Of a DNA stretch of 64,000 nt, positions 1-64,000 are shown in pieces. The notes below the pieces were generated by a model. That model worked only from the letters and a program-made list of their open reading frames with translations, had not been told where the DNA came from and searched no databases. The number at the start of each line of letters is the position of its first letter. Within the stretch, counting starts at the first letter, position 1. The position numbers and the translations under genes are program-made. The stretch comes from Halorussus salinus. Lineage in GTDB: Archaea; Halobacteriota; Halobacteria; Halobacteriales; Haladaptataceae. The DNA lies in the NCBI RefSeq assembly GCF_004765815.2, contig NZ_ML974129.1, positions 225,538-289,537 on the forward strand. Reading direction: 5' to 3'.

Positions 1-255
1 CGGGCGCCGGCGGTGGCCCGTCCGCTCCTGGCGGTGGGCCCGCGCCACGTTCCGGGCGGCGCGACCGCAACGACCGGTTCGACCGCGGCCGCGAACGCGA
101 GCGACGGGACCGACTCGACCGGGGCTACCGGAGCCGATTCGACCGCGACCGCCGCGCCGAACATCGACGCACGGGTACTCCGCCTCGGCTACGCCGCGAC
201 CGCGCTCTCGCTGGCCCTCCTCGTCGCGCTCGCGGAGGTGTTGGCGCATGGCTGA
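1..255 (+). CDS. C-terminal end of a membrane-associated protein (5' truncated by window)
   Basis: The reading frame is open from the first base, so this is the tail of a gene that starts outside the window. The visible 84 residues are a low-complexity linker rich in Ala, Thr, Gly and Ser, followed by one hydrophobic helix in the last 25 residues that could span the membrane. The stop codon lies inside the start of the next gene (ATGGCTGA, 8-base overlap), so the two are almost certainly co-transcribed and translationally coupled. The family cannot be named from this fragment. Confidence 0.6.
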   Translation, partial: RAPAVARPLLAVGPRHVPGGATATTGSTAAANASDGTDSTGATGADSTATAAPNIDARVLRLGYAATALSLALLVALAEVLAHG

Positions 256-841
256 GGAGTCCCCGCCGCTCGCGCTCGCCCGCGTCGCCGACGACCCGCT
301 CGTCGTCTGGGCGCTGGCGTCGTTCCACACCGCGGCGCTGACCGCCCTCCTCGTCGGCGCGCTCTACCTGTCGGGCGCGCTCGGCGACCTGCTGGGCGGC
401 CTCGACACGCTGGTCGGTCTCGGACTCTATCTGGGCCTCTGGGCGACGACGTGGTGGACGACCCGCCGGGCGTTCGCCGCGATTGGAGCGGCGGGACGCG
501 ACGGGCCGGTCTCGCGCTCGGTCCTCGTCGGGACCGGCGGGAAGTGGGCGGGAGTGGACGGCGTCCTGTTTCTCTGGTTGCTCGTCGGCGTCGTCGTCGC
601 CTCGTCGGTCTCGGTCGGGTCGGCGACCGTCGAGGGCGCGCTCTACCTCCTCGCGTTCGTCGGCGTCGCGACGTTGCTGGCGTTCGCGGTCGGCGCGGTA
701 GTCGGCCTGCTGTTCGCGGCGCTCGACCTCGCGGCGTTCCGCATCGCCGGGAGTCTCACCGCGAGCGCCCGGCGAGAGCGCCGGGATTCGGACGAAGCGT
801 CAGATGCCGACGAGGAGGCTGACGCGGACGAGACGCCCTGA
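248..841 (+). CDS. Predicted multi-pass membrane protein
   Basis: A 197-residue protein with four or five hydrophobic segments at roughly residues 18-42, 47-66, 97-116 and 122-152. The C-terminal tail is charged and acidic (Arg-rich, then Asp/Glu-rich), probably cytoplasmic. The ATG overlaps the stop of the preceding truncated gene by 8 bases, so the two likely form a membrane complex or at least one operon. I recognise no catalytic motif and no family. The acidic tail and amino-acid bias fit a haloarchaeal integral membrane protein. Confidence 0.6.
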   Translation: MAEESPPLALARVADDPLVVWALASFHTAALTALLVGALYLSGALGDLLGGLDTLVGLGLYLGLWATTWWTTRRAFAAIGAAGRDGPVSRSVLVGTGGKWAGVDGVLFLWLLVGVVVASSVSVGSATVEGALYLLAFVGVATLLAFAVGAVVGLLFAALDLAAFRIAGSLTASARRERRDSDEASDADEEADADETP

Positions 842-887
842 CGCGATAGCCCGTGGATTCAAGGCAGTCCCCCGAGACGTACCGGGT

Positions 888-2435
888 ATGCCTGAGTCCG
901 ACCTCGCAGGGCAGGTCGAAGACGTGCTTTCGGTCGCTCCAGACGAGTTCCAAGCGGAGGTCGAAGCGGACGCCGAGGTCATCGTCGAGGAGGTAGACGA
1001 CGGGACCTTCGACAACCCGCAGGCCATCATCGGCTTCGAGTACGAGTTCTACGCCGTGGACGCCGACAGCGGGGCGCTCCGGCGGGTTCCCCGACGGCTC
1101 CTCGACCTCATCGGCTTCGAGAAGGAACTGGGACTTCACAACGCCGAGATGTCCACCAGTCCCCAACCGCTGAACACGCACGGACTGGCCGCCCAAGAGG
1201 CCGAAGTGAAGGCCCGACTCTCCGCCGCCGAGGACCGCACCGGCGCGGAGGGGATGCGACTGGTCAGCGACGCGATGTGGACCGTCCCGCCCGAGGGCGA
1301 GACGGCCCGCCAGTACCTGACCGACAGCGTCTCGGACCGCGGGGTCCGCATCGCCTCGAACATGAGCGATTCGGTGCGCTACCACGCGATGGCCAACTCC
1401 GAGGGCGAGGCCGGGATGTGTCTCGACGCCCCGCACGTCTCCCTGTCGGCGGACACCGTGATGCCCGAGAGCCTCATCACCTCCATCCAGCCCCACTATC
1501 AGGTGCCTCACGCGCGGGACCTGCCGACCTACTTCCAGTACGCGATTCGCATCGCGGGACCCCTGCTGGCGCTCGGGGTCAACTCACCGTTCTTCCCGCC
1601 GGACCTCTACGACGACGACGCGACTGCCGACGAGATTCTGGCCGACGGCTACGACGAGCATCGCATCGGCGTCTTCGAGACGGTCCTCAATCGGTCGGTG
1701 GACGAGTCGGACAAGGTGCGGTTCCCGCGGGACTTCGACAGCGTCGAGGAGGCCGTCGGGCGCATCGCGAGCGACCGGACCATCGTCCCGATGCCCGTCT
1801 CGACCACCGACCGGTTCGACGACGAGTTCGCCCACTTCCGACACAAGCACGGGACCTACTGGCGTTGGGTTCGCCCCGTGTTCGGCGGGGCCACCCGGTC
1901 GGCCGCCAACGCTCGCATCGAGTTTCGGCCCATCGCGGCCCAACCCACGGTTCGAGACTCCATCGCGTTTCAGGCCGCGTTCGCGGGCCTGCTGGAATCG
2001 ACCTACCGGCGCGAACACCCGGTCCGGCACCTCGACTGGGTGGTCGCCAAGGACAACTTCTACGACGCGATGGAGGAGGGCCTCGACGCCGACCTCTACT
2101 GGATTACCAACGACGGCAAGGAGACCACCGACCACGAGGAGGTCTACTCCGACATCTTCGCCCACGCCAAGGACGGGCTTCAGATGCGGGGCCTGAGCGA
2201 CCAGCAGGCCGCCAAATACCTCTACCCGCTCCGTCAGCGCGCGCGCCACCGCCTCACCCCCGCGAGTTGGAAGCGCGAGCGCGTCCGCGACGAGGTGGAC
2301 GGCGGCGCGGACTTCGAGGACGCGGTGTACGAGATGCAGAGCCAGTACGTCGAGCGACAGAGCGAGACCTTGATAGACGGCACCTTCGCGGACTGGGTGG
2401 GACGGGGCGACACCGAGATGGAACGCGAGGACTGA
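888..2435 (+). CDS. GCS2-type carboxylate-amine (glutamate-cysteine) ligase family protein
   Basis: 515 residues from the ATG at 888. An in-frame ATG at 804 lies inside the preceding gene and is less likely. Near residue 45 there is the start of the glutamine-synthetase-like fold (IGFEYEFYAVD), followed by an NAEMSTSP segment that resembles the acidic substrate and metal site of the GCS2/YbdK ligase family. Haloarchaea use gamma-glutamylcysteine as their main low-molecular-weight thiol, so a role in its synthesis is possible. However, the protein is longer than typical YbdK proteins (about 370 residues), so the true substrate may differ. It stands alone between two unrelated genes. Confidence 0.55.
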   Translation: MPESDLAGQVEDVLSVAPDEFQAEVEADAEVIVEEVDDGTFDNPQAIIGFEYEFYAVDADSGALRRVPRRLLDLIGFEKELGLHNAEMSTSPQPLNTHGLAAQEAEVKARLSAAEDRTGAEGMRLVSDAMWTVPPEGETARQYLTDSVSDRGVRIASNMSDSVRYHAMANSEGEAGMCLDAPHVSLSADTVMPESLITSIQPHYQVPHARDLPTYFQYAIRIAGPLLALGVNSPFFPPDLYDDDATADEILADGYDEHRIGVFETVLNRSVDESDKVRFPRDFDSVEEAVGRIASDRTIVPMPVSTTDRFDDEFAHFRHKHGTYWRWVRPVFGGATRSAANARIEFRPIAAQPTVRDSIAFQAAFAGLLESTYRREHPVRHLDWVVAKDNFYDAMEEGLDADLYWITNDGKETTDHEEVYSDIFAHAKDGLQMRGLSDQQAAKYLYPLRQRARHRLTPASWKRERVRDEVDGGADFEDAVYEMQSQYVERQSETLIDGTFADWVGRGDTEMERED

Positions 2436-2553
2436 CACCCACGGTTTCTTTTTACCGCATCTGACACCGAATGCGATAGCGACGCACCGAGGCGACGCGC
2501 GACACGCGAGCGCCGAGCGGGACTTTCTTGTCGGGACGCTCCCACGACCCGGT

Positions 2554-3765
2554 ATGGTCCCTCACTGCTCTCGACGGTCTCTCCTCTCCCGGCGGTCCGC
2601 CCTCGCCGGACTCGGCTCCGGACTGGTCGGAATCGGTGCGGTTCGCGCCAGCGGCGACGACGGTTCCGCCTCCCACGACGACTCGGCGCTCGACTGGCCG
2701 ATGGCGCGCTACGACGCCGCGGGCACCGGCTACAACCCCGACGCCGCCGGACCGAAAGACGGCGCGCGGGTCGCGTGGCGGCGCGAACCCGACGAGTTCT
2801 CCGGCCCGAGCGCCGCCCCGATTCTGCTTGGCGACACCCTCTACGCGACGGGTGGCTCCCTCCTCGCGCTCGACGCCGCGACCGGCGAGACCCGCTTCTC
2901 CCACGCGGGGGCGTATCGGTCGAGTCCGGCCCGCGCTCCCGCCGAAGCGTACACCACCGATACGCTGGCAGTTGCGACCCGCCGGACCGTCGTCGGTCTG
3001 AACGCGGACGGCGGATTCGGATTGTTCGACCGCGAGTTCGGCGTCGAGCGGTGGCGAGGCCCACGCCGGAACTCCGCGCTAAGCGTCCTCTACAGCGTTC
3101 CGCCGGTCGCGGTCGGCGGGACCGTCTACGCGGCGATGCCCAACAGTCGCTACGTCGTGGCGCTCAACGCGAGCAGCGGCCGGGAACGGTGGCGCGCGTC
3201 GCCCGGCGACGAACTCCGGCGTCTCGCGGTTCGGGACGGCCGGGTCTTCGCGGTCAACTGGCCCTATCGCGCGACGGCCTACGACGCCGCGACCGGCGAG
3301 CTGCTGTGGCGGACCGACCTCGACGAACAGATGGTCCTCGCGCCGACCGCGACCAGCGAGGGCGTCGTCGTCCCGGACCGAACCGGCGTCACCCTGCTGG
3401 ACGCGGCCGACGGGTCGGTTCGCTGGCGCGCGGACCACGGCGGCAACGCGACCGAGGGCGCGGCCGCGGTGGCGGAGGGCACGGTGTACGTCCAATCGTC
3501 CACCGGCGGGCGACTCCACGCGCTGGCCCTCGACACGGGCGAGGAGCTATGGTCCGCGCCGGATTTCACCGAGGGGACCCCGGTGGTCGCCGACGGTGTG
3601 GTCTACGGGCGCAACTACGACGAACTCGTGGCGCTCGACGCGGCCGACGGGTCGGTCCGCTGGCGCTACGAGTCGCGCCTGCCGCTCTCGACGCCAGCGG
3701 TCGGCGACGGCGCGGTTTATTTCGTCGCCCGCGACCGAATCGTCGCGCTGGAGGAGGACCGATGA
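2554..3765 (+). CDS. Exported PQQ-like beta-propeller repeat protein
   Basis: 403 residues. The N-terminus carries a twin-arginine-like signal (SRRSALAGLG near residue 12) followed by a hydrophobic stretch, so it is probably exported through Tat. The mature part contains at least six blade repeats of the PQQ/BamB type with the form ALDAATGExxW: examples are VALNASSGRERW, AYDAATGELLWR, LLDAADGSVRWR, ALDTGEELW and ALDAADGSVRWR. Such propellers act as cell-surface scaffolds or, with PQQ, as dehydrogenases; no dehydrogenase-specific residues were recognised here. The stop overlaps the ATG of the next membrane protein (ATGA), suggesting a two-gene operon. Confidence 0.8.
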   Translation: MVPHCSRRSLLSRRSALAGLGSGLVGIGAVRASGDDGSASHDDSALDWPMARYDAAGTGYNPDAAGPKDGARVAWRREPDEFSGPSAAPILLGDTLYATGGSLLALDAATGETRFSHAGAYRSSPARAPAEAYTTDTLAVATRRTVVGLNADGGFGLFDREFGVERWRGPRRNSALSVLYSVPPVAVGGTVYAAMPNSRYVVALNASSGRERWRASPGDELRRLAVRDGRVFAVNWPYRATAYDAATGELLWRTDLDEQMVLAPTATSEGVVVPDRTGVTLLDAADGSVRWRADHGGNATEGAAAVAEGTVYVQSSTGGRLHALALDTGEELWSAPDFTEGTPVVADGVVYGRNYDELVALDAADGSVRWRYESRLPLSTPAVGDGAVYFVARDRIVALEEDR

Positions 3766-4667
3766 GCGCCGACGGGCCGACCGGGACCGACGCGCCCGGC
3801 GACGGACGGGGCGTCCCGCCTGCCGAGAGCGTGGACCGCGAGCGCCTGCCGAGTACGTCGGTCTCGGGTCTCCTCCGCGCGTCCCTCGGTCGCATCGTCG
3901 CCGACCCGTGGCTCGCGGTCCCGTTCCTCGTCGCGGGAGTCGTCCTGACGGGCGTCGATTGGCTCCGGGCGCACGACCCGGTGCCGACCACGACGCCCGA
4001 ACTCGTCGGCGACGTGACCGTCAGCGTGGCGTATCGGTTCTATCCGACGGGACTCCGCGCGACCGGGACCCGGCCCGCGGCGCTGGTGGACCTCGAAGTC
4101 GGCTATCTGGCGCGGACGCTCGGTCTCGAACTCGCGGCCCTCCTCGCGGTGGCAATCGCGGGGTGGCTCACGCTCTCGCGGGCGAGAGACGCTGGCGAGT
4201 CCCTGACTCGCTCGCGCTCGGGCGACCGGTCCGGTTCCGCTCGGTCCGGTTCCACTCGGTCCGATTCCGGCCGGTTCGACTTCGACTCGCTCGACTCCGG
4301 CCGCCTCGGTTCCTACCTCGGGTTCGTCGTCGTCGCCCACGTCCTCGTCGGTCTGTTCGGACTCCTCGACGGTCTCGGGTGGTTCGCGGTGGTCGGCCTC
4401 GTCGCGTACGCCGTCGTCGCGGTCCGCCTGTTCGCCGCGCCCGCGCTGGTGGTCGGCGGGTCGGGAGTCCGCGCGGGGATGGTTCGAAGTCACCGGCGCG
4501 CCGTCGGCGAGGGCGCGACCGTCTTCGGTCTCGTCGTCCTGTTCGGCCTCGGCGCGTGGCTACTGGGGAGCGTCCCGGTCGTCGGTGCCGCGGCGAGTAC
4601 CGCGGTCGTCGCGCCGATTCACGCCGTGGCGACGGTGGTCTTCGCCGACCGGACGCGCGACGAGTAG
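3762..4667 (+). CDS. Predicted membrane protein with Ser/Arg-rich repeat linker
   Basis: 301 residues from the ATG at 3762, which overlaps the stop of the beta-propeller gene by 4 bases. Hydrophobic segments lie near residues 48-64, 120-138, 185-205, 208-230 and 250-290. Between the second and third is a Ser/Arg/Gly-rich linker (about residues 145-180) encoded by short near-identical 15-base repeats around 4225-4275 (tcggtccggttccgc and variants). The layout resembles the multi-pass membrane proteins common in haloarchaea, but I cannot name a family. The coupling suggests it anchors or helps export the propeller protein; that is inference. Confidence 0.6.
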   Translation: MSADGPTGTDAPGDGRGVPPAESVDRERLPSTSVSGLLRASLGRIVADPWLAVPFLVAGVVLTGVDWLRAHDPVPTTTPELVGDVTVSVAYRFYPTGLRATGTRPAALVDLEVGYLARTLGLELAALLAVAIAGWLTLSRARDAGESLTRSRSGDRSGSARSGSTRSDSGRFDFDSLDSGRLGSYLGFVVVAHVLVGLFGLLDGLGWFAVVGLVAYAVVAVRLFAAPALVVGGSGVRAGMVRSHRRAVGEGATVFGLVVLFGLGAWLLGSVPVVGAAASTAVVAPIHAVATVVFADRTRDE

Positions 4668-4824
4668 CGACCGGCCGTCTTCGTCGGCCGACTCTCGACG
4701 CACCCCGACGAGCGACCGCGGTCTCCTCGAAAGGAACCGCGGTCTCCTCGATGCGGATAGCTCGCGCTACCGGGCGAAAATAGCGAGGTCGAGGGCGTAG
4801 TGCCCCAGAAACGGATTCGTCGTC

Positions 4825-5553
4825 TTACAGCGCGTCGTCGTAGTCTTCGTAGTCCGAAATCTCGACGCCCTCTTGGTCGATTTCGGCGAGCCAGATGCCG
4901 TTGCCGGAGGCGGTGTCACGCTCGACCGCGCTCTTGAGCGCGCGGACCGCGACCTCGCGGGCCTCGTCCTGTCCGAGGTCCTCGTGGTAGTCCTGTTCGA
5001 GGACGCCGAGCGCGAACTGCGACCCGGAGCCGGAGACGCTGTAGGTCTCCTCGGTCACGCCGCCGAGCGCGTCGTAGGAGTAGATGTGGCCGCCCTCCTC
5101 GTCCACGCCGCCGAGGACCGGCACCGTGATGAGGAAGCCACCGGAGCGCAGGAGGTTGCTCGTGAGCGTCGAGAGCGCCTGCATGCTCATGTCCTCGCCG
5201 CGCCGCGTGTTGTAGAGGTTACCCTCGACCTGCAGGGTGCGGATGAGCGACTGGGCCGCCGAGACCGACCCGGAGATGGTGAGCGCGCCGGTCGGGTGGA
5301 CCTGCTCGACCTTCTGGGCGGTCTTCGACGAGACCATGTTCCCGAGGCTGGCGCGCTTGTCCGTGACCATCACGACGCCGTCGGTCGTCGTCAGACCGAT
5401 GGTCGTGGTGCCGGTCTTGAGTTCTTGGATCTCCTCGGCGTCGACCGAGCGGTTCGGGAGCGAGCCGAGTTCCGGCTCGTAGGGGTTCGTGCTGTCCGGT
5501 TCGAGACGCGAGACGTTCTGAGAGAATTCGGAACCGTGCATTGGGCTACGCAT
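4825..5553 (-). CDS. psmB: Proteasome beta subunit
   Basis: 242 residues. The 20S proteasome beta subunit carries the peptidase sites inside the archaeal core particle. A propeptide of about 48 residues ends in KTG, and autocleavage would expose the catalytic Thr of TTTIGL. Counting from that Thr, Asp17 (VTDKR) and Lys33 are present, as needed for the N-terminal threonine nucleophile. Further family motifs are GSVSAAQSLI, RRGEDMSMQALS, GSGSQFALGVLE and AVERDTASGNG. It is transcribed alone, away from the neighbouring genes. The PAN ATPase that feeds the core is encoded at 33369. Confidence 0.97.
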   Translation of the reverse strand: MRSPMHGSEFSQNVSRLEPDSTNPYEPELGSLPNRSVDAEEIQELKTGTTTIGLTTTDGVVMVTDKRASLGNMVSSKTAQKVEQVHPTGALTISGSVSAAQSLIRTLQVEGNLYNTRRGEDMSMQALSTLTSNLLRSGGFLITVPVLGGVDEEGGHIYSYDALGGVTEETYSVSGSGSQFALGVLEQDYHEDLGQDEAREVAVRALKSAVERDTASGNGIWLAEIDQEGVEISDYEDYDDAL

Positions 5554-5684
5554 TACCCGTCCCTAGTCCGCCGGTACTGATAAAACCAACTCTTCGGACG
5601 ACTGGGGTCTCGGTGGTCTTTGCCGGAGTCGCCACTCCGGAGTCGGTCGGCCGAGAAATCGTCGCGCTGGTCGTCGGGGGAACG

Positions 5685-5852
5685 TCAGGCCGTCGCGTCG
5701 TAGGCCTGTTCCAACCGCTGTACGATTCTGTGCGCCGGAAGCGTGACGCCGACCTGCCGGGTCAGGACGGCGAGGGGCAACAGCAGGATGCTGGTCGCGA
5801 CGCTCGTCTGGTACAGGGCGAACAGGATTGCACGGTGAATCCGCGTGGGCAT
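5685..5852 (-). CDS. Small single-pass membrane protein (55 aa)
   Basis: A short reading frame starting MPTRIHRAIL and ending YDATA. It has one clear hydrophobic helix (roughly residues 9-30), then a basic/amphipathic C-terminal half. A TATA-like box (reverse strand cttttatactcc, near 5890) lies about 30-40 bases upstream of the ATG, and codon positions are GC-biased at position three as in the real genes around it. No function is known to me. The gene is short enough to be missed by length cut-offs. Confidence 0.6.
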   Translation of the reverse strand: MPTRIHRAILFALYQTSVATSILLLPLAVLTRQVGVTLPAHRIVQRLEQAYDATA

Positions 5853-6234
5853 CTGAGTTCGTACCTCGGGCGAGGGTCAACCGAGGGAGTATAAAAGAGT
5901 TACTGAAAGAAATAATTTATAATGGATTATATTTTGGTTTGAGGTCGCCGCAGTCTTGCGATTCAACCTCGGTTGCGTTCGGTTCAACGAAATAGGAGTT
6001 CCGGACCGCGCGGACGTAGGCACCGACTTGGCGACGCCCGGCGTACGCATAACTTATGAGAATTATACCGCTCACGTCCGCGGCTCGGGCGCGGGTGGCG
6101 CGTACCGACCTCGGCTCGGTGGTATCGACGTTCGGCCCGGTAACTCCTCGTGCGTCCGCGTGTCTCGTGCGCACGGCCCACGCGCACCGGTTCAAAACCG
6201 AAAGACACGAACCACCGCGGAACGAGGCCCCGAT
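5853..6234. other. AT-rich intergenic region with divergent promoters
   Basis: 382 bases without a convincing gene. Positions 5885-5940 are strikingly AT-rich for this genome and hold TATA-like sequences for the small membrane protein on the minus strand. A second AT patch near 6048-6068 (cataacttatgagaattata) could serve the UPF0212 gene. The longer open frames through this stretch lack typical haloarchaeal protein composition and were not called. Confidence 0.5.
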
Positions 6235-6615
6235 ATGAGCAACTATCTCGTTGCGATGGAGGCGGCATGGTTGGTACGCGACGTAGAGGACATCGACGAC
6301 GCCATCGGCGTCGCGGTCAGCGAGGCCGGAAGACGGCTCAACGAAAAGGACATGGACTACGTGGAAGTCGAAGTCGGCGCGACGCCGTGTCCGGCCTGCG
6401 GCGAGCCGTTCGACTCGTCGTTCATCGCGGCGGGAACCGCGCTCGTGGGACTCTTGTTGGAGATGAAGGTCTTCAACGCCGACAGCGAGGAGCACGCCCA
6501 ACGCATCGCAAAGAGCGAAATCGGTGGGGCACTCCGGGACGTGCCCCTCGAAATCGTCGAGACCATCGAGTACGAGGAGGACGAGGACATCGAACTCGGT
6601 AGCGGCGACGAATAA
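6235..6615 (+). CDS. UPF0212 (DUF555) family protein
   Basis: 126 residues from the ATG at 6235. The frame is open further upstream, but protein-like composition and family similarity begin at [12 protein letters not shown]. The sequence matches the archaeal UPF0212/DUF555 family: an N-terminal [13 protein letters not shown] segment, a CPACG motif (a possible half zinc site or redox-active CxxC), a central hydrophobic stretch [16 protein letters not shown] and an acidic tail. No biochemical function has been assigned to the family. It stands as a single gene between two promoters. Confidence 0.85.
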
Positions 6616-6659
6616 GTCGGCCGAGCGCAACTCGGACGCCCGTACCGTAGAACCGAACC

Positions 6660-6671
6660 TTTATTTATAAC
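6660..6671 (+). promoter_or_regulatory. TATA-like promoter of the HTH-CBS gene
   Basis: An AT-rich box (tttatttataac) ends about 18 bases before the ATG at 6690. Spacing and sequence fit an archaeal TATA box driving a leaderless or near-leaderless transcript. Confidence 0.45.
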
Positions 6672-6689
6672 CGTTAGTTATGCGAGGGC

Positions 6690-7229
6690 ATGGAACTACC
6701 GACGCCCCAAGACATCCGGGAGCGCCGGACCGAACTCGGCCTGACCCAGAGCGAACTGGCCGACCGGGCGGGCGTCTCGCAACCCCTCATCGCCCGCATC
6801 GAAGGCGGCGACGTGGACCCGCGGCTCTCGACGCTCCGACACATCGTGGACGCCTTGGACGAATCGGAAGGTGACATCGTTCGCGCGGGCGACCTGATGC
6901 ACGAGGACGTAGTCAGCGTCGGTCCGGACGACTCGGTGAGTCAGGCGGTCTCGAAGATGCAGGAAGCGGGGTTCTCGCAACTGCCGGTCATCGAGGACGG
7001 CGTGCCGGTCGGCTCCATCAGCTTCGAGGACCTGATGAGCGTCGGCGAGGAGTCCCGCGACAAACCGGTCTCGGAGTTCATGGGCGAGAGCTTCCCCACC
7101 AAGGGGCAGAACGCCACGCTGGACGAGTTGAGTACCGACCTCGGGCACAACAAGGCGGTCATCGTGACCGAGCGCGGCAACACCGTCGGCATCATCACGG
7201 AAGCCGACATCGCGGCGCGGCTCTCCTGA
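6690..7229 (+). CDS. HTH-XRE domain protein with paired CBS domains (transcriptional regulator)
   Basis: 179 residues. Residues 8-60 are a lambda-repressor/XRE-type helix-turn-helix (RTELGLTQSELADRAGVSQ). Residues 67-179 hold two CBS domains (DLMHEDVVSVGPDD and a second starting near EFMGESFPTK), which bind adenine nucleotides or S-adenosyl ligands in related proteins. This HTH-plus-CBS architecture is common in archaea and suggests a regulator whose DNA binding responds to energy or cofactor state. The target is unknown; it may autoregulate or control the aminotransferase gene just downstream. Confidence 0.85.
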   Translation: MELPTPQDIRERRTELGLTQSELADRAGVSQPLIARIEGGDVDPRLSTLRHIVDALDESEGDIVRAGDLMHEDVVSVGPDDSVSQAVSKMQEAGFSQLPVIEDGVPVGSISFEDLMSVGEESRDKPVSEFMGESFPTKGQNATLDELSTDLGHNKAVIVTERGNTVGIITEADIAARLS

Positions 7230-7314
7230 CGTTTGTTTCCGGCCGTCGTATCTTTCGTTTCGAGTCAGCTTCGGAACACCAACAATTATCGTTCGGGGTG
7301 CCACAGTGGGACAC

Positions 7315-8436
7315 ATGACGGACTTCTCCGACAGAGTAGAGCAGGTCTCCATCAGCGGCATCCGCGAAGTGTTCGAGGCGGCTGGCGAGGACGCCATCAA
7401 CCTCGGCATCGGGCAACCCGACTTCCCGACGCCCGAACACGCCCGACAGGCCGCGGTCGAGGCCATCGAGTCCGGGAAAGCGGACGCCTACACCTCCAAC
7501 AAGGGGACGCTCGAACTCCGCGAGGCCATCAGCGCGAAGCACGACCGGGACAACGACTTCTCGGTCCCGCCCGAGAATCTCGTGGCGACGGCGGGCGGGA
7601 GCGAGGCGCTACACCTCGCGCTCGAAGCGCACGTGGACCTCGGCGAGGAGGTAATCTATCCCGACCCCGGCTTCGTCTCCTACGAGGCACTGACCCACAT
7701 CGCTGGCGGGGAGCCGAAGCCTGTCGCGCTCCGCGAGGACCTCACGCTCGACCCCGCGGCGGTCGAGGAGGCCATCACCGACGACACCGCGGCGTTCATC
7801 GTCAACAGCCCCGCGAACCCGACCGGCGCGGTCCAGAGCGAGGCGGACATGCGGGAGTTCGCCCGCATCGCCGACGAACACGACGTTCTCTGTATCTCCG
7901 ACGAGGTGTACGAACACATCGTCTTCGAGGGCGACCACCACTCGCCGATGGTCTACGCCGAGTCGGACAACGTGGTCGTGGTCAACGCCTGCTCGAAGAC
8001 CTACTCGATGACCGGGTGGCGACTCGGTTGGGTCGCCGCGAGCGAGCGCCGCATCGAGCGCATGCTCCGGGTCCACCAGTACGTGCAGGCCTGCGCCAGC
8101 GCCCCGGCGCAGTTCGCCGCGGAGGCCGCCCTCTCCGGGCCGCAGGACTGCGTGGACGAGATGGTCGCCGCGTTCGAGGAGCGCCGCGACGTACTGCTGG
8201 ACGGCTTCGCCGACATGGGACTGGACTGCCCGACGCCCGAGGGCGCGTTCTACGCGATGCCGAAGGTCCCCGAGGGCTGGACCGACGAGGTGCTGGACCG
8301 CGGCGTCGTCGTCGTGCCCGGCGAGGCGTTCGGCGACCACGGCGAGGGCTACGCCCGCATCTCCTACGCGACCGACATGGAGTCGCTGAAGGAAGCCGTC
8401 GAAATCATGCGCGAGGCGACGAACGCGGTTCACTGA
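7315..8436 (+). CDS. Pyridoxal-phosphate-dependent aminotransferase (class I/II, aspartate-type)
   Basis: 373 residues from the ATG at 7315; a GTG nine bases earlier is a weaker start. Fold-type I aminotransferase signatures are present: INLGIGQPDFPTP at the N-terminus, NSPANPTG, SDEVYEHI, and the Schiff-base lysine in CSKTYSMTGWRLGW (Lys228). These enzymes move the amino group between amino acids and 2-oxo acids in the cytoplasm. The archaeal members of this subgroup use aspartate, alanine or aromatic substrates, so the exact substrate is open. An AT-rich box (acaattatc, about 7280) sits 30 bases upstream. Confidence 0.88.
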   Translation: MTDFSDRVEQVSISGIREVFEAAGEDAINLGIGQPDFPTPEHARQAAVEAIESGKADAYTSNKGTLELREAISAKHDRDNDFSVPPENLVATAGGSEALHLALEAHVDLGEEVIYPDPGFVSYEALTHIAGGEPKPVALREDLTLDPAAVEEAITDDTAAFIVNSPANPTGAVQSEADMREFARIADEHDVLCISDEVYEHIVFEGDHHSPMVYAESDNVVVVNACSKTYSMTGWRLGWVAASERRIERMLRVHQYVQACASAPAQFAAEAALSGPQDCVDEMVAAFEERRDVLLDGFADMGLDCPTPEGAFYAMPKVPEGWTDEVLDRGVVVVPGEAFGDHGEGYARISYATDMESLKEAVEIMREATNAVH

Positions 8437-8657
8437 GGTCCGAGACTGGTCCCGACGGCTCTCTGACGTTCGCTCGCAGGTGATACGATACGACCGTGAA
8501 CCGTACTGCGGCCGCGAACCGAACTATCGCCGATACCTATCGGACCGCAACCGCCCCGCACGGCACCGTCGGCGGCCCGAACATGTCCGCCTCGAACGCG
8601 CCCCGCGACGGCCGAGAACGCGCTCTTTTTCACCGCCGAACACGAACCCTCGCGCAA

Positions 8658-9293
8658 ATGGGCAAAGTGAGTATCGGGCTTCGCGGCTGGCGGTTCGACG
8701 AGGACGAGGTGTTCACCGACGAGGGCGAGTTCAAACCGATGGACGACATCCCCTCGGACCCGCGCAAGCGACTGGTCCGGTTGCAGGCGCTGGTCGCCTC
8801 ACCCTGCGACGGCTGTTGGTTGATTCACGGCGACGAGGAGGTCCACCGGTGCAACGAGTCGGAAGTCGTCTACGGCGAACCGCTCGGCGAGGTGGTCCTC
8901 TGTGCCGACCACGAACCGGACTTCCTCTACTGGTTCGCCGAGGAGGGCGGGAGCCAGTACAAGGGCCAACAGGAGCTACAGGACGAGTTCCACGAGTGGT
9001 TCGCCGACGGCGGGCGCGCCCCCGAGGGGTACGGCGGCGTCGAACACGTCGAGACCGACCCCGACGACATCCCCGAACCGCCGGAACCGGACATGGAGGA
9101 CCTGAACGTCGATATGCCCGACGACGAGCGCGAGCGCATCGACCTCCGGAACATGGAGACCACGACCGGCGAGGAGGCCGCCGAGCGGAAAGCCGACCCG
9201 GACCCGCGGTCGGGCGACGCCGACGCGAAAGACGACGAGAGCGACGCCGAACCCGAAGACGACCTCGACTTGGGTCGTGACTACCCGTCATGA
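8658..9293 (+). CDS. Conserved haloarchaeal protein with possible Cys/His metal site
   Basis: 211 residues from the ATG at 8658; the frame extends upstream without family-like sequence. The N-terminal 110 residues are compact and contain four cysteines and nearby histidines ([22 protein letters not shown]), a pattern that could bind zinc. The last 90 residues are highly acidic and of low complexity, typical of a disordered haloarchaeal tail. The stop codon overlaps the start of the TrmJ-like methyltransferase (ATGA), so the two are likely co-expressed; a role in RNA handling is a guess from that coupling only. Confidence 0.65.
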
Positions 9294-10093
9294 AGCCGCC
9301 AGCCGTCGCCGTCGTCGAACCGAAGACGCCGGGCAACATCGGTACCATCGCGCGGGCGATGAAGAACTTCGGCATGCACGACCTCAAACTGGTGGACCCG
9401 CCGGAGTTCGGCCGGGACAGCGAGGCCTACGGCTTCGCCGGACAGGCCCGCGAGGACATCCTCCCGAACTACGACGAGGTGACGTTCGACCACCTCGTGG
9501 AGAACTACCACACCGTCGGCCTGACCGCGACGACCAACGAGGACGCCCGGAAACACCGCCGGTTCCCGTTCGAGACGGTAGACCAACTGGCCGACAGTCT
9601 GGCCGACGTGGACGCCGACACCTGCCTCATTTTCGGCCGCGAGGACAACGGGCTGACCAACGACGAGGTGGCCCGCGTGGACCAAGTGTGTTCGATTCCC
9701 GCGAGCGCCGACTACTCGTCGCTGAATTTGGGGCAGGCCGCGACCGTCACGCTCTACGAACTCCGAGAGCTGACCGTCGAGGAGACCCAACTGCCGGACG
9801 TAGAACGCGAGCGCGCCGACGAGGCCGAAATCGAGGGGTTCTACGACCACTTCGGCGAGTTCTTGGACGCCATCGACCACCCCGCCGAGAAGCGCGACAA
9901 GACGGTCCGACTCGCCCGGCGACTCCTCGGGCGCGCCCACCCCACCGGCCGCGAGGTCCAGACGCTCCGCGGTCTCCTCCGGCGCGCGATGTACCACGCC
10001 GAGAGCGGGGGCGACCCCGCTGAAACCGGGGACGACTACGCCGACCACGGAGACGACGCCACCGAGCGAACGGCGACGCCGGACGACCGATAG
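9290..10093 (+). CDS. SPOUT RNA 2'-O-methyltransferase, TrmJ-like
   Basis: 267 residues. The N-terminal two thirds form a SpoU/TrmH-class (SPOUT) methyltransferase: [20 protein letters not shown] (motif 1), [12 protein letters not shown] (motif 2) and [15 protein letters not shown] (motif 3), which together build the trefoil-knot S-adenosylmethionine site. This set best fits TrmJ, which 2'-O-methylates nucleotide 32 of the tRNA anticodon loop. The C-terminal part is a helical extension ending in an acidic, probably disordered tail. It is translationally coupled to the preceding gene. Confidence 0.85.
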
Positions 10094-10255
10094 GACTTGC
10101 GCCAGAACGGTTTTCAGGTTCGCTGTCGATACTCTTTCCCAGAGTCGTTCGTGGGGGTTCCAATCGTGCTACACAGTCTCGTATCGCTCTCTCGGCCGCG
10201 CTCAGGGCGAGAAAGTCAAATCTTTTATCGGACTAGCAGATAACTACCTACGAGT

Positions 10256-11083
10256 ATGTTTGCCTCCCTCCCGCTCGGTACGCAGTTTACCCTCCTCGTC
10301 GCGGTCCCGAGCATCGCGGCCATGCTCGTCGGCAAGCGAGTGTTCCTCCCCGACGAGCGGTTCCGGACCCTACTGGTGGAGTTCGTCCGGACCGATTGGA
10401 AGTATCTCGGGGTCGCGTGGGTCGTGACCGAAATCGTCAACAGACTCGCGCTCAACTTCCACGTCGCTCGGACATTCACCGGGGCCATCTACGCCGTCGA
10501 AGGCGCGACCGTCGCGGCGTTCCAAGCGTTCACGAGCATCCCCCTGACCGTGTTGGCCACCGGAGTCTACCTCGTGGGATTCCCCTTCATCGTGCTGTTC
10601 ACGTACTTCAAGCTGAAGGCCCACGACGAGGAGCAGGCCCATCGCTACGCGCTGGCGTACGTCATCGTCGTCGTCTGCGCGGTGCCGTTCTTCCTCCTGT
10701 TCCCGGTGAAGGTGTCGGGACTCTACCTCTCGACGGTCGAACCGCTGATGTACGAGTTGACCCCCGCCATCCAGCACGGCATCTACAGCACCGATACGCT
10801 GGTCAAGGCGTTCCCCAGTCTCCACACCGGCCTGTCGGTGCTGGCGGCGTTGTACGCCCAGAAGGCCGACACGCGCTACGCCTACACGGCGGCGCTTCTG
10901 GCGGGAGCCATCGTCCTCTCGACGCTGTATCTGGGCGTCCACTGGGTGACCGACGCCGCGTTCGCGGTCCTGCTGGTGTGGGTCGCCTACCGACTCTCAC
11001 AGCGGGTCAGCGAACCCCACTGGTCGGTCGTCTCCCGCGAGTTCGTCTCGGGCCTCCGGCGCTACGCGTGGCCCCGGACGTGA
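10256..11083 (+). CDS. Membrane phosphatase of the PAP2 family
   Basis: 275 residues with about six hydrophobic helices. The PAP2 signature is visible late in the protein: FPSLHTG at residues 186-192 and LGVHWVTDA at 226-234, the two histidine-bearing motifs that hydrolyse phosphate esters at the membrane. Substrates in archaea are likely polyprenyl or lipid phosphates; related proteins also act as phosphotransferases on lipids. A TATA-like tcttttatcgg at about 10217 is roughly 30 bases before the ATG, pointing to a monocistronic leaderless transcript. Confidence 0.82.
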   Translation: MFASLPLGTQFTLLVAVPSIAAMLVGKRVFLPDERFRTLLVEFVRTDWKYLGVAWVVTEIVNRLALNFHVARTFTGAIYAVEGATVAAFQAFTSIPLTVLATGVYLVGFPFIVLFTYFKLKAHDEEQAHRYALAYVIVVVCAVPFFLLFPVKVSGLYLSTVEPLMYELTPAIQHGIYSTDTLVKAFPSLHTGLSVLAALYAQKADTRYAYTAALLAGAIVLSTLYLGVHWVTDAAFAVLLVWVAYRLSQRVSEPHWSVVSREFVSGLRRYAWPRT

Positions 11084-11180
11084 GGCCCCCGATAAATGCG
11101 CCGCACGCGTTCGGTCGAGTCTTTTTCAGCGATGATAATATTCAGAGTGATTAAGTGACGGGACTACAGTCGTGAGGAAC

Positions 11181-12677
11181 ATGGAATCTGCAGTTCCCGA
11201 CGACGGGTTGGCGGAGCGAGTAGACGGCGACTCGTTGCTCGCGGCGCTCGACGTGGACGACGACGAGATTCGGTGGCGCAAGGAGTTCACCGGCTTCGGC
11301 CCGGACGACGCGGCGCGACTCGCCGACATGGCCGACCTCTTCGAGTCGGTCGCCGACGAGGCGGTCGACGAGTTCTACGACCATCTGACCGACTACGACG
11401 AGACGACCGCGGTGTTGAATCGCTCGACCCGGACCGTCGAGCAACTCAAAGAGACCCAAGCCGAGTATCTCCTCTCGCTGGCGACCGGCGAGTACGACCG
11501 CGAGTACTTCGAGAACCGCGCGCGAATCGGCAAGATTCACGACATGCTCGACATGCCGATGAAACACTACCTCGGGGCGTACGCGCTCTATCTCAACGTT
11601 CTCGTGCCCCGAATCGGCGAGCGCGTCGTGGAGCGGACCGCCGACCGCGTCGGCGACGAGGCCGCCGAAGTCGTCCGCGAGGAGTTCACCGAGGGAATCG
11701 ACGAGATTCTGTCCCTCCTGCGGGTGGTCAACCTCGACATGCAGGTGGTTTCCGACACCTACATCGAGTCGTACAACGAGGAGGTCCGCGAGACCAACGA
11801 ACGGCTCGTTGACCTTCAAGAGGCAATCTCCGAGGACGTGGAGGAGTCGCTGGACGACCTCTCGGATTCGGCGGAAGACGTGGCCGAGAGCGCCGACCAG
11901 ATTCACGAACTGACCCGCGAGCAGGCCGGTGACGTGGACGACATCGCCGAGGAGACCGAGAACATGAGCGCGACCGTCGAGGAGGTCGCGGCCAGCGCCG
12001 AGCAGGTCGAACAGACCAGCCGACAGGCCAAGAAACTCGCCACCGAGGGGCAAGCGACCGCCAGCGACGCGATGTCGGCGATGGAGGACATCGACGCCGC
12101 CCGCGCAGACGTGACCGGCGACATGGCCGACCTACAGGAGACCGTGGCCGAAATCGACGAGGTGGTGGAGGTCATCGACGACATCGCCGAGCAGACGAAC
12201 CTGCTGGCGCTCAACGCCTCCATCGAGGCCGCGCGCGCTGGCGAGGCCGGAGACGGCTTCGCGGTCGTCGCCGAGGAGGTAAAGAGCCTCGCCGAGCAGT
12301 CCAAAGAGCAGGCCAGCGAAATCGAGGCGATGGTCGGCGAGATTCAGACCAAGACCGACGACACGGTCGAGAGTCTGGACCGGACCGAGCGCCGCATCCA
12401 GTCGGGCGTCGAGAACGTCGAGTCCTCGCTGGAGACCCTACAGGACATCGTGGAGGCGGTCGAGGAGACCGTCCACGGCATCGGCGAGGTCGCCGAGGCC
12501 ACCGACGAGCAGGCGGTCGCCGCCGAACAGGTCTCGGCGATGGTCGAGGAGGTCTCCCGACACGCGACCGACATCGCCAGCGAGGTCGCCGACGTGGCGG
12601 AGGCGACCGACGAGCAGGTCGAGCGCATCGAGCGCATCGAGGGGTCGGTCGAGCGACTGCACGACGACGCGGCGTAA
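11181..12677 (+). CDS. hemAT: Globin-coupled methyl-accepting transducer (HemAT-type aerotaxis receptor)
   Basis: 498 residues from the ATG at 11181. Residues about 15-185 form a protoglobin/sensor-globin domain; the likely proximal heme ligand is His120 in RIGKIHDMLDMPMKHY. There are no membrane helices, so the receptor is soluble. Residues about 205-498 are a coiled-coil methyl-accepting signalling domain with the conserved hairpin tip (EQTNLLALNASIEAARAGE). HemAT proteins bind oxygen and steer archaeal swimming through CheA and CheW. No other chemotaxis genes are in the window. Confidence 0.93.
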   Translation: MESAVPDDGLAERVDGDSLLAALDVDDDEIRWRKEFTGFGPDDAARLADMADLFESVADEAVDEFYDHLTDYDETTAVLNRSTRTVEQLKETQAEYLLSLATGEYDREYFENRARIGKIHDMLDMPMKHYLGAYALYLNVLVPRIGERVVERTADRVGDEAAEVVREEFTEGIDEILSLLRVVNLDMQVVSDTYIESYNEEVRETNERLVDLQEAISEDVEESLDDLSDSAEDVAESADQIHELTREQAGDVDDIAEETENMSATVEEVAASAEQVEQTSRQAKKLATEGQATASDAMSAMEDIDAARADVTGDMADLQETVAEIDEVVEVIDDIAEQTNLLALNASIEAARAGEAGDGFAVVAEEVKSLAEQSKEQASEIEAMVGEIQTKTDDTVESLDRTERRIQSGVENVESSLETLQDIVEAVEETVHGIGEVAEATDEQAVAAEQVSAMVEEVSRHATDIASEVADVAEATDEQVERIERIEGSVERLHDDAA

Positions 12678-12750
12678 TCGCGGGCCACACTGCGGGACGG
12701 ATTTTCGAGTCGATTACTCGCGAAGACACGTGAGCGTCACAGAACCAGAA

Positions 12751-12765
12751 TATTTAATAATATTT
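12751..12765 (+). promoter_or_regulatory. TATA box of the TBP-like/HEAT gene pair
   Basis: A strong AT-rich box (tatttaataatattt) whose centre lies about 27 bases before the GTG at 12783. This spacing is what an archaeal TATA box would give for a leaderless message starting at or just before that GTG, and it supports 12783 over the GTG at 12771. Confidence 0.55.
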
Positions 12766-12782
12766 GATTTGTGCTACGTTTT

Positions 12783-13208
12783 GTGTCAGAAAATACGATA
12801 TCGGTAGCAGAACTCCGCTCTCGGGTATCCGAACTCCCGATTACTCTGTCGGAGGGAGAGAACGCCGCGTACGCCAGCGTCGATCAGGCGTTCTCGTTGG
12901 AGTCGGTCGTGATCGCCTTGGACGAAGAAGACTGCGTCTACGACGAGGAGACGTTCTCCGGTGTCGCGTACCAGCCCGACAGTCCGCTAGCGACGGTCGT
13001 CGTCTCGGGCGACGGAACGATTGTCGCCCTCGACGCACGGGAGCAAGCGGACGCGAAGACGGCCGTCTCGCAGGTCGTCGATAAATTGGACGACCTCGGT
13101 TTGCTCACCGGGGACTCCTCTCCGGAACTCTCCACGGACACGCGGGCCGTCCCGTTCGCGCTGGACGCGCCCGCGGTAGAGACGCTGGGCTACGACGACG
13201 AGTCGTAA
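12783..13208 (+). CDS. Single-repeat TATA-binding-protein-like protein (half-TBP)
   Basis: 141 residues from the GTG at 12783 (145 if the GTG at 12771 is used). From about residue 25 the sequence follows one TBP repeat: a predicted strand and helix (FSLESVVIALDE), then VYDEETFSGVAYQ in place of the TBP consensus YEPEQFPGLVYR, then strands LATVVVSGDGTIVALDA, then a long helix ending in VDKLDDLGLL, as at the end of a TBP repeat. Normal archaeal TBP has two repeats in about 185 residues; only one is present here. One DNA-intercalating Phe position is kept (FSG), while the later one looks replaced by Val. A HEAT/zinc-ribbon gene follows 13 bases downstream. Family assignment is my own alignment by eye. 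Confidence 0.62.
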   Translation: MSENTISVAELRSRVSELPITLSEGENAAYASVDQAFSLESVVIALDEEDCVYDEETFSGVAYQPDSPLATVVVSGDGTIVALDAREQADAKTAVSQVVDKLDDLGLLTGDSSPELSTDTRAVPFALDAPAVETLGYDDES

Positions 13209-13221
13209 CTTCGACGGAAAG

Positions 13222-13983
13222 ATGTCAGACACGCCCACCGACCGACAACGACGCACGCTCGATGCAGTCGGGGAATCGCCATCGTCTGCCGACGCAGACG
13301 ACGTGACGACACTCGCCGAACTGGCCAGCCACCGCTCCGAAGACGTTCGGACGGACGCCGCGGAGACGCTGTCGGTCGTCGCCGCCGCGCAACCCGACCT
13401 CGTCGCCGACGAGATGGGTCCCGTCCTTCGAACGTTCCAACACGGCGATATAAACGTCCGAACGTTCGCGCTGGATACCGTCGCCACGCTGGGACAGCAC
13501 TCCCCCGAGCGGTTCGCCGAGACGACCGCGATTACCAACGTCGCACAGGCGCTCAACGACCGCAACGAGTGGATTCGCGCCAGTGCGGCGGAGGCGCTCG
13601 GCGACATCGGCACCGAATCCCCGGCGCTTTTGGCGGACGCCGAAGTCGTCCGAACGCTCGCGCGCCGAATCGAATCCGAGGAGTTCCCCGACGCCCGCGC
13701 ACAGATGGCGCGGGCTCTCGGACGAATCGGGCGGACGGCTCCCGAACTGATAGACCGGCGCGACGAGGCGACGCTCGAACGTCTCGTCGGCGAAGACGAC
13801 GAGATAGCGGAGTCCCTTCGGTTCGCCGTCGACGCTATCGCGGAGGGCCGAGAGGCGGCGAGTGGGAGGGACTCCGAGTCCCGAGGAGCGGCGGGAACGG
13901 CGTTCTGCCCGGACTGCGGAACGGAGATTACGGCCGAGTCCGTTCCGAACTTCTGTCGAAACTGCGGACACGAGCTATCCTGA
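13222..13983 (+). CDS. HEAT-repeat protein with C-terminal zinc ribbon
   Basis: 253 residues. Residues about 25-210 contain four or five HEAT-type helical repeats of the form (R)xxAAxxLGxIG (DVRTDAAETLSVVA, NVRTFALDTVATLG, WIRASAAEALGDIG, DARAQMARALGRIG), a protein-binding solenoid. After a short linker, residues about 228-252 form a zinc ribbon with two CxxC pairs (CPDCG and CRNCG). It follows the TBP-like gene by 13 bases and probably shares its transcript. HEAT solenoids contact TBP in eukaryotic Mot1, and zinc ribbons are common in transcription proteins, so a transcription-linked partner is a reasonable but untested idea. Confidence 0.78.
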   Translation: MSDTPTDRQRRTLDAVGESPSSADADDVTTLAELASHRSEDVRTDAAETLSVVAAAQPDLVADEMGPVLRTFQHGDINVRTFALDTVATLGQHSPERFAETTAITNVAQALNDRNEWIRASAAEALGDIGTESPALLADAEVVRTLARRIESEEFPDARAQMARALGRIGRTAPELIDRRDEATLERLVGEDDEIAESLRFAVDAIAEGREAASGRDSESRGAAGTAFCPDCGTEITAESVPNFCRNCGHELS

Positions 13984-14105
13984 ACGACCGGGCGTTCGCT
14001 TCGGTGCAGTTCACCTCCTCGTCCCGTTTCGACCCGGCGTTCTACGCCCGGCGAAAACTGGAGAATGCTTAGGGAACGAATTCCCTTGCTTTGGGAAACG
14101 TGTAG

Positions 14106-15977
14106 TCAGGCGCGTTTCTGAATCTCCTCACGTAACAACTCGCTCACCGTGTCGCCGTCCGCTTTCCCGCCGAGCGCGCCCATCGCCTCGCCCATCAGGC
14201 CGGAGAACGCCTGCATGCCCTCGTCTTGTACTTGCTCCTCGTTGCGCTCCACGACCTCCACGACGGCCTCGCGCACCTCGTCTTCGCCCGCACTGCCGAG
14301 ACCTTCCCGCTCGATGGCCTCGCTGGCGGTCAGTTCGAGGTTCTCCGCGAGCGCCCCGAGGAGGTCCCCGACGTTGCCCTTCGCGGTCTCGCCGTCGGCG
14401 ACCGCGTCGAGCGTCCCGAGGAAGTGGTCGTCGGTCAGGTTCTCGACCGGCACGCCGTCGCGCCGGAGTTCCGTGACCGTACTCTCGACGGTCTGGGCCG
14501 CGAGCGTGGGGTCCGCGCCCAACTCGCCGACCGCGCGCTCGAACAGCGGCATGCGCTCGCCGTAGGCGACCTGCTCGGCGAGGCCCGCGTCGAGACCGTA
14601 CTCGTCCTGATACCGCTCGACCTTCTCGGTCAGCAGTTCGGGCGTCTCGACCTCGCTCGGGTCGGGTTCGACCGGGGGCACGTCGGTCTCGGGGTACATC
14701 CGCGCCGCGCCGGGGAGCGGCCGGAGATAGCGGGTCGTGCCGTCCTCGTTCGCGCCGCGAGTCTCCTCGGGCACGCCCTCAAGCGCGGTCTCGGCGCGCT
14801 CGGCCGCGGCCTCGATGGCCAACTCGGCGGTCTCGGGGTCGGCGGCGACGATGGCCACCGCGTCCTGCTCGCCCGCGCCGACCGCTTCGCGCAGGGCATC
14901 GACCTCGTCGTCGGTGACGCCGTAGGCCGGGAGTTCGTCGGTGTGGAAGATGCCGCCCGCGCCGTGGCGCTTGGCGTGGTCCGAGAGTTCGGTCCCGAGG
15001 CGGCGGTCCGGTTGAATCTCCGCGCCGACCAGTCCGTCGAAGCCGTAGAGGGGGACCGCCGTGACCTTCCCGCCGGATTCGAGCGCCGAGCCGATGACGC
15101 CGCTCTCGGTGTCGGCGAAGGTGTCGGTCACGTCCACCACGTCGCCGACCGAGGCGTCGCGCTCGCGGAGTTCGTCGCGGAGTTCGAGGAGCCGAACCTG
15201 TCGGTGGACCTCGTTCTCCACGAGGTCGTCGATGTCGTCCAAGCTCTGGACGCCCTTGACCTCGACGCGCGCGCCCTCGGCGATGGAGATGTTCACGTCT
15301 TGGCGGATGGTGCCCAGTCCGCGCTTGACCTTCCCCGTCGAGCGCAGGAGCATCCCGATTCGCTCGGCGGCCTCGCGGGCCTGCTCGGGCGAGCGGATGT
15401 CGGGCTTGGTGCCGATTTCGACCAGCGGGATGCCGAGTCGGTCGAGGCTGTAGAGGACGCCCTCCTCGCGCTCCTCGACGCGCTGGGCGCTCTCCTCTTC
15501 GAGCATCAGGTCCTCGATGCCGACCGCGCCCTCGCTGGTCGAAATCTCGCCGTCGGAGGCCATCAGCGTCGAGCGCTGGAACCCGGAGGTGTTCGAGCCG
15601 TCCACGACGATTTTCCGCATGACGTGGGCTTGGTCCACCACGTCCATGTCCAGCAGTTGCGCGATTTCGAGGACGACCGCTTGGGCCTCGTCGTCCAGTC
15701 GGTGGGGCGGTTCGTCGTCCTCCTCGACCAGACAAGTGGTGTCGTAGGCCAGATACTCGAACTCGCGCTCGACGCGGCTCTCTTCGAGCGCCGCCTCGTC
15801 TAGCTCGCCCAGCTCGCTCTTGGTCGGGTGGAGGTAGCGGTGGAACCGCCGGTCGGACTCGTCGGGTTCCCGGAGTTCGGTCGGACAGTTACAGAACAAC
15901 TTGGATTCCGTATCGAGTTGCTGGTGAATCTCCAGTCCCGCGACGAGACCCAACTCGTCGTAATCGTGGTCGGTCAT
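14106..15977 (-). CDS. gatE: Glu-tRNA(Gln) amidotransferase subunit E
   Basis: 623 residues. GatE with GatD converts Glu-tRNA(Gln) to Gln-tRNA(Gln), the archaeal route for charging glutamine tRNA. The N-terminal region shows the GatB/GatE family (GLEIHQQLDT, KLFCNCP), followed by the kinase-like core (KIVVDGSNTSGFQRS, VEIGTKPDIRSPEQA, RQDVNISI) and the archaea-specific AspRS-like insertion (about residues 270-400), which separates GatE from bacterial GatB. The tail domain carries the Yqey-like helices. GatD is not adjacent. The gene is transcribed convergently with the HEAT protein. Confidence 0.96.
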   Translation of the reverse strand: MTDHDYDELGLVAGLEIHQQLDTESKLFCNCPTELREPDESDRRFHRYLHPTKSELGELDEAALEESRVEREFEYLAYDTTCLVEEDDEPPHRLDDEAQAVVLEIAQLLDMDVVDQAHVMRKIVVDGSNTSGFQRSTLMASDGEISTSEGAVGIEDLMLEEESAQRVEEREEGVLYSLDRLGIPLVEIGTKPDIRSPEQAREAAERIGMLLRSTGKVKRGLGTIRQDVNISIAEGARVEVKGVQSLDDIDDLVENEVHRQVRLLELRDELRERDASVGDVVDVTDTFADTESGVIGSALESGGKVTAVPLYGFDGLVGAEIQPDRRLGTELSDHAKRHGAGGIFHTDELPAYGVTDDEVDALREAVGAGEQDAVAIVAADPETAELAIEAAAERAETALEGVPEETRGANEDGTTRYLRPLPGAARMYPETDVPPVEPDPSEVETPELLTEKVERYQDEYGLDAGLAEQVAYGERMPLFERAVGELGADPTLAAQTVESTVTELRRDGVPVENLTDDHFLGTLDAVADGETAKGNVGDLLGALAENLELTASEAIEREGLGSAGEDEVREAVVEVVERNEEQVQDEGMQAFSGLMGEAMGALGGKADGDTVSELLREEIQKRA

Positions 15978-16031
15978 TACCCGGCAATGAGTCGGCGAGG
16001 GGTAAAAAACCGTTCAGTCTCGGTCGCCGTC

Positions 16032-16301
16032 TCAGGGTTCGAGGTAACCGCCACCGCCGCCACCGCCGTCGTCGCCGCCTCCGCCACCGCCGGAGTCGAG
16101 TTCGACGACAAAGTCGTCGGCGAGACTCGGTTTGAACTCGCCGTTACCGCCGCCGTCGTCGTCGTCACCGCCGCCGCCGTCGAGGCAACTACAGGACGTT
16201 CCGAGGTCGGCGGGCGCTTGCGCGGTGACGCCAGCAGTCGAGAATCCGACCGCGAGCAGTGCGAGCGATACTGTAACGAGTAGCGTCGTGGTTCGTCTCA
16301 T
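16032..16301 (-). CDS. Small secreted Gly/Asp-rich protein
   Basis: 89 residues from the ATG at 16301 (reverse strand). An upstream ATG at 16349 lies too close to the TATA-like box to be likely. A basic start and hydrophobic helix (MRRTTTLLVTVSLALLAVGF) form a Sec-type signal peptide ending near AGVTAQA. The mature part is about 60 residues, with a CSC pair and runs of Gly and Asp (GGGGDDDDGGG and similar), so it is probably disordered. No family is recognised. A reverse-strand TATA-like ttttatatcc lies at about 16363-16372. Confidence 0.6.
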   Translation of the reverse strand: MRRTTTLLVTVSLALLAVGFSTAGVTAQAPADLGTSCSCLDGGGGDDDDGGGNGEFKPSLADDFVVELDSGGGGGGDDGGGGGGGYLEP

Positions 16302-16445
16302 GGTGGAGTCTCCATCGCTCGGCGAACCGAGGATGGGATGGTCTGACATACCAATCCATCGGATATAAAATTTTCTAACTCACTCATTATTTGTACTTAT
16401 CTGAGAAAGAACCGAACGCTGTGCAGGGCGGCGACGAACTCCCGA

Positions 16446-17930
16446 CTACTCCGAGGAGGCCGCTTCGGCCCGTCGCGCCGCCAGACTCGCCTGTAACTCC
16501 TCGCCGACCGTCTCGCGCAGTTCGCGCGCGGTCTCGGCGTCCACGTCCACCGCGGCGGCGACTCCGCCCGCGGAACTCGCGGTGTCGATGACCACGGTGG
16601 CGAGTCTCCGCCGACGCTGGAAGACGGTCTGGGTCTGGATGACGGTCTGGACCCGGTAGTAGGGCACTACTTTGGTCGTCCTGCTCCAGAAGCCGTTGCG
16701 CGTCAGCACGTGGTCGTCGCCCACCGCGTAGCCGCGGTTGCGCCACTTGAGGTGCGCCGCGACCGGAACCACGGGGAGAAAGACCAGCGGTATCGACGCG
16801 AGCGGAACCGGGACGGGCGCGGGCGGGCCGACGACCACCTGTAAGGCGAACAGCGCCGCGGACAGGCCCGCGACGACGAGCGCGTACCGGACCGCGTAGC
16901 GCGTCCGGGCGCGCTTGGGCGGCCGGGAGAACTCGCCCATCTCGAACTCCTCGACTTCGCGGGCGAGTCGAAGCACGCGCTCGCGGGTCGCCAGCGGAAT
17001 CGCGGCCTCGGACCCGCCGGAGGGCGCTTGAGCCGGGCCGTAGCCAGCCGTCTCGACCGCGAGCGTGGTGTAGCCGAACCGCCGCATCAGGACGTTCGCG
17101 TCGAGGGTGAGCGTCTGGACCTTCCCGAGCGGAATCGACCCGTCGTACCGCTGGAGGAGTCCCCGTTCGTATCGTAACTCGTCGCCGAGCCGACTCAGCC
17201 GGAAGTCGTAGTAGCGCGCGAAGGTGAGCGCGGCGCTGAGCGCCCACATCGCGCCCGCCAGCAGCGCGACCAACACGACGCCGCCGAGGAAGGCCAGTTC
17301 CGCGAACCCCGGCACGAACGGGAGCGCGGCCGGGCCGAACGCCAACACCGAGAGGTACCGGAAGTCGAACGAGAGGAGGCTGAGCAGGACGAGTTCGCTC
17401 GTCTGTAACTCGAACAGGACCGTCTCGCGCTCGTCGGGGTCGGCCCCGGCGGCTTCGCCGTCCGTCTCGCCGTCGGCCTCCTCGTCGCGTTTTAGGCGTT
17501 GAATCTCGCGCTGGACGCGCTTGGCCTCGTCGTAGCCGACGTACCGGAGGCTCGCTTCGGTCGCGCCCCCGCCCGCCGTCTCCACGTCGAGGACCGCGAT
17601 GCCGAGCGCGCGCTGAATCACGTTCCGGGAGATGTCCACGTTCTGGATGCGCCGGAGCGGAATCTCTCGGTTCCGTCTGGAGAGGACCCCCGAGGCGATT
17701 TCGAGGCCGTCGCCCGTAAGCTGATACTCGAAGCGCCGGTAGTAGGCGACCTGCCACGCCGCCGCGGCGACGACGCCGAGCGCCCCGAGCGCGACCAGCA
17801 TCGGTCCCGACACCGGGATGGGAAGCTCCTCGGCGTCGCCGAGCGACTGGCCGACGAAAAACAGCATCAGCCCGAGGCTCAGGCCGCGCGAGACCGCTCG
17901 GTAGGGAATCGAGAGGCGGTGGAGCTTCAT
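16446..17930 (-). CDS. Bacterial-type PH domain (YdbT-like) membrane protein
   Basis: 494 residues from the ATG at 17930; the frame continues upstream into the partner gene but the coupled ATG is the sensible start. It has three copies of the short YdbT/YdbS PH-like domain (formerly DUF304), each beginning near a pair of membrane helices. Signatures include SRRNREIPLRRIQNVDISRN, GSIPLGKVQTLTLDAN and TTKVVPYYRVQTVIQTQ. Together with the single-domain protein encoded just upstream it forms the typical YdbS-YdbT pair; the start overlaps the upstream stop (ATGA). The molecular role of this pair is not established. Confidence 0.85.
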   Translation of the reverse strand: MKLHRLSIPYRAVSRGLSLGLMLFFVGQSLGDAEELPIPVSGPMLVALGALGVVAAAAWQVAYYRRFEYQLTGDGLEIASGVLSRRNREIPLRRIQNVDISRNVIQRALGIAVLDVETAGGGATEASLRYVGYDEAKRVQREIQRLKRDEEADGETDGEAAGADPDERETVLFELQTSELVLLSLLSFDFRYLSVLAFGPAALPFVPGFAELAFLGGVVLVALLAGAMWALSAALTFARYYDFRLSRLGDELRYERGLLQRYDGSIPLGKVQTLTLDANVLMRRFGYTTLAVETAGYGPAQAPSGGSEAAIPLATRERVLRLAREVEEFEMGEFSRPPKRARTRYAVRYALVVAGLSAALFALQVVVGPPAPVPVPLASIPLVFLPVVPVAAHLKWRNRGYAVGDDHVLTRNGFWSRTTKVVPYYRVQTVIQTQTVFQRRRRLATVVIDTASSAGGVAAAVDVDAETARELRETVGEELQASLAARRAEAASSE

Positions 17931-18391
17931 ACCGCGTCGGTCTCGCGCTCGCTCTCGATGGCGAGGCGACGGAGCTGTTCTTGCAGGTCGTCGGCTCGCT
18001 CGGGCGTCAGGCCGGGAATCGACACGTCGGCCCCGCGCGAGCCAGCGGTGTAGACCACGACGCTCGCCAGTCCGAGCGTGCGCTCGACCGGTCCGCGCTG
18101 GGTGTCCACGTGCTGGACGCGGACGAACGGGACGACGGTGTTGACCCGCGTCAGGACGCCGCGTTCGAGGTAGAGGTCGTCCTCTCGCACCTCGAACTTC
18201 CAACTCCGATACCGCAACACGACGAAGACGAGACCGAGCGCCAGCGCCCCGACGGCGACGGCGAGACCGACGGTGACGCCGGGACCGAGGGTGAATCGGC
18301 TGACCACCGCCGCGAGGAGGCCCACGATACCTGCGGTCACGAACGCGCCGACCGCCCAAGCGAAGCGGACGCGCGGGTTCAGCACTTCCAT
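17927..18391 (-). CDS. Bacterial-type PH domain (YdbS-like) membrane protein
   Basis: 154 residues from the ATG at 18391 (MEVLNPRVRF). Two hydrophobic helices at about residues 11-55 are followed by one PH-like domain with RGVLTRVNTVVPFVRVQHVDTQRG and the GLASVVVYTAG strand. It is the smaller partner of the YdbS-YdbT pair, with the larger gene overlapping its stop by 4 bases. Upstream residues in the same frame are Arg/Ser-rich and unlike protein, so the start was placed at the methionine ahead of the first membrane helix. Confidence 0.82.
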   Translation of the reverse strand: MEVLNPRVRFAWAVGAFVTAGIVGLLAAVVSRFTLGPGVTVGLAVAVGALALGLVFVVLRYRSWKFEVREDDLYLERGVLTRVNTVVPFVRVQHVDTQRGPVERTLGLASVVVYTAGSRGADVSIPGLTPERADDLQEQLRRLAIESERETDAV

Positions 18392-18577
18392 GCCCGATAC
18401 AAGTGCCTCGCGGCCGATAAGTCTCCCCGTCTTCGTCCGTGACGAACTCCTCGTCCGGGTCGCTGGCGGACTCCTCGTCCTCGGTGGCCGGTCGAGCGAC
18501 CGGAAGTCGGACACGCATGCTGGTTCGGCAAGCCTTTTCACTTGGCTGGCAATATCTCTCGAAGATTACCGAGTTCG

Positions 18578-20506
<1,929 letters not shown>

Positions 20507-20586
20507 GTCGGGCGAGCGAAGCGGGGAGTCCCCGATTCCCGCACACCCCCGGAATTTATATCAACCGTCTGTTAACCGGGGAACCG

Positions 20587-21306
20587 ATGGGAACCGAACG
20601 ACATCCCGAATCGGTCGAACCGACCGACGACGTTCACGTCCGCACCCTCGGAGTCGGTGACACGCTCCTGTGGTCGTGGGAGGCGCTGACCGACCGCCTC
20701 GAACTCGTCGGCTTCGCGCTCGCCGTCGCGTCGCTCTCGGTCGTCGCGCTCGTCGGCATCTCTGCGCCAGCGTCAGGTGAGCTCCCCGAAGTCGCGACGT
20801 GGGTCTGGGCGCTGTATCTCGTCTACCTCCTCGCCATCGCGGTGGTCTGGGGCGTCGCGTACGCCAGTTCGGCGGACGCCGTGGCGAACCGAACGCGACC
20901 GCTCGGCGACCACCTCGTCCCGGTCGCCAAGCGCGTTCCGGCGCTCGTCGCCGTGGCTATCCCGGTGGGGATACTCACCGCGGTCGGACTCGTCCTGTTC
21001 GTCCTGCCGGGCGTCTACCTCTTTCACCGATTCCTGTTGGCGTTCCCGGCCTGCGTCGTGGACGGGAAGGGTCCGCTCGCCAGCCTGAAAGCCGGGTGGC
21101 GCGCGGGCGGCGGGAACGTCACCAAGATATTCGGGGTCAGCCTCGTCTACTTCGTCTCGGTCGGCCTGTCGAACGTCGCGACGAACACGCTCGGCCCGTA
21201 CACGCTGGTCGGCGGCGTCGTCTCCGCCGGGATGAGCGCGGTCCTCCTCCCGCTTTTCGGTCTCGCGCTCGGGCACCTCTACCTCGAAGCCAGTCGCAAC
21301 CAGTAG
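20587..21306 (+). CDS. Predicted multi-pass membrane protein
   Basis: 239 residues with about six hydrophobic segments (residues roughly 40-60, 74-98, 118-145, 150-162, 180-200 and 205-232). A short soluble start ([21 protein letters not shown]) and the segment [21 protein letters not shown] resemble a large haloarchaeal family of membrane proteins of unknown function. A TATA-like tttatatc at about 20554 lies some 30 bases before the ATG, so the transcript is probably leaderless. A strong hairpin plus T-run follows the stop. Confidence 0.65.
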
Positions 21307-21325
21307 CCCGGATGCGTCGGAGGCT

Positions 21326-21360
21326 GGCCGCCTCCGTCGAGGCGGCCGCGTCGCTTTTTT
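21326..21360 (+). terminator. Hairpin and T-run terminator
   Basis: A perfect stem GGCCGCCTC (21326-21334) / GAGGCGGCC (21339-21347) with a 4-base loop, followed within 8 bases by six T residues (21355-21360). It sits 20 bases after the stop of the membrane protein gene, in the right place to end that transcript. Confidence 0.65.
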
Positions 21361-21450
21361 CCGCCGAGTCGGTAGGGTATCGCAGTCGTCGCGAGTCGCA
21401 GTCTCGACTCCGAATCGGGAAAAACTGATTAGAAGGAAAGGTACTTTAGT

Positions 21451-21464
21451 TTAGACGTATCTAA
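21451..21464 (+). promoter_or_regulatory. DtxR-like inverted repeat (TTAG-N6-CTAA) upstream of the UPF0016 transporter
   Basis: The sequence TTAGACGTATCTAA contains perfect 5-base arms TTAGA/TCTAA and keeps the TTAG-N6-CTAA layout of DtxR/IdeR-family metal-regulator boxes. It overlaps a probable TATA region (tactttagttta) and ends 12 bases before the ATG of a leader reading frame at 21477. A second box with the same half-sites and spacing lies at 54681-54702. Regulation by a metal-dependent DtxR-type repressor is inferred, not shown. Confidence 0.45.
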
Positions 21465-21476
21465 TTTTTAGCAACG

Positions 21477-21548
21477 ATGCGCTTCCTTCCCACGCTCGCG
21501 TCGCAGACGGTTCCGTTACGTGCGGCCGCGGAGGTGACGACTCGATGA
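21477..21548 (+). CDS. Possible 23-codon leader peptide upstream of UPF0016 gene
   Basis: A short reading frame (starts MRFLPTLASQ, ends AEVTTR) runs from an ATG 12 bases after the inverted repeat to a stop that overlaps the transporter start by 4 bases (ATGA at 21545). The overlap would couple translation of the transporter to that of the leader. It is too short for codon statistics, and it may just be a 5' untranslated leader, so confidence is low. Confidence 0.3.
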   Translation: MRFLPTLASQTVPLRAAAEVTTR

Positions 21549-22246
21549 CCGGCTGGCTCGAAATCACGGTGGTCGCGTTCACGGCGCAACTGGCGGTGCT
21601 TCCGGGCGAGAAGGTCCAGTTCATCATCGCTGGCCTCTCGACGCGATACAACCCGTGGGTCGTCGTCGCGGCCGCCGGAAGCGCCTTCGCCGGGTGGACC
21701 GCGCTCGAAATCTGGTTCGGGAGCGCGCTGAAGGGCGCGCTTCCGGGTGTCTACCTCGACGCGTTCACCGCGGCGCTCTTTCTGGTCTTCGCGGCCCTCC
21801 TCGTCCGGTCGGCCCCCGAGCGCGGCGAGACCCCCGCCGAGACCGACGGCGGAATGATGGGCACGGGCGACCTCGACGTGTCGGTGTTCGGCCGCGAGGT
21901 CCCCGACGCCCTCGGCGGCTTCCTCCCCATCTTCGTGATGATGGTCACGGGTGAGTTCGGCGACAAGACCCAACTGGTCACCATCGGTCTGGCGGCCCAG
22001 TACGGCGCGACTCCCGCGATTTGGGCGGGCGAGATGCTGGCCATCATCCCGGTCAGCCTCGCCAACGCCTTCTTCTTCCACACGTTCTCGCACAAGTTCG
22101 ACGTGCGGAAGGCCCACTACGCCGGGGCGGTGCTGTTCCTGTTCTTCGGTCTCGACACCGTGCTGTCCATCTTCACCGGCTTCTCGGTCTGGGAGACCGT
22201 CGTCGGCTCCGTCGCTGGTGCGCTCACCGCCGCGCTCCCGCTCTGA
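21545..22246 (+). CDS. UPF0016/GDT1 (TMEM165) family cation transporter
   Basis: 233 residues with six membrane helices in two halves. The second half has the family motif E-x-G-D-K-T (GEFGDKTQLVTIG, about residues 137-149). The first half has a changed version, LPGEKVQFIIAG (about residues 19-30), instead of a second E-x-G-D-K-S/T. GDT1 proteins move Mn2+ and Ca2+ across membranes; bacterial members protect against manganese. The upstream DtxR-like inverted repeat fits metal control. The altered first motif may reflect a haloarchaeal subfamily or a change in ion choice. Confidence 0.82.
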   Translation: MTGWLEITVVAFTAQLAVLPGEKVQFIIAGLSTRYNPWVVVAAAGSAFAGWTALEIWFGSALKGALPGVYLDAFTAALFLVFAALLVRSAPERGETPAETDGGMMGTGDLDVSVFGREVPDALGGFLPIFVMMVTGEFGDKTQLVTIGLAAQYGATPAIWAGEMLAIIPVSLANAFFFHTFSHKFDVRKAHYAGAVLFLFFGLDTVLSIFTGFSVWETVVGSVAGALTAALPL

Positions 22247-22296
22247 ACTCGGGCCGGACGAGACTCAGGCCGGGCGGCGAGCGGACCCCGCCGCGG

Positions 22297-22689
22297 TTAC
22301 GAATCGAACGAGTCGGCGATTCGCTGGCGTACGTCCTCGGCGGTCCCCGCGTTCTCGTGACTCTCGTCCAACTCGAACCCGGCGAGCGCGTCGGTCACGG
22401 CGTCGGCCTCCGCGCGGGACAGTTCGACCTCCTCGGTGTCGTCGGGGTCGTTGCCGCCGAAGATGGAGTCGTTGTCGAGCCATCCCGTGTCGTCCCCGGC
22501 GGCCATCTCGCCCTTCTCGACGCCGCGGTGTTCGTCGAAGTCGAACTCGGCCGCGAGGTGGTCCTGCACGTTCTGAAGGCGCATCCCCCGGTCACCGGAG
22601 GAAGTCATCTCCTCGTCGGAAAGCGCGGCGATGACTACGCGGGCCTCGTTGCGCGTCATGTCGAAGGTCGCGGTGTCACGGTCGGACAT
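22297..22689 (-). CDS. Hypothetical acidic protein
   Basis: 130 residues from the ATG at 22689 (MSDRDTATFDMTRNEA). It is acidic and lacks membrane helices. Two similar helix-rich parts are visible: TRNEARVVIAALSDEE and, later, SRAEADAVTDALAGFE, which suggests a duplicated small domain. The Asp/Gly-rich middle (GDDTGWLDNDSIFGGNDPDD) probably links them. No function can be assigned. It is convergent with the UPF0016 gene and lies upstream of nothing obviously related. Confidence 0.6.
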   Translation of the reverse strand: MSDRDTATFDMTRNEARVVIAALSDEEMTSSGDRGMRLQNVQDHLAAEFDFDEHRGVEKGEMAAGDDTGWLDNDSIFGGNDPDDTEEVELSRAEADAVTDALAGFELDESHENAGTAEDVRQRIADSFDS

Positions 22690-22819
22690 GGAGAGAGACA
22701 CGGTAGCCTGTCTGAAACGACTGGTGGGCGATTCGAGCGCGCGGATTTCGTGGCCGAGTTAGCGGCCGATGGCGCGCCACGCTACGAAAAGCGAGAACGT
22801 CGGCGGGAGGTCGCCGTTC

Positions 22820-24235
22820 TCAGTCGTCGCTTCCGAGGATACCGCGGTGGGTCATCTTCTCGGGGTCGATGACCTCGTCGGCCTCCTCCTCGCTGAGATA
22901 CCCCTTCTCCACGACGACTTGCTTGACCGTCTTGCCCTCCTTCAGGGCGGTCTTGGCGGCGTCGCTGGCCTTGTCGTAGCCGATGTGGGGGTTGAGTGCG
23001 GTGGCGAGCGCCATGCTCTGTTCGACCTGCTCCTCGCAGTGCTGTTCGTTGGCTTCCAGTTTCCGGACGAACTTCTCGCCGAAGACCTCCGCGGAGTTGG
23101 CCAGCAGTTCGGCCGACTGGAGGAAGTTGTGCGCCAACACCGGCTTGTAGAGGTTGAGGTCGATTTGGCCCTCGGCGGCCCCGGCGCTCACGGCGGCGTC
23201 GTTGCCCACGACCTGCTTGTGGACCTGATTGACCGCCTCGGCGACGACCGGGTTTATCTTGCCGGGCATGATGGAGCTACCGGGCTGGTTCTCGGGCTGT
23301 TCGAGTTCGCCGAGTCCGTTCCGGGGGCCGGACGCCAGCAGACGCAGGTCGTTCGCTATCTTGTTCAGCGAGCCAGCGATGGTCCGGAGCGCGCCGTGGG
23401 CCTCCGACATCGCGTCGTGAGCGGCTTGGGCCTCGAAGTGGTCGTCGGCCTCGCGGAACTCCACGCCGGTCTCCTCGGAGATGTACTCGGCGGCCTTCTC
23501 CGGGAACTCGGGGTGGGTGTTCAGGCCGGTGCCGACTGCGGTACCGCCGAGCGCGAGTTCCGAGAGGTGGTCCCGAACGTGGTCCAGACGCGCGAGACCC
23601 TTCTCGACCTGCGTGCGGTAGCCGCCGAACTCCTGTCCGAGTCGGACCGGGGTGGCGTCCTGCAGGTGGGTGCGGCCCGTCTTGACCACGCCGTCGAACT
23701 CACCCTCCTTCGCGGCGAGGGCTTCCCGGAGCGAGTCGAGCGCGGGCAGGAGGTCCTTCTCGACGGCTTCCAGCGACGCGACGTGCATCGCGGTCGGAAT
23801 CACGTCGTTGGACGACTGGCCGAAGTTCACGTGGTCGTTGGGGTGAATCTCCCTGCTCCCGATTTCGCCGCCGTAGATTTCGGTGGCGCGGTTGGCGATG
23901 ACCTCGTTGGCGTTCATGTTCGAGGAGGTCCCGCTCCCGGTCTGGAACACGTCCACGGGGAACTGGTCGTCGTGGTCGCCCGCGATGACCTCGTCGGCGG
24001 CTTCCACGATAGCGTCGGCCTTCTCCTCCGGAATCATTTCGAGGTCGCGGTTCGCTCGCGCGGCCGACTTCTTGACGACGCCGAGCGCGCGGACGAATCG
24101 CCGCCCGAACGTGATGCCCGAGATGGGGAAGTTCTGGAGCGCGCGCTGGGTCTGTGCGCCCCAGTAGGCGTCGGCCGGGACCTGCATCTCTCCGAGACTG
24201 TCCTCCTCCGTCCGGTAGTCCTCGTCGTTAGTCAT
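22820..24235 (-). CDS. fumC: Fumarate hydratase, class II
   Basis: 471 residues. Class II (iron-free) fumarase converts fumarate to malate in the TCA cycle in the cytoplasm. Family signatures run through the protein: DSLGEMQVPADAYWGAQTQRA at the start, TGSGTSSNMNANEV, HPNDHVNFGQSSND, KTGRTHLQDATP, the signature loop GSSIMPGKINPV (about residue 318) and the C-terminal NPHIGYDKA. All key residues expected in the family are present. A reverse-strand TATA-like gatatttatctg (about 24265) serves it; no other TCA genes are next to it. Confidence 0.96.
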   Translation of the reverse strand: MTNDEDYRTEEDSLGEMQVPADAYWGAQTQRALQNFPISGITFGRRFVRALGVVKKSAARANRDLEMIPEEKADAIVEAADEVIAGDHDDQFPVDVFQTGSGTSSNMNANEVIANRATEIYGGEIGSREIHPNDHVNFGQSSNDVIPTAMHVASLEAVEKDLLPALDSLREALAAKEGEFDGVVKTGRTHLQDATPVRLGQEFGGYRTQVEKGLARLDHVRDHLSELALGGTAVGTGLNTHPEFPEKAAEYISEETGVEFREADDHFEAQAAHDAMSEAHGALRTIAGSLNKIANDLRLLASGPRNGLGELEQPENQPGSSIMPGKINPVVAEAVNQVHKQVVGNDAAVSAGAAEGQIDLNLYKPVLAHNFLQSAELLANSAEVFGEKFVRKLEANEQHCEEQVEQSMALATALNPHIGYDKASDAAKTALKEGKTVKQVVVEKGYLSEEEADEVIDPEKMTHRGILGSDD

Positions 24236-24657
24236 CCGTTCGAAGGTCCATCACCCGCAGATAAATATCGTGCGCACTCGGTCTCGTCGTCGGGTACGAG
24301 GGAGGCGAAGCGCCCACGGTGAGAACCGAGACCGGAAACAGGAACCGGTCCGAACGGTCGAATTTTCTCGGTGGAGTGTCGGAACGAACGCGAGAGTCGG
24401 TCGTTTCGGTTATAGTTCTGGATTACTTGACATCTAATAAGCCGTTTCAGCCCCACTACTATTCGTTTTCCGACAAGCTATCGTTCCGATACGACCTCAA
24501 GTAAATTTACCTGCCCATATACTTCCAACGGCGAGGGGCTACCGAACAGGACCTTCTACCGACCCGTGTGTCACTGAGTAACAATTTACTCGGTCTTGCA
24601 TTAATTTCAACAACGTTTAAGAGGCTGGTGGGAGATGTTTTCGTTTAGGCTCACAGT
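24236..24657. promoter_or_regulatory. Divergent promoter region of fumC and the sugar ABC operon
   Basis: 422 bases without a gene. The left edge holds the fumC promoter. The right part is AT-rich and ends with ttaatttcaacaacgttta about 40 bases before the ATG of the binding protein. Between them is an inverted repeat GAGTAA-CAAT-TTACTC at 24576-24591, extended by one mismatch to ACTGAGTAA/TTACTCGGT, in a position suited to an operator of the sugar operon. Confidence 0.5.
24576..24591 (+). promoter_or_regulatory. Inverted repeat, candidate operator of sugar ABC operon
   Basis: Perfect arms GAGTAA and TTACTC separated by CAAT, located 67 bases before the ATG of the solute-binding protein and upstream of its likely TATA region. 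The half-site GAGTA/TACTC resembles the half-sites reported for the haloarchaeal sugar regulator TrmB, but the order of the halves differs from the TrmB motif, so the bound protein is left open. Confidence 0.4.
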
Positions 24658-26043
24658 ATGACAGATGCCAACGAAGGTTCCGACGTTTCTCGGCGCGATT
24701 ACATCAAGGCGGCCGGTGCGGGTACTATCGGCGTCACCGGACTAGCTGGCTGTATGGGCGGTGGCGGTGAGGGCGAGTCTACGACGACTACCGACTCCGG
24801 GTCGGACGAGACCACCGAGTCGATGGACGACGGTGAGGAGACCACCACCGAGGAGTCCTCGAACTACGAGACGCTGGAGGTCCAGCACTGGTGGACCGGC
24901 GGCGACGGTGCCGCGGCGGTCGAGGCGCTGTTCGAAGGGTTCGCGGAGGCGTACCCCGACATCGAGGTCAACCAGAACCCGGTCTCCGGCGGCGCGGGCC
25001 AGAACCTCGAAACGGTCATCAAGAAGCGCGTGCTGAACAACAACCCGCCCAGTTCGTGGCAGGCGTGGCCGGGCGCGAACCTCCAGCCGTACGTGGCGGC
25101 GGACAAGCTCGAAGACATCGGCGACTCGGTCTGGTCGCAGAACGGGATGAAGGACGCCTACCTCGAAGGCCCGAAGGAGGCGGCTCGCCCCGGCGGGAAC
25201 TTCGTGACGGTGCCGCTGAACATCCACCGCATCAACAACCTGTTCTACAACGTCTCGGTCGTCGAGGACGCGGGCGTAGACCCCGCCTCCATCGAGACGC
25301 CCGGCGACCTCGTCTCGGCGATGGAGACCGTCGAGTCCGAGACGGACGCGGTCGGGATGGCCCACCAGACCTCCTCGGCGTGGTCGACCACGCAGCTCTG
25401 GGCGACGGTCCTGCTGGGCGAGAACGACGTGGAGACGTACAACTCCTTCGCGGAGGGTAACGTCGCCGACAACGAGGAGGCGGTCAAAAGCTCGCTCCAG
25501 ACGGTCGTCGATTACACCGAACACGTCAACGACGACGCCGGTTCCGTGAGCTGGACCGAGGCCAACCAGAAAATCCTCAACGGCGAGGCCGCCTTCTTCC
25601 ATCAGGGCGACTGGGCCGCGGGGATGTACCGCGGACAGGACGGCTTCGAGTTCGAGGACGACTGGGGTCACGTTCCGTTCCCCGGAACCGAGGGCGTCTA
25701 CGCGCTCAACATGGACTCGTTCCCCTTCCCGACGAACAACCCCTCGCCCGAGGCGACGACGAAGTTCCTGCAGTACGTCGGCTCCGTCGACGCCCAAGAG
25801 CGGTTCAACCCCAAGAAGGGGTCGATTCCGCCCCGGACCGACGTGCCGAGCGACGCGTTCGGGCCGTTCCTCACCCGACAGATGGACGACTTCCAGAACT
25901 CCGACTCGCAGGTCCAGTCCATCGAACACGGCCTCGCTATCGCGCCCGACCCCAAGAGCAACATCAGCGACGCGATGGCGAGTTTCATCTCGAACTGGAA
26001 CGTGGACAACACCTACCAGCAACTGACGCAGGCGTTCAACTGA
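24658..26043 (+). CDS. Sugar ABC transporter substrate-binding lipoprotein (CUT1 type)
   Basis: 461 residues. The N-terminus has a twin-arginine signal (SRRDYIKAAGAG) and a lipobox (LAGC, Cys about 32), so it should be Tat-exported and lipid-anchored outside the cell. A Thr/Asp/Glu-rich linker follows, then a type-1 solute-binding fold (VQHWWTGGDGAAAVEALFEGF at the start, QGDWAAGMYRG later). This fold and the following two permeases and ATPase define a carbohydrate importer; the sugar is unknown. A T-run (26062-26066) between this gene and the first permease could lower permease expression relative to the binding protein. Confidence 0.9.
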   Translation: MTDANEGSDVSRRDYIKAAGAGTIGVTGLAGCMGGGGEGESTTTTDSGSDETTESMDDGEETTTEESSNYETLEVQHWWTGGDGAAAVEALFEGFAEAYPDIEVNQNPVSGGAGQNLETVIKKRVLNNNPPSSWQAWPGANLQPYVAADKLEDIGDSVWSQNGMKDAYLEGPKEAARPGGNFVTVPLNIHRINNLFYNVSVVEDAGVDPASIETPGDLVSAMETVESETDAVGMAHQTSSAWSTTQLWATVLLGENDVETYNSFAEGNVADNEEAVKSSLQTVVDYTEHVNDDAGSVSWTEANQKILNGEAAFFHQGDWAAGMYRGQDGFEFEDDWGHVPFPGTEGVYALNMDSFPFPTNNPSPEATTKFLQYVGSVDAQERFNPKKGSIPPRTDVPSDAFGPFLTRQMDDFQNSDSQVQSIEHGLAIAPDPKSNISDAMASFISNWNVDNTYQQLTQAFN

Positions 26044-26070
26044 AGTCGATTCCGACTGTCCCTTTTTCAC

Positions 26071-27087
26071 ATGCAACGACTCAAAGACGCACTCCGACGG
26101 ATAACCCCCCGGAACGGCGACGAGACGGGCGAGGTTCGGACCGACGGCGGAGCCACCGTTACGGGCGAGTCCGCCGAGTCCGAGACGGGAACCGGCCGGT
26201 CGCTCCTGTCGAGCGACTTCCTCCGGTCGATGCCGTTCTGGCTCCCGCCGTTCCTGCTGATGGGCTTTTTCGTCTACGGGGCCATCGGGTGGAACCTCGT
26301 CATCTCGCTGACGGACTTCGAGGGGCTACTGCTGCCGGAGTACAAGATTTCGGAGTTCGACCTCGAAATGTACCGGGAGGCGTTCTCGGACCCGTCGTTC
26401 TGGACCGCGGCCCAGAACACGCTGGTCCTGCTGGTGGCGTTCACGGGAGTCTGTCTCGTCGTCGGCCTCCTGCTCGCCATCCTCGTGGACCAAGAGATAC
26501 GGTTCGAGAACACCTTCCGCATCGTCTACCTGCTACCGATGAGCCTGTCGTTCGTCGTGACCGCGAAGTTCTGGGCGTGGATGTACAATCCCGAAATCGG
26601 GATGATAAACGTCACGCTCCGCCAGTTGGGGCTGGACTTCCTCACCTTACAGTGGATTTCGAACCCCGAGACGAAACTGGCGGCGGTCATCTTCGCGCTC
26701 ATCTGGCAGTTCTCGGGGTACGCGATGGTCGTGTACCTCGCGGGGCTTCGAGCGATTCCGACCGCTCACTACGAGGCCGCGAAGGTCGACGGCGCGAGTA
26801 GCCTGAAGATGTACTGGCGGGTCATCCTGCCACAGCTTCGGGCCTCGACCATGAGCGCCGCGGTGGTGCTGATGGTGTTCGCGCTGAAGGCCTTCGACTT
26901 CCTCTACGTGATGTTCGGCAACAACCCCGGCCCGGCCGCCGACATCCTCGCCACGATGATGTTCCGCGAGGCGTTCGGGTCGAACAACTGGGCGTACGGG
27001 TCGGCCATCGCCATCGTGCTGTTCGGCATGGCGCTGGCGGTGGTCGCACCGTACCTCTACAGCGAATACCGACGAGGAGAACTATGA
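26071..27087 (+). CDS. Sugar ABC transporter permease (MalF type)
   Basis: 338 residues with six or seven membrane helices. After a variable 45-residue start come the helices (SMPFWLPPFLLMGFFVYGAIG first) and the permease EAA loop EAAKVDGASSLKMYWRVILPQ at about residues 229-250, which contacts the ATPase. It forms the membrane channel together with the second permease, whose start overlaps its stop (ATGA). Order and spacing are those of a CUT1 importer operon. Confidence 0.9.
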   Translation: MQRLKDALRRITPRNGDETGEVRTDGGATVTGESAESETGTGRSLLSSDFLRSMPFWLPPFLLMGFFVYGAIGWNLVISLTDFEGLLLPEYKISEFDLEMYREAFSDPSFWTAAQNTLVLLVAFTGVCLVVGLLLAILVDQEIRFENTFRIVYLLPMSLSFVVTAKFWAWMYNPEIGMINVTLRQLGLDFLTLQWISNPETKLAAVIFALIWQFSGYAMVVYLAGLRAIPTAHYEAAKVDGASSLKMYWRVILPQLRASTMSAAVVLMVFALKAFDFLYVMFGNNPGPAADILATMMFREAFGSNNWAYGSAIAIVLFGMALAVVAPYLYSEYRRGEL

Positions 27088-28025
27088 GCGGCGCGCCAGC
27101 CAGTCCGAATCCGGACGACCACACCAGACGGGAGCGAATCGAGCGGCGAGTGAGAGACACCGACGGGCGACGGGCCGCGCTGTACGCCTTGCTCCTCGGA
27201 CTCGTCGCGTTCTACCTCGCGCCGCTGGAGGCGGGCCTGATGACCGCGTTCAAGACGACCGACGCGTTCAATCGGACCGTGCCGTTCCTGCCGCCCTTCG
27301 GCGGCGGGTTCACCGTCGAGCCGTGGGAAATCGCGTTCGACGCCATGTCGAACGCGCTCGTCAACAGCCTCCTGCTGGCGGTTCCGGCGACGGTGCTGTC
27401 GGCGACGCTCGGGTCCATCGCGGCCTACGGGCTGACGACCATCGACTGGAAGTACCAGACCGCGCTGGTCGCGCTGTTCATCGCGGGCATCTTCATCCCG
27501 TATCAGGCGGTGTTGGTGCCCCTATCGCGGCTCTACGCCATCGTGAACACGCAGGAACTGCTGTCGTTCCTCTGGGGCCTGCCGCTGATGCACGAACACT
27601 ACGCGAGCATCATCAACCTCATCGTCACGCACACCGCGTACGGGATTCCCATCACGTTCCTGCTGTTCAGAGGCTACTACCAGTCGCTGTCCCACGAGAT
27701 GATAGAGGCCGCGCGACTCGACGGCGCGAGCGTCTACAGCATCTACCGCAACATCGTCCTGCCGCTGTCGAAACCGATGTTCGCGGTGACGCTCATCTAC
27801 CAGTTCACGCAGGTCTGGAACGACCTGCTGTTTGCGCTGGTCATCCTGCCGTCCGGCGGCGGTGCGGCCGCGCCGGTGACCATCGCGCTCAACAGCCTCA
27901 CCGGCGGCATCGTGGAGTCGTTCAACACGCAGATGGCGGGCGCGTTCGTCGCGGCTCTGCCGACGCTGCTGGTGTACGTCCTGTTCGGCGAACAGTTCGC
28001 AAAGGGAGTTGCCGGAGAGGCCTGA
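27084..28025 (+). CDS. Sugar ABC transporter permease (MalG type)
   Basis: 313 residues with six membrane helices. The soluble start (about 35 residues) is Arg-rich. The EAA loop EAARLDGASVYSIYRNIVLPL lies at about residues 210-230, and the C-terminal segment ends in the MalG-type FAKGVAGEA tail. It pairs with the MalF-type subunit, with a 4-base overlap of start and stop. The ATPase gene follows after 46 bases. Confidence 0.9.
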   Translation: MSGAPASPNPDDHTRRERIERRVRDTDGRRAALYALLLGLVAFYLAPLEAGLMTAFKTTDAFNRTVPFLPPFGGGFTVEPWEIAFDAMSNALVNSLLLAVPATVLSATLGSIAAYGLTTIDWKYQTALVALFIAGIFIPYQAVLVPLSRLYAIVNTQELLSFLWGLPLMHEHYASIINLIVTHTAYGIPITFLLFRGYYQSLSHEMIEAARLDGASVYSIYRNIVLPLSKPMFAVTLIYQFTQVWNDLLFALVILPSGGGAAAPVTIALNSLTGGIVESFNTQMAGAFVAALPTLLVYVLFGEQFAKGVAGEA

Positions 28026-28071
28026 GAATCATGACAAACACTTACACTACTCTACGACGGAGGACGAAACG

Positions 28072-29232
28072 ATGGCCGAACTGACGTTAGACGGAGTGAC
28101 CAAGTGGTTCGAGGACGACGGGGGCCGCATCGTGGCGGTGGACGACGCTCACGTCGAAATCGAGGACGGCGAGTTCCTCGTGTTGGTCGGTCCCTCGGGC
28201 TGTGGCAAATCGACCACCCTGCGGATGATAGCCGGTCTCGAAACCGTCTCGCAGGGCGACATCCGACTCGGGAACCACTCCATCACCGACGAACCGCCGA
28301 CCGCGCGCGACATCGCGATGGTGTTCCAGTCCTACGCGCTCTACCCCCACATGACCGTGCGGGAGAACATGAGCTTCGGACTGGAGGAGTCCACCGACAT
28401 GCCCGACGACGAGATAGCGACGCAGGTCGAGGAGACCGCCGCGATGATGGGCATCGGCGACCTGCTCGACCGCAAGCCCGGCGAGCTGTCGGGCGGCCAG
28501 CAACAGCGCGTCGCGCTGGGTCGGGCAATCGTCCGGGACCCCGAGGTGTTCCTGATGGACGAACCGCTGAGCAATTTGGACGCGAAGCTCCGCTCGCAGA
28601 TGCGGACGGAACTCCAGCGGTTGCAGGAGGACCTCGGCGTGACGACGGTGTACGTCACCCACGACCAGACCGAGGCGATGACGATGGGCGACCGCATCGC
28701 CATCCTGAACGACGGCGAACTCCAGCAGGTCGGCACGCCGCTGGAGTGTTACCACGAACCCGCCAACGTCTTCGTCGCGGGGTTCATCGGCGAACCGTCG
28801 ATGAACTTCTTCGACGTGGACCTGCGGGGCGAGAGCCTCGTCGCCGACGAGTTCGAGTATCTCCTCTCCGACGAGTTGCTGGCCGACGTGGAGGGCCACG
28901 AGCGACTCGTCCTCGGCATCCGGCCCGAGGACATCGAACTCGCCGCGGAGGGCGACGGTCCCCACGAGTTCGAGACGACCGTGGACGTGGTCGAACCGAT
29001 GGGCGACGAGAACAACGTCTACCTGACTTTCGCCGACGCGGAGGCGGTAGGGTCCGGCGGCGAGGTCGAGACCTTCGTCGCCACCGTCTCGGGCCTGCGA
29101 AACGTCGAGAGCGGCCAGACCGTGGTCGCGCGGATTCCCGAGGAGGCGATTCACGTCTTCGACCGCGAGACGGGCGAGTCGCTGCACAACCGCGAACTCA
29201 ACCGGACGGAAGTCGCACAGCCGAACTTCTGA
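28072..29232 (+). CDS. Sugar ABC transporter ATP-binding protein (MalK/UgpC type)
   Basis: 386 residues from the ATG at 28072; an in-frame upstream extension overlaps the permease and is unlikely. Walker A GPSGCGKST (residues 40-48), Q-loop VFQSYALYPHMT, signature LSGGQQQRVALGRAI, Walker B VFLMDEPLSNLD and the H-loop VTHDQTEAMTMGDR are all intact. The last 130 residues form the OB-fold/TOBE region (GIRPEDIEL) typical of sugar-importer ATPases and able to take regulatory contacts. It powers the importer formed by the three upstream genes. A T-run (29242-29247) follows the stop. Confidence 0.92.
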   Translation: MAELTLDGVTKWFEDDGGRIVAVDDAHVEIEDGEFLVLVGPSGCGKSTTLRMIAGLETVSQGDIRLGNHSITDEPPTARDIAMVFQSYALYPHMTVRENMSFGLEESTDMPDDEIATQVEETAAMMGIGDLLDRKPGELSGGQQQRVALGRAIVRDPEVFLMDEPLSNLDAKLRSQMRTELQRLQEDLGVTTVYVTHDQTEAMTMGDRIAILNDGELQQVGTPLECYHEPANVFVAGFIGEPSMNFFDVDLRGESLVADEFEYLLSDELLADVEGHERLVLGIRPEDIELAAEGDGPHEFETTVDVVEPMGDENNVYLTFADAEAVGSGGEVETFVATVSGLRNVESGQTVVARIPEEAIHVFDRETGESLHNRELNRTEVAQPNF

Positions 29233-29391
29233 GTCGGTCCCTTTTTTCAGGACAGTCAGTCGAACCGACCGTCCGTACTCGACGACGATCCAGTATCGGA
29301 GATATTATTGGATAAATTAGTAGAACGGAAGAGGTATTTACAGCCGTTTATGCTAAATATTAAGTATGTGTCTCCCAAGGATGAGGATGGA

Positions 29392-30819
29392 ATGTCAGAC
29401 CATAGCAGACGGACGTTTCTCAAGGCGGCTGGTGGAGCGGTCGGCAGTGCGGCGCTGTTGACGGGCGGCGCGAGCGCGGACGGCGGCGCGAGCGGGCCGG
29501 ACCGACGCTTCCTCGTGGACCTCCGCGAGGTATCGCGCAGCGAGATTCCGGACGACGTGGAGATAATCCACGACATCTCGGAGATAGATGTACTCGCCGC
29601 GCGTGGCGACCCCGGCGCGGTACCCGGTTCGGCCTCGACGGTGGCCGACTTGGCGGTCTACCAGCACGACCAGACACCCGACGGCGGCCCGGTGAAAGAA
29701 CACCCGGCGAAGGGCCGCGGGAGTTCGGGCCCGGCGTGGGACAGCGGCGCGCCTACGAACACCGAACTCCAGTGGGACAAGCGCGCCCAGCGCGTCGGCG
29801 ACCTGACCGAGAACCCCGGCAACGGCCGGACGGTCCAAGACACGACGACCGGCGAGGGGACCCGCGTCGCGGTCGTGGACACGGGCGTCTACGACCATCC
29901 AGACCTCGACGGCGTCGTCAACGAGGAGCTATCGGAGAACTTCACCACGGACCCCTACGACTTCCGACCGAACGGCGCGGGCGACCACGGCACCCACGTC
30001 GCGGGCACCGTCGCGGCGACCAACGACGGCGGCGACGGCGTCCTCGGCACTGCGCCCGACACCGAAGTCCTCTCCCACCGGGTCTTCTCCGGCGTGGCGG
30101 GTGCGACGGGCGACACCATCGCGGCGCTCGTGGACGCGGCCAACAAGGACTGTGACGCCGCGAACATCAGCCTCGGCTACCCGCTCCCGTACGTCTACCC
30201 CGACGAGTACCCGTTCCTCCTCGACGTGAAGGAGATGTACCGGCGCACCGCCGAGTACGCTCGCGAGCAGGACATGATAATCGTCAACTCCGCGGGTAAC
30301 GACGCGCTCGACATGGACCAAGAGGGCGTCCTCAGCCTCCCGACCGAAGTCGAGGGCATCTTCGGCGTCGCCGCGACCGGTCCCATCGGCTACCTCTGGG
30401 ACGACAAGAAGAAGAGCCGCGAGGACAAGGCGCTGAAGAAGTTGGAGAAATCGACGGCCCAACCCGCCAACTACACCAACTACGGCGAGGCTGTGGACGT
30501 GAGCGCGGCAGGCGGGAACTACGACCCCGAAGCAATCGACCAAGTCGAGGGCTGGTACTACGACCTCGTGTTCTCGACGGTTTACGAGACGAACGAGAAC
30601 GGCGAGATCGAACCCAGCTACGGGTGGAAAGCCGGTACGTCGATGGCTGCACCCCAGATTACGGGTGCCATCGCGCTCGTGCGCTCGCTTCGCCCCGACG
30701 CCAGCGCGACCGAAGTCGAGAATCTCATCAAGGAGACCGCGAACGACGCGCCCGGTGGCGAGACCTACCACGGCGCGGGCCACCTCGACCTCCGCCGTCT
30801 GGTCAAGCGCGCTCGGTAG
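29392..30819 (+). CDS. Tat-exported subtilisin-family serine protease (S8)
   Basis: 475 residues from the ATG at 29392, which sits before a twin-arginine signal (SRRTFLKAAGG); in-frame ATGs upstream precede no signal and are less likely. A propeptide of about 100 residues is followed by the subtilase catalytic domain: Asp163 (VAVVDTGVYDH), His199 (GDHGTHVAGT) and Ser417 (GTSMAAPQITG), with the oxyanion Asn in NSAGND. The domain has insertions between His and Ser, including a Lys-rich loop (DDKKKSREDKALKKLEK) unusual for a haloarchaeal protein. It resembles halolysin-type extracellular proteases but ends soon after the catalytic domain, without the C-terminal extension of classic halolysins. 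Confidence 0.88.
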   Translation: MSDHSRRTFLKAAGGAVGSAALLTGGASADGGASGPDRRFLVDLREVSRSEIPDDVEIIHDISEIDVLAARGDPGAVPGSASTVADLAVYQHDQTPDGGPVKEHPAKGRGSSGPAWDSGAPTNTELQWDKRAQRVGDLTENPGNGRTVQDTTTGEGTRVAVVDTGVYDHPDLDGVVNEELSENFTTDPYDFRPNGAGDHGTHVAGTVAATNDGGDGVLGTAPDTEVLSHRVFSGVAGATGDTIAALVDAANKDCDAANISLGYPLPYVYPDEYPFLLDVKEMYRRTAEYAREQDMIIVNSAGNDALDMDQEGVLSLPTEVEGIFGVAATGPIGYLWDDKKKSREDKALKKLEKSTAQPANYTNYGEAVDVSAAGGNYDPEAIDQVEGWYYDLVFSTVYETNENGEIEPSYGWKAGTSMAAPQITGAIALVRSLRPDASATEVENLIKETANDAPGGETYHGAGHLDLRRLVKRAR

Positions 30820-30873
30820 CGACGCGACGATTCCGCCTTCGTCAGGCTATCGGGCCTCCGTCGAACGACTCCG

Positions 30874-31548
30874 CTATCTCTTTTCGCCGACTCGCTCGCG
30901 GGCCAGTCCGAGCGTCTGGGCCGTCGGGAGTCCCCAGTCGTAGTTGACCGCCGCGAGTCGCGTCGCGAGCGTCGTGGCGGCGCAGACGGCGGCGGCGGTA
31001 CCTCCTCCGAGGCCGACTGCTCCGGCGGCCCAGTAGGCGCTCCCGCCGAGGAGCGCGCAACTCGCGTAGAAGTCGTCGAAGAGGACGAACGGCGAGCGGT
31101 CGAGCAGGAGGTCGGCGAACGCGCCGCCGCCGACCGCGTTGATGGTCGCTATCGCCACGACGCCGAAACTCGACAGTCCGGCGTCGGTCGCCACGATGGA
31201 CCCGGCGGTGGCGAACGCCGCGAGTCCCACGGCGTCGGCCGCGAGCGTGACGGGGTGGGCCTCCGGCGAGTCGAGGAGGACGGTCAGTCCGACCGCCAGC
31301 GCGACCCCGAGGAGACCGAGGCTGATCTCGCCGAGCGACCCGAGCGCGAGCGGGACGCGGTTCACCAGCACGTCGCGGGTGGCCCCGCCAGCGAAGGCGG
31401 TGACGAGGCCGACGACGGCGATGCCGAACACGTCGAACTCCTCGCGTATCGCCTTGGTCGCGCCGACGAGCGCGAACGCGACCAGCCCCACCGTGTTCAT
31501 CGCGGTGAACGGGTCGGCCACCAGCGGGCCGAGGAGGTCTCGAATCAC
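30874..31548 (-). CDS. TRIC/UPF0126-like membrane channel protein
   Basis: 224 residues with seven hydrophobic helices. The sequence matches the UPF0126 (YadS/YicG, TRIC-like) family: two repeats, with KAIREEFDVFGIAVVG and AGGATRDVLVNRVPL in the first and INAVGGGAFADLLLDRSPFVL in the second. Archaeal and bacterial TRIC homologues form trimeric monovalent cation channels, though glycine transport has also been proposed. It follows the BolA gene by 10 bases on the same strand, so the two are probably co-transcribed. Confidence 0.85.
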   Translation of the reverse strand: MIRDLLGPLVADPFTAMNTVGLVAFALVGATKAIREEFDVFGIAVVGLVTAFAGGATRDVLVNRVPLALGSLGEISLGLLGVALAVGLTVLLDSPEAHPVTLAADAVGLAAFATAGSIVATDAGLSSFGVVAIATINAVGGGAFADLLLDRSPFVLFDDFYASCALLGGSAYWAAGAVGLGGGTAAAVCAATTLATRLAAVNYDWGLPTAQTLGLARERVGEKR

Positions 31549-31558
31549 GCTCGGTCGG

Positions 31559-31816
31559 TTACTCCTCGGCGCGCTCGGCGTACTCGTCGGGCGTGTAGGT
31601 CTTGAGTTCGAGCGCGTGGATGTCGTCGGTCATGTGGTCGCCCAGCGCGTCGTAGACCAGTTCGTGTTGGGCGACGAGCGGTTCGCCCTCGAACGCGGGC
31701 GAGACGACGGTGGCCGCAAGGTGGTCCTCGTCGTCCACGCCGCGGGGGTGGCTGACGGTCGCCTCGGCGTCTTCGAGATTCGATTCGATGAGTTCCTTCA
31801 CGTCGTCGGCGTTCAT
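31559..31816 (-). CDS. BolA family protein
   Basis: 85 residues from the ATG at 31816. The BolA fold is visible as MNADDVKELIESNLEDAEATV, then strands with the HPRGVDDEDH loop, then VAQHELVYDALGD and LELKTYTPDEY at the end. BolA proteins bind Fe-S clusters with monothiol glutaredoxins and act in iron and redox control. The upstream part of the frame is not BolA-like, so the short start was chosen. It leads a two-gene unit with the TRIC-like channel. Confidence 0.85.
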   Translation of the reverse strand: MNADDVKELIESNLEDAEATVSHPRGVDDEDHLAATVVSPAFEGEPLVAQHELVYDALGDHMTDDIHALELKTYTPDEYAERAEE

Positions 31817-32242
31817 GGCTTCGGATAGGAAGCGAGAGGCCAAATGCGTGTGGATACCCGACCGCGCGTTTCGGTCGAGGGGGCTTCGGACCAGCACGGA
31901 ATACTGGAGAATCGGCGACGACTGCGACTGTACCACCTTTCAATTCGGCGCGTGCGGACGCGACTGCTCTGCGTGTCGCGTCCTTCCGCGCGAGGGATGA
32001 GTAGCGCAGTGGAGCGAAGCGACCGAGCAACGCAATCGGTTGGGGAGGGTGTGGCTCTCGTGGTGCCGTGCGGTGACTCCTCGTTGTCGGCGATAGTCCG
32101 CTGTACGGTTGCGGTGCTGTCGTAGTGCTGTACTACGGTGCTGTCGTAGTGCTGTACTACAGTGCTGTCGTAGTGCTGTACTGCGGTGCTGTCGTGGTGC
32201 TGTACGATTCCCGGTACAGTCACGAAAAAATCGCCGACTCGT
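31817..32242. other. Intergenic region with repeat tract
   Basis: 426 bases between the BolA start and the next gene's stop. It holds a purine-rich stretch (gagcgaagcgaccgagcaacg, 32012-32040, then ggttggggagggtgtgg), then a 24-base tandem repeat tract (32111-32206). The frames crossing it encode repeated VQHYDST-like peptides on the minus strand and look like by-products of the repeat, so no gene was called. Confidence 0.5.
32111..32206 (+). repeat. Four tandem copies of a 24-base repeat
   Basis: Units start at 32111, 32135, 32159 and 32183, each close to acggtgctgtcgtagtgct followed by gtact. Copies differ at one to three positions. Each unit is itself made of two related halves (gtgctgtcgta and gtgctgtacta), so the real period is about 12. 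The tract is preceded by ggttggggagggtgtggctctcg, a GGTGCTGT-rich layout. It lies in an intergenic region and encodes no convincing protein. Confidence 0.85.
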
Positions 32243-32539
32243 TCACTCGCTCGCGGGGACGATGCTATCCAACCGACCGACCGTCTCGGTCTCGGGGTCG
32301 TCACCCTCCTCCAAGCCGCCCTCGACGCGCTCGACCACCGGTTTCCGGTAGTCGGTGTAGACGTTGATGGCGTCGTCGTCGCGTTGGACGGTGAACTCCT
32401 CGACCTCCTCGTCGGGCCGCCAGACCCGCGTGACCTCGCCGGTCGCGGCGTCGCTGGCCCCGCGACCGCCCCGCGGCGACCACTCGACGCGAACGCGCGT
32501 TCCCTCCTCTACGTCGTCGGGTTGCAGTTCGTCGCCCAT
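32243..32539 (-). CDS. Small acidic protein of unknown function
   Basis: 98 residues from the ATG at 32539 (MGDELQPDDVEEGTRVRVEW). The first 60 residues look like a small all-beta domain (GTRVRVEWSPRG, ATGEVTRVWR, EEFTVQRDDDAINVYTDY), perhaps of the KOW/SH3-like size, and the tail is acidic. The domain resembles short haloarchaeal beta proteins near housekeeping genes, but I cannot name the family. It lies between the two repeat tracts. Confidence 0.55.
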   Translation of the reverse strand: MGDELQPDDVEEGTRVRVEWSPRGGRGASDAATGEVTRVWRPDEEVEEFTVQRDDDAINVYTDYRKPVVERVEGGLEEGDDPETETVGRLDSIVPASE

Positions 32540-32839
32540 ACTCGGCCCTTGCTCGTCGTCGCCCCTGAACACTTCGGCCGCGGCGCGTCGTTCCGGGAGT
32601 GGACCGAGAGACGAGGCGGGACGAGAAGCGGACCGAGAGACGAGGCGGGGCGAGAAGCGGACCGAGAGACGAGGAGGGACGAGGAGACGGCGAGGACCCG
32701 AGAGACGAGGAGGCCGAAACGAGAGGACAGCGGCACGTCTCCCGATATTGCGTCGTTGGAAAAACTGTAGAGCGTTCCGAGAGCCGACCGGTACCCCACG
32801 CTCCCCGAAGGCGCTCGGTCGAAGTCTGGCGGTCGGCGG
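32540..32839. other. Intergenic region with 29-base tandem repeats
   Basis: 300 bases with no convincing gene. After a short leader it contains three near-identical 29-base repeats (32601-32687) and a decayed fourth copy, then cctcccggaac-like sequence and the end of the winged-helix gene. The repeat length is not a multiple of three, so it cannot encode a repeated peptide in a single frame. Confidence 0.5.
32601..32687 (+). repeat. Three tandem copies of a 29-base purine-rich repeat
   Basis: Copies begin at 32601, 32630 and 32659, each starting ggaccgagagacgagg and ending cgagaagc or a variant. The first two differ at one base; the third diverges at its end, and a remnant (cgagagacgagg) follows at about 32699-32710. 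The unit is almost purely purine on this strand, so the tract could form unusual DNA structures or simply mutate by slippage. Confidence 0.85.
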
Positions 32840-33115
32840 TCAGTCGAGGTCCAGCGTGTAGAGTCGCTTGCGGGCGTCCGAGAACGAGAACCGCGAGGAG
32901 ACGATGCCCTCGTCGTCGAGGCGGTTCAGCGCGTAGCGGACCGTCCGGTCCGGAAGCAGGGACTCCTCGGCGATCTGGCTCTGGGTCAGGGTGTCGTTGT
33001 ACTCCAGCACCTTGGCGACCAACTTGGCGCTCGGCGGCAGGTCCCGTATCTCCTCGGTGGCGTTCTCCCCCGTCAGCCGACTCTCCTTCGTGCGTGCAGT
33101 CTCTGAGGTACTCAT
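32840..33115 (-). CDS. Winged-helix transcriptional regulator (MarR/TrmB-like)
   Basis: 91 residues. After an acidic 25-residue start, residues 28-90 form a winged helix: LPPSAKLVAKVLEYNDTLTQSQIAEESLLPDRTVRYALNRL reads as helix, recognition helix (SQIAEESLLPDRTVRYA) and wing (GIVSSRFSFSDARKRLYTL). Proteins of this size and shape are widespread in haloarchaea and usually bind DNA as dimers. It is divergent from PAN across a 253-base promoter region, so it may regulate itself and the PAN gene. Confidence 0.8.
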   Translation of the reverse strand: MSTSETARTKESRLTGENATEEIRDLPPSAKLVAKVLEYNDTLTQSQIAEESLLPDRTVRYALNRLDDEGIVSSRFSFSDARKRLYTLDLD

Positions 33116-33336
33116 GCTACGACCTACTTTTGGATACGGCCTAATAATATTTCTCCTTTCGATATATTACTGTTGTTTATTTCACCGGTCCGCCCCGACG
33201 GGCGCGCGAGCGACGAGCGAGTCGGACGCCTCTCCCCCGTTCCGTCCGCAAGATTACCTCCTCGGAGAGGTGTAAACTATCCCGACTCGCCGACCCGACT
33301 GTGATACTGTCTGACATGCGTCACACCCACCCGAAG

Positions 33337-33348
33337 CCTCTTATGAGG
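33337..33348 (+). promoter_or_regulatory. PAN promoter with TATA flanked by inverted repeat
   Basis: The box CCTC-TTAT-GAGG sits about 25 bases before the ATG of PAN at 33369, so its TTAT centre can serve as TATA element and the arms could form a binding site for a repressor. The 253-base region also carries the AT-rich promoter of the divergent regulator near 33145-33155. Confidence 0.4.
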
Positions 33349-33368
33349 GAGGGACCTAGAGCGTCGTG

Positions 33369-34583
33369 ATGACCGACACTGTGGAAGACGTAGACCTCCC
33401 CTACGACGAGGAGAGCGCGTCCCAGCAGGACAAGATAGAGGCCCTTCAAGAGCGGTTGGAGGTTCTGGAGTCGCAGAACGAGGAGATGCGCGACAAGCTT
33501 CTGGATGCGAACGCCGAGAACAACAAGTACCAGCAGAAGCTCGAACGCCTGACCCACGAGAACAAGAAACTCAAGCAGTCGCCGCTGTTCGTCGCCACCG
33601 TCCAAGAACTCACCGACGAGGGCGTCATCATCAAACAGCACGGCAACAACCAAGAGGCCGTCACCGAGGTCACCGACGAGATGCGCGAGGACCTCGAACC
33701 CGACGACCGCGTGGCCGTCAACAACTCTCTGTCTATCGTGAAGACGCTGGAGAACGAGACCGACGTGCGCGCCCGAGTCATGCAGGTCGAGGAGAGTCCT
33801 TCCGTGACCTACGAGGACATCGGCGGCCTCGAAGAGCAGATGAACGAGGTCCGCGAGACCGTCGAGATGCCCCTCGAACGCCCCGAGATGTTCGGCGAGG
33901 TCGGCATCGAGCCGCCGAGCGGCGTCCTCCTGTACGGCCCGCCCGGCACGGGCAAGACGATGCTCGCCAAAGCCGTCGCCAACCAGACCGACGCCACCTT
34001 CATCAAGATGGCCGGGTCGGAACTCGTTCACAAGTTCATCGGCGAGGGGGCGAAACTGGTCCGTGACCTCTTCGAGGTCGCGCGCCAGCACGAACCCGCC
34101 GTCCTCTTCATCGACGAGATAGACGCCATCGCCGCCAAGCGCACCGACTCGAAGACCTCCGGCGACGCCGAGGTCCAGCGGACGATGATGCAACTGCTCA
34201 GCGAGATGGACGGCTTCGAGGACCGCGGCGAGATTCGCATCATCGCGGCCACGAACCGCTTCGACATGCTCGACCGCGCCATCCTGCGGCCCGGCCGGTT
34301 CGACCGCCTCATCGAGGTGCCTAAGCCGAACCTCGAAGGCCGCGAGAAAATCTTCCGCATCCACACCCGCGACATGAACGTCGCCGACGACGTGGATTTC
34401 GAGAAGTTGGCCAAGAACGCCGAGGACGCCTCCGGCGCGGACATCAAGGCCGTCTGCACCGAGGCCGGGATGTTCGCCATCCGCGACGACCGCACCGAGA
34501 TTCGGATGGCGGACTTCGAGGAGGCCAAGGCGAAGATCGACGCCGAGGACGAAGAAGAAGAGATCTCGAAGACGTTCGCCTGA
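33369..34583 (+). CDS. pan: Proteasome-activating nucleotidase
   Basis: 404 residues from the ATG at 33369 (a GTG directly before is also in frame). An N-terminal coiled coil (about residues 15-70, heptads in [18 protein letters not shown]) is followed by the OB domain and an AAA+ module: Walker A GPPGTGKT (190-197), Walker [11 protein letters not shown], sensor IIAATNR and the arginine-finger segment RPGRFDR. Six subunits unfold proteins and pass them to the 20S core. The C-terminus ends in KTFA. Most PAN proteins end in hydrophobic-Tyr-X, which opens the core gate; the Phe here is a departure. PsmB is encoded at 4825. Confidence 0.96.
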
Positions 34584-34732
34584 CGCGAACTCCCGCACAA
34601 CGGGGCTCCTCGTCGTACTTTCCCTTCTCTCCACGAACCGGGTAGCCGACCGGCCGTCGGTCGGACGACGCGCCGTCTCGATACGACACCGGAATACGCC
34701 CCGCCTCAGCACGACAGCCGACTAACGCGTCG

Positions 34733-35872
34733 TCAGTACGATACCCGAATCACGCGCCGGTCGGTCTCGTCGCGGACGGTCACCACGTCGCCGGTGTTCT
34801 TCCAGACCGCGCGGGACGACCCCCAGAAGAGGTGGTCGTCGGCGTCCTCGCCCGACCCGGAGTGAATCGTCACCGACCGGTTCGGATCGAGGAGGAACTC
34901 GTCGGGAAACTCGTAGGTCGTCCCGTCGGAGTTCTCGACGGTCCACCCCGTCAGGTCCAGCGGGTCGTCGGCCTCGTTGCGGAGGACGACGTACTCGTCG
35001 TTCTTGTTCCAGTGGTCGTAGCCCCGCGCGTTCTCGTGAATCTCGTCCACCACGAGTCCGGCGGTCAGTCTCGGCACTCGCGGGCGGCGGTTGCCGAGTA
35101 CCTCGTCGGGGACGCCCTCGGCGGTCGAACCGCGTGCCGGGTCCGTGTCCGGACTCGTCTCGTCGTCGGCCGCGTCGCGGTCGGCCTCCTCGGCCGTGTC
35201 GCGGTCGGCCCCCGTCTCGCCTCCGGCGACCGGCACCGTCTCCACGGCGACGACGGCCACGTCCGCCTCGGGCACGTCGGCGACCCCGGTCGCCTCGCGG
35301 TTCACGAACCGGTGGAAGTCGCTTCGCTCGCCGCTCTTCTTGGTGTCCTGATAGCGTAGGGCCAGTCGCTCGCGGTCGAACTTCTCGAAGAACTGCTCCC
35401 ACGAAATCGCGTCGAGTCGCGGGTCCGGGTCCTCCTCGGGGAAGTCGAGTCGCAGGATGCCAACGTCGTCGCCCTCGCCCGTGCCGACGACGTGGGCGGG
35501 CGTCGCGTCTCGCTTCTCGGCCCACTCGCGGATAGCCTCGCGGTCGGTCGTCGTCTTCGTCCGGCCGGGCATCACGTCGCGACTCACGAACCGGTGGAAG
35601 TAGCTCCGTTCGCCGTTCTTCTTCTCGTTCTGGTAGCGAAACGCGAGGTCGGCCTCCTCGAACTTCCCGAAGAACCGGTCCCATGGGACGGCTTCGAGGT
35701 TTCGGTCCGGGCCGTCGTCCGGAAAGTCGATGCGTAAGACGCCGAGGTCGTCGCCCTCGCCGGTCTGCTGTACGTGTGTGGGTTCGGCGTCGCGGGCCTC
35801 GACCCACTCGCGTATCTCGTCGTGGTCGGTCGTGGTTCTGGTCGTCCACGGATTCGTGTCTGTCACTCCCAT
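34733..35872 (-). CDS. Protein with two copies of a ~90-residue domain and a C-terminal lamin-tail (LTD) domain
   Basis: 379 residues. Two copies of one domain, at about residues 10-97 and 103-190, share the pattern TTTDxxxIREWxExRDAxPxHV, then TGEGDDxGxLRxDFP, then FFxKF, and RYQ-KK-GERSxFHRFV at the end. A Thr/Asp/Glu-rich linker follows, then about residues 262-379 form an LTD-type immunoglobulin fold (YVVLRNEADDPLDLTGWTVEN, NRSVTIHSGSG). LTD domains occur in nuclear lamins and in many bacterial and archaeal surface or nuclease proteins. No signal peptide or transmembrane helix is visible, and the repeated domain is not recognised. Confidence 0.72.
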   Translation of the reverse strand: MGVTDTNPWTTRTTTDHDEIREWVEARDAEPTHVQQTGEGDDLGVLRIDFPDDGPDRNLEAVPWDRFFGKFEEADLAFRYQNEKKNGERSYFHRFVSRDVMPGRTKTTTDREAIREWAEKRDATPAHVVGTGEGDDVGILRLDFPEEDPDPRLDAISWEQFFEKFDRERLALRYQDTKKSGERSDFHRFVNREATGVADVPEADVAVVAVETVPVAGGETGADRDTAEEADRDAADDETSPDTDPARGSTAEGVPDEVLGNRRPRVPRLTAGLVVDEIHENARGYDHWNKNDEYVVLRNEADDPLDLTGWTVENSDGTTYEFPDEFLLDPNRSVTIHSGSGEDADDHLFWGSSRAVWKNTGDVVTVRDETDRRVIRVSY

Positions 35873-35936
35873 TCCCCCGACGGAGAACCGACCGCAGGAC
35901 GCTTAGCTATTCGGAGCTGTCGGAGAGCAGACAGGT

Positions 35937-36074
35937 TCACCCGAGAGCGAGGAACGCCGCGTAGGGGACCAGAAACAGCACGACGAACATCGCCAGCAGG
36001 ATGGCACCGTAACCGGCGAGCGTTCCGAACGCGGTCACCCACGAGGGGTGGTCGAAGTCGGCGGGCAGGTTCAT
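35937..36074 (-). CDS. Small membrane protein (45 aa)
   Basis: A short frame starting MNLPADFDHPSWVTAFG. It has one long hydrophobic helix (about residues 17-44, GYGAILLAMFVVLFLVPYAAFLA) and a short polar start. It lies downstream of the DUF5800-like gene and precedes the lamin-tail gene on the same strand. Its function is unknown; the composition of the hydrophobic half and the third-position GC bias support a real gene. Confidence 0.55.
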   Translation of the reverse strand: MNLPADFDHPSWVTAFGTLAGYGAILLAMFVVLFLVPYAAFLALG

Positions 36075-36198
36075 ACCCGATTGCTCGGGCCAGCGGCCCT
36101 TAACCCTACCTGAAACCGGCGGCAGGTTGTCGAAACCGGGGAACTGCGAATCCGGGACCGACGCCGGAGCCGCGCTCCGCGACGAGGAGTGGCGCGCG

Positions 36199-36396
36199 CT
36201 ATCGCAGGATATCGCCGATGCGTCGGGCCTCGCCAGCCAGTTCCGGGTCCTTCTCGACGATTCGAAGCACCTCGTGGTCGGTCACGTCGAAGTAGGACTT
36301 GCCGGTCGCCCCTTCGATGAGGTCCTTCGAGAGGCGAAACTCCGTGCCCTCGTACACCACGTCCACGCCGTCCTCGTCGAACGCGAGCGTCGTCAT
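36199..36396 (-). CDS. Small conserved haloarchaeal protein (DUF5800-like)
   Basis: 65 residues from the ATG at 36396 (MTTLAFDEDGVDVVYEG). The sequence shows the features I associate with a small haloarchaeal family: DEDGVDVVYEGTEFRLSKDLIE, TGKSYFDVTDHEVLRI and PELAGEARRIGDIL. It has no membrane helix. It shares a 90-base divergent promoter region with the bactofilin-like gene. The DUF number comes from memory and should be checked; no function is known. Confidence 0.6.
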   Translation of the reverse strand: MTTLAFDEDGVDVVYEGTEFRLSKDLIEGATGKSYFDVTDHEVLRIVEKDPELAGEARRIGDILR

Positions 36397-36486
36397 ACCC
36401 CCGCGTTTGGGGCCAGTATTTAAAAACCTCTCCGAATCGGTGCGGGGAGTGTTCGATTTCCGGCAGATGTCTGACTGAAGTTTATA

Positions 36487-37635
36487 ATGGTTCGACCGAA
36501 ACGTTCCGGTGTGCCGCTTGGTTCGGACCCCTTGGACGAACTCGCCATCCCGGACGGGACGACAGTCGAGGAGCACGACCTCGTGACCGACGGCGACGTA
36601 ATCGTCGGCGGCCAGAGTACGGTCGAGTTCGGCGTCCGAGGCCACAACGTCATCGCCGGGGAGCGCGTCCAGTTCGGCGGCCACATCGAGGCCGAGGCCG
36701 ACTGTCGCCTCGACATGTGGTCGGACGTGCGGGACAACGTGCTGGTGGGCCGGGACGCCTACCTCGGCGAGCGCGTCCACGTCGGCGGTCGCCTAATGGT
36801 CAGCGGCGACCTCGACATCGGCGACGACGTGGACATCGAGGAGGGGTTCGAGGCCAACGGGTGGATAGTCATCCGGAACCCGATGCCGACCATCGTCTTC
36901 GTGTTCGTCTACCTCCAGCAACTGCTTCGCATCGGCGAGGAGGAAGCCGCCGAGGAGGTCTTCTCGGAACTCCTCGAAAACGAGGAGGTCGAAGCCGACC
37001 CGGTCGTCGTCCCGCGGAACGGCCACGTCTCCGACGACTCGTGGCGGGTCTCGACCCCCGCGACCATCGGCGACGACTGCCGACTCCACGGTAACATCCG
37101 CGCCGAGTCCATCGCAATCGGCCAGCGCAACGACGTGTTCGGGAGTCTCCGAGCGCGCGGCGACATCGCCGTCGGCGAGAGTACGGTCATCCACGGCGAC
37201 GTGACGACCCGGAACGGGACCGTCGAACTCGCGGACGACGTGGAGGTCCGGGGCGACGTGTCCTGCGAAGACCTCCACTTCCACGAGGGTGCGATAGTGG
37301 ACGGGACGATGCGCGCGAGCGGCGAGATGTCGATGGTCAAGGCCGGGACTCACGAACACATCGCCGCGGACGGCGACGGCGGCCGGAAGCGATACCACGG
37401 CGACGACGACGACGATACGGGAAGCGAGACCGGAGCCGTCGCCGCCGGAAGCGCGGCGGCCGACGGGACCGCCGAGAGCGTCGGGACGACCGACTCCGGC
37501 GTCGAACGCGCAGACGAGAGCGAGTCGGCCGCCGAAGGCGAGTCAGCCTCCGAGACCGATTCGACCTCCGAGACCGATTCGACCTCCGAGACCGACGGCG
37601 ACGCTTCGGCGACCGAATCGCCCACCGACGACTGA
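36487..37635 (+). CDS. Polymer-forming cytoskeletal (bactofilin-like) protein
   Basis: 382 residues. The N-terminal two thirds are a right-handed beta-helix of short repeating turns (VIVGGQSTVEFGV, NVIAGERVQFGG, NVLVGRDAYLGE, LMVSGDLDIGD, then GNIRAESIAIG, SLRARGDIAVG, HGDVTTRNGTV, VRGDVSCEDLHF), the architecture of bactofilin-type filaments. A helical insertion (about residues 137-165, TIVFVFVYLQQLLRIGEEEA) interrupts the helix. The last 70 residues are a disordered acidic tail with a short repeat (SETDSTSETDSTSETD) encoded by a DNA repeat. Bactofilins organise envelope or chromosome components; the role here is unknown. Confidence 0.75.
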   Translation: MVRPKRSGVPLGSDPLDELAIPDGTTVEEHDLVTDGDVIVGGQSTVEFGVRGHNVIAGERVQFGGHIEAEADCRLDMWSDVRDNVLVGRDAYLGERVHVGGRLMVSGDLDIGDDVDIEEGFEANGWIVIRNPMPTIVFVFVYLQQLLRIGEEEAAEEVFSELLENEEVEADPVVVPRNGHVSDDSWRVSTPATIGDDCRLHGNIRAESIAIGQRNDVFGSLRARGDIAVGESTVIHGDVTTRNGTVELADDVEVRGDVSCEDLHFHEGAIVDGTMRASGEMSMVKAGTHEHIAADGDGGRKRYHGDDDDDTGSETGAVAAGSAAADGTAESVGTTDSGVERADESESAAEGESASETDSTSETDSTSETDGDASATESPTDD

Positions 37636-37845
37636 TTCTGCGACGTACGTTTCTCGGCGACTCCCGACCCTGTAGCGGTTTCGCCGAACGATTCGACGGA
37701 CTTCGACCGGTTCGGCGGTCGAACACTCGGTTTTGCCGTTGATTTCCGAAGCTGAGGGGCGGTATCCGGGGTTAATGTAATAAACATTGACGATGATATA
37801 CTGACGACGTATGGGAGAGAGACTCACTATTGTCAGGTGGTGTCG

Positions 37846-38715
37846 ATGCACTCGGTAGTTCTCACGAAGGGCGTGCCGGACTTCAGGGAGGGACAGGTGT
37901 CGTTCGACGAGGACGGCCACCTCGAACGCGGCGCGACCCCCACGGTGATGAACCCCAACGACGAGTTCGCCTTGCAGGCCGCGCTTCAGACCAAGGTCAA
38001 GCAGGGCGGACGAGTCAGCGTGATGAGCATGGGGCCGCCGGGCTACGAGAGCGTGCTGGAGGAGGCGATGGGCGTCTACGCCGACGACCTCTATCTCCTC
38101 TCGGATCGGGAGATGGCCGCGGCCGACACGTGGTCCACGGCCATCACCCTCTCGGGCGGCATCGAGAAGATAGCCGAGGAAGACGGTCAATCGGGCGAAC
38201 CCGACCTCGTGTTCGCGGGATTCAAGACCGCGGACGGCGAGACCGGCCAGACCGGCCCGCAGACCAGTTGGTGTCTCGACAGGCCCATCGTGACCCACGT
38301 CATCTCGCTGGACGTGGACGAGGAGGCCGGGCGACTCCGCGCCAAGCGACTCGTGGAGGGCGACGTGGACGAGATAGAGACCGTCGAGGCTCCCCTGCCC
38401 GCGTTCGTCGTGACCGACCCCGAGTTCGAGCCGTCGTATCGGCGGGCCGAACACCGACTCAGACACAAGCGACTCGTGGCCGAGACCGAGGAACGCGTCG
38501 CGGAGTACGAGGACCACCTCACGACGTGGAGCGCCGAGGACCTCGATTTGGACCCCGACTTCATCGGTCTCGACGGCTCGCCGACCATCGTCTCGGGCGT
38601 GGACCCGATTCCGAAGGCTCCCTCCGAGCGCGAGGCGACGACGATGACCCCCGACGACGAGGAGGGAATGGCGGAACTCCTCGAAACGATGCGGCCGATG
38701 GCGGGAGGTGACTGA
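37846..38715 (+). CDS. etfB: Electron transfer flavoprotein beta subunit
   Basis: 289 residues from the ATG at 37846 (a GTG nine bases upstream is in frame). The ETF beta fold is shown by VVLTKGVPDF, the nucleotide-site segment VMNPNDEFALQAALQTK and SVMSMGPPGYESVLEEAMGVYADDLYLL, then the recognition region SGGIEKIAEEDG. ETF beta carries AMP and takes electrons from acyl-CoA and other dehydrogenases. It leads a FixBAC-like unit: EtfA follows after 2 bases and FixCX after that, so electrons can reach the quinone pool. Confidence 0.92.
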   Translation: MHSVVLTKGVPDFREGQVSFDEDGHLERGATPTVMNPNDEFALQAALQTKVKQGGRVSVMSMGPPGYESVLEEAMGVYADDLYLLSDREMAAADTWSTAITLSGGIEKIAEEDGQSGEPDLVFAGFKTADGETGQTGPQTSWCLDRPIVTHVISLDVDEEAGRLRAKRLVEGDVDEIETVEAPLPAFVVTDPEFEPSYRRAEHRLRHKRLVAETEERVAEYEDHLTTWSAEDLDLDPDFIGLDGSPTIVSGVDPIPKAPSEREATTMTPDDEEGMAELLETMRPMAGGD

Positions 38716-38717
38716 GC

Positions 38718-40319
38718 GTGGCCGACGATACCGACCTCGACCCGAGCGAGTACACCGTCGAGCAACTGGAGGAGAAACTCGCGGCGGCCGACGACCCCGC
38801 GACGCTCGACGCCGCGCTCGCGGCCGAACAGGAAGGCAAGGACCGCAAGACGGCCAGAGAGGCGATTCAGGCCCGCATCGACGAGTTAGAGGACTCGACC
38901 GAGGGCGGGGAGACCGCGGCCGACGCCGAGGATGGGGAGGCCGCCGACACCGACCACGACGAGGAGTACGCCGACGAGGGCGGCACCGACGCGCCCGAGG
39001 AAGCCGGTGACGCCGAACAGGGCGAAGTGGCTCCTGACGCGGGCGAAGTCAGCTACGAGGTCGAACGCCAGTCCCGCGACAAGAAGCACGTCCGGGCGCT
39101 GAAGGGCGGCGAGTACGGGGACATGTGGGTCTACTGCGAGACCCAAGGCGGCGAACTGCTGGACGTGTCCAAGGAGATGCTGGGGAAGGCCCGCGAGCTG
39201 ATGGACGCGTACAACGACGAGTACGAATCGGAGCGCGTGGTCGGCCTCCTCGTCGGCGACGCCGACGCGACGACCGACCTCGCCGACGAGGTAATCGCGT
39301 ACGGCGCGGACGTGGCCGTCTACCACGAGGACGACCGTCTCCAGCGGTTCCGCCACAAGCCGTACACCGAAATCGTCGCCGACATGGCCCGCGGCGGGGC
39401 CGAACCGCCCAACTGGGCGACCGGCGACCCCGGCACCGAACCGACCGCCGAGTGGCGCGACTACGACAAGCCCCGCTACTTCCTCTTCCCGGCGACGAAC
39501 AACGGCCGGGACCTCTCGGCGCAGGTGCAGGCCGAACTCGACTCCGGCCTCGCGTCGGACTGCTCCGGACTCTTCATCGAGGAGGAACTGATATCCAACC
39601 CGGTCAAGACCGGCGAACCCGGCGAGAAGGTCGAGTTCGAGCGCGTCCTGCACATGAAGCGCCCGGACTTCTCGGGGTTCGAGTACTCCACGATTCTGTG
39701 TCTCGACAACCCCGGCCGGGAGTTCCACCCGCAGGGCTGTTCGGTGATTCCGGGGAGCTTCGACCCCATCGACCCGGATTACGACCGGGAGGGCGAGGTA
39801 ATCGAACACGACCTCGCGCTCGCCGACGACTGGTTCCGCGTGGACGTGACCGAGTTCGACCGACTGGACGAGGGCGTCGATTTGACCGGCCACGAGGTCG
39901 TCGTAGCCCTCGGCCGGGGCATCGGCGACGACCCGACGAAGGGAATCGAACTCGGCTTGGACCTCGTAGACGCCTTCGAGGACGCCGCGCTCGGTCTCTC
40001 GCGGGGCGTGGTCACGGCCTCCTACGACGTGGACGGCCACGTCGCCAACTACGTCGCCGAGGAGCGCCAAATCGGCGAGACCGGCCAAGAGGTCGCGCCG
40101 ACTCTCTACGTCGCGGCCGGAATCTCGGGCGCGGTCCAGCACAAGGTCGGGATGGACGAGTCGGACACCATCGTCGCCATCAACACCGACCCCGACGCTC
40201 GGATTCGGGACTTCAGCGACTACTACGTCGAGGGCGACCTGTTCGAGGTGCTTCCCCGCCTCACCGACTCCATCGAGGCGGGCGAACTGAAAGCGACGGC
40301 GGAGGTAAGCGATGACTGA
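38718..40319 (+). CDS. etfA: Electron transfer flavoprotein alpha subunit with acidic N-terminal extension
   Basis: 533 residues from a GTG 2 bases after the etfB stop. The first 110 residues are an extra domain: a short predicted helical segment (TVEQLEEKLAAADDPATLDAAL) and then a highly acidic linker; usual EtfA is about 320 residues. From about residue 120 the ETF alpha fold begins, and the FAD-binding C-terminal domain shows VVALGRGIGD, QIGETGQEVAPTLYVAAG, ISGAVQHKVGM and AINTDPDARI. Together with EtfB it carries electrons to FixC; the stop overlaps the next start by 8 bases. Confidence 0.92.
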   Translation: MADDTDLDPSEYTVEQLEEKLAAADDPATLDAALAAEQEGKDRKTAREAIQARIDELEDSTEGGETAADAEDGEAADTDHDEEYADEGGTDAPEEAGDAEQGEVAPDAGEVSYEVERQSRDKKHVRALKGGEYGDMWVYCETQGGELLDVSKEMLGKARELMDAYNDEYESERVVGLLVGDADATTDLADEVIAYGADVAVYHEDDRLQRFRHKPYTEIVADMARGGAEPPNWATGDPGTEPTAEWRDYDKPRYFLFPATNNGRDLSAQVQAELDSGLASDCSGLFIEEELISNPVKTGEPGEKVEFERVLHMKRPDFSGFEYSTILCLDNPGREFHPQGCSVIPGSFDPIDPDYDREGEVIEHDLALADDWFRVDVTEFDRLDEGVDLTGHEVVVALGRGIGDDPTKGIELGLDLVDAFEDAALGLSRGVVTASYDVDGHVANYVAEERQIGETGQEVAPTLYVAAGISGAVQHKVGMDESDTIVAINTDPDARIRDFSDYYVEGDLFEVLPRLTDSIEAGELKATAEVSDD

Positions 40320-41985
40320 CGAACACGAACACTACGAGGCGGTCGTGGTCGGGGCCGGACCCGGCGGGGCCGCCGCCGCGGCGGTACTGGCGCGAAACGG
40401 CGTGGAGACGCTGGTCCTCGAACGCGGGGTCGAAGCCGGGTCGAAGAACGTGACGGGCGGACTCGTCTACGCCGAGGAGTCCGCGCCCTACACCGTGGAC
40501 GCGCTCTTCCCGGACTTCCGCGAGGAGGCCACGGAACGCCCCGTCACCGACTACTACCTGCACAACGTCGCGGGCGAGAAGGTCGAGACCTTCGACATCA
40601 CGGACCTCCACGAACACGACACCGCGTGGTCCGACGCGGTGCTTCGCCGGAGGATGGACTCGTGGATGGCCGACCGCGTCCACGAGATGGCCAGCGAGAC
40701 CGGCGGCGGACTCCTGACCGACGTGCGGGTGAACGGCTTGCTCCGCGAACGCGGGGAAATCGTCGGCGTCACCTGCGACGAACTCGACCCGATTCGGGCC
40801 GACCTCGTGGTCGCGGCCGACGGCGTGAACTCGGAGTTGGCCCGCGACGCGGGCCTGATGGACTGGGAGGAGCCAGAGGAGTGGTTCCAAGGCGTCAAGG
40901 CGGTCGTGGACGTGCCCCCGGAAATCATCGCCGAGCGGTTCGGCGTCGCCGACGACGAGGGCGAGGCCCACCTGTTCTCGGGGGACCTGTTCCAAGACGT
41001 GCGCGGCGGCGGGTTCGTCTACACCAACGAGGACTCGCTGTCTATCGGCTCGGTGTTCCACCTCGACAGCATCGTGGAACAGGAGGCCGAACCCCACCAA
41101 TTGCTCGACAACCTGCTGACCCATCCCCTGCTCGCCGACTGGCTGGAGGGCCACTACGACGAAGTGGAGTACAGCGCGAAGCTGGTGCCCGACTCGAAGA
41201 AGGCCGCGAACCCCTCGCCCCACGAGGGGCGACTCCTCGTCGTCGGCGACGCGGCGGGCCAGATGCAAGCGCAGGGTCCCATCATCAAGGGGATGAACCA
41301 CGCCGTCTCGGCCGGGGCGCTCGCGGGCGAGGCGTTCGCCGAGGCCAAACTGCGCGGCAAACCCGAGCAGGCTGGCGACCTCTACGAGCGAAAGCTCCGC
41401 GACGAGGGCGTCATGGGCAAACTCCGGCCGAAAGGGTATCGGGTCGCCAGCGCGCTCGGCGAGCGCGACGCCGTGGCCGACCTGACCGACTCGCTGGTCT
41501 CGTCGTCGGTCGGTCGCCTCGGCGTGCGCCTGCTCGGCGGGGCGGGTCTCCTCGAAGACCTCTACTCCTCGCCGTACCTCTCCCAAATCGTGCCCGACAC
41601 CCAGACGCCGTACGTCACTTTGCCGACCGTCATCGCCGAGGAGCTAGGCGAGCGTGTCACCGGCGAGGCCGACTTCGAACCGAAGGACCTCGCGACGCGC
41701 ATCGGCGACCTGACCTACGATACCGACGTGGGCAACCCCCACATCGAGCTACGGGACAATTCGGTGGAAGCCAGCGGCGCGGCCGTCACCGCCTGCCCGG
41801 TCAGCGCGCGGGACTTCGGCGGCGGCTGTTACCGCGAGGAGACCGTCAAGACCAACGGGAGCGAACAGAAGCGCGTCAGCCTCGACACCCAGCCCTGCGT
41901 CGAGTGTGGCACCTGCGCCGTGGTCGCCGACACCGACTGGGAACACCCGCGAGGAGGCAAGGGCGTCGAGTACAAGGAGGGGTAG
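40312..41985 (+). CDS. FixC-FixX fusion: ETF:quinone oxidoreductase with C-terminal ferredoxin domain
   Basis: 557 residues. An FAD-binding motif GAGPGGAAAA (about residues 14-23) starts the FixC/ETF-QO flavoprotein part, which continues with VVAADGVNSELARDAG and VVGDAAGQMQAQGPIIKGMNHA. The last 90 residues (from about 470) are a FixX-type ferredoxin domain with cysteines in CPVSARDFGGGC and in QPCVECGTCAVV. In many bacteria fixC and fixX are separate genes; here the two are one chain. The protein should pass ETF electrons through FAD and the Fe-S cluster to membrane quinone. It begins inside the etfA stop region (8-base overlap). Confidence 0.9.
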   Translation: MTDEHEHYEAVVVGAGPGGAAAAAVLARNGVETLVLERGVEAGSKNVTGGLVYAEESAPYTVDALFPDFREEATERPVTDYYLHNVAGEKVETFDITDLHEHDTAWSDAVLRRRMDSWMADRVHEMASETGGGLLTDVRVNGLLRERGEIVGVTCDELDPIRADLVVAADGVNSELARDAGLMDWEEPEEWFQGVKAVVDVPPEIIAERFGVADDEGEAHLFSGDLFQDVRGGGFVYTNEDSLSIGSVFHLDSIVEQEAEPHQLLDNLLTHPLLADWLEGHYDEVEYSAKLVPDSKKAANPSPHEGRLLVVGDAAGQMQAQGPIIKGMNHAVSAGALAGEAFAEAKLRGKPEQAGDLYERKLRDEGVMGKLRPKGYRVASALGERDAVADLTDSLVSSSVGRLGVRLLGGAGLLEDLYSSPYLSQIVPDTQTPYVTLPTVIAEELGERVTGEADFEPKDLATRIGDLTYDTDVGNPHIELRDNSVEASGAAVTACPVSARDFGGGCYREETVKTNGSEQKRVSLDTQPCVECGTCAVVADTDWEHPRGGKGVEYKEG

Positions 41986-42438
41986 ATGAGCGACTACCGC
42001 GAGCGAATCGAGCGACTGGCCGAGCGCGCCCGCGAGGAGCGCCGGACCTTCGACTCGCCCGCGGATTCGGCCGACCCGTCGGACGACGAGCGCGCCGACC
42101 GGCCCGAGGAGCGCGCCGACCGACTCGAAGAGCGCGCCGTGGGCTACTGTCGCGACGGCGTCGGCGAGGTGGTCGCGGTGTACGTCGAGGCCCGGACCGG
42201 CGAGTACGCGCCCCTCGACCGCGCGGAGATGTCGGCGCTGGAGCAGGCCACGAACGACTGGCTCGAACTGTACGCCCGGTGTCACGGCCGGGAGATAACC
42301 GCGGAGTTCACCGTCCGGGAGGTCGCCGAGACCGTGGTCGAAACCCGAGACGTAGTCGAGACCGCGCGACTGCTGACCGGCGTACCCGAGCGCGACCGGA
42401 GCGTCGCGTGGGGAGGAGCGCGAGAAACAGTTAAGTAA
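41986..42438 (+). CDS. Acidic protein of unknown function in the ETF operon
   Basis: 150 residues, with the ATG directly after the stop of the FixCX gene. The first 45 residues are a charged, mainly helical stretch (REERRTFDSPADS, RADRPEERADRLEER) with internal repetition. The rest looks like a small alpha/beta domain (VGYCRDGVGEVVAVYVEARTGEY, DRAEMSALEQATNDWLELYARCHG). Position at the operon end suggests a role linked to ETF electron flow; nothing in the sequence identifies it. Confidence 0.55.
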   Translation: MSDYRERIERLAERAREERRTFDSPADSADPSDDERADRPEERADRLEERAVGYCRDGVGEVVAVYVEARTGEYAPLDRAEMSALEQATNDWLELYARCHGREITAEFTVREVAETVVETRDVVETARLLTGVPERDRSVAWGGARETVK

Positions 42439-42462
42439 TCGCGGAGTGTGTTATCATTAACC

Positions 42463-43242
42463 ATGAAGTTTTCAGAAACGCTCGAATTCGACCACGAGGA
42501 CCGGAAACGAATCTACGAGTACGTCGAGAGCCACGGCGAGGTGGATGCAGACGAGGCCCGCGACGTGTTACACGTGGACCCCGGCGGGTTCCGCCACCAC
42601 GTCGCCATCCTCAAACGCGACGGCTATCTGGAGGAACACGACGGGATGTTACGGGCCTCCTTCGACGAGGGCACGGCCGAGGAGTACGACGTAGACGGTA
42701 TCGAGTTCACCATCCGGCCTGCGCGACAGGAGGACCTCGCGGGCATCGTCGGCGCGATTCGCCGGGTCGCAGAACAGGGCAGTTACATCGTCGCCGAGAG
42801 CGTCGCCGACGAGATAGACCACGACGAGGCGCTGTTGCGCCACAACGAAATCGAATCCCGGATGTTCTTCGTCGCCACGGTCGGCGGCGAGGCGCGCGGC
42901 GACTCGGACGGTTCGACCGGCGTCCGGCCGGGAGACGAGGTGGTCGGGTGGGTCCACCTCTACGCGCCGGAACTCGACAAGTTGGCCCACACCGCGGAGT
43001 TGACCGTCGGCGTGCTGGACGAGTATCAAGGACACGGCATCGGGAGCCACCTGCTGGCGCGCGGACTGGAGTGGGCCGGGTCGAACGGCTACGAGAAAGT
43101 CTACCAGAGCGCGCCCTCGACAAACGAGTACGCCATCGGGTTCCTGAAAGACCACGGCTGGGAGACCGAGGCGGTCCGCGAGGACCACTACAAGATAGGC
43201 GGCGAGTACGTGGACGAAGTGATGATGGCCGTCGAGTTGTAA
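42463..43242 (+). CDS. HTH-GNAT fusion: GNAT N-acetyltransferase with N-terminal winged helix
   Basis: 259 residues from the ATG at 42463; a TATA-like agttaagtaatc (about 42428) lies some 30 bases upstream. Residues 1-70 form a small winged-helix-like domain (RKRIYEYVESHGEV, VAILKRDGYLEEHDG). Residues about 82-259 are a GNAT acetyltransferase: FTIRPARQEDLAGIVGAI, the acetyl-CoA loop VLDEYQGHGIGSHLLARGLEWA (Q-x-x-G-x-G) and FLKDHGWE. Such enzymes acetylate protein N-termini, lysines or small amines; the DNA-binding-like front part suggests control through DNA or RNA. Similar HTH-GNAT fusions occur in archaea. Confidence 0.85.
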   Translation: MKFSETLEFDHEDRKRIYEYVESHGEVDADEARDVLHVDPGGFRHHVAILKRDGYLEEHDGMLRASFDEGTAEEYDVDGIEFTIRPARQEDLAGIVGAIRRVAEQGSYIVAESVADEIDHDEALLRHNEIESRMFFVATVGGEARGDSDGSTGVRPGDEVVGWVHLYAPELDKLAHTAELTVGVLDEYQGHGIGSHLLARGLEWAGSNGYEKVYQSAPSTNEYAIGFLKDHGWETEAVREDHYKIGGEYVDEVMMAVEL

Positions 43243-43338
43243 CGTCGCTCCGTCCCCGATTTTTCGTCCGGGCTTTCGACGGACACGTCGGCCAGACGAC
43301 ACCACAAGAGGTTTACTCGCGCCGTCGAGACGCCGGGT

Positions 43339-44157
43339 ATGAACGCTCGGTCGGTCGGCGTCCTCCTCGCCGTCGTCGGTCTCGCGCTCGTCGCCCATCC
43401 GCTCTATCTCTTTCCGCACCACGGTGAGACCGCCCACTTCGTCTCGTCGGTCGAAAAGGTCGGCGAACAGTCGCCGGACGAGACCGTCGCCTACGACGAC
43501 CTCCCGCCGGTCGCGCGGGACCGCTTCGAGGAGGCGCTAGATGACGGCTACTCCGAGAGCGTGTGGTCCGGCGAACACGCCGCGTCCTCCGAGGCGCTCG
43601 CTGACCACGAGTACGTGCGGTATCGGGGCGTCTACTACGAGTACCAACTGCGAGACGCCGGGAGCCTCGGGTTGGGTGGTATTCTCCGGATGCTCCTCTC
43701 GACGCTCGCGGTGATTTCGTTCGTCGTCGGCATCTTCGCCGCCCGGTCGGGTCGATATCGACCGTTGACGCCGCGACGTGCGCTCTGGATTCCGCTCGGC
43801 GTCTTCGCCGCACTCGTGGCGACCGAGTACTACGACGTGGTGGTCGGCGGCGCGCACGAACCGCAGTCGTACGTTCACTTGCAGGCGATGGCCGCGGCGT
43901 TCGTCTCGATGTCGGTCGTCGGGTCGGCGGTCTGCGACAGGGGGTCGCTCCGGCCGTTGGTTCCGGTCGGTCTCCTCGTGGTCGGTGGTACGCTCTACGC
44001 TGTCGCGGCGGGGTACGGGTCCGCAGTCGGGGGCGGCGCGGTCGCGTTCGCGCTCGTGACGACGCCGTGGTTCGTACTCGGGTACGCTCTGACTGCCCCG
44101 GCGGAGGAGGCACCTTGGCGGGTGAACGCCGCGGAACCCACCGACGCCGGAAAGTAA
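43339..44157 (+). CDS. Predicted membrane protein
   Basis: 272 residues. An N-terminal hydrophobic helix (SVGVLLAVVGLALVAHPLYLF) is followed by an outer domain of about 90 residues (residues 30-115) and then six more hydrophobic helices to the end. The outer domain is acidic with paired Tyr and Asp (RYRGVYYEYQLRD). Topology suggests a surface domain between membrane helices, but no family or catalytic motif is recognised. Confidence 0.6.
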   Translation: MNARSVGVLLAVVGLALVAHPLYLFPHHGETAHFVSSVEKVGEQSPDETVAYDDLPPVARDRFEEALDDGYSESVWSGEHAASSEALADHEYVRYRGVYYEYQLRDAGSLGLGGILRMLLSTLAVISFVVGIFAARSGRYRPLTPRRALWIPLGVFAALVATEYYDVVVGGAHEPQSYVHLQAMAAAFVSMSVVGSAVCDRGSLRPLVPVGLLVVGGTLYAVAAGYGSAVGGGAVAFALVTTPWFVLGYALTAPAEEAPWRVNAAEPTDAGK

Positions 44158-44197
44158 GCGACCGACTCGCTCCGCGAGACGCGACCCGAGAGTCGCG

Positions 44198-44407
44198 TTA
44201 CTGCTGTTCGTGGACCGGGAACGCGACCTCGACGGTGGTCTTGTACTCCTGAATCTCGCCGTTCTCCACGTCGGCGGTCCAGTCTTCGACCTCGATGCCG
44301 TGGATGTCGTCGATGGTGTGGCTCGCCTGCTCGACCGCTTCGTGAGCGGCCTGCTCCCATCCCTCCTCGGAAGTCCCGAGAACTTTGATGATTTTCACTG
44401 CCGTCAT
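44198..44407 (-). CDS. Dodecin family flavin-binding protein
   Basis: 69 residues from the ATG at 44407. The sequence is dodecin-like: VKIIKVLGTSEEGWEQAAHEAVEQASHTIDDIHGIEVEDWTAD. Dodecins form dodecamers that bind riboflavin or FMN and may store or protect flavins; the archaeal form was first studied in Halobacterium. It lies 208 bases downstream of purM on the same strand with its own AT-rich promoter (taaaactacatct near 44490). Confidence 0.88.
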   Translation of the reverse strand: MTAVKIIKVLGTSEEGWEQAAHEAVEQASHTIDDIHGIEVEDWTADVENGEIQEYKTTVEVAFPVHEQQ

Positions 44408-44615
44408 GGCCAGCGGCCGTACGACGCGATTCCTGTAGCGTCTTGTGGCCGCGAACTGAGACGTATCGGAGACAGATTTAGACGTGGTAAAACTACATCT
44501 TTCGTTTTTCGAGACAGGTGTAGGTTTCGGACGGTGGCAGAGAACGGACGGCCGACGAAGGAACGAGCGACCGCCGACGCCGAGCGGACCGCAACCGCAC
44601 GTCACCGCTCCGGCG

Positions 44616-45638
44616 TTACAGTTCGAGGTCCCGAATCGCCACGCAGTCGCCCTCGCGGACCTCGCCGATAATCCGGCCGTCGGTCTCGTCGGCCAGCGAC
44701 TCGGCGTCGTCTTCGGGGAGCGCGACGACGAAGCCGGTGCCCATGTTGAACGTCCGGTGCATCTCCTCGTCGCCGACGTTGCCCTCCTGCTGGACGAACT
44801 CGAAGACCGGTTGGGCGTCGAACGGGTCGGCGATTTCGTAGCGGAACTCGCCCATCCGTGAGAGGTTGGTCCATCCGCCGCCGGTGACGTGGGCCGCGGC
44901 GTGGACCTCGCGGCCGCGCAGGTGGTCCAGCAGGTAGGTGTAGATGCGCGTCGGTTCCAGCAGGACCTCGCCGACGGAGCGAGGTTCGGTCTCGTTTCCG
45001 TCGCCGTCCTCCTCGTCGCTCGCGGCTCCGCTGGCGTCGAGCGGGAAGGGGTCGCCGTACTCGTGGTTTCGCGTCGCGGCCTCCCGCGCCAAGGTGAGTC
45101 CGTTAGAGTGGATGCCGCTGGAGGAGAACCCGACCAGCGCGTCGCCGACCTCGGCCTCGCCGGGGAACACGGCGTCTTTCGGCGCGAGACCGACGCACGC
45201 GCCCGCCAAGTCGAGTCCCTTGATGACCTCGGGCATCACGGCCGTCTCGCCGCCGACCAGCGCGATACCGGCCTCGTCGGCACCGGCGGCAAGTCCGTCG
45301 CCGACCTGCTTCGAGAACTCCTCGCTCGGCTCGTCCACCGCGAGGTAGTCCACGAACGCGACGGGTTCGACGCCCGAGGCCAAGAGGTCGTTGACGTTCA
45401 TGGCGATGCAGTCGATGCCGACCGTCGAGTAGTCGCCCAACGCTTCGGCCACGAGGAGTTTCGTGCCCACGCCGTCGGTCGCCAGCGCGAGGTAGCGGTC
45501 GCCGATGTCGAGCAGTCCCGCGTACTCGCTCTCGTCGATGTCGCCCACGGCACCGACTAGCGCCGCGGTCGCGGCCTCGCTGGCCTCGATGTCCACTCCT
45601 GCGTCCGCGTAAGTGAGTTCCTCCTCGTCTTCGGTCAT
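44616..45638 (-). CDS. purM: Phosphoribosylformylglycinamidine cyclo-ligase
   Basis: 340 residues. PurM makes aminoimidazole ribotide from formylglycinamidine ribotide with ATP, the fifth step of purine synthesis. The family is clear: TYADAGVDIEASEAA, GVGTKLLVAEALGDYSTVGIDCIAMNVNDL, EPVAFVDYLAVD, GLAAGADEAGIALVGGETAVMP, SSGIHSNGLTLAREAA and GGGWTNLSRMG near the end. An acidic insertion (DEEDGDGNETEPRS) is seen, typical of haloarchaeal enzymes. No other purine genes lie beside it. Confidence 0.95.
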   Translation of the reverse strand: MTEDEEELTYADAGVDIEASEAATAALVGAVGDIDESEYAGLLDIGDRYLALATDGVGTKLLVAEALGDYSTVGIDCIAMNVNDLLASGVEPVAFVDYLAVDEPSEEFSKQVGDGLAAGADEAGIALVGGETAVMPEVIKGLDLAGACVGLAPKDAVFPGEAEVGDALVGFSSSGIHSNGLTLAREAATRNHEYGDPFPLDASGAASDEEDGDGNETEPRSVGEVLLEPTRIYTYLLDHLRGREVHAAAHVTGGGWTNLSRMGEFRYEIADPFDAQPVFEFVQQEGNVGDEEMHRTFNMGTGFVVALPEDDAESLADETDGRIIGEVREGDCVAIRDLEL

Positions 45639-46188
45639 GGTGAGACGGGCGGGTCGCGCGAGTAAAATTCCACCGTTTGCGCGTCGGGAGAGGGATGGCT
45701 CCGGATTCTATCGACTCTTCGACTCGGCGCGCGCGGGCGGACCCTCGTGGTCCGGCACGTCGTGCGAGGGACGACCGACGCGACCGCAGGGAGCGAGGGA
45801 GGAGGGTGGGGAGGACGAGGTGCGGTTAGCGGCATGATTTGCTCAAGCCTGAAGCTAGCTTCTTCGTCCAACCGTCTCGTTCTGCAATGTGGCCGAACAG
45901 GAGCGCGATTCCCTCTTCGAAAGCCCCCGCCCGCTCGCGGTCGCTCGGCGACATCTCCTCCGCTCGCGGTCGCTCGCTCCGGAGAGCGGTCGCTGAGACG
46001 ACCACGGGTCTCCGACCCGCGAGCGGGCGGCCCCTTTATCCCATCCCGCGGTTCGTCGCGTCGAGCGTTCGCTTCGGTGGTCCGTGTCACCGAGCGCGTT
46101 TCGGTTGGCTCGAAAGTCGGTCTCCTCTCCACGTTCCTACCAGCTATCGCCCACAGTACTCTTTGCCGAATCGACCGGAAAACGGTAC
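45639..46188. other. Intergenic region with copy of a 125-nt structured element
   Basis: 550 bases without a convincing gene. It contains the palindrome GAAGCTAGCTTC at 45851-45862 and the structured element at 45916-46040. Frames across it encode Arg/Pro-rich peptides without protein-like composition. The last 100 bases lead to the PRC-barrel-like gene. Confidence 0.55.
45916..46040 (-). repeat. Structured dispersed element, copy A
   Basis: Read on the minus strand it starts gataaaggggccgcc and ends gggggctttcgaa, about 125 nt. The two ends can pair: GAAAG-like start with CTTTC, and CCGCCCGCTCGCGG with CCGCGAGCGGGCGG (14 bp, 45927-45940 with 46017-46030). Inside is a hairpin CGGGTC-GGA-GACCCG and the conserved GTCGTCT. 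Two related copies occur at 56501-56624 and from 63918; the latter shares a long aligned stretch with this copy. Confidence 0.6.
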
Positions 46189-46431
46189 GTGAACGAACCG
46201 CTCACCGAGGAGGCCGAAGGCAAGCGAATCGTGAGCCACGACGGCGAGACCGTCGGCACCGTCACCAAGGTGGACCAAGGCGTCGCGCACGTGGACCCCG
46301 AGGACCCCGAGACCAGCCAGCAGTACCTCGACCGGGCGGACTCCTCCGACGAGGACTACACCGTCCAAGAGACCGCAGTCGAGGAGGCCACCGCCGACGA
46401 AATCGTGTTAAAGAAGGACGGCGAGCGCTGA
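46189..46431 (+). CDS. PRC-barrel-like small protein
   Basis: 80 residues from a GTG at 46189 (no ATG is available in frame near the start of protein-like sequence). The first half resembles a PRC-barrel domain: GKRIVSHDGETVGTVTKVDQGVAHVDPED. The second half is acidic and may be disordered. A TATA-like box is not clear. PRC-barrel proteins of this size are widespread in haloarchaea and are thought to bind RNA or proteins; the role here is unknown. Confidence 0.6.
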   Translation: MNEPLTEEAEGKRIVSHDGETVGTVTKVDQGVAHVDPEDPETSQQYLDRADSSDEDYTVQETAVEEATADEIVLKKDGER

Positions 46432-46453
46432 AGTCGGCGTTTTCTCGCCGAAC

Positions 46454-47071
46454 TCAGAAGAACGAGAAGCCGAAGAGCGCCCACGCCGCCAGCGCGAAGC
46501 AGGGCAGGCCGAACCCGACGAACGCCGGGAGACTCCACTCTTTGACCGTGTTGCCGTCGAGCGGGCCGAACGGAATCATGTTGAACCCCGCCAGCAGGAA
46601 GTTGATGCGGACGCCCAGCGCCGCGACGCTCCCGAGCGTCCCGCCGAGCGCGAGTTCCAGCGGGAAGAACACCATCCCGAGTGCGACGTTCGTCAGCGGC
46701 CCGGCGAGCGCGATGAGGCCGTTCTCCCGGAGCGTCGAGCGACCCTGATGATAGACTGCGCCGGGCGCGGCAAAGAGGAACCCGGCAAGCGCGCCCGCGA
46801 CGGCGAGAAAGAGCATGCCGTAGTCGGCGCGGAACTCCGCGACCTGCCCGAAGCGAATCGCGGTCACCTTGTGGGCCATCTCGTGAAGCAGGAAGCCCAG
46901 TCCCGCGGTGACGAGACTCGCGGGAAGCAGGCCGACCAAGACGCCGGGGCGGTAGAGAATCGTCCGGCCGCCACCGCCGAAGAACAGCGCGAACGCGACG
47001 CTCAGGGCCGCCCACGCGATGGCGATGTCCAGCAGTTCGCGCGTCCCGAACCGAATCGAGCCGACCTTCAC
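46454..47071 (-). CDS. Site-2-protease-like membrane metalloprotease (M50)
   Basis: 205 residues with six hydrophobic helices. The zinc site HExxH is present as HEMAH at residues 63-67 in a membrane helix (GFLLHEMAHKV), and the third ligand lies in the late motif GPLDGNTV (about 172-179). It is a short M50/rhomboid-size member cutting substrates within the membrane. The start is 31 bases after the stop of the TraB gene, which lies upstream, so both may share a transcript. Confidence 0.85.
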   Translation of the reverse strand: MKVGSIRFGTRELLDIAIAWAALSVAFALFFGGGGRTILYRPGVLVGLLPASLVTAGLGFLLHEMAHKVTAIRFGQVAEFRADYGMLFLAVAGALAGFLFAAPGAVYHQGRSTLRENGLIALAGPLTNVALGMVFFPLELALGGTLGSVAALGVRINFLLAGFNMIPFGPLDGNTVKEWSLPAFVGFGLPCFALAAWALFGFSFF

Positions 47072-47102
47072 GCCGACCGCACCTCCATCTCGGCGCTCCT
47101 CG

Positions 47103-48404
47103 TCATGTCAAGGTCCGCACGAGGAGGTCCGCGCTGTTCTGTGCGCCCTGTATCATCAGGTCGGTTATCTCGGCGACGCCGCCGACCTGCGAGCCGAGCA
47201 ACGGCAGGATGACGAACGGGAACGCGAAACTCGCTATCATGCTCCCGATATTCGTCATCGCCACGATGGCGATGAGTCTGAACAGCGGCACGTCGAGCAT
47301 CTGGGAGAGGAGGTCCCCGAGCGGGGTCTCCTCGTCGCTCATCAACTCGTTGAGTGTGGCGATATCGCTGACGTTGACCGAGGTGTACTTCAACTCGACG
47401 TAGCCCGCGAACCATCCCGGCGCGAGCAGGGGGTTGACGCTGGTGAGCCACGCGACCGCGCCGCCGACGCCCGCGGAGGTCCAGCGCGCGCCCGCCAACT
47501 TCGCCAGTCCGAACGCGAAGATGCCGTTGAACAGGAACCACGCCGCGAACACTTCCAGCAGGAGCGAGTTGCGCACGCCCGCCATGAACAGCAGGAAGAA
47601 AAACGAGAGGAAGCCCAGCGCCATCACGTAGCCGAAGATTTTGAACAGCGAGAAGCGACTCCCCGACTCGGTGCCCACCAACTCCTCCATCGGGGGCAAC
47701 CGCTCGGGGTGGTCGAGATACTCCTCGATGCCCGCGCGGTGGCCCGCGCCGACGACCGCCAGCACGTCGTGGCCCGCGTCGCGCAACTGGACGAGTCGGT
47801 GGGCGATGAACGCGTCGCGCTCGTCGATGAGGGCTTCCGCACCGCCCGGCGAGAACTGGCGGAACTCCTCCATCATCGCGGTCACCACGTCTCCGTCGGT
47901 CATTTCGCTGATATCGAACTCCTCGTCTTCGTCGGGTTCGCCGATACCGACCATCGCCAGACAGAGTTCCCAGACCATCCGCAACTTCTCGAAGAAACTC
48001 ATCCGCGCCCAGAATCGCTGGATGGTCATCTGGATGTCCCGGTCCACCAGCGCGACCTCGCTCCCGACCGCCTCGGCGGCGTCGATGGCGGCCTGCATGT
48101 CCGCGCCGGGTTCGATGTCGAAGCGGTCGCCCATCCGGGCCTGTACGTACGACAGCATCCAGTAGGCGAGGAACTGGAAGACCGTGTTCCCTTCGAGCAG
48201 GTCCGAGGGTTCGAGGTCTTGAGCCACCTCGCCCTGCATCTGGCGATACCTGCCCTCGTCGAGTTCGACCGCGACCACGTCGGGGCGCTCCTCGTCGATG
48301 GTCTCGCGGACCTCCTCGACGCTGTCAGCGGAGACGTGGGCGGTCCCGAGGACGTGGACGCTGCCCTCGCCGTCTCCGGCGTCCAACTCGGCTGAATCGC
48401 TCAT
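47103..48404 (-). CDS. TraB/GumN-type membrane protein
   Basis: 433 residues. The N-terminal 220 residues are the TraB/TIKI-type domain with GTAHVSADS (about residue 20), VAVELDEGRY and the late VLAVVGAGHRAGIEEYL; the His and Glu residues form the predicted metal/protease-like site of the TIKI group. Four or five membrane helices follow (about residues 245-420, FGYVMALGFLSFFFLLFMAG). The archaeal family's role is unsettled; eukaryotic TIKI homologues cut the Wnt protein. The M50 protease gene follows downstream by 31 bases, which suggests a shared membrane task. Confidence 0.85.
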   Translation of the reverse strand: MSDSAELDAGDGEGSVHVLGTAHVSADSVEEVRETIDEERPDVVAVELDEGRYRQMQGEVAQDLEPSDLLEGNTVFQFLAYWMLSYVQARMGDRFDIEPGADMQAAIDAAEAVGSEVALVDRDIQMTIQRFWARMSFFEKLRMVWELCLAMVGIGEPDEDEEFDISEMTDGDVVTAMMEEFRQFSPGGAEALIDERDAFIAHRLVQLRDAGHDVLAVVGAGHRAGIEEYLDHPERLPPMEELVGTESGSRFSLFKIFGYVMALGFLSFFFLLFMAGVRNSLLLEVFAAWFLFNGIFAFGLAKLAGARWTSAGVGGAVAWLTSVNPLLAPGWFAGYVELKYTSVNVSDIATLNELMSDEETPLGDLLSQMLDVPLFRLIAIVAMTNIGSMIASFAFPFVILPLLGSQVGGVAEITDLMIQGAQNSADLLVRTLT

Positions 48405-48616
48405 CGTTCGCCTTACACGCTATCCCTTTTTACCGTTGTCGGTGCCGAGAGAAATACCAGCCCGCCGAGAGTTTCCCGAGTCACGAATCCGAAATCTCGG
48501 GTCTCCTCGGACGATAATTGCCGGGTTACGCGGGAGTAGGCTCGGGGTACGTTCACACCTCGAAGCGAACGTGCGAGGAGAAAAGCGAATAACCGCCGAG
48601 CGAGACGGTCCGAACG

Positions 48617-49108
48617 ATGTCGGACACAGCGACGCTGATGGACTCGTACACCGAGATGACCGAACTCCTGTTGCCCAACGACACCAACAACCTCGGGCGG
48701 GCGCTCGGGGGTGCCGTCCTCCACTGGATGGACATCTGCGGGGCCATCGCCGCCATGCGGTTCTCGAACCACCAGTGCGTCACGGCCTCGATGGACCACG
48801 TGGACTTCATCTCGCCCATCGACCTCGGCGAGGTCGCCATCGTGGAGGCGTTCGTCTTCGACACCGGCCGGACCAGCATCGACGTGAAGGTGGACGTGCG
48901 CGCCGAGGACCCCCGGAAGGGCGAGGAGCGCGAGACGACCACCTCCTTCTTCACGTTCGTCGCGCTGGACGACGAGGGCACGCCGACCGAGGTGCCCGAC
49001 CTCGACTGCCCGTCGGAGAACCAGCGGGCGCTCCGGGACGCCGCGCGCGACCAGCGCCGCGAGCAGTTGTCCGCGGTCGCCGAGAAAATCGAGACGGACG
49101 ACGAGTAA
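48617..49108 (+). CDS. Acyl-CoA thioesterase, hotdog fold
   Basis: 163 residues. The acyl-CoA thioesterase (YciA/BACH-like) signature is clear: LLPNDTNNLGRALGGAVLHWMD, then ITSMDHVDF-like (TASMDHVDFISPIDLGEVA) and RTSIDVKVDVRAEDPRKGE. Enzymes of this kind cleave acyl-CoA to free acid and CoA. Haloarchaea lack fatty-acid-based membranes but degrade fatty acids, so the substrate may come from fatty or branched-acid breakdown. It is a single gene with the AT-rich stretch aaagcgaataacc upstream. Confidence 0.88.
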   Translation: MSDTATLMDSYTEMTELLLPNDTNNLGRALGGAVLHWMDICGAIAAMRFSNHQCVTASMDHVDFISPIDLGEVAIVEAFVFDTGRTSIDVKVDVRAEDPRKGEERETTTSFFTFVALDDEGTPTEVPDLDCPSENQRALRDAARDQRREQLSAVAEKIETDDE

Positions 49109-49114
49109 GCCGAG

Positions 49115-49999
49115 TTAGGATTCTGTCGTCGCGTTCTCGGCGGTCGTGGTCATGTTCTCGGCTGTCGTGGTCGAGTCCTCGGCGACGGTCGTCGCGCCGG
49201 GTATCTCGGGGTTGTCGGTCTGGTCGATGGCGACGAACAGCGCGACCGGTTCGTCGGGTTGCTCGTCCTCCGGTGCCGCGAACACCGAGTAAGCGGTCCG
49301 GTTCTGGAGGCTCTCGGTGTGCGTCGAAAGGAGGGTCCCGTTGTTGCCCTCGGCCGCCTCACGGACATTCAGCGTGTAGACGCCAGACGGGACGGTGACG
49401 TACTCGGTCGCGTTGCCGAAGGTCACGTCGTCGAACAGCACCTCGCCGGTCCGGTTAACGGTCACGTCCACCGGTCCGAGGTCGGGCGAGACGTGGACGA
49501 GTCGGACCGACGCGTTGGCCCCGGTCGGCGCTCGCCGCGCGTCCGAGAGCGCGACGAGGCGGAACTCCTCGGTGGCGTTCTCGGCGACCTGCCCGATTGC
49601 CGCGACGGTGAGTCGTTCGTTGGCCGGGACCGAGAGTTGGACCTCCGAGACGGTGGTCTCGTTCTCCGCGGTGACGATGCTGACGCGATACTCGCCCTCC
49701 TGCAGGTCGAGGTAGTCGGTCACGTCGCCGAATTCGAGGTCCTGCGCGACCGTCTCGTTGCCGACTCGCACGTCCACTGCGGGCGCGTCGGCGGACATGT
49801 GCGCGATGCGAACCTGCGAGTTCTCGGGGTCCTGTACGGTCGCCGCGTTCGGATCGGCCAGCGACGCGACTGGGCCGACGCCGAGGCTGGCGACGACGAG
49901 GGCCGCGACGGCGACCGTCGTCGCCCGAACGAGCGTGGAACGGCTGTCGGTCGCGTTTCGGTCGGTGGTGTGTCTATCGGTCGTATGCCGGTCGGTCAT
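49115..49999 (-). CDS. Secreted DUF4397 protein, paralogue 1
   Basis: 294 residues. A repetitive N-terminus (DRHTTDRHTTDRNATD) precedes a hydrophobic signal (TVAVAALVVASLGVGPVAS). Two DUF4397 repeats follow: VRIAHMSADAPAVDVRVGNETVAQDLEFGD (about residue 66) and VRLVHVSPDLGPVDVTVNRTGEVLFDDVTFGN (about 165). The tail (EDSTTTAENMTTTAENATTES) is Thr/Glu-rich and probably serves as a surface linker. It is the most distant of the four paralogues in order, ending the array. Confidence 0.8.
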   Translation of the reverse strand: MTDRHTTDRHTTDRNATDSRSTLVRATTVAVAALVVASLGVGPVASLADPNAATVQDPENSQVRIAHMSADAPAVDVRVGNETVAQDLEFGDVTDYLDLQEGEYRVSIVTAENETTVSEVQLSVPANERLTVAAIGQVAENATEEFRLVALSDARRAPTGANASVRLVHVSPDLGPVDVTVNRTGEVLFDDVTFGNATEYVTVPSGVYTLNVREAAEGNNGTLLSTHTESLQNRTAYSVFAAPEDEQPDEPVALFVAIDQTDNPEIPGATTVAEDSTTTAENMTTTAENATTES

Positions 50000-50218
50000 G
50001 TCTCGGACCTGACTGTGACTCGACGGACGATAAAGCGAGGGGACGCTCCATCCCGGTAATCCGACCGAGACGAGCGCAACGGCGTGATTTCGCTCGGTCG
50101 AGTCGGCGTCGATTCGAAGAAATATCGCTTACGCGGGTTCTACCGCGCGTTTAGCTGGCGGCGAATCGCCGAACCGCGAGCGGTCCGGGGTCCGACGCTC
50201 CGTCTCCGGGACGCGATG

Positions 50219-51082
50219 CTACGCTTCCGTCGTCGTCTCGTCGGCCGTCTCGTTGGTCTCGCCGTTCATCGCGGTCGTCGTCTCGGCCATCTCCGTCTCG
50301 TTGCCCATCGTCGCGTCGTCGGTCGCGTTGGCGTCTACGCCGACGAAGAGGTCGAGCGACTGGTTCGCGGGCGCGTCCTCGGGCGAGGCGTACCCGGCCG
50401 CGAAGGTGGTGTACGCGGTGCCTTCGAGGAGGCTCTCGTTGAACGTGGCGACGACGGTGCCGTTGTTGTCCTCGGCGGCCGCCCGGACCTCTATCTCGTA
50501 GACGCCCGAGGGGACGGTGACGTACTCGGTCGCGTTGCCGAACGTCAGGTTCTCCGCGAGGACGGCGTCGGAGTCGGCGACGGTCACGTCCACTGGCCCG
50601 GCGTCGGGCGAGAAGTGCGCGACGCGGACCGCGGAGTCGTTACCGCTCGGCACGGCGGGGTCGGTCCGGAGGATGACCGGTGCGAACTCCTCGGTGGCGT
50701 TCTCCGAGACCTCGCCCGCGGCCGTGACGGTGTAGCTTTCGTTGGCGCGGAGCGAGACGGTCCCGTCGAAGACGGTGGTCTCGTTCTCGGCGGTGACGAT
50801 GGTGACCTGATGGTCGCCGGGTTCGAGTTCCACGAACTCGGTCACGTCACCGAAATCGAGGTTCTGGAAGGCGGTCTCGTTGTCCACCCGCACGTCCACG
50901 GCGGGCGCGTCGGGCGACATGTGAGCGATGCGGACCTCCGCCGATTCGCCCTCGGCGTCTTGGGCGGTCGAGGCGACTGCTCCGTCGAGGCTGGCCACGG
51001 ACCCGACGCCGAAACTGGCGGCGACGAGCAACGCGAGGCCGACGGCTACCGTGCGCGTCAGTGTCGAATTCGTTCCTGTCAT
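50219..51082 (-). CDS. Secreted DUF4397 protein, paralogue 2
   Basis: 287 residues from the ATG at 51082 (MTGTNSTLTRTVAVGL). A signal helix (VAVGLALLVAASFGVGSVAS) is followed by two DUF4397 repeats, VRIAHMSPDAPAVDVRVDNETAFQNLDFGD and VRVAHFSPDAGPVDVTVADSDAVLAENLTFGN, each about 95 residues. The tail is Thr/Glu-rich (ETTTAMNGETNETADETTTEA). The domain is found in many secreted bacterial and archaeal proteins with unknown partners. A TATA-like ctttatttcg lies upstream (reverse strand, near 51112). Confidence 0.8.
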   Translation of the reverse strand: MTGTNSTLTRTVAVGLALLVAASFGVGSVASLDGAVASTAQDAEGESAEVRIAHMSPDAPAVDVRVDNETAFQNLDFGDVTEFVELEPGDHQVTIVTAENETTVFDGTVSLRANESYTVTAAGEVSENATEEFAPVILRTDPAVPSGNDSAVRVAHFSPDAGPVDVTVADSDAVLAENLTFGNATEYVTVPSGVYEIEVRAAAEDNNGTVVATFNESLLEGTAYTTFAAGYASPEDAPANQSLDLFVGVDANATDDATMGNETEMAETTTAMNGETNETADETTTEA

Positions 51083-51284
51083 ACGCACCACCAGTTGTGG
51101 CATCGAGCGAAATAAAGCGCACCGACCGTCGCACCGCGTAAGCCGCGATAGAACGCCTCGAAGCCGCGATTTTCCGAGTTAGGCCGAGAAAAATGCGTCC
51201 GAAACGTGGCTTACGCCGACGTTCCCCTCGGAGCGGTACTCCTCGGCCGTTACGTCTTCTCGTGTGGTTACGTCTCCTCGGTCG

Positions 51285-52100
51285 TTACATCTCCTCGGTG
51301 GTCGTCTCGTTGCCCATCATCTCGGTCTCGGTTCCGTCCATCTCGGTTTCGGTCCCCATCATCTCGCCGCTCGAATCGGTGGCCAGAAGCACCTCGAAGG
51401 GCGTGTCGGCCGGTTCGTCGTCGGGCGAGAGGTAGCCAGCCGCGATGGCCGAGTACGCCGTGCCGCCCTCGACGGAGACGTTGACCGTGGTCACGACCTC
51501 GCCGTCGTTCTCCTCGGTCGCTCCTCGGATTTCGAGTTCGTAGTCGCCAGCCGGGACCTCCACGTAGTCGCTCGCGTTACCGAACGAGACGTTGTCGTAC
51601 AGCACCGTGTCGGTGCCAGCGACAGTCACGTCCACCGCGGGCGCGTCGGGCGAGGCGTGGATGAGTCGGACCGTGGCGTTCTCGTCGCTGGGCATTTCGA
51701 AGTCGTCTTCGTAGACGACCGGTTCGAAGGTCTCCTCGGTCACTTCGCCGATGGCCGCGACGGTGTACATCTCACCGGCTTCGACCGAGACGTTGCCCTC
51801 GAAGACGACCGTCTCGTTCTCGGACGTTTGAATCGTTACCGTGTGTTCGCCCGCCGAGAGGGCGAGGTAGTCGCTGACGGCTCCGAACTCGACGCCTTCG
51901 AGCGCCGCTTGCCCGTCTACCAGCACGTCCACCGCGGGCGCGTCCGGCGAGAGGTGCGCGACTCTGACCTGCGCGTCCTCGTCTTGGGCGTTGTTTGCTC
52001 CGATTGCTGCGATTCCGATACCTGCGAAACTCGTCATCACCAACAGCGCGACGCCGAGCGTCGCCAGCCGTCGTGTGACAGTTGTTTGGTTCCCCCACAT
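51285..52100 (-). CDS. Secreted DUF4397 protein, paralogue 3
   Basis: 271 residues from the ATG at 52100 (MWGNQTTVTRRLATLG). A signal helix (LGVALLVMTSFAGIGIAA) precedes two DUF4397 repeats: VRVAHLSPDAPAVDVLVDGQAALEGVEFGAVSDYLALSAG and VRLIHASPDAPAVDVTVAGTDTVLYDNVSFGNASDYVEVPAG. The C-terminus has a Met/Thr/Glu-rich stretch (EMMGTETEMDGTETEMMG). It is nearly identical in layout to paralogue 4, with the same upstream promoter block. Confidence 0.82.
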   Translation of the reverse strand: MWGNQTTVTRRLATLGVALLVMTSFAGIGIAAIGANNAQDEDAQVRVAHLSPDAPAVDVLVDGQAALEGVEFGAVSDYLALSAGEHTVTIQTSENETVVFEGNVSVEAGEMYTVAAIGEVTEETFEPVVYEDDFEMPSDENATVRLIHASPDAPAVDVTVAGTDTVLYDNVSFGNASDYVEVPAGDYELEIRGATEENDGEVVTTVNVSVEGGTAYSAIAAGYLSPDDEPADTPFEVLLATDSSGEMMGTETEMDGTETEMMGNETTTEEM

Positions 52101-52130
52101 GCTGCACGCGGCCATCAGGACGAAGCGAAC

Positions 52131-52163
52131 TTAAATCGACACGACCATTCACGGGCGTAACGT
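52131..52163 (-). promoter_or_regulatory. Conserved promoter block of DUF4397 paralogue 3
   Basis: On the plus strand the block reads ttaaatcgacacgac followed by cattcacgggcgtaacgt. It closely matches the block before paralogue 4 at 53049-53080 (ataaatcgttacgac then gattcacggcgtaacgt). The AT part is the TATA box on the minus strand and the CGTTAC part lies just upstream of it. This sequence identity outside the coding region supports duplication including the promoter. Confidence 0.5.
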
Positions 52164-52250
52164 AGCAATAGCGACCGCGAGACAGGCGTTATCCGGGCTT
52201 ATCGACGGTAGTCGCGGATGGACGGCTCCGACCCGAAAAGAAGGCGAGGA

Positions 52251-53018
52251 CTACCCGACCGCTTCGGGCGCGGTCATGTTCATGCTCTCGGACCCCGAGT
52301 CGGTGGCCAACAGGACCTCGAAGGGCGTGTCGGCCGGTTCGTCGTCGGGCGAGAGATACCCGGCCGCGATGGCCGAGTAGGCCGTGCCACCTTCGAGCGA
52401 GACGTTGACCGTGGTCACGACCTCGCCATCGTTCTCCTCGGTCGCGGGTCGAATCTCCAGTTCGTAGTCGCCCGCCGGGACGGTCAGGTAGTCGCTGGCG
52501 TTACCGAACGAGACGTTGTCGTACAGCACCGTCTCGCCGTCCCCGACCGTCACGTCCACCGCAGGCGCGTCGGGCGAGGCGTGGATGAGTCGGACCGTGG
52601 CGTTCTCGTCGCTCGGCGTCTCGTAGTCGTCCACGTAGACGGCCGGTTCGAAGGTCTCCTCGGTCACTTCGCCGATGGCCGCGACGGTGTACATCGTCCC
52701 GGCCTCGACCGAGACCGCGCCCTCGAAGACCACGGTGTCGTTCTCGGCGGTCTGTATCGTCACCGTGCGCTCGCCCGCGGGCACCTCCAAGTACTCGCTG
52801 ACGGTGCCGAACTCGACGCCTTCGAGGACCGCGTCGCCGTCTACGAGTACGTCCACCGCGGGCGCGTCCGGTGACAGGTGCGCGACCCGGACCTGCGCGG
52901 CACCGGAGTCGCTCGCGCCGCTCGTTGCTATCCCTACCCCTGCGAAACTCGTCAGCACCAGCAGGGCGACGCCGACCGTCGCCACCCGTCGCGTTTCGTT
53001 TGGTACGTTCCCCCACAT
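52251..53018 (-). CDS. Secreted DUF4397 protein, paralogue 4
   Basis: 255 residues from the ATG at 53018 (MWGNVPNETRRVATVG). A signal helix (VALLVLTSFAGVGIATSG) is followed by two DUF4397 repeats (VRVAHLSPDAPAVDVLVDGDAVLEGVEFGTVSEYLEVPAG and VRLIHASPDAPAVDVTVGDGETVLYDNVSFGNASDYLTVPAG). It shares its start, much of the first repeat and its promoter block with paralogue 3, so the pair arose by a recent duplication. The tail is shorter and lacks the long Thr/Met stretch. Confidence 0.82.
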   Translation of the reverse strand: MWGNVPNETRRVATVGVALLVLTSFAGVGIATSGASDSGAAQVRVAHLSPDAPAVDVLVDGDAVLEGVEFGTVSEYLEVPAGERTVTIQTAENDTVVFEGAVSVEAGTMYTVAAIGEVTEETFEPAVYVDDYETPSDENATVRLIHASPDAPAVDVTVGDGETVLYDNVSFGNASDYLTVPAGDYELEIRPATEENDGEVVTTVNVSLEGGTAYSAIAAGYLSPDDEPADTPFEVLLATDSGSESMNMTAPEAVG

Positions 53019-53048
53019 ACTGCGGGCGGGCCTCAGGACGAAGTGACC

Positions 53049-53080
53049 ATAAATCGTTACGACGATTCACGGCGTAACGT
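53049..53080 (-). promoter_or_regulatory. Promoter block of DUF4397 paralogue 4 with inverted repeat
   Basis: The block contains the TATA region (ccataaat, 53047-53054) and just upstream on the minus strand an inverted repeat CGTTACG (53055-53061) / CGTAACG (53073-53079) with 11 bases between. The half-site is close to CGTAACT found upstream of the solute-binding protein at 55674-55693, so one regulator family could act on both. Confidence 0.4.
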
Positions 53081-53267
53081 GACCAAGAGCGGCGGAAATG
53101 GCGATTACGACCGCTCGTGAGCGAGACCATGACACCGGTTCCCGCGGGGAGAAAGCCGGTCCTAACTCGCCGCCGTCGTGAGCGCGAGCGCGACCGGTAT
53201 CGGAGCCGACCTCCCCGAGGAGGCCCGGAAGGAATCCTTATCGGGATTGCGGGCGTACGACCCCGGC

Positions 53268-53732
53268 ATGGGACTCGACGTGACGGTTCCGGACCCGCCC
53301 GAGTTGGCGGACGCGACGGACCTACAGGAGTACGACGACGTGGAGGTGCAGGGCGATACCGACTACCGCCGCGATGAGTTAGAGGAGTTCCTGCGCGAGG
53401 GCGCGTGGGACGAGGCGTTCGGCGAGTGGTCCGAACACACCGACTTGGACGAGTCGGAGTTCGACATCGCCACCGACCTCGACCTGTTCCGGGAGTTCGA
53501 CTTCTTCTGGGACGACTTCGCCGACAGGGTGGGCTACCACGCGCCCGGCATCCCCGAGGACTGGAAAGCGCGGGACTACCACCCCGACCTCGACTCGTGG
53601 AACGCCGTCTCGGGCATCAACGCCGCGATGACCGAACTCGGACAGGTGGTCTGTGACACGCTCGAAACCGACTACATCGACTGGGAAGCCGACTACGAGG
53701 CCCCCGAGGACCTGCCGGACTTCGACGCCTGA
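53268..53732 (+). CDS. Acidic haloarchaeal protein of unknown function
   Basis: 154 residues from the ATG at 53268, about 30 bases after a TATA-like ccttatcg; the frame extends upstream but the leaderless start fits better. The protein is rich in Asp and Glu with aromatic residues spaced along it (FREFDFFWDDFADRVGYHAPG, EDWKARDYHPDLDSWNA). No membrane helices, no recognised motif. It is a single gene between the DUF4397 array and the DtxR-box gene, which is convergent with it. Confidence 0.55.
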   Translation: MGLDVTVPDPPELADATDLQEYDDVEVQGDTDYRRDELEEFLREGAWDEAFGEWSEHTDLDESEFDIATDLDLFREFDFFWDDFADRVGYHAPGIPEDWKARDYHPDLDSWNAVSGINAAMTELGQVVCDTLETDYIDWEADYEAPEDLPDFDA

Positions 53733-53771
53733 CCACGGACTCGTTCTCTTTCGTTTCCTTTCGCGGCGTTC

Positions 53772-54683
53772 TCAGCGGTCCTCCGGCGCGGCGAGGCTGA
53801 CCGCCCGCGCGCTCGCGGCGTCCGCTGAGACGACGAACGTCCAGTCCGCTTCGCCGGTCGCCCGGAGGTCCGAGACCGCGATTCGCTCGTCGGGCAGTCG
53901 CCCGAGGAGTTCGACCGCGAACGGCAGGGTCGGCACCCGGCCGTCCACGCTGTCGAAGGCGTACTCCTCGACGGTGACCGTCCACGACCCGCCGGTCTCC
54001 TCGGCGTCGGTGCCGCCGACCGCGGCGCTCTCCTCGGCCGCGTCGTTCCGGACGACAGCGTAGTCGCCGACCAGCGAGAGGTCGTCGAGACGCGCGAGCG
54101 TCGCGGCCACGGGGTCTTCGTCCCGCGGTGTCTCCCGCTCGTCGCTCGCGCCGAGGAGGTCCGCGGCGACCCGCAGGACCTCGCCCTGCCGGTCGGGGGC
54201 AAGTCGGGCGTCGAGTTCGCTCGCGGCCGTCGAGAGCAAGACGAGACAGAGTTCGTCGGGGTCGGTCACCGACTCGGCGGAGTGGAGATACGCCTCCAAG
54301 ACGGCGCGTTCGACTTCCTCCTCGCCGAGGTCCGAGAGCGCCTCGAACACCGCGGCCGCCACGTCGTGACAGAAGTCCGACGCCGAGGCGGCGTCGCTCG
54401 TCTCGTCGGCGACCGGAACCGGGTCCACCGGTCCCGACGCGCCGGGTTCCTCCGAGACTACGAGGTCGTAGTGAGCGAGTCGCGGGTCGTAGCGCCGGAG
54501 TTGAGCGCGGTACTCAGTGGCGAGTTCGGCGGCCCGAGCCGCGGTCTCGCGCGTGGGGAATCGTTTACCCGCGACCGGGACCGGTCGCTCGCCGGTCCGG
54601 GCACAGCTCACGTAAAACCGTCCGTCGTCGTCGTGTCGGTCCGCGATGCGTTCTCGCAGGTCCCGTAGCGTTCCGCCGACCAT
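53772..54683 (-). CDS. Protein of unknown function under a DtxR-like operator
   Basis: 303 residues from the ATG at 54683 (MVGGTLRDLRERIADRH). The first 70 residues form a small alpha/beta domain with a conserved-looking RFYVSCARTGERPVPVAGKRF. A helical middle (FCHDVAAAVFEALSDLGEEEVERAVLEAYLHSAESV) and a beta C-terminal part (TVTVEEYAFDSVDGRVPTLPFAVELLG) follow. There is no signal peptide. The start codon is inside a 22-base palindrome of the DtxR/IdeR type (54681-54702), so iron or manganese probably controls it. The gene upstream on the same strand is a molybdate/tungstate-type binding protein. Confidence 0.65.
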   Translation of the reverse strand: MVGGTLRDLRERIADRHDDDGRFYVSCARTGERPVPVAGKRFPTRETAARAAELATEYRAQLRRYDPRLAHYDLVVSEEPGASGPVDPVPVADETSDAASASDFCHDVAAAVFEALSDLGEEEVERAVLEAYLHSAESVTDPDELCLVLLSTAASELDARLAPDRQGEVLRVAADLLGASDERETPRDEDPVAATLARLDDLSLVGDYAVVRNDAAEESAAVGGTDAEETGGSWTVTVEEYAFDSVDGRVPTLPFAVELLGRLPDERIAVSDLRATGEADWTFVVSADAASARAVSLAAPEDR

Positions 54684-54702
54684 TTTAGGCTTGCCTAAAA
54701 TG
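54681..54702 (-). promoter_or_regulatory. DtxR/IdeR-like palindromic operator over a start codon
   Basis: A 22-base palindrome, CATTTTAGGC-TT-GCCTAAAATG, perfect except for the central TT. Its core TTAGGCTTGCCTAA shares the TTAG-N6-CTAA layout with the box at 21451-21464 and with DtxR/IdeR metal boxes. On the minus strand its right end (CAT) is the start codon of the 303-residue gene and the TATA-like gaatttactt (about 54712-54721) is just upstream, so a bound repressor would cover the transcription start. Confidence 0.6.
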
Positions 54703-54735
54703 TGGGGCGACAAGTAAATTCCGGTTCCAGAACGG

Positions 54736-55638
54736 TCAGAACTGCGATACCTCGCGCTCCCGCGGGTACGCCTCCGGTACGCCGAACCCGGCGTCGCGCA
54801 GGGTCTCGCGTGCGGCCCCGAGCGCGCGGACCCACTCGCGTCCGCGCGGCGTGCGACCGGTCGCGGCGTACCGAATCGGCGCTCCGCGGACCGTCCGGTC
54901 GGCGAGTTCGAGGGTCTCCTCGGCGTACTCGTCGGCGAGTTCGGGGTTCGAGAAGTCGATTCCGTCGGGGAGGCTGAGATACGGCAGGTCGTGTTCGACC
55001 GCCATGTTCCGGTAGGCGAACGCGGCGTCGATGCCGCCCGCTTCGAGGGTCCGGAGGAGACCGGTCTCGGGGAACACGTCGATTCGGTCCGCGAGCGCGT
55101 CGGCGTCGATGCCGTCGGCGAGTTCGAGCGCCATCACCGTCCGGTAGCCCAACGGGTCGCGGTCGGGGTCGGTCCGGCCCAGCGCGAGGTCGCGGTCGGC
55201 GACGAGTGCCCGCCAGTCGTCGTACCGGTCGGCTAGCTCCTCGCGGACGGCGACGACCAGCGCGTTCGTGGCGAAGCAGGTCACGCGCTCGGCGAGACCG
55301 GCGAAGAGGGCAGGGTCGGCCAGCGCCACCGCGTCGGGGTCCCGCAGGCCGTCTTCGAGGAGGCGACGGCAGGCGACGCTCCCGTGGGCCTCGACGCTGG
55401 CGTCGCCGACGGCGTTGGCGATTCGGTGGAGGCTTCCGGCGACCAGCGCGTTCGGCCTGCCCGCCGACGCGCCCGCCCGGTCGTCGCTCCGGTCGGCGTT
55501 CTCCTTTGGCGGGGAGTCCCGTCCCTCCTCGGCGTCGCCGTCGGCGTTCGAGAGGGCCGCGAGCGCCCCTACGCTCGCGGCGCTCCCGACCGCGAGCGCG
55601 CCCGCGCCGCGCCGGAGGAGTTCGCGCCGACTCGACAT
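54736..55638 (-). CDS. Tat-exported solute-binding protein, tungstate/molybdate (WtpA/ModA) type
   Basis: 300 residues. The start carries a twin-arginine-like signal (RRELLRRGAGALAVGSAASVG). A Glu/Asp-rich linker is followed by a type II binding fold: LVAGSLHRIANAV at the start, FATNALVVAVREEL, DPDRDPLGYRTVMALELAD, and TLEAGGIDAAFAYRNMAVEHDLPYLSLPD. These segments match the WtpA/ModA group of tungstate and molybdate binding proteins, with the DPLGYR segment as in archaeal WtpA. No lipobox is seen, and no permease or ATPase lies nearby, so the partners are elsewhere. Confidence 0.72.
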   Translation of the reverse strand: MSSRRELLRRGAGALAVGSAASVGALAALSNADGDAEEGRDSPPKENADRSDDRAGASAGRPNALVAGSLHRIANAVGDASVEAHGSVACRRLLEDGLRDPDAVALADPALFAGLAERVTCFATNALVVAVREELADRYDDWRALVADRDLALGRTDPDRDPLGYRTVMALELADGIDADALADRIDVFPETGLLRTLEAGGIDAAFAYRNMAVEHDLPYLSLPDGIDFSNPELADEYAEETLELADRTVRGAPIRYAATGRTPRGREWVRALGAARETLRDAGFGVPEAYPREREVSQF

Positions 55639-55639
55639 A

Positions 55640-55959
55640 GACGTAACTATTCTAGCCTACGTCAAAATATCTTCGTAACTGTTTATAGTTACGCGGGTGC
55701 CCCGGTATCGGGCGACCTCGCGTCGGATGGCCGAACCGACGGGCGAATCGCTTCGGACGCGCCGCCCTCGAAGAGTCGCGTCGTCACTCGTGTCCCGACA
55801 CGGGTATCGAGAGCGATGTCTTCGAGCAATCCGTGAATGTCTTCAGTCTCACATGTCGTTTCTCGTCAGCGTTCCACGGGCGGATTCGACTTTCGCTCAC
55901 TCCCGGACCGGACTGAACGCTCCCGCGGATTCAAGAGGGAGAGCGTCGAGTGAGAGTGT
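55640..55959. other. Intergenic region between solute-binding protein and FKBP gene
   Basis: 320 bases. The left part is AT-rich with repeated CGTAACT/AGTTACG half-sites at 55642-55648, 55674-55680 and 55687-55693 and a reverse-strand TATA-like gatattttg (55664-55672). The right part is ordinary GC-rich sequence leading to the FKBP gene (attcaagagg box near 55929), with an imperfect stem around cgctccc...gggagagcg. No further gene was found. Confidence 0.5.
55674..55693 (-). promoter_or_regulatory. Inverted repeat CGTAACT-N6-AGTTACG upstream of the solute-binding gene
   Basis: Perfect 7-base arms separated by 6 AT-rich bases, placed just upstream of the TATA-like box on the minus strand, which is where an archaeal activator or repressor often binds. 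A third half-site (CGTAACT, 55642-55648) lies over the expected transcription start. Together they form a candidate operator for an oxyanion-responsive regulator; no regulator is identified. Confidence 0.45.
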
Positions 55960-56439
55960 ATGGCGAAGGAGGGGGACATCGCAGTCGTACACTACACGGG
56001 GCGCATCGCGGACGGCGAGGAGACCGGAGAAGTCTTCGACACGACGGACGTGGACGTGGCGATGGAGACCGGCATCTACCACGGCCACCGCGACTACAAG
56101 CCGCTGGAGTTCCGCGTCGGCGAGCGGAAGGTCGTGGCCGGGTTGGACGACGCGGTTCGGGAGATGGCGGTCGGCGACGAACGCACCGTCACGGTCGAAC
56201 CCGAGCGCGCGTTCGGCGAGCGCGACGAGGAGAAGGTCGTCCAGTTCCCGCGGGCCGACCTCGAAGACCGGAGCGACGTGACCGCCGAACCCGGCGAACT
56301 CGTCCGGTCGGAGACCGGCGAGACCGGTTGGATAACCGAGGTCGGCGACGAGACGGTCACGGTGGACTTCAACCACGAACTCGCGGGGTTACCCGTCGAG
56401 TTCGACGTGAAAGTGCTGAATCGCTACGACGACGGGTGA
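55960..56439 (+). CDS. FKBP-type peptidyl-prolyl isomerase (SlyD-like)
   Basis: 159 residues. The FKBP core shows VVHYTGRIADGEETGEVFDTT, PLEFRVGERKVVAGLDDAVREMAVGDERTVTVEPE and, after the inserted flap domain (FPRADLEDRSDVTAEPGELV), the closing VDFNHELAGLPVEFDVKVL. Such proteins catalyse prolyl isomerisation and also act as chaperones. Archaeal members are usually cytoplasmic; there is no signal here. An imperfect AT box (attcaagagg) lies about 30 bases upstream. Confidence 0.9.
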   Translation: MAKEGDIAVVHYTGRIADGEETGEVFDTTDVDVAMETGIYHGHRDYKPLEFRVGERKVVAGLDDAVREMAVGDERTVTVEPERAFGERDEEKVVQFPRADLEDRSDVTAEPGELVRSETGETGWITEVGDETVTVDFNHELAGLPVEFDVKVLNRYDDG

Positions 56440-56500
56440 GAATTCTCGAAGCGGGAGTGTTTGGTCGAGTAGATAGAGTCGTGAACGAGAGTGGATGGAA

Positions 56501-56624
56501 TTCGAAAGCCCTCGCGGTCCTCGCGGTCGCTCAACGGGATATTTCGCCCGCGCAGAACTGCGCGGGCGAAATAAGGCCGCGTTGAGACGACTAAATGAAC
56601 GCGAGGCCCGCTCGCCCTTTCAGT
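56501..56624 (-). repeat. Structured dispersed element, copy B
   Basis: Read on the minus strand it starts actgaaagggcgagc and ends gagggctttcgaa, about 124 nt, in the gap between the FKBP gene and the sulfite-oxidase-like gene. The start GAAAG pairs with the end CTTTC, and CCTCGCG pairs with CGCGAGG. Inside are the conserved GTCGTCT and a strong stem ATTTCGCCCGCGCAG / CTGCGCGGGCGAAAT with a two-base loop (56541-56572), itself flanked by CTCAACG/CGTTGAG. Confidence 0.6.
56541..56572. repeat. 15-bp perfect inverted repeat with two-base loop
   Basis: Arms ATTTCGCCCGCGCAG and CTGCGCGGGCGAAAT flank AA, forming a nearly loopless stem. Outer arms CTCAACG (56530-56536) and CGTTGAG (56580-56586) extend the pairing around it with a bulge. 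It lies inside copy B of the dispersed element and is the largest difference between copies A and B, so it looks like a swapped stem module. Confidence 0.8.
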
Positions 56625-56713
56625 CCGCCGAGGGATGCGGTTTGTTCCACCGGTCGAAACCGGTCGGTAGATGCGCGTATCTGAGCATCAGAATCGAAAT
56701 CAGAAGAGAAGAG

Positions 56714-58309
56714 TTACGAGGAAGTCGTCGTCTGCATCCCTTCGGTGGTCGTCTCTTCGCCCTCGGTCGTCGTCTGCCCGCCGCCTCCCTCGGTCGTCTG
56801 ACCGCCGTCGGACTGGACCGTGACGTTCACGCCGTGGGGTTCGTAGGCGGTGTTGGCGTAGCCGTCTACGTTCCACGGGAACATGTCGTCCCGAATCTGG
56901 CGCAGGCCTTGGTCCGGGTTCGAGATGGTCGCCGGTTGAGTCCGGCCCTTCCCGTCGGTCGCCCGCGAGTAGAGGGTGTACTCGCCGGGGCTGGCGTCCC
57001 AGACGTACCGGAACTGCCGCCACGAGTACGGTCCCTGCCGCGGGCCGAAGAACTCCGCCTCGTTCCACGTCTCGCCGCCGTCGGTCGATATCTCGACGCG
57101 CTGAACTCGGTCGTCGCCCGCCCACGCCACGCCGAGGACCTCTATCTGGCCGTCCGGGCCGGGCGAGACCGTCGAGTCCAGCGTCGGGTAGCCGATGAGC
57201 GACTTGACTATCTGGTCGTAGATGAACGGCTGGTCGATGCCCCGCGAGTCCATCTGGCGCTGGGTGTCGAAGACGCCGATTCGGGGGCGAGTGTTGGCCT
57301 CCTCGCCCGCCGGGATGATGCGGTAGGAGTACTGTTGCCAGTGGGTGTAGAGTTGCTGGTCGCCCTCCTCCCACTCGTCGCCGAACACCATCTGGTCCAT
57401 GACGTGCATCCGGTCTACCCACTTGACGTTGTTGTTGCCGAACCAACCGGGCACCAGCAGTCGCACCGGAAAGCCGTGGTCGTCGTTCATCGGCGCGCCG
57501 TTCATCTCGTAGGCCAGCAGGCAGTCGGCCATCACCTTCCGCATCGGAATCGAGCGCGTGAAGATGTCCTCGCCCTCCGGGGCCTCGCCGCCCATCACGG
57601 AGAGCCACATGTTCCGGTCGGTGTTCGCGCCGTACTCCTCTAAAATCTCGCTGATGGGCGTGCCGGTCCAGACCGTGTTCCCGACCGCGCCGAACGTCCA
57701 CGGGTTGCCCCCGACCTGCGGGTCGAAGTACGCCCGGCCGTTGCCCGAACACTGCATGGTGTGGGTGACGGTCTCGGTGGAGTACTCCCGCTTTATCTCG
57801 TCCATCGAGAGTTCGACCTCCTCGTCTACCATCCCGGTCAGCGAGACGGTCCACTCGTCTTCGTCTATCTCCGGCGTCGCGTAGTGGTTCCGGATGTAGT
57901 GTTCTTCGCGCGGCGTGATGAAACTCTCGTAGGTGCTTCGCGACTGGGCCTCGGCGTTCTGCGGGTCCGCGGAGATGATGCGCAGGCCGGGGTACTGCTC
58001 GGCCAGCGGCGGTTCCTGCTGGCCGCCCTGTCCGCCGCCCTGCGTCGTGGTCCCTTGACCGCCCTGCTGTCCGCTTTCCGTGGTCGTCTCCTGTCCACCG
58101 ACGTTCCCCGCGAGGACGCCGACGCCCGCGAGCGTCCCCGAAGCCATCAGGAAGCGCCGCCTGTTCAGATAGCGGTCCCTCGACCTCGCGTCGTCTTTCG
58201 TTCGCGCTCCGTCTCTCGTTCGCGTTTCCTCTCTCGTCCGCTCGCCGCCTGTCGTTTTCGGGTCGTCGGTTCTCCCGTCGTCTCCCGTTCCCCTGTCTCC
58301 CCCTGACAT
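56714..58309 (-). CDS. Tat-exported sulfite-oxidase-like molybdoenzyme
   Basis: 531 residues. A long charged start of about 48 residues precedes a twin-arginine signal (NRRRFLMASGTLAGVG). After a Gln/Thr/Gly-rich linker, residues about 120-350 form the molybdopterin domain of the sulfite oxidase family: the molybdenum-binding Cys187 in MQCSGNGR, then PGWFGNNNVKWVDRM. The last part is the Ig-like dimerisation domain (VQRVEISTDGGETWNEAEF). The tail is again Thr/Gly-rich (GQTTTEGEETTTEGMQTTTSS). The enzyme is extracellular; sulfite is a possible but unproved substrate. Heme-binding partners are not seen; cupredoxins are encoded next to it. Confidence 0.88.
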   Translation of the reverse strand: MSGGDRGTGDDGRTDDPKTTGGERTREETRTRDGARTKDDARSRDRYLNRRRFLMASGTLAGVGVLAGNVGGQETTTESGQQGGQGTTTQGGGQGGQQEPPLAEQYPGLRIISADPQNAEAQSRSTYESFITPREEHYIRNHYATPEIDEDEWTVSLTGMVDEEVELSMDEIKREYSTETVTHTMQCSGNGRAYFDPQVGGNPWTFGAVGNTVWTGTPISEILEEYGANTDRNMWLSVMGGEAPEGEDIFTRSIPMRKVMADCLLAYEMNGAPMNDDHGFPVRLLVPGWFGNNNVKWVDRMHVMDQMVFGDEWEEGDQQLYTHWQQYSYRIIPAGEEANTRPRIGVFDTQRQMDSRGIDQPFIYDQIVKSLIGYPTLDSTVSPGPDGQIEVLGVAWAGDDRVQRVEISTDGGETWNEAEFFGPRQGPYSWRQFRYVWDASPGEYTLYSRATDGKGRTQPATISNPDQGLRQIRDDMFPWNVDGYANTAYEPHGVNVTVQSDGGQTTEGGGGQTTTEGEETTTEGMQTTTSS

Positions 58310-58398
58310 ACGACCAACTGGTTCGGCGGATTTCGGCTTAACGTTCCGCCTGAGGTGTTCGGAGCGAAGTGATAAATCGAATGGCTGTCTCGGGAGAA

Positions 58399-59328
58399 CT
58401 ATTCGGTCACGACGACGGTGCCTATCATCCCCTCGCCGGTGTGCGGGACGCAGACGTAGACGTACTCGCCGGGCACCGAGAAGACGTGTTCGTAGGTCTC
58501 GCCCTCGGCGACGACGCGGTAGGACTCGCCCTCGGGGTAGGACGCGAACGGCTCTGCGCCCTCGGGGATGGACACCTGTCGGGCGGCCTCGGGCCGCGCC
58601 GAGACGTTGTGTCCGGCGCTCTCGAAGTTCCAGCGGACGGTTCCCCCGACCGGAATCTCGACGCGCTCGGGCACGAACCGAAAGTAGTTGCCCGACGGCC
58701 CGACCGCGACCTCCGCCACGTCGCCCGATGCGCTCCCGTCGCCGGACGCGTTCCCGTCGCCTGTCGTGGTCTCGGCGGCGGTCTCCTCGCCCTCGGTCGT
58801 CGCTTCGGTGGTGTCGGCCGCCGTCGTTTCCGCCTCGGTCGTCGTCGGGAACCCCTCGCCCAACTCGACTGCGGCCCGCATCTCGTCGGGGTGGAACTCA
58901 CACTCGTAACTGGCCAACTCCTCGCGCGCCCGGAACCGGGTCGCCCGCGTCGCGCCCTGCTGGGCGGACTCCTCGGTCCGGTTGACGACGTTGCCGCCGC
59001 CGTCGAGGAGCCTCAGTCTGTGTCGCGCTCCGTCGAGGTTCACCCAGACGACGCGGTAGCGGTCGCCCTGCCGCAACCGGAGCGTCGGGTTCTGCTGGCC
59101 CTCTATCGCTCGCGGCTGGAGGCCGAGCCAGTAGTCGCGTCGCGCCCCGAGGAGAACCGTCGTTCGGTCGGCCTGCGCCGCCGCCCCCACGCTCGCGGCG
59201 CGCGGCGCGGCCGACAGCGCGGCGACTCCGCCGAGCGCGCGCAGGACGCTCCGCCTGTCGGTCGCACTCGTCGGCTCGTCGCGGCCGGTCGATTCGTCTC
59301 CGTCGCTCTCACTGCTGTCTCCCCCCAT
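58399..59328 (-). CDS. Exported protein with two cupredoxin domains
   Basis: 309 residues. A signal sequence with a twin-arginine-like TDRRSVLRALGGVAALSA leads into the first domain (about residues 55-150), which holds a His (RHRLRLL) and then Cys and His (YECEFHPDEM), a cupredoxin-like ligand pattern. A Thr/Glu-rich linker (TTTEAETTAADTTEATTEGEE) precedes the second domain (about residues 205-309), with the full type-1 copper set: His (ESAGHNVSA), then Cys, His and Met in VCVPHTGEGM. It is most similar to halocyanin-type electron carriers and could pass electrons from the neighbouring molybdoenzyme. Confidence 0.82.
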   Translation of the reverse strand: MGGDSSESDGDESTGRDEPTSATDRRSVLRALGGVAALSAAPRAASVGAAAQADRTTVLLGARRDYWLGLQPRAIEGQQNPTLRLRQGDRYRVVWVNLDGARHRLRLLDGGGNVVNRTEESAQQGATRATRFRAREELASYECEFHPDEMRAAVELGEGFPTTTEAETTAADTTEATTEGEETAAETTTGDGNASGDGSASGDVAEVAVGPSGNYFRFVPERVEIPVGGTVRWNFESAGHNVSARPEAARQVSIPEGAEPFASYPEGESYRVVAEGETYEHVFSVPGEYVYVCVPHTGEGMIGTVVVTE

Positions 59329-59451
59329 AACCGAGCGTACCGTCGGTGCTGTCCGGGAAAAGGGTTCGGGTGGTTCGCGGTCCGCGGCGTCGGTCGGTAC
59401 GTCCGGGCCGACAGCCCGGATGCGCTCTCACGGCCGGTTTTCGTTGACTCG

Positions 59452-60117
59452 TTACTGGGTCGTCGTGGCGGCGCTCCGAGCGTACTGACCGACGTACCGG
59501 GAGCGCGCGACGGCGTTGCGCATCACCGCATCGACGACCTGCTGGTACCCCGCGCCGGGGTCTAACTCCAGCGGCGCTTCGAGCGCGTAGAGGCTGAACA
59601 GGTAGGTGTGTCGCGGGTCGCCCTCCGGCGGACACGGGCCGACGTAGCCCAGTTCCCCGGTGCCGTTCGCGCCCTGCACCGCGCCGCCGAGGTCCGAAAG
59701 CGTCTCGCTCGCCGGGAGATTCGCGGGAATCTCTCGGGTGTCGGCTGGGACGTTCCAGAGCAACCAGTGGACGAACGGCGGGTTCGGCGCGTCCGGGTCG
59801 TCCATAATCAGCGCGAACGCCTCGGTCTCGTCGGGCGGATTCGAGATGGAGAGGGGCGGTGAACTGTTCTCGCCCTCGCAGGTGTACTGGGTCGGAATCG
59901 TCGCCCCGTTCTCCCACGCGTCGGTCGAGAGCGCGAACGCTCCGTCCTCGGCGGTCGTCCCGGTCTCCTCGGTCGCGGTCCCTTCCCCCTCGGTCGTCGT
60001 CTCCTGTGCCTCCGTCGTGGTCTCCTGCCCGTCGCGGCTCCCACTCGCGGCCATCGCTCCGGTCCCCCCAATCGTCGCGGCCGCCGCGGCCGAGCGCAGT
60101 AGCGTGCGTCTGCGCAT
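59452..60117 (-). CDS. Exported YbhB/YbcL (PEBP) family protein
   Basis: 221 residues from the ATG at 60117 (MRRRTLLRSAAAAATIGG), a Tat-like signal with three arginines. A Thr/Glu-rich linker of the same style as the neighbouring exported proteins follows. Residues about 60-215 are the YbhB/YbcL fold: ENSSPPLSISNPPDETEAFALIMDDPDAP, FVHWLLWNVPADTREIPANLP, YVGPCPPEGDPRHTYLFSLYAL. These Raf-kinase-inhibitor-like proteins bind phosphorylated ligands or act as protease inhibitors; the archaeal role is unknown. It is the third of three exported proteins in a row on this strand. Confidence 0.85.
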   Translation of the reverse strand: MRRRTLLRSAAAAATIGGTGAMAASGSRDGQETTTEAQETTTEGEGTATEETGTTAEDGAFALSTDAWENGATIPTQYTCEGENSSPPLSISNPPDETEAFALIMDDPDAPNPPFVHWLLWNVPADTREIPANLPASETLSDLGGAVQGANGTGELGYVGPCPPEGDPRHTYLFSLYALEAPLELDPGAGYQQVVDAVMRNAVARSRYVGQYARSAATTTQ

Positions 60118-60273
60118 GGTCCTCCGTTCGTCGTCGTCCGCAAAGCGATTTGGGGCCTCGCCGAGGAGTCCCCACGCCGACAAGACGGCGTCTCAGTCTC
60201 TCGATAGTCACTATCTTTAGTCGGAAGCCAAAACGGAAACATATAGCCGCCTCGGGAGGCGGCACGTGACACT

Positions 60274-62085
60274 ATGACACCGACACAGTCCCCCGACACG
60301 CACCTCCGCGACGATTCGTCCGGCGGCCGGTCGCGTCGCGCGTTCTTGGCTACCGCCGGGAGCGCCGCGGTCGGCGTCGGTCTGGCCGGTTGTAGCGGTA
60401 GCGCACCGAGAGCCGAATCGTCGTCGGCCGACCGGACGTTCCAGATGGTCGGCAGTTCGATTCGAACGCTCGACCCCGCGGCCGCCACCGACAACGAATC
60501 GGCCACCGTCGTCTCGCAACTGTTCGACGGGTTGGTCCACTACCCGAAGGGCGACCCCGACCCCGAACTTCTGCTGGCCGACGACCACCGGGTCTCCGAG
60601 GACGGCACCGTCCACACCTTCGAGTTGGACCCTGAGGCGACGTTCTCGGACGGCCGGTCGGTGACGGCGGCCGACGTGGTGTACTCCTTCGAGCGCATCG
60701 CGGCCTCGGAGAACTCGACCTCGGCGAGCGACCTCCTCGACGTGCTGGGCGTCGAACACGGGACTCGGACCGTCGAGACCGACGACGGCACGGCCGAGGA
60801 GTACGCTCCCGGCACGCTCGGCGTCGAGGCCGTGGACGACCGAACCGTCGAGATTCTCCTCTCCGAGCCGTTCCACGCGGCGTTAGGCGTGCTGGCCTAC
60901 CCCTCCTTCGCGGTCGTCCCGGAGGGCGTCGTCGGCGACGTGCCGGGCTACGACGGCGAGATGAGTCAAGACGAGTTCGCCACCGAGAACCCCATCGGCG
61001 CGGGACCGTTCACCTTCGAGACGTGGGAGAAGGACGTAGAGTACGCGGTTTCGGCGCGCGACGACTACCGCGGCGACGGGCCGTACGTGGACGGCATCCG
61101 CTGGCAAGTCACGAGCGACCCCTCGGCGTCGTACATCTACGCCATCAACGAGAACGCCGACGCCTTCTGGGTACCCAGCGGGAAGTTCGACCGGAGCCTC
61201 GTCACAATCGAGTCCACCGACGAGCAGGGCCGGAAGGTCGGCACCTACGGCCCGCTCCCCGAGAACGGGAAGACGGTCCAGTACCATCAGGTCCCGCTGA
61301 CGTGGACCTACTACCTCGGGTTCAACACCGAGCAGGTCGAGAAGCCAGTCCGGCAGGCCATCGCGTACGTCCTGAACCAGCAGACGCAGGTCGAGAAAGT
61401 CCACGAGGGGCGCGGGTCGCGGGCGGCCCATCTCACGCCGCCGGGTCTCTACCCCGGCGGGAACGCGGCGTACCGGGACCACGCCGAACGGTACCCCTAC
61501 GGACTCACCGAGACGCGCTTCGAGGCCGCCAAAGCGGTCCTCGCCGACGCGGGGTACGGCCCGGACAACCCCGCGAGCGTTCGGCTCACCGTCTACGAGG
61601 TGGCGGCGTGGAAGGAGACGGCGACGCTCCTGCGGGACAAACTCGCTCGCGTCGGCATCGACCTGACCGTCGAGCAGTCGCCGTTCTCCGCCATCGCCGA
61701 GCGCGGCCGGAACGGGCAACTCGACGCCTTCTCCTACGGGTGGACGATGGACTACCCATCGCCCGACAGCTTCCTCAAGATTCTCTACCCGCCCTCGTCG
61801 GACACCTACTTCTTCCGGTGGGGCGACACGCCCGCCGCCGAGCGCGCGACGGCGGCGTGGGAGCGCGTCCTCGACCACCCGTCCGCGAGCGAGCGCGACC
61901 GGCAGGCCCGCGTCGAGGCCTACCGCGAGATGGAGACCGCTAACTGGGAGGACGTGGTTGCACTCCCGCTCCATCATCCGGTCGGCGAGGGGTTCTACTA
62001 CGATTGGGTGGACGTGCCCAAGACCGGCGCGGCCGGATTCTCGAAGCACAAGTACAACCACGTCGAAGTCGGCGAGCGAGAGTAG
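60274..62085 (+). CDS. Peptide-type ABC transporter substrate-binding lipoprotein (DppA/OppA family)
   Basis: 603 residues from the ATG at 60274. Tat signal (RRAFLATAGSAAVGVG) and lipobox (LAGC, Cys about 37) show a lipid-anchored extracellular protein. The fold is the family-5 binding protein: MVGSSIRTLDPAAATDNESATVVSQLFDGLVHY, then TFELDPEATFSDGRSVTAADVVYSFERIA, and late IAYVLNQQ and FSYGWTMDYPSPDSFLKILYPPSS. Such proteins bind peptides, nickel or other solutes. No permeases or ATPases follow, so it must work with a transporter encoded elsewhere. Confidence 0.88.
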   Translation: MTPTQSPDTHLRDDSSGGRSRRAFLATAGSAAVGVGLAGCSGSAPRAESSSADRTFQMVGSSIRTLDPAAATDNESATVVSQLFDGLVHYPKGDPDPELLLADDHRVSEDGTVHTFELDPEATFSDGRSVTAADVVYSFERIAASENSTSASDLLDVLGVEHGTRTVETDDGTAEEYAPGTLGVEAVDDRTVEILLSEPFHAALGVLAYPSFAVVPEGVVGDVPGYDGEMSQDEFATENPIGAGPFTFETWEKDVEYAVSARDDYRGDGPYVDGIRWQVTSDPSASYIYAINENADAFWVPSGKFDRSLVTIESTDEQGRKVGTYGPLPENGKTVQYHQVPLTWTYYLGFNTEQVEKPVRQAIAYVLNQQTQVEKVHEGRGSRAAHLTPPGLYPGGNAAYRDHAERYPYGLTETRFEAAKAVLADAGYGPDNPASVRLTVYEVAAWKETATLLRDKLARVGIDLTVEQSPFSAIAERGRNGQLDAFSYGWTMDYPSPDSFLKILYPPSSDTYFFRWGDTPAAERATAAWERVLDHPSASERDRQARVEAYREMETANWEDVVALPLHHPVGEGFYYDWVDVPKTGAAGFSKHKYNHVEVGERE

Positions 62086-62222
62086 CACACGCGACGGTCG
62101 TCGAGCGAGACCGACACAGGGGTCCCGCGACTCCGCGCCGCCGACCGGACCGACCTCGCGAGTCGCGGCAAACCCCGCGGCAGGAGTCTCATTTATCAAG
62201 TGGGCACGCGTCTCTTCGACCA

Positions 62223-62393
62223 ATGGTCGAACTGGACCCGCCGAGCGAACGGGAGTGTCAGCGATGCGGTCGTCGGGACGTGTGGGACCCCGACGAGACG
62301 ACGTGGCGAATCGACGGCGCGGCGCGCGCCGGGAACCCCCACTGCATCCACGAGTGGGACATCAACGGCGCGTATCGCCCGATTCGGGACTGA
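62223..62393 (+). CDS. HEWD family small zinc-ribbon-like protein
   Basis: 56 residues from the ATG at 62223. It contains one CxxC pair (CQRCGRRDVWD), a Trp-rich middle (ETTWRID) and a late CIHEWDINGAYRPI, which is the name-giving HEWD motif of a small haloarchaeal family. Cysteines and the His may bind zinc. The role is unknown. The gene is short and lies alone in front of the MinD-like gene. Confidence 0.75.
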   Translation: MVELDPPSERECQRCGRRDVWDPDETTWRIDGAARAGNPHCIHEWDINGAYRPIRD

Positions 62394-62471
62394 CGACGGG
62401 GCCTCCGACGACCGGAGTCTCCTCGATGCTCGCCCGAACGTTCAAACCGGAAGCCGGGACAAGCCCGGCCC

Positions 62472-63173
62472 ATGCTCGCCGTCGCCGGAGGGAAGGGAGG
62501 AGCCGGGAAGACGACCACGACGCTCGGTCTCGCGGCCGCGCTCGGCCGCCAGCGCCGGAGCGTCCTCGCCGTGGACGCCGACCGGGAGATGCCGGACCTG
62601 CACGCGATGGCCGGACTCGCACGAACGCCCGGTCTCGACGCCGTCGCCGAGGAGTGGCCCGCCGAGTTAGTCGCCGGGAGGCCGGACCCGCCGCTCGCTG
62701 GCGTCGAAATTCTGCCCGCCGGAACGGGACCGCCGTCGGCCGGGTCCGCCGCGGGACGAGACGCGGGGTCCGGCGGCGCGACGCCGCTGGCGCGCGTTCG
62801 CGGGGTCGCCGACGCGATTCTGGTGGACTGCCCGGCGGGCGCGGGACCGGACGCCGTCGCGCCGCTCCGGGTCGCCGACGCCGCGGTGGTCGTGACCACG
62901 ACCGAACCCGACTGCCTGCGAGACGCCGCGAAGACCGCGGCGATGGCGCGCGAACTCGACGCGCCGGTCGCGGGCGCGGTCGTCTCGCGGGCCGACCGGC
63001 CCCCGGCGGGCGTCGAGGAGTTACTCGACTGCCCGCTTCTGGGCGTCGTCCCGGAGGCCGGACTCGACTCGCGCGCAGACGTGGTGGACCGCGGCGTCGA
63101 ACTCCTCGACAGCGACGAGATGCGGGCCGCACACGACGCTCTCGTGTCAGGACTCCAGCCCAAATACTTATGA
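62472..63173 (+). CDS. MinD/ParA-like P-loop ATPase
   Basis: 233 residues. The deviant Walker A of the MinD/ParA class is at residues 7-15 (GKGGAGKTT) with the early signature lysine; switch I/II segments are AVDADREMPDLH and ILVDCPAGAGPDAV. Haloarchaea carry many such ATPases (MinD1-4 and relatives) that place surface structures or other cell parts; they do not all work in division. The next gene, encoding a KaiC-like protein, starts 27 bases downstream and may share the function. Confidence 0.85.
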   Translation: MLAVAGGKGGAGKTTTTLGLAAALGRQRRSVLAVDADREMPDLHAMAGLARTPGLDAVAEEWPAELVAGRPDPPLAGVEILPAGTGPPSAGSAAGRDAGSGGATPLARVRGVADAILVDCPAGAGPDAVAPLRVADAAVVVTTTEPDCLRDAAKTAAMARELDAPVAGAVVSRADRPPAGVEELLDCPLLGVVPEAGLDSRADVVDRGVELLDSDEMRAAHDALVSGLQPKYL

Positions 63174-63200
63174 AACAACGAGCAGTAATCGTGCAAATAC

Positions 63201-63827
63201 GTGGCACGGCGTCTCTCGACCGGCATCGACGTGTTAGATAGAAAACTCGACGGCGGGCTTCCGACCGGGAGCGTGGTGGCACTGTCGGCACCGCCAGCGA
63301 GTCAGGCGGAGTTGTTGCTGTACGAGTTCACCGCGGCTCGCCAGACGCTCTATCTCTCGACGGACCGCGACGAGGCGGCCGTGACCGAGGCGCTGGAGCG
63401 CGCGCCGGGCCACACCGGCTCGCCGGACGTGCGGCGGGTCCCCGGCGACGCGCCGCTGGACCACTCCCAGCGACTCTTCCGGCGACTGCCCGAGGACTCG
63501 AATCTCATCGTGGACCCCATCGACCTGCTGGAAAAACAGGACGAGGGGCGGTATCGCAACTTCCTGAACGACCTGCAGAATCACCTGCACAACACCGACG
63601 GCGTGGCCGTCCTCCACTGTCTCGACGGCCGCGCGGTGCCCGACGCCCGCGACATCACCGAACACGTCGCCGACGTGGTGTTCCAACTTCACACCGAGTA
63701 CTCGGGCGACACGGTCGAGACCCGCCTCGCGGTGCCGAAGTTCCGGGGCGGCCGCGCGCTCCCCGAGACCATCAAACTCGAACTCGCCGAGTCGGTCCGC
63801 ATCGACACGAGTCGGGACATCGCGTGA
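63201..63827 (+). CDS. KaiC/RecA-superfamily protein without P-loop
   Basis: 208 residues from the GTG at 63201, after a TATA-like atacttatg (about 63165). The fold starts as in KaiC/RadA-like proteins (RRLSTGIDVLDRKLDGGLPTGSVVAL), but the place of Walker A is filled by SAPPASQAELLL, which has no GK[T/S]. The later strand FRRLPEDSNLIVDPIDLLEKQ resembles Walker B. Without the P-loop it probably cannot hydrolyse ATP and may be a regulatory partner. It follows the MinD-like ATPase and could be its partner; this is inference from order. Confidence 0.75.
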   Translation: MARRLSTGIDVLDRKLDGGLPTGSVVALSAPPASQAELLLYEFTAARQTLYLSTDRDEAAVTEALERAPGHTGSPDVRRVPGDAPLDHSQRLFRRLPEDSNLIVDPIDLLEKQDEGRYRNFLNDLQNHLHNTDGVAVLHCLDGRAVPDARDITEHVADVVFQLHTEYSGDTVETRLAVPKFRGGRALPETIKLELAESVRIDTSRDIA

Positions 63828-64000
63828 CGAGTGCAGGCGTCGATTTTCCGCCGAAGGAGCGCTATCAAACCGAACTAAGGGGGCGGCAGGCCGACCAAAC
63901 CACCGTCGTCTGGGTGGACTGAAAGGGGCCGCCCGGTCGCGCCCGAAGGGCGTAGTCGTCTGAGTGACCCCTATCCGGAGCGAACGCAGTGAGCGGAGGA
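63828..64000 (+). repeat. Structured dispersed element, copy C (cut by window end), in a gene-free tail
   Basis: After the KaiC-like gene there is no further gene. From 63918 (actgaaaggggccgccc) to the last base the sequence aligns with copy A over about 83 bases: shared AAAGGGGCCGCCCG, GTCGTCT and ATCCGGAGCGA...GAGCGGAGGA. The variable hairpin is CGCCC-GAA-GGGCG here and CGGGTC-GGA-GACCCG in copy A. The preceding bases (gggggcggcaggcc, 63890-63903) can also pair with ggccgcccgg. The right end lies outside the window. Confidence 0.6.

Follow-up and report, generated by a model that had tools for sequence, protein, structure and literature searches.

A structured sequence between purM and a small open reading frame of Halorussus salinus is one member, copy A, of a real and undescribed family of repeats. 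The reading that we prefer, and to which we give about even credence, is that copy A belongs to a dispersed, non-autonomous, structured DNA repeat that derives from a plasmid locus and folds as one strand. Short non-autonomous repeats whose movers are unknown are a recognized open question in haloarchaea. The present family is tractable in this respect, with 0 to 112 copies within one genus and with orthologous sites that are empty, filled or decayed, and a conserved plasmid locus beside a gene for a single-strand-DNA-binding protein supplies a candidate partner. The family is also a clean natural case in which to ask whether stem co-variation comes from selection or from template switching, and the answer affects the reading of covariation as proof of RNA function.

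A covariance model, R1, was built from 26 copies and located three copies in the window, i.e., the whole stretch of 64,000 nucleotides that was analysed (Table 1). The repeat folds through a short helix, GAAAG:CTTTC, two facing GGG tracts and a stem of 11-13 bp into a three-way junction, from which two variable hairpin arms extend. Read along the sense strand, phased boxes are followed by GTTTGGGTGG, ACTGAAAG, GGG, stem P1 and hairpin P2, and then by the long P3/P4 arm with its one bulged base, P1', GGG, CTTTC and an AT-richer tail. The core comprises ~122 nt in copy A and 105-150 nt across copies, and the facing GGG tracts, which are unpaired, are invariant in all 26 copies. The initial annotation had described copy A as having pairing ends on the minus strand, the hairpin CGGGTC-GGA-GACCCG and GTCGTCT, and copy C as having the hairpin CGCCC-GAA-GGGCG; all of these were found as described. 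As RNA, copy A has a predicted folding energy of -75.1 kcal/mol (z = -3.3 against dinucleotide shuffles); for the better conserved copy C, z is -5.0. The two polarities of copy A fold comparably as single-stranded DNA (z = -3.2 for the minus strand and -3.8 for the opposite strand). In the potassium-rich cytoplasm, we conjecture, the foot of the hairpin could adopt a G-quadruplex built from the four conserved G-tracts (GGG, GG, GGGG and GGGGG).

Table 1. Positions in the window of the three repeat copies, the parts of copy A and its neighbouring genes
Feature	Position	Strand	Remarks
Copy A, core of the structured repeat	45916..46037	minus	R1 match 45918-46050, 118.3 bits
5' foot, AAAGGGG	46031..46037	minus	AAAG of helix P0 and first GGG tract; invariant in 26 copies
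P1, 5' arm, CCGCCCGCTCGCG	46018..46030	minus
P2, variable hairpin, CGGGTC-GGA-GACCCG	46005..46019	minus	Two bases shared with the end of P1
P3, 5' side, GGTCG-T-CTCAGCGAC	45989..46003	minus	T is bulged
P4, variable apical hairpin	45954..45985	minus	TCTCC...GGAGA in copy A; TATCC...GGATA in the majority of copies
P3, 3' side, GTCGCCGAG-CGACC	45939..45952	minus	One A-C mismatch in copy A
P1, 3' arm, CGCGAGCGGGCGG	45927..45939	minus
3' foot, GGG-CTTTC	45919..45926	minus	Second conserved GGG tract and 3' side of P0 (CTTTC, 45923-45919), followed by GAA
Upstream phased repeats	46051..46120	minus	Two RCGCTCGRT-type boxes, GCGCTCGGT and ACGCTCGA, ~28 nt apart
purM	44616..45638	minus	Neighbour of copy A on one side
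Small open reading frame	from 46189	plus	Neighbour of copy A on the other side
Copy B, divergent copy	56503..56634	minus	59.4 bits; between the 3' ends of two converging genes
Copy C	63908..64000	plus	Truncated at the end of the window; the complete copy scores best against the model in the genome

The stems co-vary strongly. Among the host-genome copies, two-sided changes occur at 24 of 39 pairs and 95.6% of the cells are paired, a result reached by none of 500 shuffles, in alignments that lean to the model structure and are partly fitted to the sense strand, which favours G-U. The first alignment, which was built without structure, gave the same picture (18 two-sided pairs, 94.9% paired), and sliding the partner by one base lowered pairing to ~40%. 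The covariation lies far above a phylogenetic null: when sites evolved independently along the copies' own tree, the mean was 7.5 pairs and the maximum 13, against 22 of 34 pairs observed. Combinations of G-U exceed those of A-C in the stems (24:12 and 44:21, or about 2:1 in rows that are not independent), a modest strand asymmetry.

The family extends well beyond the window. The covariance model counts 51 copies in the host genome and 0 to 112 in each of 17 sister species, the highest numbers (112 and 110) in two species and the lowest (1 and 0) in two others; a survey count of 57 means at least 57, and the 112 and 110 come from a separate count. A 20-base motif, GGGTGGACTGAAAGGGGCCG, is common to the named Halorussus records, and R1 also matches Haladaptatus, Haloarcula, Halovenus, Halomarina and Halobacterium, so that the recurrence between haloarchaeal genes mentioned in the initial annotation is borne out. 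With 51 genome copies and covarying stems, the two outcomes that it had named as arguing against a structured family, no covariation or no further copies, are both contrary to what was found. It knew no name for the repeat, and none occurs in the sources searched: Rfam 15 has no match in the window and none to the element at four loci (E up to 1), no paper on Halorussus repeats was found in the literature, and a search with the letters of the motif returned chance matches only. The closest genome copy to copy A is 91% identical over the core, and the median core difference between host-genome copies is 26%; the host genome is thus without very recent copies. A second structural class keeps the outer frame, but its inner part is rod-like and contains AAGCACCG...GGAGCGCAGCGA; 14 of the 22 pairs predicted for this class show two-sided change.

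Comparison of orthologous sites suggests both gain and loss. Site C2:199753 is filled in G000, where 332 bases stand against 14 unaligned bases in G013 and 6 in G005, from which we take the whole unit to be ~300 bases. No element is present at site B in G005, G009 and G013. Site C retains the upstream repeats and the feet in G009, where the hairpin is deleted, and is a decayed remnant in G004. The element at site D is present in G000, G009 and G005 and partly decayed in G004; in G013 the hairpin is gone and repeat-like sequence remains. Site C2:183417 is common to G000 and G005, with different hairpins. The hairpin-less and decayed sites imply that losses occur, and that loss explains at least part of the low copy number of G013. 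The clean empty sites of sister species fit the suggestion of a dispersed non-autonomous mobile element, one of three made in the initial annotation. The flanking target-site duplication that it proposed to look for was not seen at the five sites compared, where the boundaries are imprecise and the ends are not fixed to the base.

A search for a mover yielded no enzyme. An IS200/IS605-type mobiliser was rejected, as the counts of PF01797 (Y1 transposase) do not track copy number; this family has no match in G001, G002, G003, G009, G010 and G016, each with at least 35 copies. When 616 neighbouring proteins were clustered, no transposase cluster appeared; the largest clusters were, by inspection, ordinary host paralogues, and the sole recurring plasmid neighbour was a gene similar to replication factor A (the RPA-like gene). 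A viral origin was also rejected, with no phage match and a single IMG/VR contig bearing a related element without an RPA-like gene. On that predicted viral contig (IMGVR_UViG_3300019926_000173; L358, 6910-7015), one second-class element lies in 10 kb. An analogy with AAV-like terminal repeats concerns shape only, the element not being located at replicon ends.

Upstream of the core, boxes resembling RCGCTCGRT or RCGCTCGGT recur at about -22, -50, -74, -102 and -130 from the model start, in a 28-nt phase. At least one such box lies within 150 nt upstream of 44 of the 51 copies, as opposed to 6 of 51 in the downstream control. According to a rough gene caller, 43 of the 51 copies are intergenic (13 convergent, 24 tandem and 6 divergent), typically with 60-130 nt to the next gene. 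In the host genome, all 51 copies lack both a TATA-like box in the 60 nt before the element and an oligo-T run immediately after it. A cis-regulatory leader or terminator was rejected, since every gene orientation occurs; together with the missing TATA-like box and oligo-T run, this argues against both a separate RNA gene and a cis-regulator. The processing site that had also been suggested finds no support here, as the copies show no bias towards any gene orientation. No significant bias of orientation with respect to the replication strand was seen along four chromosomes or genomes (best p 0.07), and a lagging-strand preference was rejected with the non-significant orientation runs in these four.

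On plasmids of Haloarcula and Haladaptatus, the element sits upstream of a divergently oriented gene whose product is an OB-fold protein weakly similar to replication factor A. This protein was searched for in 59 genomes and the loci were scanned; the element or its frame is present at 17 of the ~29 loci of the RPA/OB-fold gene family. Where the element stands beside the RPA-like gene, which is the case in several families, the two are always divergent, with a spacing of 375-541 bp (15 measured). The RPA-like gene also occurs at loci without the element, and neither the Halovenus plasmids nor the viral contig showed it in the vicinity of the element. Between the RPA-like gene and the element lie ~300 nt that are conserved and foldable (L302, L291, L296, L303, L288 and L279-L283), with two-sided change at 9 of 46 predicted pairs, a G-U:A-C ratio of 19:6 and no Rfam match; this region is possibly a larger structured RNA or an origin. 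A large palindrome adjoins the RPA-like gene beside this conserved region. The plasmid locus is probably the older setting of the element, and the spread would have run from there to the chromosome. The RPA-like gene as cause of the chromosomal spread was rejected, for G008 carries this gene without any R1 copy.

A model of the family along these lines would begin at the conserved plasmid locus, from which it is probably derived, a related element lying there ~0.4-0.5 kb upstream of the RPA/OB-fold gene. A protein may bind the phased boxes and the folded single strand (the GGGTGGACTGAAAGGGG strand) while the DNA is single-stranded, and such binding could drive copying or moving of the element into new intergenic sites; the element would most likely be moved and kept in trans. 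Its perfect stems would be maintained in part because the fold is needed and in part through template switching from one arm to the other. Derivation beside a gene for a single-strand-DNA-binding protein makes DNA replication or plasmid upkeep the likely original function. Several observations stand against a DNA element. No mobilising enzyme was found, and the Y1 transposase is absent from six species with at least 35 copies each. In addition, no target-site duplication was seen (the exact ends not being fixed), the host genome has no very recent copies, and four genomes show no orientation bias with the replication strand. The excess of G-U over A-C of ~2:1 suits RNA at least as well as single-stranded DNA.

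The main rival, rather unlikely in our estimate, takes the family as a putative structured non-coding RNA, with transcription of the drawn strand and a three-way junction that functions at the RNA level. The plasmid element would then form the 3' domain of a longer structured RNA, encoded next to the RPA-like gene, and would afterwards have been copied round the chromosome. The strong covariation is consistent with this, as are the further ~300-nt foldable region at the plasmid locus and the excess of G-U, both in the stems and in that region. Two Haloarcula plasmid loci, moreover, carry TATATAAA on the same strand as the element and 256-258 nt upstream of it. However, no TATA box of this Haloarcula type was seen at the plasmid loci of Halorussus and Haladaptatus, and promoter and terminator signals of the kind sought are missing from all 51 chromosomal copies. 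In addition, two sister species have only 0 or 1 copies, Rfam offers no match, and the alignments are partly fitted to the drawn strand, which itself leans towards G-U. A bolder proposal, which we consider unlikely, is that the RPA/OB-fold protein and a structured RNA or DNA of ~500 nt form an undescribed plasmid machine, whose terminal three-way-junction domain was released and attained more than 100 chromosomal copies in some species.

A previous study documented that template switching between hairpin arms produces compensated changes at several pairs at once, for which no selection on the product is needed (PMC8794818). Two observations in the present family resemble such events. At site D, which is orthologous in G000 and G009, four adjacent P1 pairs differ on both arms, while the P3/P4 hairpins barely differ and the matching flanks share 89-94% identity. 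Among copies less than 15% different, 104 double changes stand against 27 to or from G-U, or about 4:1 in counts that are not independent. Because template switching may partly cause it, stem co-variation alone is no proof of selection. The initial annotation took the paired changes as the mark of a selected structure; the covariation stands, and the proof of selection is withdrawn in view of the block at site D and the excess of double changes. From these and the documented mechanism, the stems appear to be maintained by both need for the fold and mutation bias, in unspecified proportion. If template switching were the main cause, the family would consist of old hairpins that spread in the past, have no function now and decay by deletion of hairpins, as at site C in G009 and in short forms with P1 and P2 only. 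We regard this as quite improbable: conservation extends to the unpaired GGGTGG...GGGG and GGGGG tracts and to the phased boxes, which template switching leaves unaccounted for, several families retain the arrangement with the RPA-like gene, and G-U exceeds A-C on one strand. The least probable of these alternatives is a plasmid-derived site of the replication-origin or partition type, with boxes that bind an initiator, a hairpin for nicking or priming and chromosomal copies as spread or decoys: five of six large Haloarcula, Halovenus and Haladaptatus plasmids carry exactly one element (the sixth carries two), the position beside the RPA-like gene is conserved and phased boxes adjoin the hairpin, as in known origins, but more than 100 chromosomal copies in two species are unlike origin behaviour, orc1/cdc6 is not nearby at the loci examined, and element and RPA-like gene each occur without the other.

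The preferred DNA repeat may be compared with elements already described. SMR-A of Haloquadratum walsbyi (HqIRS42, 43 and 55) is ~110 bp long with prominent inverted ends, makes no target duplication and reaches up to 54 copies per genome with no transposase and a mobiliser that is not known (PMC3119063). Copies of SMR are commonly more than 95% identical, and they insert into palindromes belonging to PATEs and IS605 elements (PMC3119063). The present repeat is similar in its core of 105-150 nt with pairing ends (GAAAG:CTTTC and the 11-13 bp stem), its many copies and the lack of a known mover, but differs from SMR-A as described in its median core difference of 26% and its covarying stems. 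No palindromic target of the SMR-A type was noticed, a point on which there was no systematic search; most copies (43 of 51) are intergenic. PATEs are IS605-related, short, non-coding, hairpin-bearing elements with many haloarchaeal copies and no target duplication, which possess two near-terminal palindromes and no inverted ends (PMC3119063). The present repeat, too, is short, non-coding, hairpin-bearing and present in many haloarchaeal copies; unlike in PATEs, its two ends pair together, and the Y1 transposase does not track its copy number.

In bacteria, REP/BIME sequences with RAYT transposases form dispersed extragenic hairpins with covarying stems and up to ~100 copies. Dispersal outside genes and covarying stems are shared with the present repeat, which is, however, much longer, with a three-way junction and phased upstream boxes, and has no Y1-type enzyme in six high-copy species. 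As defining features of SMR-A, PATEs and REP were tested and not found, the repeat was assigned to none of them; it is best read as an undescribed family among the short non-autonomous repeats of haloarchaea. The origin of pleolipovirus SNJ2, described along with Rep-Arvir, contains a simple hairpin of ~22 nt downstream of the Rep gene (PMC13107129). Both are haloarchaeal DNA hairpins adjoining a protein-binding site (putative in our case), and the fold of the SNJ2 hairpin is needed; in contrast, no Rep gene neighbours the present repeat.

Several further arrangements were observed. Head-to-head inverted pairs, whose 5' ends face each other at distances of 18-450 nt, are numerous in Haloarcula, Halomarina and other species. 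In those 18-20 nt apart (L195, 3658-3917; L122, 2682-2936; L198, 196-441; L172, 3070-3311; L221, 4517-4766), a weak inversion is apparent in the outer flanks as well. At L219, L085, L077, L163, L177 and L186, the final 20-30 nt of the element (..GCGGGGGCTTTCGAG) recur 50-75 nt downstream, which in some loci is a tandem duplication with the tail. Short forms with feet and main stem and without the P3/P4 arm occur at L253, L161, L202 and the purM site of G015 (L094). Halorussus and several Haloarcula carry different element classes in what is apparently the same gene neighbourhood (L196 and L228, L166, L201, L128, L186), where the neighbour, named by eye from its sequence, is a probable cobalamin-biosynthesis methyltransferase. 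Adjoining copy A, at ~45705-45870 of the window, is a second GC-rich dispersed repeat, GGCGCGCG...GCGAGGGACGAG...GGTGGGGAGGACGAGGTGCGG...CTAGCTTC; sequence resembling it is present in G002, G003 and G011, at their purM sites, and in Haladaptatus and Haloarcula, where it flanks the element on the 5' side.
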